Below are positions 1-35,978 of a DNA stretch of 35,978 nt, one piece after another. Both the position numbers and the translations under genes were made by a program. The DNA lies in the NCBI GenBank assembly GCA_017461045.1, contig JAFTZJ010000021.1:1-35978 (forward strand), given 5' to 3'. The notes below the pieces were generated by a model. It was not told the DNA's origin. It searched no databases and was given only the letters and a program-made list of their open reading frames with translations. This DNA comes from Lachnospiraceae bacterium. Its GTDB lineage: Bacteria > Bacillota > Clostridia > Lachnospirales > Lachnospiraceae. The first letter of the stretch is position 1. Every line of letters begins with the position of its first letter.

Positions 1-164
1 ACGTTCCCTCTCTGCTTTTTAGTGTGAAATAAAGCATTGAAGTTTCGTGATTCTAAGAATAAAAGATACAGTACACATGTACCAAAGAATTGAATTTTAA
101 TGCTTTGATTCATGGTAGCACACTTGTATGGCGATTTCAAGAAAGAAGTGGAGATTACATAACA

Positions 165-191
165 AAACGGCAGGACTATATCCTGCTGTTT
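165..191 (-). terminator. Rho-independent terminator of the glycosyltransferase operon
   Basis: An 11-bp stem (165-175 pairs with 181-191, one G-U pair) has a 5-base loop. On the minus strand it is followed by TTTTGTT. It overlaps the stop codon of the glycosyltransferase gene. I see nothing else convincing in 1-160. Confidence 0.75.
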
Positions 192-883
192 CAATTTCCC
201 AATATCATATATCGCAAATGCCGCAGTCCATCCCGAATGGCTTTCAGATGAGGCTGACGCGGTTTTTGACTGACGCTTAGAGTGGTTGGAACCTCCGTTA
301 TGGTTGCACCGGATTTGGCAAATAAGGCAATTATTTCCGTTGCGAATTCCATACCGGTGGTTCGGAAGTTTAAGCCCAGAGCAGTGTCCCGATGGAAGCC
401 ACGAAGCCCACAGTGGAAGTCCTTAATAGGGACGTTGTATCGAATTCTGCCAAGCCATGACAGAACCGGAACGCCAAGGTAGCGGTGACTAAAGGGCATG
501 GCTCCTTTTTCAATACCGCCGGCAAAGCGGTTGCCCATAACCAGGGCATAACCATTTCTTAATTGTTCTAAATAAGGCATTAAATGCTCAAAATCATAGG
601 TAGTATCACAGTCTCCCATAATAATGTAAGCGCCATAGGCAGATTGAATTCCTTTTCGAAGTGCGTTCCCATAACCGCGTTGGGTTTCGGTTACGACTCT
701 GGCCCCTTCCTGCTTTGCAATGGAAACGGAATCATCTGTACTGCCATTGTCTACAATCAGAACCTCTCCGGACACACTGTTTGTGTCAAGGAAGCGTTTG
801 GCCGCCTGTATAGAGTGTGCCAGATTCGCCTCTTCATTGAGGCAGGGCATAAGTATGGTTAGTTCGTATTTCATTTCCTCCAT
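191..883 (-). CDS. Glycosyltransferase family 2 (DPM1/polyprenyl-phosphate type)
   Basis: This predicted cytoplasmic or membrane-associated GT-A enzyme would transfer a sugar from a nucleotide sugar, plausibly to a polyprenyl phosphate. The start ILMPCLNEE and the later IVDNGSTDDS form the nucleotide-binding half. GDCDTTYD holds the DxD metal-binding motif, and GNRF and the late MEFATEI are typical of the family. At about 230 residues it is a bare catalytic domain with no C-terminal membrane segments. Three in-frame ATGs exist (898, 883, 874). I chose 883 because TGGAGG lies 8 bases upstream of it; 898 has no ribosome binding site and 874 is too close to one. The 5' end overlaps the end of the upstream membrane protein gene, so the two are probably co-translated. 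The polyprenyl-phosphate acceptor is inference from the family; the GT2 assignment is secure. Confidence 0.85.
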   Translation of the reverse strand: MEEMKYELTILMPCLNEEANLAHSIQAAKRFLDTNSVSGEVLIVDNGSTDDSVSIAKQEGARVVTETQRGYGNALRKGIQSAYGAYIIMGDCDTTYDFEHLMPYLEQLRNGYALVMGNRFAGGIEKGAMPFSHRYLGVPVLSWLGRIRYNVPIKDFHCGLRGFHRDTALGLNFRTTGMEFATEIIALFAKSGATITEVPTTLSVSQKPRQPHLKAIRDGLRHLRYMILGN

Positions 884-2193
884 GGCATCTTCCTCCATAG
901 TTTTTTACATTCTTTCTGAATAAGCTCCCAGTCTAACCCGTAGATTAGTATAATGCCCAGACAAAGTACCGTTGCAAACTGTGTCCGGTAAGTAAAGAAA
1001 TAATGTATAAATGAGTGATTACTAAGGGCAATGAACCGAATATACGGCACAAGGGCTAATAACAAATATAATAAGCAAATGGATTGTTCGGATTTCTTGC
1101 GGAACAGGAAGTAAATAATTCCTACAACGAGGAATAGGACGAGAACCAGTAAATATCCATTTGTTTCTGCATAATTAAATGGCCAGATGCAGTTTAAGTT
1201 CTGAATGATTGTTGCCGGATATTTGGCAAAGCCCGTAACTTCCACATCTCCGCTGATTCGTTCTCCGGCTTGTGCCATTGCAGACGCAAATACATTTTCC
1301 TGTAAAACCAAAGAGGCAATGGTCCATTTGCTAAGCCATGTGCCGGCGTAACCGACTAACCAGCCAATGCCCATAGGCAGTAATTTTTGAAAGCCGTCCC
1401 GAAAAGTAGTAATCTCATGCTTTTGATATGTAATCGCTAAGTAAATGGTCAGTGGTACCAAAAGGGTTAGGGTTTCCGTACTTAAGAAATCCATAAATGC
1501 CGTCATGCTTCCTGTAATAAGGAAAATGATTGTAATAAGGGTCGGAGGCTGATTTTCTGATAACAATAAAATAATAATAGAAGTAATCAGCATAAGAAGA
1601 ATTGTCCAGGTGTATTCCAGACTAAAAGGAACGTACCAAAAGGACATAAGAATTCCTCCTAAGAGAACCGGAATGATGGCTGTCCATTTTAACTTGCGAC
1701 ATATGAGCACGAGTAAGACAAGGAAAAGTAGGCATAGTATGATTCCCAGAATTACATAAATCTGTTGCAGGTTAAAGCATACCAGAAGGGGACGTAACAG
1801 GACAATGGAGCCATGCCAATATCTGGAATAACTTTTGTTGGCAGGGGCATTTTCATAGACTGCAGTGTAAAGGTTGAAATTCTCATTTTCGTCTACGGAA
1901 TAATAATAGGAGGCGTCCAAAACGGATTCTACCGGTCGCTCAGAGTCGTAGGAGTACAGAACATTCAGCAGGATGGAATCTGCATAACGATCAATGATAG
2001 AGCCGGAGTGCCGGCTGTCGAATTGACGAAATACAAAGTTCTCGCATAAGAAATCTGCGGATTCTTCCATATTCGATTGAAGTGTGGCTGTTGGAATTAA
2101 CGCAACCAAAACCAAACTGCCCAATTGTAATAATGTTAGGCAGGCAAAAATGCAGATATAAAGTAGTCCGCGTTTTAAGATGGATTGTTTCAT
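871..2193 (-). CDS. Polytopic membrane protein of unknown function, possibly a GT-C-like enzyme
   Basis: This is a 440-residue protein. An N-terminal membrane segment (about residues 9-35) is followed by a roughly 100-residue extracytoplasmic stretch rich in Tyr, Ser and Asp. About nine further hydrophobic helices follow, and a basic tail ends the protein. The architecture and its translational overlap with a GT2 glycosyltransferase resemble membrane glycosyltransferase or polysaccharide-modification modules. I see no diagnostic catalytic motif. The GT2 partner may make a polyprenyl-phosphate sugar donor that this protein uses outside the cell; this is inference. The promoter is just upstream on the minus strand, with a spaced GAAAGGA before the ATG. 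Confidence 0.6.
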   Translation of the reverse strand: MKQSILKRGLLYICIFACLTLLQLGSLVLVALIPTATLQSNMEESADFLCENFVFRQFDSRHSGSIIDRYADSILLNVLYSYDSERPVESVLDASYYYSVDENENFNLYTAVYENAPANKSYSRYWHGSIVLLRPLLVCFNLQQIYVILGIILCLLFLVLLVLICRKLKWTAIIPVLLGGILMSFWYVPFSLEYTWTILLMLITSIIILLLSENQPPTLITIIFLITGSMTAFMDFLSTETLTLLVPLTIYLAITYQKHEITTFRDGFQKLLPMGIGWLVGYAGTWLSKWTIASLVLQENVFASAMAQAGERISGDVEVTGFAKYPATIIQNLNCIWPFNYAETNGYLLVLVLFLVVGIIYFLFRKKSEQSICLLYLLLALVPYIRFIALSNHSFIHYFFTYRTQFATVLCLGIILIYGLDWELIQKECKKLWRKMPWRK

Positions 2194-2237
2194 GTTTTTG
2201 CACGAATCCTTTCGGTTATTTTGTACATTATGCCTTG

Positions 2238-2243
2238 ATTATA
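2238..2243 (-). promoter_or_regulatory. -10 element (extended TGnTATAAT) for the membrane protein/GT2 operon
   Basis: On the minus strand the sequence reads TGCTATAAT, an extended -10. The -35 region at the right distance matches consensus poorly. It lies about 45 bases before the membrane protein start. Confidence 0.55.
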
Positions 2244-2363
2244 GCAGATTTTCTTGACATGGAATAGCAGTATCCCTTAAAATTTTATTAATTGGCAAAG
2301 AATGCAAGCAACCGAGAGCGTAATAAAAAAAGAGGGGAATTTCCAAAATAATGCAAAAAGTGC

Positions 2364-2392
2364 TTGCATATGATGCGGAGTTGTGATATTCT
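2364..2392 (+). promoter_or_regulatory. Promoter of the surface/signalling gene cluster
   Basis: TTGCAT (2364-2369) and TATTCT (2387-2392) are separated by exactly 17 bases. The predicted start of transcription falls near 2399, inside the inverted repeat at 2395-2418. This is the only good sigma-A promoter I see before the long plus-strand gene run. Confidence 0.6.
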
Positions 2393-2394
2393 AT

Positions 2395-2418
2395 CTTGGT
2401 TACCCCGATGTAACCAAG
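2395..2418 (+). promoter_or_regulatory. Perfect 9-bp inverted repeat at the predicted transcription start
   Basis: CTTGGTTAC and GTAACCAAG are separated by CCCGAT. The dyad begins 3 bases after the -10 element and has no T-run, so it is not a terminator. It could be a repressor operator or a hairpin at the extreme 5' end of the mRNA that stabilises it. Confidence 0.6.
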
Positions 2419-2443
2419 TCGATTCTTGACAGGGAGGGATAAT

Positions 2444-4375
2444 ATGAAACAAAGAATCAAACAAATTCTTGCAGTAGCGATTTCAATCGTTATTTCGATG
2501 CAATTAATTCCAAACAATGTATGGACAACTGTGTTTGCAGCAACCTTGCACACGATTCAAGATGGAGATACGGTAACGATTACAGATGAATCTGCAGCTT
2601 ATAATATTTATAAGGTTATTAGTGGAGGAAGATTAGTTGTTGCAGACGGTGGTAAAGTGGAAGGCGAGATTGATGCAAGCTCAGTCGGTGAGGTTGAAGT
2701 TCAGGCTGGTGGCACAGTAACCAATAGTATTGTGGCATATGAATATGCTGAAATAACCGTTGCGGGTACGGTAGAGAATCTGGATATGGGCGGAAATGCA
2801 ACTCTGCAATTGAACTCCGGACTTATCAAAACTTTAACCGCTTCCAGTGCAACATCGGCTTTTTCGGTAATCGGCTCATCTACGGTACAAAATTTGAAAA
2901 TCTATCCGACGAATTTGAATTCCGGAACCAATGAAGCGAAAATTTACGCTGATTTCACCTTGGAGTTTGCGGCTGCAGGTGCAATGCCTTCTCATACGAA
3001 AATTGAAGTGACGGAAGATACAATTATTAATAATCCACACGGAACCTATGCAGATATTATTTGTAGCGGAATAACTTATCCGATTGTGACCGGTGCAACG
3101 GGTGTTACGATTTTTGATTATTATAATGTGGGAATTTCGGATGAAGCACTTATTATGGAGGAAGAGGTAGGATATACCACACCGGCAGAAGGGGTATTTA
3201 CCATAGAAAATAATGGCTTAGAGCCGGTCATGGTTGAATTGCCATTTCCGGATGATTTTATAGTGGAATATGATACAACTCAATCGTCAATTCCGGATTA
3301 TTATTCAATTCCGGCAGGGGGTAAAATAACAGCAACCGTAACTCCGAAGGCCGGATTAGCGGTTGGGGAATATGCAGAGACCATAGAGATGCATATGCTT
3401 TCCGGAAGAGAAAGTGTTGCCAGTGGAGCGAATTTGGAACTTGGGTCTATATCCTGTGAGTTGAACCTTTCGGTAAATCGTAAGCCGGGTGTTGGTTCTA
3501 TTCAGGTGTCTGACTCCTACTATGGAGGTACATATGCAGTTATTCCAAGTTCAGCAACCAATGGTGTAGCAAATGTGAAACTGGAGTATAAGGAACAGGG
3601 AGCAGATGACAGCACATTTACAACCACTCAGCCAACACAGGTAGGTAAGTACGAGGTTCGTGCATTTTTTGCACAGACAGATGAATATAACGAGGTTGTA
3701 ACAACAAAGCAATTCCAGATTGATTATCTTCCGGCACCGGAGGGGGCATACACCTTTAGCGGTAAGAAGGGAACCGGTGGATATTTCACTGAAAATGTAA
3801 CAATTACACCGGCAGAGGGATATTTGATTGCAAGCCAGTTGGATGGAAATTATACAGAGTCCTTAGCATTAACAGAAAATATGACTTCTATCTATCTGAT
3901 GAAGGCTGATACAGAAGAAAAGACGGCGGAAATTCCATTGGATACCGCAAGTGTAAAAGTAGATATACAGGAACCTGCAATTATCGGTGCAGTTAATGGA
4001 AGCACAATCTATAAGGATAAGGCACAAATCACCGTAACGGATGAGAATCTGAGTGCATTGACCGTAAATGGTGAGGCTGTTCAATTCCGAAACGGAAAAG
4101 CCGTACTTACACTGGATGCCGAGTATGGTTCGGTTGAGTATGTAATTGTTGCTAAGGATAAGGCAGGACATGAGAAGAAGATTACAGTAACAGTAGCAAC
4201 TCCTTGGTTAGAAACCGGTATTATTCCAAGCGGTTCTACCGTAAAGCTGAATGCAGAGCAGGCATATACCTTTGGCAGCGGTACCTGGCAGGTATCAGGG
4301 GATACTACCAATTATGCAGGTGGAGTTCAGTTCTATGTGCAGACAGAGGGCTCATATGTATTTAAGAAACAATAG
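2444..4375 (+). CDS. Secreted beta-rich surface protein of unknown function
   Basis: The 643-residue product begins with a basic N-region (KQRIKQ), a hydrophobic core and a probable signal-peptidase site near TVFAA. The mature part has repetitive, Gly/Val/Thr-rich short strands (about residues 30-130) that look like a beta-helix or beta-solenoid. Ig-like stretches follow, with one NRKPG-linked domain around 345-430 and a later one around 500-590 (VNGEAV...KDKAGH). I see no LPXTG, SLH or choline-binding anchor. The ATG at 2444 is preceded by AGGGAGGG at ideal spacing; an upstream TTG at 2426 is in frame but would precede that site. It is the first gene of the cluster and is followed directly by the membrane-anchored FecR protein, which may hold or sense it. 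No specific function is claimed. Confidence 0.75.
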   Translation: MKQRIKQILAVAISIVISMQLIPNNVWTTVFAATLHTIQDGDTVTITDESAAYNIYKVISGGRLVVADGGKVEGEIDASSVGEVEVQAGGTVTNSIVAYEYAEITVAGTVENLDMGGNATLQLNSGLIKTLTASSATSAFSVIGSSTVQNLKIYPTNLNSGTNEAKIYADFTLEFAAAGAMPSHTKIEVTEDTIINNPHGTYADIICSGITYPIVTGATGVTIFDYYNVGISDEALIMEEEVGYTTPAEGVFTIENNGLEPVMVELPFPDDFIVEYDTTQSSIPDYYSIPAGGKITATVTPKAGLAVGEYAETIEMHMLSGRESVASGANLELGSISCELNLSVNRKPGVGSIQVSDSYYGGTYAVIPSSATNGVANVKLEYKEQGADDSTFTTTQPTQVGKYEVRAFFAQTDEYNEVVTTKQFQIDYLPAPEGAYTFSGKKGTGGYFTENVTITPAEGYLIASQLDGNYTESLALTENMTSIYLMKADTEEKTAEIPLDTASVKVDIQEPAIIGAVNGSTIYKDKAQITVTDENLSALTVNGEAVQFRNGKAVLTLDAEYGSVEYVIVAKDKAGHEKKITVTVATPWLETGIIPSGSTVKLNAEQAYTFGSGTWQVSGDTTNYAGGVQFYVQTEGSYVFKKQ

Positions 4376-4435
4376 CAAAATTAATGTAAGAAAAGAAGAG
4401 AAAATCGGTTAAGTCGAATCGAGTGGGAGAACAAT

Positions 4436-5350
4436 ATGGAGAAGACAAAGAATAATAAAGTCATTATCATTATTATTGCCGCAGTTGCTGCTGTGCTATT
4501 GCTGGCAGGTGGAATATTCTTTTTGACAAAGGGAAAGGACGCATATCTGATTTTAAAGGTATTTGAAGTAGAAGGAGATGCGTTGGTAACCAGATTAAAT
4601 ACCGGTGATATTGTGCCATATAATAATATGGTGTTGGAATCCGGAGATAAAGTTTGTCTGAACACAGGCAAAATGACCTTACAGGCAGATGAGGATAAGT
4701 ATATTTATCTGGAAGAGCAGACGGAAATGGTCTTGGAAGCATCCGGAACCGGAGAGAACAGCAAGACAACGATTAACTTGACAAAGGGTGCGATTACAAA
4801 TGATATTCAGAATCCGTTGTCTGGAGAAGCCAGTTATGAAATTAATACACCGAACTCAACCATGTCGGTACGTGGCACAACCTATCGTGTAGCTGTATAT
4901 GAAGAAGATGGTGTTGTGTATACGAAGGTTTCGGTATTTGATGGTGAAGTTGCAAGTGCACTTTGTAAAAATGATGGAAGTATTTCAGATGAAGCATCAG
5001 TTGCCAAGGGAAAAGAAGTAATTATTTATGATGATGGAACCGTAACGGATTATGTGAGCGAGCCTCAGGATATTGATTACTCACAGTTGCCACAGGAAAC
5101 CATCGAATTGTTGATTCAGTTAACAGATGATGGAATTGATGTAGGTGCGGAAAAAGAAGAATTAGAGCAGTATTTGGAGCCGGGGCCGTTTACCGTAACC
5201 TTTACATATAACGGAACTGTATTCGGAACCCAGGAAGTAGAACGGGGCAAGACAGCATCAGAACCAACCTTGCTTCCGGCAACCAGTGGAAGCTGGAACT
5301 TTGACTTTACCACACCGATTACCAAGGATACGGAGATTCAGTGGCAGTAG
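4436..5350 (+). CDS. Membrane-anchored FecR-domain protein with C-terminal InlB B-repeat-like module
   Basis: The 304-residue product has a short basic cytoplasmic tail and one strong membrane helix (about residues 8-28). A FecR domain covers about 38-205; the segment TPNSTMSVRGTTYRV matches the family's TP...VRGT core. The last about 50 residues (TVTFTYNG...PITKDTEIQW) resemble the Listeria/Bacteroides repeat of internalin-type proteins. Classical FecR relays a signal from a TonB receptor to an ECF sigma factor. Neither exists here, so the FecR fold is probably used as an extracytoplasmic scaffold or sensor. Neighbours are the secreted protein upstream (60 bases) and the cNMP-binding phosphatase downstream (57 bases). 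The start has GGGAGA about 6 bases upstream. Confidence 0.8.
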   Translation: MEKTKNNKVIIIIIAAVAAVLLLAGGIFFLTKGKDAYLILKVFEVEGDALVTRLNTGDIVPYNNMVLESGDKVCLNTGKMTLQADEDKYIYLEEQTEMVLEASGTGENSKTTINLTKGAITNDIQNPLSGEASYEINTPNSTMSVRGTTYRVAVYEEDGVVYTKVSVFDGEVASALCKNDGSISDEASVAKGKEVIIYDDGTVTDYVSEPQDIDYSQLPQETIELLIQLTDDGIDVGAEKEELEQYLEPGPFTVTFTYNGTVFGTQEVERGKTASEPTLLPATSGSWNFDFTTPITKDTEIQWQ

Positions 5351-5407
5351 TTTAAGAGAAGAAGAGAGAAATTAGATTAATAAAACGGCTCAATATTTGG
5401 AGGGCGC

Positions 5408-6586
5408 ATGAACGCAGATTATTTAAGTACCTTACCGACAATTCAAGAATTTTTTCAAATCAATCCGGAAGAGGAACTGCAGGAGGGAACCAGACTATTT
5501 TTGGATGCCATGACGGAAGTGACGTTTTCGGATGGAGAAGATGTGGTAAGCTTCGGTGCGGGGAATGAAGACGGAATGTATATTATTCTGGAAGGTGCCA
5601 CTGTTGTATTAAGCCGTGAAGGAAAGAGAATTAACCGATTGGGTGCCGGAGATTTTATCGGTGAATTAGCACTGATGAATGATCAGCCGCGAGGGGCAAC
5701 TGTACGAGCTGTAGGAGAGGTAATATGTGCAAATATCTCAAAGCAGTTGTTTGAACAGGTTGCTACGGCGAATCCGAAGATATATGGTTCATTTATGAAC
5801 ATGCTATATACTAAGACAACGAAGCTGGTAACAGAGCAGGAACGGATTAAATCCGAACTGGCAGTTGCAACCAGAATTCAGGAAGGCTGTCTGGAGCATG
5901 ATTTCACAGGATTTAATCAATTGAAGGACGTGACAGTTACGGCTTGTATGCGTCCTGCGAAAGAGGTTGGTGGAGACTTTTACGATGTCTTTCGCATTGA
6001 TGATACACATCTTTGCTTTTTGATTGCAGATGTATCGGGAAAAGGCGTTCCGGCAGCGTTATTTATGAGTATGGCGAAAACCCATATCAAGAATTATGCA
6101 TCTTTGGGGCTGCCGCTTGCGGAGGTTGCCAGTCGTGCAAATAATCAGTTGTGTTATAAGAATGAAGAAGGAATGTTTGTTACTGTGTTCCTTTGTGTTC
6201 TGGATGTAGAAACCGGAGAAGTGAAATTCATAAATGCTGGACACAATCGGCCGTTTATCATGCGTGGAAACGGAGTCTTTGAGATGGTGCAGTGCAAAGC
6301 GAATCTGGTATTTGGCATGATGGAGGGCGTGCCTTATCGGGAACAAACCTTGCAGTTGGATAAGGGAGATTGCATCTATTTATATACGGACGGCGTAACG
6401 GAAGCTGTAAATCCACAGGAAGAATTATTGGGAGATGCGTATCTGGAAGATATGTTGAATCGTCACAAGGAACAGGCGGATTCTGTAGATGCATTTGTGG
6501 AAAGCATGTATGAAGAAATTGATCGTTTCGCAGATGGGGCAGAACAGGCGGATGATATAACGATGGTATATTTATATCGGAAGTAA
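5408..6586 (+). CDS. Cyclic-nucleotide-binding PP2C (SpoIIE/RsbU-type) serine phosphatase
   Basis: The 392-residue cytoplasmic protein has two domains. Residues about 35-150 form a CAP-type cNMP-binding domain with an intact phosphate-binding cassette (GELALMNDQPRGATV, including the Glu and Arg that contact the cyclic nucleotide). Residues about 185-392 form a PP2C-SIG phosphatase. It retains the metal-binding Asp residues in EVGGDFYD, ADVSGKG, LYTDGVTEAV and ADDITMV. Enzymes of this family dephosphorylate the phospho-serine of STAS anti-anti-sigma proteins. Here an adenylate cyclase gene follows after 16 bases, and RsbW-like and STAS genes lie further down. cAMP-activated dephosphorylation of the STAS protein is therefore a specific, testable inference. 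The ribosome binding site is TTGGAGGG. Confidence 0.92.
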   Translation: MNADYLSTLPTIQEFFQINPEEELQEGTRLFLDAMTEVTFSDGEDVVSFGAGNEDGMYIILEGATVVLSREGKRINRLGAGDFIGELALMNDQPRGATVRAVGEVICANISKQLFEQVATANPKIYGSFMNMLYTKTTKLVTEQERIKSELAVATRIQEGCLEHDFTGFNQLKDVTVTACMRPAKEVGGDFYDVFRIDDTHLCFLIADVSGKGVPAALFMSMAKTHIKNYASLGLPLAEVASRANNQLCYKNEEGMFVTVFLCVLDVETGEVKFINAGHNRPFIMRGNGVFEMVQCKANLVFGMMEGVPYREQTLQLDKGDCIYLYTDGVTEAVNPQEELLGDAYLEDMLNRHKEQADSVDAFVESMYEEIDRFADGAEQADDITMVYLYRK

Positions 6587-6602
6587 ACGAGAGAGGAAAA
6601 GT

Positions 6603-8396
6603 ATGAAAAATAAGTGGATACAAGACATATTAGAAGCAGTCGTAGCCATGGTGCTGGTGTTTTTGTTGACCATTTCCAATGTGTTATCGCCGTTGGATTA
6701 TATCCTGAAGGATGCGTTTTATCAGGTGCCGAGAGGAATCAATAATGATATCAAAATCATTGGTATTGACGAAAGAACCTTAGAGGAATTAGGACCGATC
6801 AATACCTGGTCACGACAGACCTATGCAGACTTGATTGAGATTCTGAATTCGAATGAGGAAGCAAAACCGGCAGTAATCGGATTGGATATTTTGTTCTCCG
6901 GACATGTAGACGAAGAAGGGGATTTGGCATTCGCTAAGGCAGTAGAGGAAAGCGGAAATGTAATAGCTGTTTCCCAATTTATTTATAGTGAGCGGGGAAT
7001 CCGGAATCAAGACGGAATGGTGGATTATCCCATTGAAGAGATATTGTATCCATATGATGAGTTGAGAGAAAATGTGACGCTTGGATATTCCAATGTGGCA
7101 CAGGATTCGGATGGTACGGTTCGACGAATGATTCCATATCAGGAGTTCAATGGGGAAACCCAGAAAATGTTCTCACGTGCAATTTATGAAATGTATTGTG
7201 AGAACCAAGGAATTGAAATTAACGAAATTACAGTAGATAAATACAATCGAGCAATTATTAATTATTCCGGAAGACCGGGTAACTATGAATGCATTTCCAT
7301 GATTGATGTGTTGGAGGGAAAAATTGATCCTCGTGCTTTTCAGGGAAGTATTGTTATGGTAGGTGCATATGCAACCGGTATGCAGGACGATTTTAATGTG
7401 CCAAATGGTGGCAGTAAGCGGATGTACGGAGTGGAAATTCATGCAAATGTGGTGCAGTCTTGTATGCAGAATTCCTTTGCTGTCAATGCGAATCCGTATT
7501 TGGTGGGGGCAATTCTGGGACTGATCTGCGGATGTCTGCATCTGTTGTTCAAAAGAAGCAAAATTTGGCTGGGACTGATTGTGCTTCTGGTGGCTGTGGC
7601 AGGTGAGATTGCGGCAGGTGCGGCTTTGAACAATCACGGATATACCATGAGCTTGATTTATTTTCCACTTGTGGCGGTGATTTCTTATGTATATTCTTTA
7701 GCACTAGGATATCTTCTGGAGCGGAGAAAACGGAAAAAGGTGCTGAACGCATTTAAGAAATATGTGGCACCGGAAATTGTAGAGGAGATTTCTAAGAAGG
7801 GAGATTTCCAGATAAAATTAGGTGGTGAAAATCGTGATATTGCGGTACTTTTTGTGGATATCCGCGGATTTACCACTATGTCAGAGGTGCTTACACCGGA
7901 GCAGGTAGTTGAAATTCTGAATCAATATCTGAATCTGACGACGAATGCAATCTTTAAGAACAAAGGTACTTTGGATAAGTTCGTAGGAGATGCTACCATG
8001 GCGGTGTTTAACTCGCCGTTTGATTTGGAAGATTATGAGTTCAAGGCGGTTTGTGCAGCAATGGATATTGTTGAGGGCGGAATCGCTTTGGAAGACAAGT
8101 TAATGAAGGAATATGGAAGAACCGTTGGTTTTGGTGTTGGTGTAAACTGCGGACCTGCGGTTGTAGGAAATGTTGGTTGTGAGTTTCGAATGGACTTTAC
8201 TGCCATTGGAGATACGGTAAACACAGCGGCACGTTTGGAAGCAAATGCGAAAAAGGGACAGGTCTTGATTAGTGATGCCATTTATGAGCGAGTAAAAGAC
8301 CGTGTAGAGGTAGAAGAGGTTGGAGCTATCCCGTTAAAGGGTAAATCCAACGGCGTATTTGTATATTCTGTAACGAAGGTAAAACGTGACGCATAG
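6603..8396 (+). CDS. CHASE2-domain class III adenylate cyclase, membrane sensor type
   Basis: The 597-residue product has an N-terminal membrane helix (about 10-30) and an extracytoplasmic CHASE2 sensor (about 35-290, starting DYILKDAFYQ and IKIIGIDERTLEELG). Three membrane helices follow (about 297-385), then a class III cyclase domain (about 405-597). Both metal Asp residues are present (FVDIRGFT and FVGDATMAVF). The Lys in LDKFVGD and the Thr in DFTAIGDTVN are the usual purine-selecting positions for ATP, and the transition-state Asn and Arg occur in NTAARLE. It should therefore be an active cAMP synthase rather than a guanylate cyclase. It sits directly after a phosphatase with a cNMP pocket, a likely effector. 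The extracellular ligand is unknown. Confidence 0.93.
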   Translation: MKNKWIQDILEAVVAMVLVFLLTISNVLSPLDYILKDAFYQVPRGINNDIKIIGIDERTLEELGPINTWSRQTYADLIEILNSNEEAKPAVIGLDILFSGHVDEEGDLAFAKAVEESGNVIAVSQFIYSERGIRNQDGMVDYPIEEILYPYDELRENVTLGYSNVAQDSDGTVRRMIPYQEFNGETQKMFSRAIYEMYCENQGIEINEITVDKYNRAIINYSGRPGNYECISMIDVLEGKIDPRAFQGSIVMVGAYATGMQDDFNVPNGGSKRMYGVEIHANVVQSCMQNSFAVNANPYLVGAILGLICGCLHLLFKRSKIWLGLIVLLVAVAGEIAAGAALNNHGYTMSLIYFPLVAVISYVYSLALGYLLERRKRKKVLNAFKKYVAPEIVEEISKKGDFQIKLGGENRDIAVLFVDIRGFTTMSEVLTPEQVVEILNQYLNLTTNAIFKNKGTLDKFVGDATMAVFNSPFDLEDYEFKAVCAAMDIVEGGIALEDKLMKEYGRTVGFGVGVNCGPAVVGNVGCEFRMDFTAIGDTVNTAARLEANAKKGQVLISDAIYERVKDRVEVEEVGAIPLKGKSNGVFVYSVTKVKRDA

Positions 8397-8410
8397 AGAG
8401 GAGGGTGCCA

Positions 8411-8836
8411 ATGGAGGAAATAGAGCGTAGTATTGAGGTAGAAGCGACTCTGGAACAATTGGACTACGTAATGGGTCTTTTGGAAGAAACCTTGGAGGAA
8501 GCCGGTTGTCCCATGAAAAATTCAATGCTAATTGCAGTTTCTGTAGAAGAGTTGTATGTAAATGTAGTAAGCTATGCTTATACACCAAATATCGGTAATT
8601 GTAAGATTCGTGTACATGCGGAATGCGAGGAAGAACATGGAAGTGTACGGATTGAATTGCGTGATAAAGGAATTCCGTTTAATCCTTGGTTAAGAGAAGA
8701 CCCGGATACCACACTGTCGGCAGAGGAACGGCAAATTGGCGGTTTGGGAATCTTTATGACAAAGAAAAATATGGATCGGTACGATTATCAATATGCGGAT
8801 GGTGAAAATATAGTGACAATCGAGAAAGACTGGTAA
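8411..8836 (+). CDS. RsbW/SpoIIAB-like anti-sigma serine kinase (GHKL ATPase)
   Basis: The 141-residue single-domain GHKL ATPase has all key boxes: the N-box (VSVEELYVNVVSYAY, with Glu and Asn), the G1 box (RDKGIPFNP) and the G2 box (GGLGIFMTKKNMD). Family members bind a sigma factor or other target and phosphorylate a STAS antagonist on Ser. I chose the ATG at 8411 because GGAGGG ends 5 bases before it; an in-frame GTG at 8405 overlaps that site. No sigma factor gene is present in the window, so its target is elsewhere or is not a sigma factor. It belongs with the STAS gene immediately downstream. Confidence 0.9.
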   Translation: MEEIERSIEVEATLEQLDYVMGLLEETLEEAGCPMKNSMLIAVSVEELYVNVVSYAYTPNIGNCKIRVHAECEEEHGSVRIELRDKGIPFNPWLREDPDTTLSAEERQIGGLGIFMTKKNMDRYDYQYADGENIVTIEKDW

Positions 8837-8864
8837 GAGAAAGAGAGAAAAAGGTTATCAGGTT

Positions 8865-8884
8865 AAAAGGAGGATATTATGTAA
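8865..8884 (+). other. Strong ribosome binding site leading to ATG-TAA (start-stop) before the STAS gene
   Basis: AAAAGGAGG (8865-8873) is followed after 5 bases by ATG (8879-8881) and at once by TAA (8882-8884). The frame then continues open for 11 codons (ATT AAG AAG AAT CAA ...) to the ATG at 8918. Reading the stop as AAA would give the normal STAS N-terminus MKIKKNQNG. The site is either a nonsense mutation of codon 2, a base-calling error, or a start-stop regulatory element. Confidence 0.85.
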
Positions 8885-8917
8885 ATTAAGAAGAATCAAA
8901 ATGGGTCAGAGGTTACA

Positions 8918-9181
8918 ATGGCGATTGCGGGACGTTTGGATACCAATGCAGCGGTGGATTTCGGAAAGGCAATCGAGGAGACATTGGTGGATGGAGTAAC
9001 TGCATTTACATTGGATATGGCTGATTGCGCATATGTAGCCAGCTCCGGCTTAAGAGTTATTCTGAATGCACAGAAGAAGATGAATTCTTTGCAGGGAACA
9101 ATGGTACTGAAGAATGTTGTAAGTGACGTTATGGAAGTATTTGAAATGACCGGATTCTCAGATATTTTAACATTTGAGTAG
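8918..9181 (+). CDS. STAS-domain anti-anti-sigma protein, 5' end disrupted
   Basis: The 87-residue open part is a STAS domain with the helix-capping GRLDTN motif and the phosphorylation loop ADCAYVASSGLRV, whose Ser is the residue an RsbW-like kinase modifies. Family members are usually about 100 residues and begin with a strand encoded here by the 11 codons after an ATG-TAA (8879-8884). Translation from the ATG at 8918 would omit that strand; AGAGG lies 5 bases before it, so some expression is possible. The codon-2 stop could instead be a base error, in which case the gene is 8879-9181 and intact. Its neighbours (RsbW-like kinase before, GGDEF after) and the PP2C phosphatase make it the expected switch protein of the cluster. 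Confidence 0.8.
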   Translation: MAIAGRLDTNAAVDFGKAIEETLVDGVTAFTLDMADCAYVASSGLRVILNAQKKMNSLQGTMVLKNVVSDVMEVFEMTGFSDILTFE

Positions 9182-9221
9182 GATGGAAGTGCAAGTAGAA
9201 GGTAGTAATAAGGAGGGTGTT

Positions 9222-10520
9222 ATGGACTTTAATGCAGAGATTGTAAAATTCGTATCCGGAAAGATTGGCGGCCTGGTAATTATGACAGCCGGCTCCAGTG
9301 AGATAGTATTTGCGGATGATTTTTTCGTAAACAAGCATGGCAGTGATGTTGTGGGGATGTATGGAGATGATGTATTTCCATGGTTAGCGGATTGCCCAGC
9401 CTTAGAGGTAGATGGTGATGTAGCAGAGTGGGAAAGTATTGACACAGATACGAAGAAGTATTATCGGATTGAATCTGCCATGTTCGAGAAAGAAGAGAAG
9501 AAATATCAGATTCATCAATTAACGGACATTACAGAGTACATGGGTCTGAACCGTGATATTACGAAGTATATGTCATTTTTCAAGAAGCTGTCCGGATTCC
9601 AGTCGGCAGTGTTGAAGAAGCTGTCCAGTACATATTATGAGTTGATGCCGATGCTGGCAGATTATTTTGTAACCAACAAGGCTTACTTTATGATTCAACG
9701 AGAAGGCAAAGTTGATATTATTACATATAACAAGATTGGAAATGTCTACAGTAATGACCGGATTGAGATGAATGCAGAAATCGGACAAATGCTTGCCGGT
9801 GAACATAGCGATAATATGATGTTCGCAGATTTTGCAAAGGAAGTTCAGGAAGTATTTGCATTAACCGGAAGTAATGAGGAAAGCGAATTCCGCATGCTGT
9901 GTCAAGGATCAGTTTCCGGGCAGAAATATGCAGTATACCTTTCTATGTGGCCAAATACAGACGTGGCTTCCATGAAGGAAAGCACCTTGCTTAGCGTAAT
10001 CCGTTTGTACTTAGAAAATGGCATCATGCGTGAGAAGCTCATTTATGAGAGCGAGCATGACCGTTTAACAGGATTGTACAATAAGGGTAAATATTTGACC
10101 ATGATGGAGGAGGAATATCCAAATCTGGATTCCATTGCAATTTTTAACTTTGATGTAAATAACCTGAAGGTGTTAAATGATACGCAGGGACATGAAGTAG
10201 GAGACAGGCTGTTGGTTAAGGCGGCAAACAGCATCCGTAAGGTAACTAATAATAAAGTACATGGTTACCGGATGGGTGGCGATGAGTTCTTAATGATTGC
10301 ATGTAATGTGACTGAGGATGAGGCTAAGGGCCTGCAGGAACGTTGGGAAAAGGAATTAGCCCGTCTGAATACCATTGAAGACGGTATCAACTGTGTAATT
10401 GCAGTAGGAGTTGTGTATGCACAAAAGGAATATGATTTGCCTGCTATGTTGAAAAAAGCAGATGAGTTAATGTATGAGGATAAGAAGCGCAAGAAGAAAC
10501 CGGGAGAAGAGATTCGGTAA
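9222..10520 (+). CDS. GGDEF-domain diguanylate cyclase with PAS/GAF-like N-terminus
   Basis: The 432-residue protein has an N-terminal sensor-like region (about 1-105, PAS-like, ending HQLTDITEYM) and a middle region (about 120-265) that could be GAF-like. The C-terminal GGDEF domain (about 275-425) begins DRLTGLYNKGKY and carries the exact catalytic signature YRMGGDEF. The RxxD inhibitory site normally five residues before GGDEF is absent, so simple product inhibition is not expected. There is no EAL or HD-GYP domain and no membrane segment. The ATG at 9222 follows AAGGAGGG; an earlier in-frame start overlapping the STAS stop lacks such a site. Product c-di-GMP would fit a role in pilus or surface behaviour together with the PilT gene that follows. 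Confidence 0.9.
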   Translation: MDFNAEIVKFVSGKIGGLVIMTAGSSEIVFADDFFVNKHGSDVVGMYGDDVFPWLADCPALEVDGDVAEWESIDTDTKKYYRIESAMFEKEEKKYQIHQLTDITEYMGLNRDITKYMSFFKKLSGFQSAVLKKLSSTYYELMPMLADYFVTNKAYFMIQREGKVDIITYNKIGNVYSNDRIEMNAEIGQMLAGEHSDNMMFADFAKEVQEVFALTGSNEESEFRMLCQGSVSGQKYAVYLSMWPNTDVASMKESTLLSVIRLYLENGIMREKLIYESEHDRLTGLYNKGKYLTMMEEEYPNLDSIAIFNFDVNNLKVLNDTQGHEVGDRLLVKAANSIRKVTNNKVHGYRMGGDEFLMIACNVTEDEAKGLQERWEKELARLNTIEDGINCVIAVGVVYAQKEYDLPAMLKKADELMYEDKKRKKKPGEEIR

Positions 10521-10584
10521 AGAGTATGTGATGATGCCGAAAGTAAAATCCGGAGAGAAACGATAATATCTAGGAGGGAATAAA

Positions 10585-11631
10585 ATGAATTTTGATGAGT
10601 TAATTAGTTATGCAAAGCAGGAAGGTTGTTCAGATGTACATATTACGGTAGGTACCGCGTTGGCAATTCGTCAGTTCGGTAAATTGAAAATGTTAGATCC
10701 GGTTCCGACAGCAGAGGAATCCAAGGCAATGATTTTGGAGTATCTGACAGAGGAGCAGAGGGAGAAGATTTTAGCAGGCGAGGATTTGGATTTCGCATTA
10801 ATTATCAAGGATGGTACCCGTCTGAGAGCCAATGTATATCACCAGAGAAATAACCTGGCTGCTACCTATCGACTGTTGCAGGAGAAGATTCCGACCTTTG
10901 ATGATTTGGAAATTCCGGAAGCAGTACGGAAATTAGTACGTGAGCCAAGAGGTCTGATTCTGGTTACAGGACCAACCGGAAGTGGTAAGACAACCACTCT
11001 TGCTTCTATGGTTGATTATGTAAATAAGAAAGAAGCAAAGCACGTTATTACAATTGAAGATCCGATTGAGTATGTATATTATCATTCAAAGTCTATGATT
11101 CATCAGAGAGAGGTTGGCAAGGATGTAGATACTTTTGCAAAGGCACTTCGTTCTGCATTGCGTGAAGACCCGGATATTATTTTGGTTGGTGAAATGCGTG
11201 ACTATGAAACGATTAGTGCGGCAATTACGGCAGCAGAAACCGGACATTTGGTATTATCAACTTTACATACCACCAGTGCAGCACAGACCATTGAGCGTAT
11301 TATTGATGCATATCCGCCACATGGTCAGGCACAGGCAAGAACACAGCTTGCAAGTGTATTAAAGGGTAGTGTAACACAGGTATTGGTTCCGTTAGAAAAT
11401 GAAGACGGAATGACCATTGCAACAGAAGTGTTGATTAACAACGATGCGATTGCAAACCAGATTCGTGAAAATAAGACACATCAGATTCCGTCTACCATTT
11501 TAAGTGGCGGTAGTGTTGGTATGCACAGCTTGAATTCTGATTTGAAGCGTTTGGAAAGAGAAGGACGTATTTCAAGAGAAACTGCATTGAAGTTCTGTTC
11601 AAGTCCTAAGGAATACGAAAGTGCACGTTAA
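10585..11631 (+). CDS. pilT: PilT-type pilus retraction ATPase
   Basis: The 348-residue hexameric secretion-type ATPase would power retraction of type IV pili at the inner face of the membrane. It has the Walker A GPTGSGKTTT, the Asp box (ITIEDPIEYV), Walker B (ILVGEMRDYETI) and the His box (LVLSTLHTTSA). A C-terminal segment (ANQIRENKTHQIPS) corresponds to the AIRNLIRE region characteristic of PilT. Length is normal for PilT. No pilin, PilB, PilC or PilQ gene is in the window, so it is an orphan placed at the end of a signalling cluster. The ribosome binding site is TAGGAGGG. Confidence 0.93.
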   Translation: MNFDELISYAKQEGCSDVHITVGTALAIRQFGKLKMLDPVPTAEESKAMILEYLTEEQREKILAGEDLDFALIIKDGTRLRANVYHQRNNLAATYRLLQEKIPTFDDLEIPEAVRKLVREPRGLILVTGPTGSGKTTTLASMVDYVNKKEAKHVITIEDPIEYVYYHSKSMIHQREVGKDVDTFAKALRSALREDPDIILVGEMRDYETISAAITAAETGHLVLSTLHTTSAAQTIERIIDAYPPHGQAQARTQLASVLKGSVTQVLVPLENEDGMTIATEVLINNDAIANQIRENKTHQIPSTILSGGSVGMHSLNSDLKRLEREGRISRETALKFCSSPKEYESAR

Positions 11632-11634
11632 TCT

Positions 11635-12642
11635 ATGAAAAATGTGTTAGTAACAGGTGGGCTTGGCTATATTGGAAGCCATGTCTGCGTGGAGTTATTA
11701 CAAAAGAATTATAATGTTGTAGTTGTAGATGATTTGTCAAATTCCCGTTATGAGGTATTAGATGCTATTGAGGCGATAACTCATATAAGACCAACATTCT
11801 ATCAAGTGAACGTTGGGGAAACAGAACAGATGACAGAGATTCTGCAGAGCCATAGAATAGATGTTGTAATACATCTTGCAGCATACAAATCGGTTGAGGG
11901 TTCTATAAAGAATCCTCAACTGTTTTATGATAACAATGTAACGTGCCTCCAAGGGCTGTTACAGGCGATGCAAAAGACGGCTTGTAGGAATATTGTATTT
12001 TCTTCCTCTGCAACGGTATATGGGAAAAATACGGCGCCCTATGTGGAAACTATGGAATTATCTGCCGTAAGTCCCTATGCACAAACTAAAATTGATGCAG
12101 AGGAAATGTTGCAGAATTTGTGCAAGGCAGACGATTCCTGGTCTGTGGTGGTGCTAAGGTATTTTAACGCAGTTGGTGCCCATAAGAGCGGGCAGATAGG
12201 AGAACTGCCAACAGAAGATGCTCATAATCTGTTTCCATGTATGTCGTTGGTTGTCTTGCAACAAAAGAAGCGCTTAAAGCTATACGGTAAGGATTATAAT
12301 ACACCGGACGGAACAGCAATTCGGGATTATGTGCATGTCTGTGACTTGGCAAAGGGGCATTTAGCGGCAATTGATTACAGCATGTCCCGCAAGGGATTTG
12401 ATGCCATTAATCTTGGTACCGGCATTGGATACAGCGTGCTGGAGATGCTTCGTGGATATGAGGCGATTTGCGAAAGACAGATTCCCTATGAGGTGGCAGA
12501 ACAAAGACCGGGAGATGTTGCCGTTATGTATGCAGATGTAACGAAGGCTCGGGAGAAGTTGGGGTGGCAGGCAGAGCTTGGTCTGGAGGAAATGTGCCGG
12601 GATAGTTGGGAATTTGTACGCATATTCCATGGGGGAAAATGA
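11635..12642 (+). CDS. galE: UDP-glucose 4-epimerase
   Basis: The 335-residue extended SDR protein interconverts UDP-glucose and UDP-galactose with bound NAD. The N-terminal TGGLGYIGSH is the NAD-binding motif. SSSATVYG supplies the catalytic Ser, and YAQTK (in SPYAQTKIDAEEM) the catalytic Tyr and Lys. RYFNAVGAH and the DGTAIRDYVHV segment are typical of GalE. It starts only 3 bases after the pilT stop with a weak ribosome binding site (GAAAG), implying translational coupling. It may supply galactose for surface glycans; that is inference. Confidence 0.93.
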   Translation: MKNVLVTGGLGYIGSHVCVELLQKNYNVVVVDDLSNSRYEVLDAIEAITHIRPTFYQVNVGETEQMTEILQSHRIDVVIHLAAYKSVEGSIKNPQLFYDNNVTCLQGLLQAMQKTACRNIVFSSSATVYGKNTAPYVETMELSAVSPYAQTKIDAEEMLQNLCKADDSWSVVVLRYFNAVGAHKSGQIGELPTEDAHNLFPCMSLVVLQQKKRLKLYGKDYNTPDGTAIRDYVHVCDLAKGHLAAIDYSMSRKGFDAINLGTGIGYSVLEMLRGYEAICERQIPYEVAEQRPGDVAVMYADVTKAREKLGWQAELGLEEMCRDSWEFVRIFHGGK

Positions 12643-12673
12643 TACATTATACAAAACCCTTTTGGAGCATTTT

Positions 12674-13294
12674 ATGTTAAATTACATATGGGCATTTATG
12701 ATTATTGTGGGCATTCTTGTCGCAGCATTTACCGGGAGTATGGAGGCGGTGTCCTCTACGGTACTGGATTCAGCAAAGGAAGCCATTCAGTTATGTCTGG
12801 TCATGCTGGGTGTGGTAGGAATGTGGACAGGAATTATGAAAATAGCGGAACAGACAGGATTGGTTCGGCAGTTTACGAAACTGCTGATGCCAATCCTTCG
12901 TTTATTATTTCCACGGATTGCACATCGGGAAGCGGTTATGGGATACATAGCAGCGAATTTAATAGCGAATCTGTTGGGGCTTGGCTGGGCGGCAACTCCC
13001 ACCGGGTTAAAAGCTATGAAAGCCTTGCAGGAGGTGCATAAGGAGGAATGTGCCATAAGTGGTGGTGACCCGGAAGCAGCCAGTGACGAGATGTGCTTAT
13101 TTCTGGTGATTAATATTTCCTCGTTACAACTGATACCGATTAATATGATTGCATATCGAAGCCAGTATGGCTCGGTGCATCCGGGGGTAATCATTTTGCC
13201 GGGGCTGATTGCCACGATGGTTTCCACGCTGGCGGGGGTGCTGTATGGGGTATGGAAGTGCCGGAGAAATCAGAGGAAGAATTCAAAGCAATGA
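12674..13294 (+). CDS. spmA: Spore maturation protein A (nucleoside-recognition/gate domain)
   Basis: The 206-residue integral membrane protein has about five helices and the SpmA-type start MLNYIWAFMIIVGILVAAFTG. The gate-domain segment GLGWAATPTGLKAMKAL and the late NISSLQLIPINMIAYR region are also typical. SpmA and SpmB in Bacillus help dehydrate the spore core; their transport activity is not defined. The start is at the ATG with GGAG 7 bases upstream; a longer reading overlapping galE is unlikely. spmB follows after 64 bases. Confidence 0.88.
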   Translation: MLNYIWAFMIIVGILVAAFTGSMEAVSSTVLDSAKEAIQLCLVMLGVVGMWTGIMKIAEQTGLVRQFTKLLMPILRLLFPRIAHREAVMGYIAANLIANLLGLGWAATPTGLKAMKALQEVHKEECAISGGDPEAASDEMCLFLVINISSLQLIPINMIAYRSQYGSVHPGVIILPGLIATMVSTLAGVLYGVWKCRRNQRKNSKQ

Positions 13295-13358
13295 TTTATG
13301 GTCTAATTTGCAGGATAAAAGAGTAAACTTCATTAAGAGTAATTAGGAATACTGCATT

Positions 13359-13886
13359 ATGAAAATAATTGCCATGATTTCCAGCTTTATGATTCCGCTT
13401 GTTATTTTCTATATTGTGGGTTATGGAGTTATCAATCGGGAAAAGGTCTATGACATATTCATTGAAGGGGTAAAAGAAGGTTTCAAAATTGTTGTTGGTA
13501 TTGCTCCTACCTTAGTTGGATTAATGGTAGCAGTAGGAGTGATTCGGGCCTCTGGAGCTTTAGATATGCTGGGAAAGTTATTGGCGCCTGTTGGGAAGTT
13601 GTTACAAGTTCCGGCGGAGGTAATTCCATTGATTCTGGTTCGACTGTTTTCTACATCTGCGGCAAACGGATTAGTTTTTGATTTGTTCAAGGAATATGGT
13701 ACAGATTCGAATATCGGATTGATTGCCTCCATTGTTATGAGCTGTACGGAAAGCATTTTTTACATTATGTCGGTGTATTTGTTGGCGGTGAAGGTGAAGA
13801 AGAGCCGTTGGACGCTGGCAGGAGGACTAATTGCTACTTTGGCCGGAGTGGTGGCAAGTGTGGTGATTGCAGGGGTTATGTTATAG
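13359..13886 (+). CDS. spmB: Spore maturation protein B
   Basis: The 175-residue gate-domain membrane protein is the usual partner of SpmA. It has an N-terminal membrane helix (MISSFMIPLVIFYIVGYGV), the segment YDIFIEGVKEGFKIVVGIAPTL (quoted in part) and the ARLFSTSAANG-like RLFSTSAANGL motif. The C-terminus is hydrophobic. It is the last gene of the plus-strand run. A short hairpin (about 13884-13902, GGGAA/TTCCC) follows, but has no T-run, so I do not call it a terminator. Confidence 0.88.
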   Translation: MKIIAMISSFMIPLVIFYIVGYGVINREKVYDIFIEGVKEGFKIVVGIAPTLVGLMVAVGVIRASGALDMLGKLLAPVGKLLQVPAEVIPLILVRLFSTSAANGLVFDLFKEYGTDSNIGLIASIVMSCTESIFYIMSVYLLAVKVKKSRWTLAGGLIATLAGVVASVVIAGVML

Positions 13887-13920
13887 GGAAGAAATTCCCC
13901 TAAGTTGTAGAAAGTTTTCG

Positions 13921-13949
13921 TTTACGGAACGGAGTTTTTCAAGTATACT
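13921..13949 (+). promoter_or_regulatory. Probable promoter of the 52-codon gene
   Basis: TTTACG (13921-13926) and TATACT (13944-13949) have a 17-base spacer. They lie about 85 bases before the small gene and between it and spmB. Confidence 0.5.
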
Positions 13950-14033
13950 TATACATAGAAGTTTGCGGGGATTGTAACGCGAAAATGGAAGTGCTGTGTA
14001 CAACCATAAGAAATAACAAAGGAGAGGTATACT

Positions 14034-14192
14034 ATGGACGGAAACTTTTTTTCGGAAGACGAATTGGCAGGATTGTTCAACGAATTAGATGAAAAGGCAA
14101 TCGAAGAAGAGATTGAACAATTATCGGATAAAGAAACAGATGCTTCATATCTGAGATTTAAGGAAATCATTGAGAAGCATAAGGGTGAATAG
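14034..14192 (+). CDS. Small acidic protein of unknown function (52 aa)
   Basis: The frame runs from an ATG preceded by AAAGGAGAGGT to a TAG just before a strong terminator. The product begins MDGNFFSEDELAGLFNELDE and ends IIEKHKGE. It is highly acidic, has no Cys and no membrane segment, and looks helical. It has its own promoter, ribosome binding site and terminator, which is good evidence for a real monocistronic small gene. I do not recognise it. Confidence 0.75.
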   Translation: MDGNFFSEDELAGLFNELDEKAIEEEIEQLSDKETDASYLRFKEIIEKHKGE

Positions 14193-14200
14193 GAAAAAGG

Positions 14201-14229
14201 AACAGCCGGCAAAACGCCGGCTGTTTTTT
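14201..14229 (+). terminator. Terminator of the 52-codon gene, possibly bidirectional with pckA
   Basis: A perfect 10-bp stem, AACAGCCGGC (14201-14210) with GCCGGCTGTT (14216-14225), is followed by T's. The minus-strand side has a shorter T-run, so it may also serve the convergent pckA gene, which ends at 14255. Confidence 0.85.
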
Positions 14230-14254
14230 GATTTATGAACTTAATCAACGAATC

Positions 14255-15946
14255 TTATAAAGCATCTACTAACTTCTGTAAAGCAGCCATAGCTTCATCC
14301 GGAAGTTTGTCATAACCAGACTTCTTCTCAGAGAATCCCTTAACAGCATCTACACGGTTCTGCATAGCGCTCTTCAATTCTGCCTTGTATGAAGCATCAT
14401 TTAAGTCAGGAGTAAATCCTTCCCAATCCATGATTTCGATATCTTCGAATGGACCCCACTGAGTGAAAGCAGCCTTTCCTTCAACGATGGTCTCTAAGAT
14501 TCCTAAAGTATCCTTAGGCTGAACCTTCTTGCCCATGAAATCACCAGTGTTGATGATGTAGCAATCTACGTTCTTTTCTTCTACTAACTTCTTGAACTTC
14601 ACATAGTCATTTACCAATGGGTAAGTTCTGAATGGGTTAGCGTAAGGAACGATACGAAGTGCATTCATATCTGTACCTGCGGCTACACGCTCAGCGGTAG
14701 AAGTCTTAGTAGCAAGAGTAGCACCCATAACTGATGCAAGAGCAGCACCCTTTAACTTAACTACTGGTGGGATTGTAGGATCCTTCATAATCCAGAAGAT
14801 AGCGTTAACAGGAGCATCAATCTTGTCTACACGGTTTGGAGACCATAACTTAGACTTAATAGCACGACCGTTACCATTTCTGATATCCTCTGTTACTAAC
14901 TGAATCTTTCCATCCTCGTCCATAGTAGCTGAACAGTTCTGGCAAGATAATAAATACTGATTGTCTGGGCATCCGGTTGGGTAATCAGATGTCTTATCGA
15001 AGTAAGTAGGCTCTAAAGCGATAGAAGCACAAGTATCTGTGTTGATGATAAATGCGTCATCATGAAGAACCTTGATTGCAGGATACTTATCGCCATGCTT
15101 AGCATGTGTCAAAGTAGACTTACCGGAACCTGAAAGTCCGTATACAGATGCAACGAACTTAGAACCATCTTCTAATGTGTATTCCTTCTGTCCGCCGTGG
15201 CATGATGCATAACCATTTCTGTTAGCGATAGCCCAAGCCATGGTTAATGTACCCTTCTTGTGCTCGCCGAAGTACTTCATACCAAGGATTGCTGCACAGT
15301 TCTGCTCTGTATCGAAGTAGCACAGAGTTAATGGATCGCTTAAGCAGCTGTAATCAACGTCTGGGCTTTCGGTAGGTGTCCACTGTGGATCAGAGAAGAT
15401 ATAGATATCTGCTTCCTTACCATCACCAACCGGCTTAGAGTTCTTGTACATCTTTACATACTCATCTGACATGTACTGGAAGTTCAACATCCAGTTGTAC
15501 AATAAGTTCTCTTCACCTTCCGGAATTAATAAATGAGCCTTTACCATGAATTCAGGATCAAGACCTACATAACAGGTTGCATAATATAAGGTCTCCCAAC
15601 GAGTCTTATATACCGCATCCATAACTACCTTATCAAGCTTGGTGTCATCAACGCCCGGTTCACCCTTAATACGACGAGCAGCAGCGTAACGACCGGTAAC
15701 AGCACCATCGTTAAATAATAATACCTTAGCGTCTGCGTCTAAACCGAATTCCTCACCTCTGTATACAGGCATATCTGTAACGATTGTTCCTGGTGAGTTC
15801 TTAGCAAGGTTATAAGCTTCCTTCAAAGTGTTAACCTTTACTACGTTGTTGCCATAGAAAGCAGCTTCGATAATTGAACGGGTCTTAGAAAAACCAACTT
15901 TACCTTTGCCAATTTCTTCCAACTTGTAATTTGCTTTTGTTGACAT
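14255..15946 (-). CDS. pckA: Phosphoenolpyruvate carboxykinase (ATP)
   Basis: The 563-residue cytosolic enzyme interconverts oxaloacetate + ATP with PEP + CO2 + ADP. In fermentative Lachnospiraceae it commonly runs toward oxaloacetate and conserves ATP. The P-loop GLSGSGKSTLTHA identifies the ATP-using family; GSGKS replaces the commoner GTGKT, a conservative change. KYFGEHKKGTLTMAWA and the later NALRIVPYANPFRTYPL and INTGDFMGKK segments fit. The codon usage is biased towards C-ending codons, suggesting high expression. The ribosome binding site AGGAGGA precedes the ATG. A near-perfect promoter and a leader of about 120 bases lie upstream. Confidence 0.92.
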   Translation of the reverse strand: MSTKANYKLEEIGKGKVGFSKTRSIIEAAFYGNNVVKVNTLKEAYNLAKNSPGTIVTDMPVYRGEEFGLDADAKVLLFNDGAVTGRYAAARRIKGEPGVDDTKLDKVVMDAVYKTRWETLYYATCYVGLDPEFMVKAHLLIPEGEENLLYNWMLNFQYMSDEYVKMYKNSKPVGDGKEADIYIFSDPQWTPTESPDVDYSCLSDPLTLCYFDTEQNCAAILGMKYFGEHKKGTLTMAWAIANRNGYASCHGGQKEYTLEDGSKFVASVYGLSGSGKSTLTHAKHGDKYPAIKVLHDDAFIINTDTCASIALEPTYFDKTSDYPTGCPDNQYLLSCQNCSATMDEDGKIQLVTEDIRNGNGRAIKSKLWSPNRVDKIDAPVNAIFWIMKDPTIPPVVKLKGAALASVMGATLATKTSTAERVAAGTDMNALRIVPYANPFRTYPLVNDYVKFKKLVEEKNVDCYIINTGDFMGKKVQPKDTLGILETIVEGKAAFTQWGPFEDIEIMDWEGFTPDLNDASYKAELKSAMQNRVDAVKGFSEKKSGYDKLPDEAMAALQKLVDAL

Positions 15947-15977
15947 GTTCTGTTCCTCCTAAAATAGTATATTTTTT

Positions 15978-16024
15978 ACTGTTGAGAAGGGGGAAAACCT
16001 TCAGAAATGATTCCTATCAACAGT
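15978..16024 (-). promoter_or_regulatory. Structured 5' leader of pckA
   Basis: An 8-bp inverted repeat (ACTGTTGA 15978-15985, TCAACAGT 16017-16024) encloses a second stem (GAAGG 15986-15990, CCTTC 15998-16002). The leader between the promoter and pckA is about 120 bases, long enough for regulatory folding. There is no T-run. It matches no riboswitch class that I recognise. Confidence 0.4.
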
Positions 16025-16074
16025 GTATTTCATGTAAAACTAAGAAATGCTAGATTCCTAGTCAACCACTATAA

Positions 16075-16103
16075 AGTATATAGATTTCCGCGTGAAGTGT
16101 CAA
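16075..16103 (-). promoter_or_regulatory. Strong promoter of pckA
   Basis: On the minus strand TTGACA (16098-16103) and TATACT (16075-16080) are separated by exactly 17 bases, nearly a perfect sigma-A promoter. Confidence 0.85.
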
Positions 16104-16221
16104 TAGTTGAGTTGTGTGAAAAGTATATGATATGGACCGATTGGTAACAATGGAAAAAGGAGATGCAGAGGCACAGTTTTTCTGCTTTTTGCATCAAAAG
16201 ATGTAATTTTATGTCCTAGCA

Positions 16222-16286
16222 CCTCAAAAACACGTAACGAAATGCCCCAAAAACACGTAATGAAACACCTCAAAAACACGTAACGG
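16222..16286 (+). repeat. Three tandem 23-bp direct repeats upstream of the AAA/DUF4143 gene
   Basis: Copies start at 16222, 16245 and 16268 with the core CYCAAAAACACGTAAYG; the third is cut at 16286. The 23-bp period is not a multiple of three, so they are not coding. They end 3 bases before the -35 of the downstream promoter, which suggests a regulator binding array. The region 15947-16369 otherwise holds the pckA promoter and leader and no gene that I can support. Confidence 0.8.
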
Positions 16287-16289
16287 CTA

Positions 16290-16318
16290 TTGACAATAGT
16301 AGAATTATTAAGTATTTT
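16290..16318 (+). promoter_or_regulatory. Promoter of the AAA/DUF4143 gene
   Basis: TTGACA (16290-16295) and TATTTT (16313-16318) have a 17-base spacer. The 23-bp repeats abut its upstream side. Confidence 0.65.
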
Positions 16319-16368
16319 TAATATAGTAAACACTGGAATCTCGAAAAGAATAAGGAGCCGGAATTTGT

Positions 16369-17661
16369 ATGAAAGAATATTTAAATAGAATTGTGGATGA
16401 GGAATTAGAACTTAGACTGGAAGCATTTGGAGCAACGCTTATTGTAGGGCCTAAATGGTGCGGTAAAACGACGACTGCGGAAGAGAGAGCGAATAGTGTG
16501 TTGAAGATGCAGGATCCGGATATGAGAGAGGGATATTTGACTACAGCGAGGACTAAGCCGTCTCTTTTGTTAAAAGGCGATAATCCGCGTCTTATTGATG
16601 AGTGGCAGGAGGCACCGGTTTTATGGGATGCAATAAGGACAGCTGTAGATGATAGGCAAGAAGAAGGATTGTTCATATTGACGGGGTCTACTTCTGTCGA
16701 TGATAAACGAATTCATCATACGGGAACCGGTCGAATTTCCAGATTAAAAATGAGTACAATGAGCTTGTATGAATCAAAAGAGTCAAATGGGCAAATCTCA
16801 TTGAAAGACCTGTTTGATAATCCGAATTTGGATATTGATGGTATCATATCTGATATGAAGGTTGAAGAATTGATTTTTGCAGCGTGCAGAGGTGGTTGGC
16901 CATCTTCATTAAGGAAAAAAAGTAATGAGGCAAAGTTGATAGTTGCAAAAGACTATTTGCGTAATGTGTGTGAGTCGGATATTTCTACAGTGGATGGAGT
17001 GTCACGTAATCCTTTATTAGCAGAACTAATCTTGAAGTCATATGCGCGTAATATTTCGACGTTAGCAAAAAGAAGCGTAATCTATAAAGATGTTAGTGCA
17101 AATGCTGAAAGCATATCACGTTCGACATTTGATGCATATTTGACAGCATTAGAACGATTATTTGTTATTGAGGATGTAGAGGCATGGTGTCCGGCAATAC
17201 GTTCTGCAACTACAATTCGTTCGGGGCAGAAGAGAGAGTTTGTAGACCCTTCTATAGCAGTTGCGGCATTAGGGTTAACACCGGATTATTTAGAAAAAGA
17301 CTTGAAAACATTTGGCTTTATTTTTGAATGTATGTGTATTAGAGATTTGAAAATTTATTCACAAGCATTAAATGGAAAACTCTCATATTATCACGATAGA
17401 TATGACTTGGGAGCAGATGCCGTATTGCATATTGGTGATGGGCGATATGCCTTAATTGAATTCAAGTTAGGGAGTGCAGAGATTGAAGAAGGAGCAAAAC
17501 ATTTATTAAGAATACGTAAACTGGTGAGAGAGTATAATGAAAAGGAAAGACAAGTTCCGCTTAGGGAACCAGATTTGCTCATGGTAATTACAGGTGGAAA
17601 TATGGCCTATACGCGGGATGATGGTGTGAAAATAGTACCTATTGCTTGTTTAAAAAATTAA
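16369..17661 (+). CDS. AAA-family ATPase with C-terminal DUF4143 domain
   Basis: The 430-residue protein has an AAA_14 ATPase domain (about 1-180) with Walker A GPKWCGKTTT and Walker B RLIDEWQEAP, and a sensor-like LTGSTS. A DUF4143 region follows (about 200-420). Near its end, ADAVLHIGDGRYALIEFKLGS (quoted in part as D...EFK) looks like a PD-(D/E)XK nuclease core, which some DUF4143 members keep. Such genes are common, often multicopy, in gut Firmicutes and Bacteroidetes, and their function is not established. It has its own promoter preceded by three 23-bp repeats. Its more A/T-rich codon use differs from flanking pckA, consistent with separate acquisition. Confidence 0.88.
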   Translation: MKEYLNRIVDEELELRLEAFGATLIVGPKWCGKTTTAEERANSVLKMQDPDMREGYLTTARTKPSLLLKGDNPRLIDEWQEAPVLWDAIRTAVDDRQEEGLFILTGSTSVDDKRIHHTGTGRISRLKMSTMSLYESKESNGQISLKDLFDNPNLDIDGIISDMKVEELIFAACRGGWPSSLRKKSNEAKLIVAKDYLRNVCESDISTVDGVSRNPLLAELILKSYARNISTLAKRSVIYKDVSANAESISRSTFDAYLTALERLFVIEDVEAWCPAIRSATTIRSGQKREFVDPSIAVAALGLTPDYLEKDLKTFGFIFECMCIRDLKIYSQALNGKLSYYHDRYDLGADAVLHIGDGRYALIEFKLGSAEIEEGAKHLLRIRKLVREYNEKERQVPLREPDLLMVITGGNMAYTRDDGVKIVPIACLKN

Positions 17662-17696
17662 TCAATATGTAAAAACTGGGGGATGGCTGTAGCGCA

Positions 17697-19088
17697 ATGA
17701 AGAAAAGAATAATTCCATGGATAATCATTATAACAGTTGTTGTGCTGGGAATATCGGCGGCAGGCTTCTATGCATATCGTAATGCGGAAAAGCTCTTTGG
17801 GGTTGGTTTTGATGATATGGTTAGTATGCTTCTGACCGGCAAGGTAGAAAGCACAGAAGACACAGAGGCTTCAGAGGCAATTGAGAATTCTACAGAACAG
17901 AATGTGTTGGATAGTAGTAGAACCTGCGATTCTTATGAGCAATTTGCCAGTGATTCGCTGATTCTGGATCCGAAGTATAGTGCAGTCCGTTCTACCATTT
18001 ACGACAATATGGAGGAGTATTGTCTACAGGGTACGGTGCTTGTAGGTGTAGGGGATGATATTGTATATGTGGAGTCCTTTGGAAAGGCTTCCGAGTGGGA
18101 CGATATTGATAACACCAATACGACCAGATACGGAATTGCATCTTTGTCGAAGTCCTTTACGGCAGCAGCCATTATGCAGCTGCACGAGGAAGGGAAACTG
18201 GATGTAAATGACACCATAGACAAGTATTTTCCGGATTATGCATACGGTAGCGAGATTACTATACTTGAGCTGTTACAGATGCGTTCGGGAATCATTGATT
18301 ATCTGAACGATATGGACGAATATATGACAGTCGAGGATAGTAAGGCCATTTATGAAGCGTATGTTGAAAATGAAGATTGGAAGGGGTTAGATGAATATCC
18401 TTGGACGCGAGAGGATATGTTGAAGAACCTTTACAACAATGATCTGAAGTTTGAACCGGATGAGCGGTACGCATATAGCAATACCAATTATTATTTGCTT
18501 GGATGCATTGTGGAACAGGCATCCGGCATGGACTATGATACATACATTACGGAGAATATTTTGGAGCCATGCCATATGTCCAGCAGTAATCTGGCGCCTA
18601 TGGAGGGAGATGCGATAGGTTATATAAGAAATGAGGGATTTGTATCCAGTAGTCGGGAAACCTTATTTGCTGCCGGCGGAATCCGGTCCAATGCGTTCGA
18701 TATGTTCTCATGGATGCGCAATCTGTCAAAGGGAAATATTATAAGTGAAGAGTCCTTCGCAACCATGATTGATGTGGAGGAAGTGGCAATTAAGAATCAA
18801 CAGTATTATGAAAGAGAGCAGGAACGGCTTCGGGAAGAACTTGGAGAGGAATACGAAGAACCGGAGGTAGACCCGGATTTTGTTCCGATTTATTATGGCT
18901 GTGGGCTTATGGTGACCGGACCGGTGGTTTGGCACAGAGGTTACATAGATGGATTTGCCAGTTATATGTCTGTTGATATGGAAACGGATGTGACGATTAT
19001 TATATTAACCAATACCGGAGAAGAGCGGGTGACTAAGAATCTTGAGGAATTGGTAGAGGATATTCGTGAGGCGATGGATTCGCTTTAA
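17697..19088 (+). CDS. Membrane-anchored serine hydrolase of the beta-lactamase/DD-peptidase family
   Basis: The 463-residue protein has an N-terminal membrane helix (about 5-26) and an acidic linker to about residue 75. A class C-type serine hydrolase domain follows. The catalytic motifs are SLSK (SxxK, in ASLSKSFTAAA), YSN (YxN, in YAYSNTNYYLLG) and HRG (HxG, in VWHRGYIDG). This set fits a penicillin-binding-type carboxypeptidase, D-aminopeptidase or esterase; the motifs cannot separate these. An extracytoplasmic location is predicted. The ribosome binding site is weak (GGGGGATGG, 11 bases away). It follows the AAA gene by 35 bases but is probably unrelated in function. Confidence 0.87.
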   Translation: MKKRIIPWIIIITVVVLGISAAGFYAYRNAEKLFGVGFDDMVSMLLTGKVESTEDTEASEAIENSTEQNVLDSSRTCDSYEQFASDSLILDPKYSAVRSTIYDNMEEYCLQGTVLVGVGDDIVYVESFGKASEWDDIDNTNTTRYGIASLSKSFTAAAIMQLHEEGKLDVNDTIDKYFPDYAYGSEITILELLQMRSGIIDYLNDMDEYMTVEDSKAIYEAYVENEDWKGLDEYPWTREDMLKNLYNNDLKFEPDERYAYSNTNYYLLGCIVEQASGMDYDTYITENILEPCHMSSSNLAPMEGDAIGYIRNEGFVSSSRETLFAAGGIRSNAFDMFSWMRNLSKGNIISEESFATMIDVEEVAIKNQQYYEREQERLREELGEEYEEPEVDPDFVPIYYGCGLMVTGPVVWHRGYIDGFASYMSVDMETDVTIIILTNTGEERVTKNLEELVEDIREAMDSL

Positions 19089-19197
19089 ATTTAACAAAAC
19101 TTAAACATTTTAAATAACATTTGAAAACATTCCCACATTATAATCACCTCATAATCAAAAAACAAGATTGGAATCAAGCGTGTGTAGTAGGAATAAT

Positions 19198-19245
19198 AAA
19201 AGCCTTGCAAGAGAGAGTTTTTCTTCCCATTGCAAGGCTTTTTGA
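19198..19245. terminator. Bidirectional terminator between the convergent hydrolase and DUF885 genes
   Basis: AAAAGCCTTGCAA (19198-19210) pairs with TTGCAAGGCTTTT (19230-19242), 13 bp with a 19-base loop. A/T-runs on both sides let it work in both directions. Confidence 0.85.
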
Positions 19246-19251
19246 ATTCTA

Positions 19252-21045
19252 TTATTTTACGGATTCGATATATTTATCAACCTGTTCCCGCAAGGTAACA
19301 AAATCGCAAGGACCGGTTTCTAAGATTACCTGGTGGTAAGCAACTTCATCGAAGTCCGAACCTAACTGATTAGTTGCATAATCCCGCAATTCTACGAATT
19401 CCAGATATCCTACAAAGTATTGTGGATAGTATCCCGGCTCTTCTACCATCATATCGTATAAATCTTGGGCTACATCGCCGTTGAAGCCGTTCTCGTTCAT
19501 GTATTCCGCCAATTCTTCTACGGTGTATCCATAGTAATTAATATAGATATCAGCCAAACAGCAGAATGCGATATTTTGAAGCTCGCCGGCTACATACATT
19601 TCCCGTACATAGTCGCTATCGTAATTCTCATAAGTTACCCAGTTGTAAGAACGCATTTCTACATACATAGCCCAACCTTCATCGTATCCAAGGAAGCTTA
19701 ACATATCCCGGATTGGATATGGGTCTGTAGAAAGGAAATAAGTCATTTGGTACAAATGTCCCGGATATCCCTCGTGGGCATACATAGCAGAAAGTGCACC
19801 GGAACCGCCGTTGTCTTCGCTGCGGTTTACCTGAATAACACCCTGTGTATAGTCATCGATACAAGGGGTTACGCAGAATGCCGGAGAAACAATGTCTGCA
19901 ATGGCAGGATCAATGTCGCTAATGGTATAAGTAACTGCCGGTGGTGTTGGGAACTCGCCGTTCATTTCCTGCTTAAAATACTCTAAGAAGCTGGCAGGCT
20001 CTGACATACCCTCTACTACGAAGTTCTCATCTCCATAATATTCGTAAAGAACATCCGGAGCATTTTCATAAACATCATAGGTCATGTTGGTAGAATCCTC
20101 TAATACAGCTTCCAACATTTTTTCCATTTCTTCAATGGTCTTTGGAGAACCGGTCTTGTGAGAAACAATGTACTCATAGTATTCTTTACCGTCCTCGTAG
20201 TTGCAGATGCCGCCGCGGTCTTCGCTTAAGCCCTTCAAACCATTTAACTCGTCTATCATCATTTCATAAGCCGGAATTACGGTGTTGAGAACGATGTTGC
20301 GGTTCTGGTCCTTGTAGGAAGCTCGCTCGGTGTCGCTTAAGCCTTCCATAGCATCGATACGGTTATCAAAGGTAGTAATCAAATAATTGTCATCGGTATG
20401 AGTTAAGAAATCCTCGCATTGCTCTACCGCATCTTCAATGGCACCATCTGACATGCCGTAGCCTTCTGAAGTACGGAAAATCTCATAGTCGATGCAATAA
20501 TCAAAATAATCATCCATTTGGTCCATAAGTGCCAGATAATCCTCTACATCATCTGTGGAATAGAATTCATAGAGGGACATGTTCAGTGGCATATTACTCT
20601 GAACACCGGTTACCTGTCCGAATACGGTACCCTGATAATTGCAATCCTTCATGGACAATTCTTTCTCCATATAGCGGTGGAGAATGTCGTAGGTCAACTG
20701 CTGCTTTTCATCTAATCGATTGTAATTAAAAGATTCCAATTCTGCGAAGGTTGCTTCCAGGTCTTCCCAGTCTTCTTCGTCATTTGAAAAGTCCCGGTCC
20801 TCTAAATCTCCAAAGGTTGGCTCCATATCTTCAATACCATAAGCTGCCGGGTCCTTAAGTGTAAAATGAAGATTCAGTGTGTTATCGGTAACTTCTTCAA
20901 TAAATAATTCTTCCAAGAATTCGTCAAAATCTGCATTCGGCGTAGAAGCAACGCCGGTGGTTTTGTTGCATCCGGAAATGGAAAGAAGCAGTAATCCGCT
21001 CAAGGAAAGCGCAAGGATACGCTTCGTATATTTTTTTAATTTCAT
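19252..21045 (-). CDS. DUF885-family lipoprotein, probable metallopeptidase-like
   Basis: The 597-residue product has a lipoprotein signal peptide (MKLKKYTKRILALSL... with lipobox SISGC). A large alpha-helical domain follows. The signature YAHEGYPGHLYQ (HExxxGH) is the conserved metal-site motif of DUF885, a family related in fold to gluzincin peptidases. It should be attached to the outer face of the membrane. Substrate unknown. I start at the ATG preceded by AAAGGAGT at good spacing; a reading extended 37 codons upstream lacks a ribosome binding site and would spoil the signal peptide. Confidence 0.85.
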   Translation of the reverse strand: MKLKKYTKRILALSLSGLLLLSISGCNKTTGVASTPNADFDEFLEELFIEEVTDNTLNLHFTLKDPAAYGIEDMEPTFGDLEDRDFSNDEEDWEDLEATFAELESFNYNRLDEKQQLTYDILHRYMEKELSMKDCNYQGTVFGQVTGVQSNMPLNMSLYEFYSTDDVEDYLALMDQMDDYFDYCIDYEIFRTSEGYGMSDGAIEDAVEQCEDFLTHTDDNYLITTFDNRIDAMEGLSDTERASYKDQNRNIVLNTVIPAYEMMIDELNGLKGLSEDRGGICNYEDGKEYYEYIVSHKTGSPKTIEEMEKMLEAVLEDSTNMTYDVYENAPDVLYEYYGDENFVVEGMSEPASFLEYFKQEMNGEFPTPPAVTYTISDIDPAIADIVSPAFCVTPCIDDYTQGVIQVNRSEDNGGSGALSAMYAHEGYPGHLYQMTYFLSTDPYPIRDMLSFLGYDEGWAMYVEMRSYNWVTYENYDSDYVREMYVAGELQNIAFCCLADIYINYYGYTVEELAEYMNENGFNGDVAQDLYDMMVEEPGYYPQYFVGYLEFVELRDYATNQLGSDFDEVAYHQVILETGPCDFVTLREQVDKYIESVK

Positions 21046-21088
21046 AATGACTCCTTTTCTAATTTGCGTTAGCAAGTTCATATATTTG

Positions 21089-21094
21089 ATTATA
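21089..21094 (-). promoter_or_regulatory. -10 element for the DUF885 lipoprotein gene
   Basis: On the minus strand a perfect TATAAT lies about 45 bases before the start. TTGTTT is 17 bases upstream of it, a weak -35. Confidence 0.5.
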
Positions 21095-21244
21095 CGCATA
21101 TCTATAAGAAAAAACAACAATTTCTGTAATGGAATAGGGAATGAAAAGCAAAGCACTCATTTCGGGAAAATCCGGTAGAAATAGTGGAAATGTTTCAAAC
21201 GATTTGATAAAATAATAGAAACTTGTTTAAGAGAAGGTATAAAA

Positions 21245-22195
21245 ATGAATGTATTGATTATTGGCGCCGGTGCAATTGGAATTGCGGTTGGTGCATCTTT
21301 GGAAAGTCAAGGGGTGTCTGTGGATTTTCTTGCCAGAGGTACTACTTTGGAGGCAATCAAAAATCAGGGAGTAGGCAGAACCGGATTATTTGGTGATTAT
21401 AGCTGCAAGGCAGGTGCGGTAGGCGCGTTTGCTTCCTACCAGGAGCTTCCGGCAGATGCGTATGATTATGTAATTGTCAGTGCCAAAACCATGGCAAATG
21501 AAGAAATCAGCCAGAAGCTTTGGACGGCAAGAGCATGCATGAAGAAAACAGGAAAAATTGTTATTATGCAGAATGGTTGGGGAAATGATGTGCCTTATTT
21601 GACAAATTTCCCGGTAGAGCAGGTATATAATGCAAGAGTCATTACCGGTTTTCAGCGGACAAGTCCGAATATCAGTAACATTACGGTACATACGGCACCG
21701 GTGTTATTGGGTTCCTTGCATGGCTGCAATCAGGACTGTATGGTGCCGTTACAGCAGGCCATGAATGCAGGCGGTATTCCGACGGAGGTTACAGATGAAG
21801 TAGGAAAATACTTATGGGCGAAGATGCTTTACAATACGACCTTAAATCCATTAGGGGCAATTCTTGGTGTGAATTATGGGCGGTTAATGGAATCGGAGTC
21901 CTCAAAAGCGATTATGGACTTATTAATTGAAGAAACCTTTGCGGTAATTCAGGCAGCAGGGTATACAACCAATTGGGAATGTGCAGAGGAATACAAAACA
22001 GTATTCTATGACAAACTAATTCCGGATACCTATAATCATCGGGCTTCTACTCTGCAGGACATCGAGAAGAAACAAAAGACCGAGATTGATACCTTGAATG
22101 GTTGCATTGTAAAGCTGGCAAAGGAGCATGGAGTTCCGGTGCCGACGCATGAAATGATTGTGCGATTGATTCATAGTATCGAGGATAATTTTTAA
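21245..22195 (+). CDS. panE: Ketopantoate reductase family protein (PanE/ApbA)
   Basis: The 316-residue NADPH-dependent reductase starts with the nucleotide-binding MNVLIIGAGAIGIAVG. The catalytic Lys lies in KYLWAKMLYNTTLNPLGA, and the C-terminal STLQDIEKKQKTEIDTLNG (quoted in part) holds the Ser and Glu used by PanE. The reaction would be 2-dehydropantoate to pantoate for coenzyme A synthesis. Many paralogues in Firmicutes act on other 2-oxo acids, and no panB or panC is nearby, so the symbol is provisional. The SDR gene follows after 58 bases, suggesting a two-gene unit of reductases. The ribosome binding site is AGAAGG. Confidence 0.75.
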   Translation: MNVLIIGAGAIGIAVGASLESQGVSVDFLARGTTLEAIKNQGVGRTGLFGDYSCKAGAVGAFASYQELPADAYDYVIVSAKTMANEEISQKLWTARACMKKTGKIVIMQNGWGNDVPYLTNFPVEQVYNARVITGFQRTSPNISNITVHTAPVLLGSLHGCNQDCMVPLQQAMNAGGIPTEVTDEVGKYLWAKMLYNTTLNPLGAILGVNYGRLMESESSKAIMDLLIEETFAVIQAAGYTTNWECAEEYKTVFYDKLIPDTYNHRASTLQDIEKKQKTEIDTLNGCIVKLAKEHGVPVPTHEMIVRLIHSIEDNF

Positions 22196-22200
22196 TCTTA

Positions 22201-22214
22201 AGAGCGTTAGCTCT
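22201..22214 (+). promoter_or_regulatory. Small dyad between the two reductase genes
   Basis: AGAGC-GTTA-GCTCT forms a 5-bp hairpin just after the PanE-like gene, without a T-run. It may be an mRNA-processing or stabilising hairpin; it may also be chance. Confidence 0.25.
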
Positions 22215-22253
22215 GGACGATAAAGAACATTCAATTAGAAAGGGGTTACAATT

Positions 22254-23054
22254 ATGGGATTTTTAACAGGAAAAACAGCGATTATTACAGGTGCAGGACG
22301 GGCTGTGTTAAGCGACGGAAGATGCGGTTCCATCGGATATGGTATTGCAACTGCATATGCGAAGGAGGGCGCAAATCTGGTTATTACCGGACGTAATGTG
22401 AAGAAGCTGGAGGATGCCAAGGAAGAATTGGAACGCTTATATGGCATTCAGGTGCTTGCAGTGCAGGCAGATGTTTCGGCAGATTCAGATAATGAAGCAG
22501 TGGTAGCCAATGTAGTAAAGCAGGCCATTGACACCTTCGGACGTATCGATGTATTGATTAATAATGCGCAGGCATCTGCTTCCGGTGTGACGTTAGCAGA
22601 TCATACAACGGAGCAGTTTAATCTTGCAATGTATTCCGGCTTGTATGCGGCATTTTACTATATGAAAGCATGTTATCCATACTTGAAGGAAAGTCAGGGC
22701 TCCGTTATTAATTTTGCTTCCGGTGCCGGCTTATTCGGTAATTTTGGACAGTGTGCTTATGCAGCAGCCAAGGAAGGTATTCGTGGCTTAAGCCGTGTGG
22801 CGGCTACAGAATGGAGCCGGGATGGAATTAATGTAAATGTGATTTGTCCATTGGCTTGGACGGCACAGCTTGAGCAGTTCCAGATGGCTTATCCGGATGC
22901 ATTTGAGAAAAATGTACACACACCACCAATGGGACACTTTGGTGATTCGGAATTAGAAATCGGACGGGTTTGTGTGCAGCTGGCTTCTCCGGACTTCAAG
23001 TACATGACCGGTGAGACCATTACCTTGGAAGGCGGATTGGGTCAGAGACCATAA
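22254..23054 (+). CDS. Short-chain dehydrogenase/reductase (SDR)
   Basis: The 266-residue classical SDR begins with the Rossmann strand KTAIITGAGRAV. An insertion of about seven residues (LSDGRCG) separates the glycine motif from GYGIATAYA. ITGR after strand 2 suggests NADP(H). NNAQAS is the usual NNAG variant. The catalytic Ser (FASGAG) and Tyr/Lys (YAAAKEG) are present. The end ITLEGGLGQRP is family-typical. The substrate cannot be read from sequence. The ribosome binding site is AAAGGGG. Confidence 0.87.
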   Translation: MGFLTGKTAIITGAGRAVLSDGRCGSIGYGIATAYAKEGANLVITGRNVKKLEDAKEELERLYGIQVLAVQADVSADSDNEAVVANVVKQAIDTFGRIDVLINNAQASASGVTLADHTTEQFNLAMYSGLYAAFYYMKACYPYLKESQGSVINFASGAGLFGNFGQCAYAAAKEGIRGLSRVAATEWSRDGINVNVICPLAWTAQLEQFQMAYPDAFEKNVHTPPMGHFGDSELEIGRVCVQLASPDFKYMTGETITLEGGLGQRP

Positions 23055-23094
23055 TTGAATTGAAAATATGAATATTTAGTGTAAGCGTAAAATG

Positions 23095-23132
23095 CCCTGC
23101 ATATTAGAATCAGAGAATATGCAGGGTGTTTT
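23095..23132 (+). terminator. Terminator after the SDR gene
   Basis: CCCTGCATATT (23095-23105) pairs perfectly with AATATGCAGGG (23116-23126), followed by TGTTTTG. Confidence 0.85.
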
Positions 23133-23143
23133 GTAATTTTGAG

Positions 23144-23172
23144 TTGTAATTTATTATTTTACGTGTTATAAT
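23144..23172 (+). promoter_or_regulatory. Promoter of the Rpn-type nuclease gene
   Basis: TTGTAA (23144-23149) and TATAAT (23167-23172) have a 17-base spacer. The leader to the ATG is about 135 bases and contains three dyads. Confidence 0.6.
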
Positions 23173-23177
23173 TAAGA

Positions 23178-23283
23178 TGCTTCGAAGCAAGAAAATTCTT
23201 ATGGAACCGATTCGGTTCATTTTTCCAAATTTATTTTAGAATAAATATCTGTGAGAATTCTGCAGGTTTGGCAGATGTTTATT
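23178..23283 (+). repeat. Three consecutive dyads in the leader of the Rpn-type gene
   Basis: The palindrome TGCTTCGAAGCA (23178-23189) comes first. GAACCGA-T-TCGGTTC (23204-23218) is followed by a T-run and resembles a small terminator. A 12-bp stem, AATAAATATCTG (23240-23251) with CAGATGTTTATT (23272-23283), lies just before the ribosome binding site. Confidence 0.65.
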
Positions 23284-23310
23284 TCATGTTAAATGAAAGG
23301 AGATTTGCCT

Positions 23311-24183
23311 ATGGCAGAAAGTATATACCAGATTTATGACAAAATATTTAAAAAGATACTTACGTTATCTTCAAAGGCTGTAATTAATTTAATTAATGGT
23401 TTGTTCGATACCGAGTATCCTACAGATAGTGAGATTACTTATAATTGGACAGAGTTTGAAGATGATGAATTACGAAAGGTGTTGGCTGATACAATTATCA
23501 CAATTAATGGTTGTCATTGTTATCATATGGAGGCACAGATGACTATTGATGAGGATATTATATTTCGTGTATTTGATTATGGTTATCAGCATGCTTGTCG
23601 AAATAATCAAAAGGAGAAGGATAGTTGTTGTCTGGTATTCCCTGAACCGAAAATTATTTATCTTTGTGCTGATAATTCTATGCCGGAGCAATATACTTTG
23701 AAATTGGATTTTCGAAATCAGGGTTATTTTGAGTATAAAGTTAGTGTGTTAAATTATCAGGAAATATCCATGGAAGAATTAAATAATAAAAAGATGGTAA
23801 TACTAATTCCGTTTTCGTTGCTACGGTTAAGAAATGCTTTGAAAAGAGATCGAACACCAGAGAAACTATTCCAATTGAAAACTTTGATTCAAGATGGTAT
23901 AATAGGAAGCATAAATAAAAACGTAAAGGTTGGAAATATTACTCCGGAAGATGCGAGAAGATTGTACCGACTAACACATAAGTTATATGACCATCTTTAT
24001 GCTCATTATAGTGAGATGGAGGAGTTGAATGAAATGACGGACGAATCATTAATGTTGGATATTGATATCATTGAGAAGGAACATGAGAAGGAATTAGAAG
24101 AGAAGGACAGGATAATAGCAGAACTGGAGAAACAAGTTATAGACTTGAAAAAACAGATTGAAGAAAATAAATTGAATTCTTGA
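23311..24183 (+). CDS. Rpn/PD-(D/E)XK family nuclease-like protein
   Basis: The 290-residue protein starts like other Rpn/transposase_31-related proteins (IYDKIFKKILTLSSKAVINL). The nuclease core is visible as LADTIITIN followed by HMEAQMTID, that is Asp then ExQ, the metal site. The C-terminal about 45 residues are a charged coiled coil (EKEHEKELEEKDRI...). Relatives of this family promote recombination or are remnants of mobile DNA and are often multicopy in Lachnospiraceae. The start with AAAGGAGA upstream gives 290 residues. Its TGA stop lies inside the -35 hexamer of the metG promoter. It has more A/T-rich codons than its neighbours. No terminal repeats typical of an insertion sequence were found. 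Confidence 0.82.
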   Translation: MAESIYQIYDKIFKKILTLSSKAVINLINGLFDTEYPTDSEITYNWTEFEDDELRKVLADTIITINGCHCYHMEAQMTIDEDIIFRVFDYGYQHACRNNQKEKDSCCLVFPEPKIIYLCADNSMPEQYTLKLDFRNQGYFEYKVSVLNYQEISMEELNNKKMVILIPFSLLRLRNALKRDRTPEKLFQLKTLIQDGIIGSINKNVKVGNITPEDARRLYRLTHKLYDHLYAHYSEMEELNEMTDESLMLDIDIIEKEHEKELEEKDRIIAELEKQVIDLKKQIEENKLNS

Positions 24184-24208
24184 CACAGCAAATTTGGACA
24201 GGTATACT
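24180..24208 (+). promoter_or_regulatory. Promoter of the metG T-box transcript
   Basis: TTGACA (24180-24185) and TATACT (24203-24208) have a 17-base spacer, near-consensus. The -35 includes the stop codon of the nuclease gene. Confidence 0.85.
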
Positions 24209-24264
24209 ACTTATTAGTAACGCGTAGATACAGGTAATGTATCATTGCAATAATTCAATAACTA

Positions 24265-24522
24265 CACGCAAGGAAGAGAAGAGTACGTAAGAAGGACATT
24301 TACAGAGAATCTGGATGGCTGAGAACAGAGAATGAAGAGCTTATGGAAGATGGTCTTGGAGCGTTGGGCGTGAGCATATGTTAGCGTCCGATGGGAGCAC
24401 CCATTATAGTGCAGAACTGTAATTGCAGTTCCTGAGTCTGGCATCGTGAGGTGTCAGAGAATTAAAGTGGTACCACGGGATTATACTCGTCTTTAAGATG
24501 TTTCTTAAAGGCGAGTTTTTTT
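24265..24522 (+). promoter_or_regulatory. T-box leader (tRNA-Met-sensing) controlling metG
   Basis: The conserved T-box (ATTAAAGTGGTACCACGGG, about 24461-24479) is unmistakable. Its TGGT can pair with the ACCA end of uncharged tRNA. A terminator follows: 24485-24498 pairs with 24503-24516 (one G-U) and then a T-run to 24522. Stem I can be built from CACGC (24265-24269) with GCGTG (24368-24372). An AGTA loop-E motif lies at 24282-24285, and CGTAAG (24286-24291) pairs with CTTATG (24340-24345). The specifier side then reads GAAGATGG (24346-24353), placing Met codon ATG at 24350-24352. The specifier position is my hand-fold; the T-box itself is certain. It lets metG be read through when tRNA-Met is uncharged. 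Confidence 0.93.
24485..24522 (+). terminator. T-box-controlled intrinsic terminator before metG
   Basis: A 14-bp stem, loop TGTT, and a seven-T run. It competes with the antiterminator that contains the T-box sequence. Confidence 0.9.
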
Positions 24523-24543
24523 ATGATTAGGAGGAGAAGGAAA

Positions 24544-26490
24544 ATGGCAAAGAAACCGTATTACATTACAACCGCAATTGCGTACACATCCGGCAAACCA
24601 CACATCGGAAATACTTATGAAATCGTGTTGGCAGACAGTATTGCCCGCTATAAGAGATTCTTAGGTTACGATGTTCAGTTCCAGACCGGTACCGATGAGC
24701 ATGGACAGAAGATTGAGGAGAAGGCAGCAGAGGCTGGTGTTACACCAAAGGAATTTGTTGACCAGACAGCAGGAGAGATTCAACGGATTTGGGATTTGAT
24801 GAACACATCTTATGATAAGTTTATTCGTACAACCGATCCGGATCATGAAAAGCAGGTTCAGAAGATTTTCAAGAAGCTGTACGATAAGGGCGATATTTAT
24901 AAGGGAGAATATGAGGGTATGTACTGTACTCCATGTGAGTCCTTCTTTACCAGTTCACAGCTGATTGATGGTAAATGTCCGGATTGTGGCAGAGAATGTC
25001 AGCCGGCGAAGGAAGAAGCATATTTCTTCAAATTAAGCAAGTACGCAGACAAGTTGATTCATCATATTAATGCGAACCCTGAGTTCATTCAGCCGGAATC
25101 TCGTAAAAATGAGATGATGAATAACTTCTTGTTGCCGGGCTTACAGGATTTATGTGTTTCCCGTACTTCCTTTAAGTGGGGAATCCCGGTTGATTTTGAT
25201 GACAAGCATGTTATTTACGTATGGATTGATGCGTTAACAAACTACATCACAGGCCTTGGCTATGACGCAGATGGTGCAAATGGCCCGATGTTCAAGAAGT
25301 ACTGGCCGGCAGATTTGCATCTGATTGGTAAGGACATTCTTCGTTTCCATACCATTTACTGGCCAATCATGTTAATGGCATTGGATCTTCCGTTGCCAAA
25401 GCAGGTATTTGGTCATCCATGGTTGATTCAGAGTGATGGTAAGATGAGTAAGTCTAAGGGTAATGTAATTTACGCAGATGATTTGGTTGAAATGTTCGGC
25501 GTAGACGCTGTTCGTTACTTCCTGTTACATGAGATGCCATTTGAAAATGATGGTGTTATCTCATGGGAATTAATTGTTGAGCGTATGAACTCTGATTTGG
25601 CTAATACATTAGGAAACCTGGTTAATCGTACAATTTCTATGTCAAATAAGTACTTTAACGGTATTGTTCGCAACACAGGTGTTTCGGAACCAATTGACGA
25701 AGAATTGAAGAAGGTGGCATTGGCGGCTCCTTTGAAGGTTACCAAGGCAATGGAGAAGCTTCGTGTAGCAGATGCGATTACAGAGATTTTTGCATTGTAT
25801 AAGCGTTGTAATAAATACATTGATGAGACTATGCCTTGGGCTTTGGCAAAGGATGAAAGCTCTCATGCAAGATTGGAAACCGTTTTATACAACTTAGTAG
25901 AAAGTATCACAATTGCGACTGTATTATTAAAGTCATTTATGCCGGAAACCGCTGAGAAGGTATTGGCACAGTTAAATGCAAAAGACAGAGAATGTGATCA
26001 GCTTGGAATATTCGGCATGTATCCGAACAATACTAAGGTTACAGAGAATCCGGAAATCTTGTTTGCACGTTTGGATGTAGATGAGGTATTAGAGGACTTG
26101 GAGCGCCGCAGAGAGGAAGCTAAGATTAATCAGTACGGACCGGGAATTGATGTTGAGGCAAAGGAAGAAATCGACATTGATTTATTCGACAAGGTTCAGT
26201 TACAGATTGGACAAATTATCGCTTGTGAGGAAGTGAAGAAGTCTAAGAAGCTGCTTTGCTCTCAGGTAAAGATTGGTAGTCAGATTCGTCAGATTGTATC
26301 CGGTATTAAGACCCAGTACAGCCCTGAGGAAATGGTTGGCAAGAAGGTAGTGGTTGTTACGAACCTGAAGCCGGCAACCTTGGCTGGTGTGAAATCTGAA
26401 GGTATGTTGCTTTGTGCAGAGGATGAGAATGGCAATCTGTCATTGCTGACATCTGAAAAGGATATGCCACATGGCGCTGAGATTCACTAG
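24544..26490 (+). CDS. metG: Methionyl-tRNA synthetase
   Basis: The 648-residue class I synthetase charges tRNA-Met. HIGN (in GKPHIGNTYE) and KMSKS (in SDGKMSKSKGN) form the ATP site. A zinc knuckle with two CxxC pairs (CTPC and CPDC) identifies the zinc-type enzyme. A C-terminal Trbp111-like tRNA-binding domain covers about the last 105 residues (LFDKVQLQIGQI onward). The ATG at 24544 follows AGGAGGAGAAGG; an in-frame ATG at 24523 abuts the terminator T-run and is not used. It is controlled by the T-box leader just upstream. Confidence 0.97.
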   Translation: MAKKPYYITTAIAYTSGKPHIGNTYEIVLADSIARYKRFLGYDVQFQTGTDEHGQKIEEKAAEAGVTPKEFVDQTAGEIQRIWDLMNTSYDKFIRTTDPDHEKQVQKIFKKLYDKGDIYKGEYEGMYCTPCESFFTSSQLIDGKCPDCGRECQPAKEEAYFFKLSKYADKLIHHINANPEFIQPESRKNEMMNNFLLPGLQDLCVSRTSFKWGIPVDFDDKHVIYVWIDALTNYITGLGYDADGANGPMFKKYWPADLHLIGKDILRFHTIYWPIMLMALDLPLPKQVFGHPWLIQSDGKMSKSKGNVIYADDLVEMFGVDAVRYFLLHEMPFENDGVISWELIVERMNSDLANTLGNLVNRTISMSNKYFNGIVRNTGVSEPIDEELKKVALAAPLKVTKAMEKLRVADAITEIFALYKRCNKYIDETMPWALAKDESSHARLETVLYNLVESITIATVLLKSFMPETAEKVLAQLNAKDRECDQLGIFGMYPNNTKVTENPEILFARLDVDEVLEDLERRREEAKINQYGPGIDVEAKEEIDIDLFDKVQLQIGQIIACEEVKKSKKLLCSQVKIGSQIRQIVSGIKTQYSPEEMVGKKVVVVTNLKPATLAGVKSEGMLLCAEDENGNLSLLTSEKDMPHGAEIH

Positions 26491-26508
26491 ACGAAAGGAA
26501 TTGTAGAT

Positions 26509-27057
26509 ATGAAGAAGAGATTATTAGCAGTTGTATGTGCTGCGTTAATGGTGTTCTGTGTAGGTTGCGGAGCAGCCAACGGAGGCGGTTCTACTGCTGC
26601 AACCGGAGATCCTGCAGGACAGGTGGAAGGACCGGAAGGTGTCTTGTCGGATATTGTAGACCAGATTTATGCCATTAAGGATCCGACCATTGGTGTGGGA
26701 ACTATTCCTATTGAGTTGTCAGATGCAGACGCAGTGAAGATGTTTACCGGTTTGGATTCTGCAGACGGAATTAAGGAAGCGGTTGCTTCCGAAGCTATGA
26801 TTAGTGCGCAGGCGTACTCTTTGGTATTGGTTCGCTTGGAAAGTGCAGATGATGCAGCAACTGTTGCGGCAGATATGGAAGCCGGAATTGACCCTAGAAA
26901 ATGGGTTTGCGTAGAAGCTGATGATTTGCAGGTAGTTGCTTGTGGCGATGTGGTAATGTTGATTATGGTATCCTCTGAGTTATCAGATTCTGTTACTTCT
27001 CAGGAAATTGTAGATGCCTTCCGAGAGGTTTGCGGTGGCACATTATCAGTAGAGTAA
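26509..27057 (+). CDS. DUF4358-type lipoprotein
   Basis: The 182-residue protein has a lipoprotein signal peptide (MKKRLLAVVCAALMVF) with lipobox CVGC, then a Gly/Ala/Ser-rich linker. A compact domain of about 130 residues follows, typical of the DUF4358 proteins found beside MBOAT genes in Clostridia. The segment DPRKWVCVEADDLQVVACGDVVMLI is partly conserved (I quote DPRKWVCV). It would be attached outside the membrane. Its role is unknown, probably linked to surface acylation by the following genes, although a terminator lies between. Start at the ATG 18 bases after metG. Confidence 0.75.
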   Translation: MKKRLLAVVCAALMVFCVGCGAANGGGSTAATGDPAGQVEGPEGVLSDIVDQIYAIKDPTIGVGTIPIELSDADAVKMFTGLDSADGIKEAVASEAMISAQAYSLVLVRLESADDAATVAADMEAGIDPRKWVCVEADDLQVVACGDVVMLIMVSSELSDSVTSQEIVDAFREVCGGTLSVE

Positions 27058-27107
27058 TGCAACATGGCGAAGAATTGTTAGTAATTCTTTGGAATTGAAT
27101 ATGAGTG

Positions 27108-27157
27108 GAAAAGGGGCGATATCAAACTGGAAATAGTAATCGGATATCGTCCTTTTC
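27108..27157 (+). terminator. Terminator after metG and the DUF4358 gene
   Basis: AAAAGGGGCGATATC pairs with GATATCGTCCTTTT (one G-U and a bulge), with T-rich 3' sequence. Confidence 0.7.
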
Positions 27158-27217
27158 TTATGGACTTTTTGTCGGTTACCAACGATAATAGGATTAGATT
27201 ATTTGAAGGAGTCGGAC

Positions 27218-28645
27218 ATGGTATTTGCAAGTATCACATTTTTATATTGGTTTCTTCCCGTAGTGGTACTGGGGTATTTCTTGTTGCCTAAGCGCTGGAG
27301 GAATGGCTGGTTGCTTGTAACCAGTCTGTTTTTCTATGGCTGGGGGGCTCCGAAGACTTTGATTTTGTTGGCGGCTTCTGTTGCAGTTGGCTATGGTATG
27401 GCATTTGCCTTGGAAGCTTGTGAAGGTGCAGGGAAGATTGTCTGGAAGAAAATTCTGTTATGGCTGGCCATTATTATGGAAGTGGGATGCCTGATTTATT
27501 TTAAGTATGCGAACTTCTTTCTTGAAAACGTGAACCGGTGGACAGGAGGAGCGCTTGCTTTGCTCAAAATCGTACTGCCGGTGGGTATTAGTTTCTATAC
27601 CTTTCAGATTATTAGTTACATCGTAGATGTATATCGGGGAACGGAAAAAGCACAACGGAACATTATTGATTTTGCTATGTACATTTGTCTGTTTACCCAG
27701 CTGGTGGCGGGGCCTATTGTTCGTTACTCAGACATTGCCGGTCAATTAAGAGAACGTGATATTAAGGCTTCGGAAGTGAAGCTTGGTATTCGGCGTGTGA
27801 TTCTGGGACTTTCGAAAAAGGTGTTGCTGGCAGATTTGTTAGGAGAATTTTGCGAGACGGTGAAGGACTTCCAAGAATCGACGGTGGTGGCATTGTGGTT
27901 ATCGGCGATTGCATTTACTCTGCAAATATATTTTGATTTTTCCGGATATAGTGACATGGCCATTGGTTTAGGCAGAATCTTCGGATTCCGTTTTCCGGAG
28001 AACTTCCGTTATCCCTATGCCGCAACCAGTATTACGGACTTTTGGCGGCGTTGGCATATGACTTTAACCCAGTGGTTCCGGGACTACATTTATATTCCGC
28101 TGGGCGGAAATCGCTGTAAGAAGTGGAAATGGATTTGCAACATTTTCATCGTGTGGATGTTGACGGGCTTCTGGCATGGGGCGGAATGGAATTTTGTTCT
28201 GTGGGGATTGTACTTCGCAGTGATTTTACTGGTAGAAAAATTGACGAATAGTGGAAAAGTACAGACTCAGAAATGTCCATGGTGGAAAACGTTTCTAAAG
28301 CATGGATATGTGATTTTGTTAGTGGTAATTGGTTTTGTAATATTCGAGGAAACGGATATATTCATGTTAGGACAACGGTTAGGCGGTATGTTTGGGTTGG
28401 GTAATCTGGCAGTTTCTTCGGAAGCGACTTGGTATTACGCAAGAAGCTACGGTTTATTATTCCTATTTGGAATTATTGGTTGTATACCGGTCGGAAAATG
28501 GTTAATTGGAAAAATCGAAAACCAAAGTATCGGCAAGCGGATACTGGTGGTTGCAGAACCTGTAGCATGGATTGTATTGTTGCTCCTGTCAACGGCATAT
28601 TTAGTGGACGGTTCCTACCATCCGTTTTTATATTTCCGATTCTAA
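27218..28645 (+). CDS. MBOAT-family membrane O-acyltransferase (AlgI/DltB/PatA type)
   Basis: The 475-residue polytopic protein would move acyl groups, usually acetyl, across the membrane to an extracellular polysaccharide. It starts MVFASITFLYWFLPVV, as AlgI-like proteins do. It keeps QLVAGPIVRY, DFSGYSDMAIGLGRIFGF, FWRRWHMTL, and the catalytic His in TGFWHGAEWNFVLWG. About eleven membrane helices are present. The start is at the ATG with AAGGAGT 6 bases before; a TTG five codons earlier overlaps that site. The DHHW gene follows 13 bases later and is its partner. Confidence 0.92.
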   Translation: MVFASITFLYWFLPVVVLGYFLLPKRWRNGWLLVTSLFFYGWGAPKTLILLAASVAVGYGMAFALEACEGAGKIVWKKILLWLAIIMEVGCLIYFKYANFFLENVNRWTGGALALLKIVLPVGISFYTFQIISYIVDVYRGTEKAQRNIIDFAMYICLFTQLVAGPIVRYSDIAGQLRERDIKASEVKLGIRRVILGLSKKVLLADLLGEFCETVKDFQESTVVALWLSAIAFTLQIYFDFSGYSDMAIGLGRIFGFRFPENFRYPYAATSITDFWRRWHMTLTQWFRDYIYIPLGGNRCKKWKWICNIFIVWMLTGFWHGAEWNFVLWGLYFAVILLVEKLTNSGKVQTQKCPWWKTFLKHGYVILLVVIGFVIFEETDIFMLGQRLGGMFGLGNLAVSSEATWYYARSYGLLFLFGIIGCIPVGKWLIGKIENQSIGKRILVVAEPVAWIVLLLLSTAYLVDGSYHPFLYFRF

Positions 28646-28658
28646 GTGAGGATTAGAT

Positions 28659-29768
28659 ATGGATAAGAAGAATTCATCGATTCAAAACAGAATACAGATT
28701 CTATGCATTGCACTTGTCTGGGGAATACTTGCATTGCTGTGCTGGGTGTTGCCGAAGAAGGATATATCGGAAAGCGAACGGCGGAAGCTGGCACAATTTC
28801 CGGATATCTCCTGGGCTTCTATTTTGAATGCTTCTTATATGGAGGATTTTGAAGAAGCGGGAGTAGACCAGTTTCCTATGCGGGAAGGCTTTCGTGGGCT
28901 ACGGGCAATGACGGACCGTTATGCCTTGGGAAAGCAGGATGTACATGGTATTTATATGGAAGATGGTTATTTAACAGAGATGTTATATCCGTTGAATGAA
29001 TCCAGTGTGCAAAATGGAGGAGAGAAGTGTCAGAATATCTATGACATGTATTTGGCAGATACCGAAACCGATGTGTATCTGGCGGTCATTCCGGATAAGG
29101 GATATTATCTGAGCGGAGAAAGTGGACATCCGGCTTTGGATTACGAAGAATTAACTGCCATTATGCAAGAAGCGTTTCCGGAAGCGGAATGGATTGATTT
29201 GGCAGATACCCTTACCATAGAAGATTATTACGCAACGGATTCTCATTGGCGGCAGGAGCAGTTGACCGAGCCTGCCAACCGGATTCTGGAAACAATGGGA
29301 AGTCAGTCCTTAGAGGGCTTGGAGCAGAAGCTTGCACTAGAAGCATTCTATGGTGTATATGCAGGGCAATCTGCACTTCCGGTTAAGGGTGAACCTATGT
29401 ATTACCTAACCAATGATGTGTTGGAGCAATGTCAGGTCTATCATGTGGAGAATGGCAAAACCCTTGGCATTTATGATGAAGAAAAGTTGTTCGGAAGAGA
29501 CCCTTATGAATTCTTCCTGTCCGGAAATACTGCCATAGGGATTATTGAGAATCCGAATAGTACGTCGGAAAAAGAATTAGTCGTGTTCCGGGATTCCTTT
29601 GGAAGCAGTATGGTTCCGTTGCTTGTACAGTCCTACAGCAAGGTAACGGTCATTGATACCCGGTATGTGAATCCGGAGTTAATAGGAGATTATGTGGAAT
29701 TCGAAAATCAGGATGTATTATTCTTATATAGCACTGTGTTGTTAAATCGAAGTGAGGCTATGCGTTAA
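28659..29768 (+). CDS. DHHW-family (AlgJ/AlgX-like) extracytoplasmic acetyltransferase partner
   Basis: The 369-residue protein has one N-terminal membrane helix (about 15-33) and an SGNH-hydrolase-like extracytoplasmic domain. The signature ATDSHWRQE is the DHHW motif that holds the catalytic Asp/His pair, and FRDSFGSSM carries the catalytic Ser. It presumably accepts acetyl from the MBOAT protein and places it on a polysaccharide or lipid-linked glycan. Its location directly after the MBOAT gene supports this. The target polymer is not identifiable. Confidence 0.88.
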   Translation: MDKKNSSIQNRIQILCIALVWGILALLCWVLPKKDISESERRKLAQFPDISWASILNASYMEDFEEAGVDQFPMREGFRGLRAMTDRYALGKQDVHGIYMEDGYLTEMLYPLNESSVQNGGEKCQNIYDMYLADTETDVYLAVIPDKGYYLSGESGHPALDYEELTAIMQEAFPEAEWIDLADTLTIEDYYATDSHWRQEQLTEPANRILETMGSQSLEGLEQKLALEAFYGVYAGQSALPVKGEPMYYLTNDVLEQCQVYHVENGKTLGIYDEEKLFGRDPYEFFLSGNTAIGIIENPNSTSEKELVVFRDSFGSSMVPLLVQSYSKVTVIDTRYVNPELIGDYVEFENQDVLFLYSTVLLNRSEAMR

Positions 29769-29858
29769 ACTGATAAAAATTACAAGGACGCATTGAGAAA
29801 ATACAGAAAAAGTTATATAGTATATGTATGGAAAATTGACGCAAAGGAGATGCCAGTT

Positions 29859-30335
29859 ATGTGGCAGTATGTACAATACATTTTATCGGGAGCATTGACG
29901 CTGGGATTCGCAACCATTGGAATCATCGGCTGTATCGTGCTGTACCGTCAGAAGCAAATTGTCGTAGAAAGTCGTTTGGGAAAATCCAGTAGCGTATCTG
30001 AAATTATCAACGTGAATGTTGCCCTGGTAGGTATCGCTTTGTCGGTGTGGTTTCATTACTATGTTTTTATTCCGCCACTACTGATGTATATCTTCTTTAT
30101 TGTCATAACCACACGAATTCGCAGTGGTTTGTCCGAAGAAGGGATGTTTGTGGGATTAACTTTCATAGATTGGGAGCACATTGAAGGTTATAAATTCGTA
30201 AATGACAACATAAATACAATAAAGGTGAAACTGCGCGCCAACAAGCGGCAATACATTATAGAATGTGAAAAGGAACAAAAGGCCGACGTGGAAAAATTGG
30301 TGCGTGGAAAGCTAAGAGAAATGCCGGAACGATAA
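29859..30335 (+). CDS. Small membrane protein with C-terminal PH-like domain (DUF5673-like)
   Basis: The 158-residue protein has three hydrophobic segments (about 6-27, 50-68 and 70-88). The C-terminal hydrophilic half (FIDWEHIEGYKFV... NKRQYIIECEKEQ) has the strand pattern of small PH-like DUF5673 proteins; this family label is a guess. I start at the ATG with AAAGGAG 9 bases upstream, not at the earlier ATG that overlaps that site. It may be last in the acylation operon (91 bases after the DHHW gene). Confidence 0.6.
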   Translation: MWQYVQYILSGALTLGFATIGIIGCIVLYRQKQIVVESRLGKSSSVSEIINVNVALVGIALSVWFHYYVFIPPLLMYIFFIVITTRIRSGLSEEGMFVGLTFIDWEHIEGYKFVNDNINTIKVKLRANKRQYIIECEKEQKADVEKLVRGKLREMPER

Positions 30336-30368
30336 TTCGGAAATATGCCTGACAAAATAGGGAAATAA

Positions 30369-30397
30369 TTGACATCAAAAGCCTAGAATATTATACT
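30369..30397 (+). promoter_or_regulatory. Promoter of pyrBI
   Basis: TTGACA (30369-30374) and TATACT (30392-30397) have a 17-base spacer, near-consensus. The leader is only about 26 bases, leaving no room for a PyrR-type attenuator. Confidence 0.85.
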
Positions 30398-30429
30398 TAA
30401 AATGATGAAAAAAAGTACGGAGGTACCCA

Positions 30430-31350
30430 ATGAGACATTTAATTGATCCAATGGATTTAAGCGTCCAGGAAATTCAGGAAATGTTGGATTTATCCAACGA
30501 TATTATTGCGAATAAAGATAAATACAGTGAGGTTTGCAAGGGCAAGAAGCTTGCTACCTTATTTTTTGAACCAAGTACAAGAACCCGGTTGAGTTTTGAA
30601 GCCGCTATGATGGAATTAGGAGGTAATGTACTTGGTTTTTCTTCTGCGGATTCATCCTCTGCAACCAAAGGTGAAAGCGTTCATGACACTGTACAGGTTG
30701 TAGGTTGTTACGCAGACGTAATCGCTATGCGACATCCAAAGGAAGGTGCACCGTTGCTTGCCTCCTTGAAATCCCCGGTACCAATCATCAATGCCGGTGA
30801 TGGTGGACATTATCATCCAACCCAGACCTTGACCGACCTTTTAACCATTCAGCGGGAAAAAGGAAGATTGGGAAATATGACCATTGGATTCTGTGGGGAC
30901 TTGAAATTCGGTCGGACGGTACATTCCCTGATTAAGGCACTGTCCCGATATGAAAACATTCGTTACATCTTAATTTCACCGAAGGAATTGCAGGTTCCGG
31001 ATTACATTCGGACCGAAGTTTTCGAGAATAACAACATTCCGTATCAGCAGGTGGAAAGCATGGACGAAGTGATTGGCGAATTAGATGTTCTCTATATGAC
31101 CCGCGTACAGAGAGAGCGGTTCTTCAATGAGGCGGATTATATCCGTTTGAAGGATACCTACATTTTGGATACCAAGAAGTTGAAGAATGCGAAGGAAGAC
31201 CTGTCAATACTTCATCCGCTTCCGAGAGTAAATGAAATCTCAACCAAGGTAGATGACGACCCAAGAGCTTGTTATTTCCGACAGGCGTTAAACGGAAAAT
31301 ATGTGCGTATGGCTTTGATTATGAAGCTGCTTGGACTGGAGGTAGAATAG
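30430..31350 (+). CDS. pyrB: Aspartate carbamoyltransferase, catalytic subunit
   Basis: The 306-residue cytosolic enzyme makes carbamoyl-aspartate, the committed step of pyrimidine synthesis. The carbamoyl-phosphate motif [12 protein letters not shown], the [11 protein letters not shown] loop, the MRHP segment and [10 protein letters not shown] are all present. A regulatory chain gene follows one base later, so the holoenzyme is the allosteric E. coli-like type. The ribosome binding site is ACGGAGG. Confidence 0.97.
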
Positions 31351-31351
31351 A

Positions 31352-31777
31352 ATGAATATTGATAGCATTACAAATGGAATTGTATTAGACCATATAACAG
31401 CAGGCAAAAGTATGCAGATTTATCACGATTTGAATCTGGATAAACTGGATTGCAGTGTAGCGATTATCAAGAACGTAAAGAGTAATAAGCTTGGTCGCAA
31501 GGATATTATCAAAATCGATCAGGATTATTCCATTAACTTAGATGTTCTGGGTTACATTGATCCGGAAATTACCGTAAGTATTATTAAAGACGGGGAAACC
31601 ATAGAGAAGAAAAAGGTTGAACTGCCGGAGAAGATTGTGAATATATTAAAATGTAAGAACCCTCGTTGTATTACCACAACGGAACAGGGGATTGACCACA
31701 TATTTAAGCTTGCGAATCGGGAGAAGCGGGTATACCGTTGTATCTATTGTGAAGAGGACCAGAAAACTACGAACTAG
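31352..31777 (+). CDS. pyrI: Aspartate carbamoyltransferase, regulatory subunit
   Basis: The 141-residue protein has an N-terminal nucleotide-binding domain (GIVLDHITAGKSMQI) and a zinc domain with four Cys (CKNPRC and CIYC) that binds PyrB. It gives CTP/ATP control of the enzyme. Translation is coupled to pyrB (stop and start are one base apart). Confidence 0.96.
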   Translation: MNIDSITNGIVLDHITAGKSMQIYHDLNLDKLDCSVAIIKNVKSNKLGRKDIIKIDQDYSINLDVLGYIDPEITVSIIKDGETIEKKKVELPEKIVNILKCKNPRCITTTEQGIDHIFKLANREKRVYRCIYCEEDQKTTN

Positions 31778-31796
31778 GCGCATCTTGCAAAAAAAC

Positions 31797-31824
31797 TTTA
31801 CAAAAAGGAAAGTTGTGTTATAAT
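31797..31824 (+). promoter_or_regulatory. Promoter of murA
   Basis: TTTACA (31797-31802) and TATAAT (31819-31824) have a 16-base spacer. The leader to the gene is about 107 bases with no clear structure. Confidence 0.65.
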
Positions 31825-31938
31825 TACCCTAGTGCTTTGCGGTTTTCAGGCAAAAAGTGCCGAAAATCAAGGCTTTCAAGTTAAAACACGTAAGAAAATG
31901 AATTTGATTGATATAAAAAGTTATGTAAGAGGTGCATG

Positions 31939-33246
31939 ATGGAGCAATATGTGATAAAGGGTGGGACCCCTTTAGTTGGTGAAGTGACAATTGCAGGAGC
32001 AAAGAATGCCGCATTGGGTATTTTGGCGGCTGCAGTTATGACAGATAAAGAATGTATTATCGAAAATGTACCGAACGTCAGAGATACTAGAGTATTATTA
32101 CAGGCAATTAAGGAAATCGGAGCGACGGTGCGGTATATCGATGAGCATACAGTCAGCATTTGTGGTGGAACCATTGCGAATGTAGATTCGTTATGTGTAG
32201 ATGATGAGTTTATTCGTAAGATTCGCGCATCCTACTATTTATTAGGTGCGTTGCTTGGTAAGTATAAGCGTTCACAGGTAGCATTACCGGGTGGATGTGA
32301 TATCGGTAGCCGTCCGATTGATTTGCACGTAAAGGGATTTAAGGCTTTGGGTGCAAAGGTTGTAATTGATGGTGGTATGATTACCGTTAAAGCAGACCAG
32401 TTAGTAGGTAAGCACATTTATCTGGATACAGTCAGTGTAGGAGCAACCATTAATATTATGATGGCAGCTGTATTGGCAGAGGGCAAGACAACCATTGAAA
32501 ATGCGGCAAAGGAGCCACATATCGTAGATGTTGCCAACTTCCTGAACAGTATGGGTGCGAACATTAAGGGTGCCGGAACCAACGAAATCCGTATTCGTGG
32601 TGTGAAGGAATTGAAGGGTACTGAGTATTCCATTATTCCGGATCAGATTGAAGCAGGAACCTTTATGATGGCAGCAGCAGCTACCAAGGGTAATATTTTA
32701 ATTAAGAATGTAATTCCAAAGCACTTAGAGGCAATCAGTTCTAAGCTGACAGAAATCGGTGCAGTGGTAGAAGAATATGATGATGCAGTACGTGTAATCG
32801 GTAGTGGAGTGCAGCGCCTGGGAGCAACCCAGATTAAGACTCAGCCATATCCGGGCTTCCCAACCGATATGCAGCCGCAGATGGCAGTAACCTTGGGCTT
32901 GTCTGAGGGTACCAGCGTAATTACAGAGAATATATTTGAAAATCGTTTCAAATACGCAGATGAATTGGTGCGTATGGGTGCGAACATTAAGGTAGAAGGC
33001 AATATGGCGATTATTACCGGTGTAGAGCGTTATAGCGGAGCATCTGTAGTGGCTCCGGACTTGCGTGCAGGAGCAGCGTTGGTAATTGGTGCATTGGCAG
33101 CAGATGGATTTACTACCGTAGAGGATATCAAGTACATTTTGCGTGGCTACGAGCGATTTGACGAGAAGCTTCGGGCGCTTGGCGGTAAGATTGAAGTGGC
33201 AGAAAGCGACAAGGATGTTATGAAATTCAAGCTGAAAGTTGGTTAA
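31939..33246 (+). CDS. murA: UDP-N-acetylglucosamine 1-carboxyvinyltransferase
   Basis: The 435-residue enzyme transfers enolpyruvate from PEP to UDP-GlcNAc, the first committed step of peptidoglycan synthesis. GEVTIAGAKNAALGILAAA is the N-terminal signature. The catalytic Cys, the fosfomycin target, is intact in LPGGCDIGSRPIDLH. A later PGFPTDMQPQ segment is also conserved. The second of two adjacent ATGs fits the AGAGG site best. I cannot assign it to MurA1 or MurA2 (MurZ). Confidence 0.95.
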   Translation: MEQYVIKGGTPLVGEVTIAGAKNAALGILAAAVMTDKECIIENVPNVRDTRVLLQAIKEIGATVRYIDEHTVSICGGTIANVDSLCVDDEFIRKIRASYYLLGALLGKYKRSQVALPGGCDIGSRPIDLHVKGFKALGAKVVIDGGMITVKADQLVGKHIYLDTVSVGATINIMMAAVLAEGKTTIENAAKEPHIVDVANFLNSMGANIKGAGTNEIRIRGVKELKGTEYSIIPDQIEAGTFMMAAAATKGNILIKNVIPKHLEAISSKLTEIGAVVEEYDDAVRVIGSGVQRLGATQIKTQPYPGFPTDMQPQMAVTLGLSEGTSVITENIFENRFKYADELVRMGANIKVEGNMAIITGVERYSGASVVAPDLRAGAALVIGALAADGFTTVEDIKYILRGYERFDEKLRALGGKIEVAESDKDVMKFKLKVG

Positions 33247-33280
33247 AGACTGTAGGCTTATAGGAAGATATGAAAGTATG

Positions 33281-33320
33281 AAATGAGAAAAGTGCAGATG
33301 CATTTTTCTCATTTTTTCGA
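33281..33320 (+). terminator. Terminator of murA
   Basis: AAATGAGAAAA (33281-33291) pairs with the TTTTCTCATTT side. An inner TGC/GCA pair extends the stem, and a T-run ends at about 33317. Confidence 0.75.
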
Positions 33321-33358
33321 ACATGATAATGAATACGAAAGAAAAGGAGATTAGAGAC

Positions 33359-33586
33359 ATGATGAATCCGGCAATGTTATTCAAAATAAAAGGAATGTGG
33401 GAGCAGTTCGTACAGAACCATCCAAAGTTTCCTATGTTCTTAAATGCATTAAAAAATTCCGGTATGGGAGAAGGCAGTATCATTGAGATACAAATTACCC
33501 AACCGGACGGTCAGCAGTTGAAGACCAATATTAAAGTGACGGAATCCGATATGGAACTGATTGAGCAGTTAAAAGGGATGATGTAG
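33359..33586 (+). CDS. Small conserved-looking protein of unknown function (75 aa)
   Basis: The product starts MMNPAMLFKIKGMWEQFVQN. It has a helical N-terminal half and a strand-rich middle (EGSIIEIQITQPDGQQL), ending in a helix (MELIEQLKGMM). There is no membrane segment. AAAAGGAGA lies 8 bases before the ATG; a longer reading from 33323 has no such site. It lies between the murA terminator and its own terminator. I do not recognise the family. Confidence 0.7.
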   Translation: MMNPAMLFKIKGMWEQFVQNHPKFPMFLNALKNSGMGEGSIIEIQITQPDGQQLKTNIKVTESDMELIEQLKGMM

Positions 33587-33621
33587 GGGAGTTTTAGCAC
33601 ATCCTGAGAGAATTCATGATT

Positions 33622-33669
33622 AAAAAATACGGATAGAACCGATAGTTTCGTGTTCTATCCGTATTTTTT
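33622..33669. terminator. Bidirectional terminator between the 75-codon gene and the XRE gene
   Basis: A stem of about 17 bp (33622-33639 with 33652-33669) has A and T runs on both sides. Confidence 0.88.
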
Positions 33670-33702
33670 TATGAAATTATTCTTGCGGGAAGTATTTAAC
33701 CT

Positions 33703-34002
33703 CTACTTTTCTAAATTGCTAAAACTAGCCAAGAAGTATTCTAGACGTTTACGTTGTTCTGTGGAGAGTGCAGATGCATCTACCAAAGAAGTATCTGTTT
33801 TATCAATGCCAAGCAGATAATCGGTGGAGCAATGATATACACGAGAAAGAGCAACCAGATTCTCTATACTGGGAGAACGTTCACCACTCTCATAATTCGA
33901 TATAACAGAGGCAGAAATATTAAGACGACCTGCAACTTCCTTTTGAGAAAGGTGATTGGCTACTCGTTGTTCCTGTAATCTTTCGCCTAAACCATGAATC
34001 AT
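33703..34002 (-). CDS. XRE/Cro-CI family helix-turn-helix regulator
   Basis: The 99-residue DNA-binding protein has an HTH_3 domain (about 5-62: LGERLQEQR, LSQKEVAGRLNISASVISNYESGERSPS, YLLGID; the long stretch is quoted only by its key part LSQKEVA). A short helical tail follows. Such proteins are usually repressors. It is divergent from two kinase-like genes, whose promoter carries a 17-bp palindrome, its likely operator. The ribosome binding site is AAGGGGGTG. A TATAAT is on the minus strand at 34027-34032. Confidence 0.9.
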   Translation of the reverse strand: MIHGLGERLQEQRVANHLSQKEVAGRLNISASVISNYESGERSPSIENLVALSRVYHCSTDYLLGIDKTDTSLVDASALSTEQRKRLEYFLASFSNLEK

Positions 34003-34063
34003 ATATGCACCCCCTTATTTTGTTTCATTATATGAAAAAACAGATTGCTGTGGGATATTAATA

Positions 34064-34080
34064 CAATGCTTAAAGCATTG
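34064..34080. promoter_or_regulatory. 17-bp palindrome overlapping the -35, probable operator
   Basis: CAATGCT-TAA-AGCATTG is a perfect 7-bp dyad. Its right arm overlaps the -35 (TTGAAA) of the kinase-like gene promoter and it lies upstream of the XRE gene promoter. This is the expected place for an XRE operator. Confidence 0.65.
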
Positions 34081-34106
34081 AAAAGTTTTCTTATAGAGGA
34101 TATAAT
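34078..34106 (+). promoter_or_regulatory. Promoter of the first kinase-like gene
   Basis: TTGAAA (34078-34083) and TATAAT (34101-34106) have a 17-base spacer. Confidence 0.75.
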
Positions 34107-34140
34107 GATTTGAGTGATTTTATACAAGAGAGGAAGCAAA

Positions 34141-34893
34141 ATGTCAGTTCGAGAATCTATTATAGCAATGATAATGGTAATGCAATTGATTGCAATTGCT
34201 ATTGCCTATTATCAAAGTAAAAGTATAAGATTGAAAAAAGAGCAAGCGATCTTACAACGCTTAATTATTGAAAATAGCAATCAATATTCACGAATTACAA
34301 ATGCAAATCAGGAGCTTAACGAAGTCCGCGAATTGGTAATTAAGCAAGGTAGATATGCAGGTAAGCTTGCAGAACGAACAAGAAATCTGGACTTAAAAAT
34401 CTACGCGCAAGAATTGGAGCGAATGGCAAAAGATATTGTAGGTATACCATTGTGTGGAAATTTAATTATTGATGCAACATTTAGTAGGTATTATCGACTT
34501 GGAAAGTCAAAAAATGTATTTATGGATATTATGCCCGAATCTATACCCCCTTTCTGTAAAGGAGATGAAGAAGTTGCTATTTTATTAGAGAATGTGTTTC
34601 GATATGTATTTTTTATGTTAGAAAGAATTGAAACAGAACGGTGGATTGTTTTTCGTATGAGAAAACAAGAAGACAGTTGGATACTAAAGATTCAGTTTAC
34701 TAAACCAATTATGGAAAAAAGAATGAATTATAAACAGATGCTGGATGAGGATAGAAAAAGAAGGAAACAGATGCTTAAAGTTTTGAAAAAATCAGTGAAA
34801 CGAGGAGGAATAGTATTAGTACGGTCTACTAAAGAAGAAACGGAGATAAAGATATTAGTACCTCAATTGAGTGGTAAAGCGATTGAATATTAG
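34141..34893 (+). CDS. Degenerate AgrC-like histidine-kinase homologue lacking the sensor and the His box
   Basis: The 250-residue protein has one membrane helix (about 4-22), then a coiled coil (about 30-90) and a degenerate GHKL-like C-terminus. AgrC-type kinases have RHDxKNH after a coiled coil. Here the aligned region reads NEVRELVIKQGRYAGKL, with no His. The N-box-like EEVAILLENVF keeps one Asn, but no DxGxG follows. It is therefore probably catalytically inactive. It aligns closely with the C-terminal half of the next gene product, whose six extra N-terminal helices it lacks. The start has AGAGAGGAAG upstream. It may act as a decoy or as a dimer partner. Confidence 0.75.
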   Translation: MSVRESIIAMIMVMQLIAIAIAYYQSKSIRLKKEQAILQRLIIENSNQYSRITNANQELNEVRELVIKQGRYAGKLAERTRNLDLKIYAQELERMAKDIVGIPLCGNLIIDATFSRYYRLGKSKNVFMDIMPESIPPFCKGDEEVAILLENVFRYVFFMLERIETERWIVFRMRKQEDSWILKIQFTKPIMEKRMNYKQMLDEDRKRRKQMLKVLKKSVKRGGIVLVRSTKEETEIKILVPQLSGKAIEY

Positions 34894-34898
34894 GTGCG

Positions 34899-34927
34899 TT
34901 GCAAAAAATGAAAAATGGGACTATAAT
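34899..34927 (+). promoter_or_regulatory. Promoter of the second kinase-like gene
   Basis: TTGCAA (34899-34904) and TATAAT (34922-34927) have a 17-base spacer, just after the stop of the first gene. Confidence 0.65.
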
Positions 34928-34936
34928 ATTTTTCAT
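34908..34936. promoter_or_regulatory. 9-bp inverted repeat bracketing the -10
   Basis: ATGAAAAAT (34908-34916) and ATTTTTCAT (34928-34936) are perfectly complementary around an 11-base centre that contains TATAAT. It could be an operator; as RNA it could act as a weak terminator for the preceding gene, with a following ATTTTTG. Confidence 0.55.
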
Positions 34937-34958
34937 ATTTTTGACAAGGGGAAAAGAT

Positions 34959-35978
34959 ATGTATCAAATGTCGTTAGGAGATGCTATTATAGCCGTTGCA
35001 TTAGCGTTACAATTAGTGATTTTGGCCATGGTTGGAATGCCTAGTAGACAGCCTTTGTGGAAGAGAGTTTTAGTAACAGTAATAATGATTATTGGGTATG
35101 AATTAATGCATGTTTTCTCTTACTTAGAAGGCGAGTTTTTTTATCAGTTAGGATTTATGCTTGATCTTTTTCTTCCGCTAATTTGTGTTGCTATTATTTG
35201 TACCGGAAATCTTTGGAGGAATTATGTAATTAGTATTGTGGGCTTTCAATTATCGAATTTTATTCTATCCGTACTATCGCTTATCTTTGAGCAGGGTGAT
35301 GCACTATTGGATATTGCATTGTGGATTCCATTAGAAGTACAAGGGGCTTTACAACTATCTATAATGGCAATAGTCTCTACTGTTATAGTAGGATTTATTA
35401 TAAAGGTTTTTGTTCCAAGGGAGTATCATGGAAATGGTAACATATACATGGTATTAGCTATATTGCTGATAATTGGATTTGCGCTAGCGTATTATTTGAT
35501 GGTAGCCGACACAATGTCTCTAATGGATATGACTTTATATGAAGTGCGTTATTTATTGCTGAGCGTTTTAAATACGTTTTTAATCGCAATATGCTATTAT
35601 CTGGCTGAAAAGCGACGATTGAAAAAAGAAGAAGCACAGCTGCAAAGCATGATTGTTGAGAATTACGACCAGTATGAAAAAATAGTAAAGGCTAATCAAG
35701 AGCTAAAAGAAGTACGGGAGTCCGTGCTTGAACAGGGAAGATATGCTGAAGAACTAGCAAAACGGACAGCAAATCAGGAGTTAGGGGTATATGCCAAGGA
35801 AGCACTACAGGTTGCCGAGGATATGATAGGAGTGCCGCTTAGTGGTAATCCGCTTGTAGATGCTGTGTTTAGTAAATACAACCGGATAGCGAAAGAAAAA
35901 GGTATACTTGTAGATATCATGCCGGAACCAATGAGTACTACCTGTGCGGAAGAGAAAGAAATCATAATGCTGTTGGAG
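34959..35978 (+). CDS. AgrC-like polytopic histidine-kinase homologue, 3' end beyond the window
   Basis: The frame stays open for 340 codons to the window edge. Six to seven hydrophobic helices (about 1-225) precede a coiled coil and the start of a GHKL domain (ending KEIIMLLE). The cytoplasmic part is clearly paralogous to the preceding gene product (shared RLKKE, ANQEL, EVRE, QGRYA, GVPL/GIPL, DIMPE). As in that protein, the RHDxKNH phosphorylation site is absent (KEVRESVLEQGRYAEEL). ATP-binding boxes lie outside the window, so activity cannot be judged fully. The ribosome binding site is AGGGGAAAAG. Confidence 0.75.
   Translation, partial: MYQMSLGDAIIAVALALQLVILAMVGMPSRQPLWKRVLVTVIMIIGYELMHVFSYLEGEFFYQLGFMLDLFLPLICVAIICTGNLWRNYVISIVGFQLSNFILSVLSLIFEQGDALLDIALWIPLEVQGALQLSIMAIVSTVIVGFIIKVFVPREYHGNGNIYMVLAILLIIGFALAYYLMVADTMSLMDMTLYEVRYLLLSVLNTFLIAICYYLAEKRRLKKEEAQLQSMIVENYDQYEKIVKANQELKEVRESVLEQGRYAEELAKRTANQELGVYAKEALQVAEDMIGVPLSGNPLVDAVFSKYNRIAKEKGILVDIMPEPMSTTCAEEKEIIMLLE

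Follow-up and report, generated by a model that had tools for sequence, protein, structure and literature searches.

Does a run of eight genes in a Lachnospiraceae bacterium (assembly GCA_017461045.1, contig JAFTZJ010000021.1; the window, meaning the whole stretch of DNA analysed, is 35,978 nucleotides long) couple cAMP to c-di-GMP, and through which partners would such a signal pass? To our knowledge, the roles of cAMP are little described in such anaerobes. Arguing from sequence and from analogy with described systems, we place at roughly one half the probability that a cAMP-gated partner switch controls a diguanylate cyclase here, with pili as a possible output. If true, cAMP would here feed into c-di-GMP through protein phosphorylation in a Gram-positive bacterium. 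The locus also offers a small testable gene set, a candidate switch-docking region on the diguanylate cyclase, a candidate new family of phosphodiesterases and a PilT paralogue linked to second messengers.

Gene layout and the predicted cAMP components

The open reading frame check placed eight genes, all on the forward strand and separated by gaps of 14–64 bp, where the first-pass annotation had put them, and Pfam and NCBIfam returned the domains that it had named (FecR; cNMP_binding with SpoIIE/PP2C; CHASE2 with Guanylate_cyc; HATPase_c_2; STAS; GGDEF; PilT). The features are as follows.

2254..2283, forward: promoter-like site TTGACA-18-TAAAAT, possibly the single operon promoter (top score of the scan, 11/12; a consensus match only)
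2444..4375, forward: surface protein with a Glucodextran_B-like domain (PF09136, 27.1 bits, cut-off 27); signal peptide and repeats by eye
4436..5350, forward: FecR-domain protein (PF04773, 39 bits), by eye with a single hydrophobic stretch near its N-terminus; candidate input partner
5408..6586, forward: cNMP-binding domain (PF00027, 59 bits) fused to a PP2C/SpoIIE phosphatase (PF07228, 175 bits); candidate cAMP reader and STAS phosphatase
6603..8396, forward: CHASE2 sensor (PF05226, 158 bits) fused to a class III adenylate cyclase (PF00211, 84 bits)
8411..8836, forward: RsbW/SpoIIAB-like Ser kinase (PF13581, 71 bits)
8879..9181, forward: STAS protein (PF01740, 49 bits); the second codon reads TAA, the target Ser is encoded at 9041–9043, possible internal start at 8918
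8882..8884, forward: in-frame TAA directly behind the STAS start codon; a sense codon stands there in 8/8 relatives
9222..10520, forward: diguanylate cyclase (PF00990, 94 bits) with a 280-aa N-terminal region; residues 101–146 are the candidate STAS dock
10585..11631, forward: second PilT-type motor (TIGR01420, 434 bits, cut-off 319) of a module-specific clade (tree support 100/100), AIANQIRE replacing AIRNLIRE
14201..14225, either strand: hairpin and T run from the terminator scan, a possible transcription-unit end

Shine-Dalgarno-like sequences precede, by eye, the genes from FecR through PilT. The earlier statement that no terminator separates the genes was borne out, all seven terminator-like forward-strand sites within 2444–11631 falling inside genes (the scanned stretch holds 10 such sites against a shuffle mean of 7.8). 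The galE gene begins 3 bp past the PilT gene, and galE and two Gate-domain genes stand before the hairpin at 14201–14225; the transcription unit may extend beyond PilT, possibly to that hairpin.

The motif check and a PDB alignment confirmed that the cyclase keeps its metal Asp, the Lys in GTLDKFVGD and DFTAIGDTVNTAARLE, and CyaB is among the adenylate cyclases that it matches in the PDB. We take these residues to have their usual roles, including a Lys/Thr set presumably typical of ATP cyclases. The protein thus combines CHASE2, the metal Asp pair, the substrate Lys and the transition-state Asn/Arg of class III adenylate cyclases, its product being predicted; its CHASE2 match is the sole one in its genome. 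The phosphatase likewise retains the sites ascribed to it: its cNMP cassette GELALMNDQPRGATV aligns, with the Glu and Arg, to PKA-R, as in cAMP receptors of the CRP/PKA-R type (ligand predicted), and the PP2C motifs GGDFYD, ADVSGKG, YTDGVTEA and QADDIT are kept. This cNMP match is also the sole one in the 67.5%-complete genome.

A cyclase paired with a cNMP-sensing effector is the plan of Pycsar-like anti-phage systems, and PADLOC gave generic matches to these (PycC, 98 bits on the cyclase; TIR-effector and PycTIR models, 47–48 bits on the cNMP domain). However, no cNMP-sensing TIR or membrane effector was found in the block, whose cNMP sensor forms one protein with a phosphatase; the cyclase bears CHASE2 together with a Lys/Thr set typical of ATP cyclases; and the cyclase and cNMP protein are conserved with the STAS protein, the kinase and the diguanylate cyclase. 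A defence function, which we regard as very improbable, was rejected for want of an effector and of PADLOC matches other than generic ones.

Distribution of the module in Lachnospiraceae

The module core was defined as five genes (cNMP-PP2C, CHASE2-adenylate cyclase, RsbW-like kinase, STAS and diguanylate cyclase), and the gene-neighbourhood check in Lachnospiraceae found that it recurs in nine genomes, its order being shuffled once (G169; block L139) with the gene set kept. Two natural fusions were observed, a single cNMP-PP2C-RsbW open reading frame beside STAS (L117) and a single CHASE2-PP2C open reading frame (L220). We argue for direct wiring because the shuffled order keeps the gene set and because these fusions exist. 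The same observations speak against the reading that the genes merely form a co-expressed surface-function operon, whose STAS switch would cross-talk with a second PP2C/RsbW/STAS set; such a set does exist in the window's genome (G000:C66; L037, with STAS, RsbW and a 601-aa PP2C), and we nevertheless hold this reading to be rather improbable.

Of the 397 family genomes, 12 encode the cNMP-PP2C protein, and 11 of these belong to the set of 61 that carry CHASE2 (Fisher p 5e-9, relatedness ignored). The module is patchy, being carried by two of seven other same-genus genomes, while G002, G003 and G007 of that genus, which are without it, lack both a cNMP domain and a class III cyclase and carry one PilT less. 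The cNMP-PP2C and CHASE2 genes stand together without the diguanylate cyclase at L117 and L144 (several-kb flanks) and at L141 (a 5-kb contig), and in isolate NC2008 three contigs (L288, L111 and L244) separately carry the cNMP-PP2C, the cyclase with CHASE2 and a weakly matching relative of the diguanylate cyclase. Beyond the family, 391 genomes of the class were searched at E<=1e-95; two matched, both from the same family. The proposal that the cluster combines genes of cAMP, Ser phosphorylation and c-di-GMP therefore stands, as they are kept as a unit across genomes with significant co-occurrence and their own pilus motor.

Homologues of the surface protein occur at varying positions in blocks L032, L033, L034, L115, L118, L150 and L151, and none was found in the block comparison for L139. 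The FecR gene is present in eight of nine modules, the contig of the ninth beginning within the surface gene, and lies near CHASE2 at 19 of 27 CHASE2 loci; this association makes the FecR protein a candidate input partner. FecR next to CHASE2 cyclases is already published in other phyla: in Campylobacterota, the CHASE2 adenylate cyclase clusters with a FecR-domain protein and a cAMP phosphodiesterase (PMC9239204), and in Sinorhizobium meliloti a FecR-domain protein is found near a CHASE2 cyclase (CyaD1/SMc02177), the reader being the Crp-type Clr (PMC5498481). Unlike in the module, PP2C, STAS and diguanylate cyclase are unmentioned for these clusters in the passages of both papers.

The predicted partner switch and its neighbouring diguanylate cyclase

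A PP2C phosphatase, a GHKL kinase with N/G boxes and a STAS protein with its Ser occur together at the locus, as in switches of the SpoIIE/RsbU-RsbW-RsbV type. The kinase N, G1 and G2 boxes and the STAS Ser, which aligns with the SpoIIAA target Ser, are kept in 11/11 aligned sequences (including L118, L150 and L151); a PDB relative of the kinase was found with the family profile, whereas the PDB search from the single sequence gave no match. The conservation of these residues had been claimed before and holds, but the start of the window's STAS gene is interrupted, its Shine-Dalgarno sequence and ATG at 8879 being followed at once by the TAA (8882–8884), with the frame open only downstream.

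The further suggestion, of a released RsbW leading to altered surface behaviour, was not supported: no sigma factor lies within the cluster, the STAS gene adjoins the diguanylate cyclase gene, and SigB/F/G-type factors over cut-off number exactly two in each of eight genomes, module present or absent. Two such factors is the number expected for sporulation. We rate a sigma-factor output low because this count is unchanged by the module. The kinase and STAS protein are indeed members of the RsbW/SpoIIAB and SpoIIAA families, as in a classical anti-sigma switch, where the kinase would hold a sigma factor encoded elsewhere and the diguanylate cyclase and PilT would be independent neighbours with related roles. 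However, besides the constant sigma count, the kinase scores 26 against the NCBIfam RsbW cut-off of 145, the block lacks the cognate SigB-type factor of RsbUVW regulation, and the STAS-diguanylate cyclase pair occurs outside the module too; such a switch is improbable here.

The diguanylate cyclase possesses a GGDEF motif and an N-terminal region that Pfam does not recognise; a PAS/GAF identity for it was discarded, with no Pfam backing and a non-significant FixL match (E 1.2). The region was found in 9/397 family genomes (E<=1e-10), six of the nine also carrying cNMP-PP2C (Fisher p 1e-8, relatedness ignored), and its cyclases adjoin partner-switch genes in seven; no such gene is near at L246 or at L244, where one flank measures 1.6 kb. 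In block 101–146, 26 of 46 positions are invariant, a figure that is descriptive because the block was picked after viewing the alignment. The STAS gene abuts the diguanylate cyclase gene in 8/9 modules and also outside the module (L245; G160, where 3 bp separate the frames and no cyclase or cNMP gene stands beside the pair). This is the gene pairing of STAS-controlled diguanylate cyclases of the Hsb/Bgr kind.

We propose that the FecR protein and CHASE2 would sense something outside the membrane and the cyclase, judging by its residues, would make cAMP, which would bind the cNMP domain and switch on the PP2C phosphatase via the linker. The phosphatase would then strip from the STAS Ser the phosphate that, as in its family, the RsbW-like kinase would have placed there, and free STAS would dock on the N-terminal region of the diguanylate cyclase, probably at block 101–146, setting its activity, most likely on, as SiaC does to SiaD. 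In the weakest step, c-di-GMP might act on surface behaviour, possibly pili, through the PilB MshEN pair and the module's PilT motor. The relay order in the first-pass annotation agrees with this as far as the phosphatase acting on STAS; for its end point, STAS acting on the diguanylate cyclase fits, not RsbW release.

This switch may be likened to SiaABCD or HsbA-HsbD plus a cAMP gate. SiaABCD of Pseudomonas aeruginosa shares a phosphatase, a kinase, a small switch protein and a diguanylate cyclase with the module, and its switch protein SiaC binds the cyclase SiaD unless phosphorylated (PMC8457831). SiaC, however, is a DUF1987 protein whereas the module has a true STAS, the NCBIfam scores fall far below cut-off (SiaA 46 versus 700; SiaD 78 versus 290), no cAMP gate is described for SiaABCD in the passages of that paper, and the module adds a CHASE2 cyclase, FecR and PilT. 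In the HptB/HsbA-HsbD system of P. aeruginosa, a STAS protein binds a diguanylate cyclase in a phosphorylation-dependent manner and HsbD modulates type IV pili (PMC5085249), and BgrV-BgrR of Sinorhizobium is a STAS protein-diguanylate cyclase pair of the same kind (PMC8457831); HsbA-HsbD is proteobacterial, with HptB pathway input and another domain make-up, as against the module's predicted cAMP input. HsbD binds phosphorylated HsbA (PMC5085249), and the gene order is compatible with either polarity, so an Hsb-like arrangement, in which phosphorylated STAS would bind the cyclase and cAMP would lower c-di-GMP, deserves mention; SiaC, once phosphorylated, neither binds nor activates its cyclase (PMC8457831), and we consider the Hsb-like polarity unlikely.

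Other parts of the proposed cAMP-gated switch also have precedents. Bd1971 of Bdellovibrio, a cAMP-sensing c-di-GMP phosphodiesterase (PMC6717892), likewise alters c-di-GMP metabolism through cAMP reading by a cNMP domain, but it does so directly, as a cNMP-EAL protein that breaks down c-di-GMP, and no protein phosphorylation is involved. Control of PP2C by a regulatory domain is shared with SpoIIE-type phosphatases, where it acts through a helical switch (PMC5468089), and with myxobacterial PP2c-type phosphatases, in which the cNMP-PP2C pairing is already published with the cNMP domain C-terminal (PMC2887360), as opposed to the N-terminal cNMP domain and SpoIIE-type PP2C of the module. The passages of PMC9239204, PMC5498481 and PMC2887360 describe no relay from CHASE2/cNMP to STAS and a diguanylate cyclase, the search lying mostly outside subscription literature.

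Pilus motor, possible c-di-GMP outputs and a candidate phosphodiesterase

The module PilT is a separate second paralogue. With PilT/PilU retraction motors (PMC6762196, PMC4237445) it has in common the TIGR01420 match over cut-off and the Walker A/B, Asp and His boxes, but it forms its own clade beside the diguanylate cyclase, with A[IV][AS]NQIRE in place of AIRNLIRE in 5/5 module copies holding that region; the housekeeping copy has AIRSLIRD, with the first Arg retained. PilT is present in six of nine modules, and one of the three without it (L034) has only 1.0 kb of contig left.

The PilB of the window's genome carries the c-di-GMP-binding MshEN motif pair (a published motif), which was found in 3/10 PilB-type rows: G000 (the window's genome), G001, and G007, which is without the module. 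In G006, a genome with the module, the PilB-type row has just a single MshEN motif. PilZ matches, in 10/12 genomes and absent from G051 (with the module) and G055, showed no link with the module. The c-di-GMP-I riboswitch is present in 5/12 genomes tested; it was dropped as an output because G000 has none and because Rfam, at gathering score, gave no match inside the module genes of the window, L033, L034, L118, L115 and L134.

As a possible eraser, a TIM-barrel protein resembling endonuclease IV, in which nine metal ligands are conserved, is a candidate cyclic-nucleotide phosphodiesterase. The full two-messenger relay in Lachnospiraceae, in which the CHASE2 cyclase would write cAMP, the cNMP-PP2C read it, STAS pass the signal to a dedicated PilT and to a dedicated diguanylate cyclase whose STAS-docking region would be new, and the TIM barrel be a new type of eraser, is advanced tentatively, as less probable than its opposite. 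The TIM barrel occurs at such cyclase/cNMP loci in 15 genomes and is fused to GAF-GGDEF in the window's own genome.

The eight-gene block and its conservation

The window, one entire contig (C57) of a 1.88 Mb genome assembly (67 contigs, 67.5% complete), carries eight genes in a single orientation with short gaps, as the first-pass annotation had proposed; the gaps measure 14–64 bp. The features of this region are:

2254–2283: promoter-like site
2444–11631, +: in order, surface protein, FecR-domain protein, cNMP-PP2C, CHASE2-class III adenylate cyclase, RsbW-like kinase, STAS, GGDEF diguanylate cyclase, PilT-type ATPase
14201–14225, +: hairpin with T run

Motif scans, alignments and PDB matches showed that catalytic and ligand motifs are kept in the block proteins, and the earlier claim that the key residues are intact was confirmed; the roles of single residues are those we presume from their families, and the signal peptide and membrane stretches were assigned by eye. 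The diguanylate cyclase lacks an RxxD inhibitory site N-terminal to GGDEF (motif scan, at the position we take this site to occupy). With the hairpin at 14201–14225, the transcript of the block may extend through galE and two Gate-domain genes; no relatives of these genes were matched in the 3.8 kb 3' of PilT in L033 (a stretch of genome G001), so that, as far as seen, they lie outside the conserved block.

A good Shine-Dalgarno sequence precedes the STAS start codon, ATG at 8879, but TAA comes straight after it, a defect overlooked in the first-pass annotation. The second codon is a sense codon in all eight relatives examined, intact copies are present in relatives, and the remaining frame shares 67% and 65% identity with L033 and L034. 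The TAA is either an assembly error or a strain lesion, or else translation restarts at 8918 with loss of the first strand.

Elsewhere in the window, a T-box leader (24262–24497) precedes a gene at 24523 that resembles those for methionyl-tRNA synthetase, and an AAA_14/DUF4143 ATPase (16369–17661) matches the PADLOC candidate family PDC-S01 (180 bits).

The five-gene core (cNMP-PP2C, CHASE2 cyclase, kinase, STAS and diguanylate cyclase; the module) was found in nine genomes, comprising that of the window (G000) and the following:

G001: L033
G006: L032 and L131 (two contigs)
G051: L034
G244: L115
G224: L118
G169: L139
Lachnospiraceae UBA3820: L150
goat-rumen RGIG3620: L151 (UBA3820 and RGIG3620 are close relatives of each other)

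In this gene-neighbourhood comparison within Lachnospiraceae, one of the nine is reordered (L139: CHASE2 cyclase, TIM barrel, STAS, kinase, cNMP-PP2C, diguanylate cyclase) but retains the gene set. Identity to the window proteins was 47–76% for the core genes of L033 and L034 and for PilT of L033. The STAS and diguanylate cyclase frames adjoin in 8/9 modules, and a FecR gene is present in 8/9 (the L151 contig begins within the surface gene). In 6/9 modules a PilT gene comes after the diguanylate cyclase (partial at the L150 stretch end); there is none in L115, L139 or the remaining 1.0 kb of L034. At the level of sequence, the parts, their residues, conservation and linkage are established, and the block is a real, conserved signalling unit.

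Across 397 genomes of the family, CHASE2 was detected in 61 and full cNMP-PP2C, among the matches listed, in 12 (one cut by a contig end), with both in 11 (Fisher p 5e-9). The 280-residue N-terminal region of the module diguanylate cyclase, which matched no Pfam family above cut-off, occurred in 9 (E≤1e-10), of which six also had cNMP-PP2C (p 1e-8) and seven CHASE2 (p 4e-5); these tests take genomes as independent, and the search models were built from module members. For 8 of the 12 cNMP-PP2C genes, the stretch fetched also includes a CHASE2 cyclase (G000, G051, G244, G169, G224, G155, G386, G405). In G055, G402 and G108 the contig that carries the gene is 3.8–5.7 kb long (no CHASE2 match was found in the G108 genome). 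G379 is isolate Lachnospiraceae NC2008, as its stretch L288 is identical in sequence to L153, and there the parts are spread over three contigs (L288, L111, L244). At class level, 2/391 genomes matched, both from Lachnospiraceae. Among seven other same-genus genomes, full-length cNMP-PP2C was present in G001 and G006 and absent from five.

The diguanylate cyclase as likely output

The wiring proposed at first pass was half right. The output of the switch is probably the diguanylate cyclase, and no link to a sigma factor was seen: two SigB/F/G-type factors scored above cut-off in each of eight genomes, with or without the module. In the proposed relay, cAMP would be the product of the CHASE2 cyclase and the ligand that activates the phosphatase, STAS would then dock on the diguanylate cyclase, and the polarity of the switch and an output at the pilus are likewise presumed. 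The upstream steps are supported by natural fusions, namely cNMP-PP2C-RsbW in one 535-aa ORF adjoining STAS (L117:12674–14278) and CHASE2 joined straight to PP2C, skipping the cyclase (L220:6625–8631).

Five of the nine cyclases with the N-terminal region in the family sample sit in the module. Another (L245) has STAS 3 bp away, with PP2C and kinase 4.5–6.2 kb beyond STAS and no adjoining cAMP genes, and in L048 the cyclase frame overlaps the PP2C gene, with the kinase next and a STAS gene 0.9 kb distant; no partner-switch genes flank the cyclase in L246 or in L244, where one side extends for only 1.6 kb. Against this output, the L117 and L144 stretches carry cNMP-PP2C and CHASE2 without such a cyclase. 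Within the N-terminal region, 26/46 positions of residues 101–146, a block chosen after the alignment was seen, are invariant among the nine module cyclases, compared with 24/229 elsewhere. Since SiaC is described as gripping the helical stalk of SiaD before its GGDEF domain (PMC8457831), this block is a candidate STAS dock.

Switch-protein control of diguanylate cyclases is known from SiaC-SiaD, HsbA-HsbD and BgrV-BgrR (PMC8457831, PMC5085249), as are cAMP acting on c-di-GMP turnover (Bd1971; PMC6717892) and cNMP domains on PP2C phosphatases (PMC2887360). The combination of these features, and its home, appear to be new, and no report showing it was found in the accessible portions of the open-access literature.

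The cAMP circuit and a TIM-barrel companion

G000 has one CHASE2, one cNMP domain and two class III cyclases. In three of the five same-genus genomes that lack the module (G002, G003 and G007, 94–99% complete; the other two are G004 and G005), neither a cNMP domain nor a class III cyclase was found, and each of the three has a single PilT.

In 19/27 CHASE2 loci flanked by 4 kb or more on each side (20/37 when all CHASE2 loci are counted), a FecR gene occurs no more than 8 kb away in the same orientation, compared with 0/92 control PP2C loci. This neighbourhood is already known: in Campylobacterota, most CHASE2 adenylate cyclases are reported to have genes for a cAMP phosphodiesterase and for FecR-domain and TPR proteins clustered with them (PMC9239204), and in Sinorhizobium meliloti the FecR-domain SMc02177 is, by locus number, beside CyaD1 (PMC5498481). 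cNMP-DUF2225 proteins also adjoin FecR genes and CHASE2 cyclases (L139:3562–4740, L139:8512–9720, L138:6804–7949, L130:4122–5303) and might serve this input as a further cAMP reader.

The most surprising lead lies outside the window. A PF01261 xylose-isomerase-like TIM-barrel protein of ~260 residues was found <4 kb from a CHASE2 cyclase, REC-cyclase, cNMP-PP2C or other cNMP gene in 15 genomes, at loci that had been fetched for CHASE2, cyclase or cNMP genes, including:

L034:12075–12890
L115:7172–8035
L118:13860–14714
L130:7558–8355
L138:8026–8826
L139:11613–12398
L288:10979–11764

It was present in 9/36 CHASE2 loci compared with 0/94 control loci (1.47 Mb). Its gene adjoins the CHASE2 cyclase in L034, L115, L119, L130, L138 and L139 and the cNMP-PP2C in NC2008. 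PDB profile matches were to MJ1311 (7e-22), then TTHB071 and endonuclease IV (1e-5 to 0.02); sugar isomerases scored no better than 0.04. What we take to be the nine endonuclease IV metal ligands, by presumed identity and numbering, are complete in 15/15, which favours phosphoester hydrolysis over sugar isomerisation. The protein is a candidate cyclic-nucleotide phosphodiesterase, which would parallel the known-type cAMP phosphodiesterase described for the Campylobacterota cluster (PMC9239204).

In G000 the TIM barrel forms the N-terminal part of a TIM barrel-GAF-GGDEF fusion at the second cyclase locus (L230:6352–11672, contig C32), beside a TIR_2 protein, a receiver-class III cyclase and an unknown protein of 372 aa, all three of which have relatives in L231–L234. 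The receiver cyclase carries GTIIEFLGD, without the Lys that presumably marks ATP cyclases.

The pilus side

The type IV pilus operon of G000 (C60) encodes PilB and its own PilT, with PilC, pilin and prepilin peptidase recognised by eye. The MshEN domain of this PilB carries two 24-residue motifs separated by five residues, which fit the relaxed c-di-GMP-binding motif given in PMC5013675 with conservative departures from the strict form. The motif pair occurs in 3/10 PilB-type sequences (G000, G001, G007) and does not track the module, since G007 has the pair but lacks the module and the module-bearing G006 has a single motif.

Module PilT forms its own clade (six sequences, one partial; support 100/100), apart from nine other PilT-type sequences, with 48% identity to the housekeeping copy. 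All five module copies that include the region read A[IV][AS]NQIRE, whereas the other nine keep Arg. Given this change, and the absence of AIRNLIRE from PilU (PMC6762196), the module copy may be a helper motor or a modified one.

No c-di-GMP-I riboswitch was found in G000; the module-bearing G169 has eight matches, on contigs C29, C35, C41, C42, C46 and C51.
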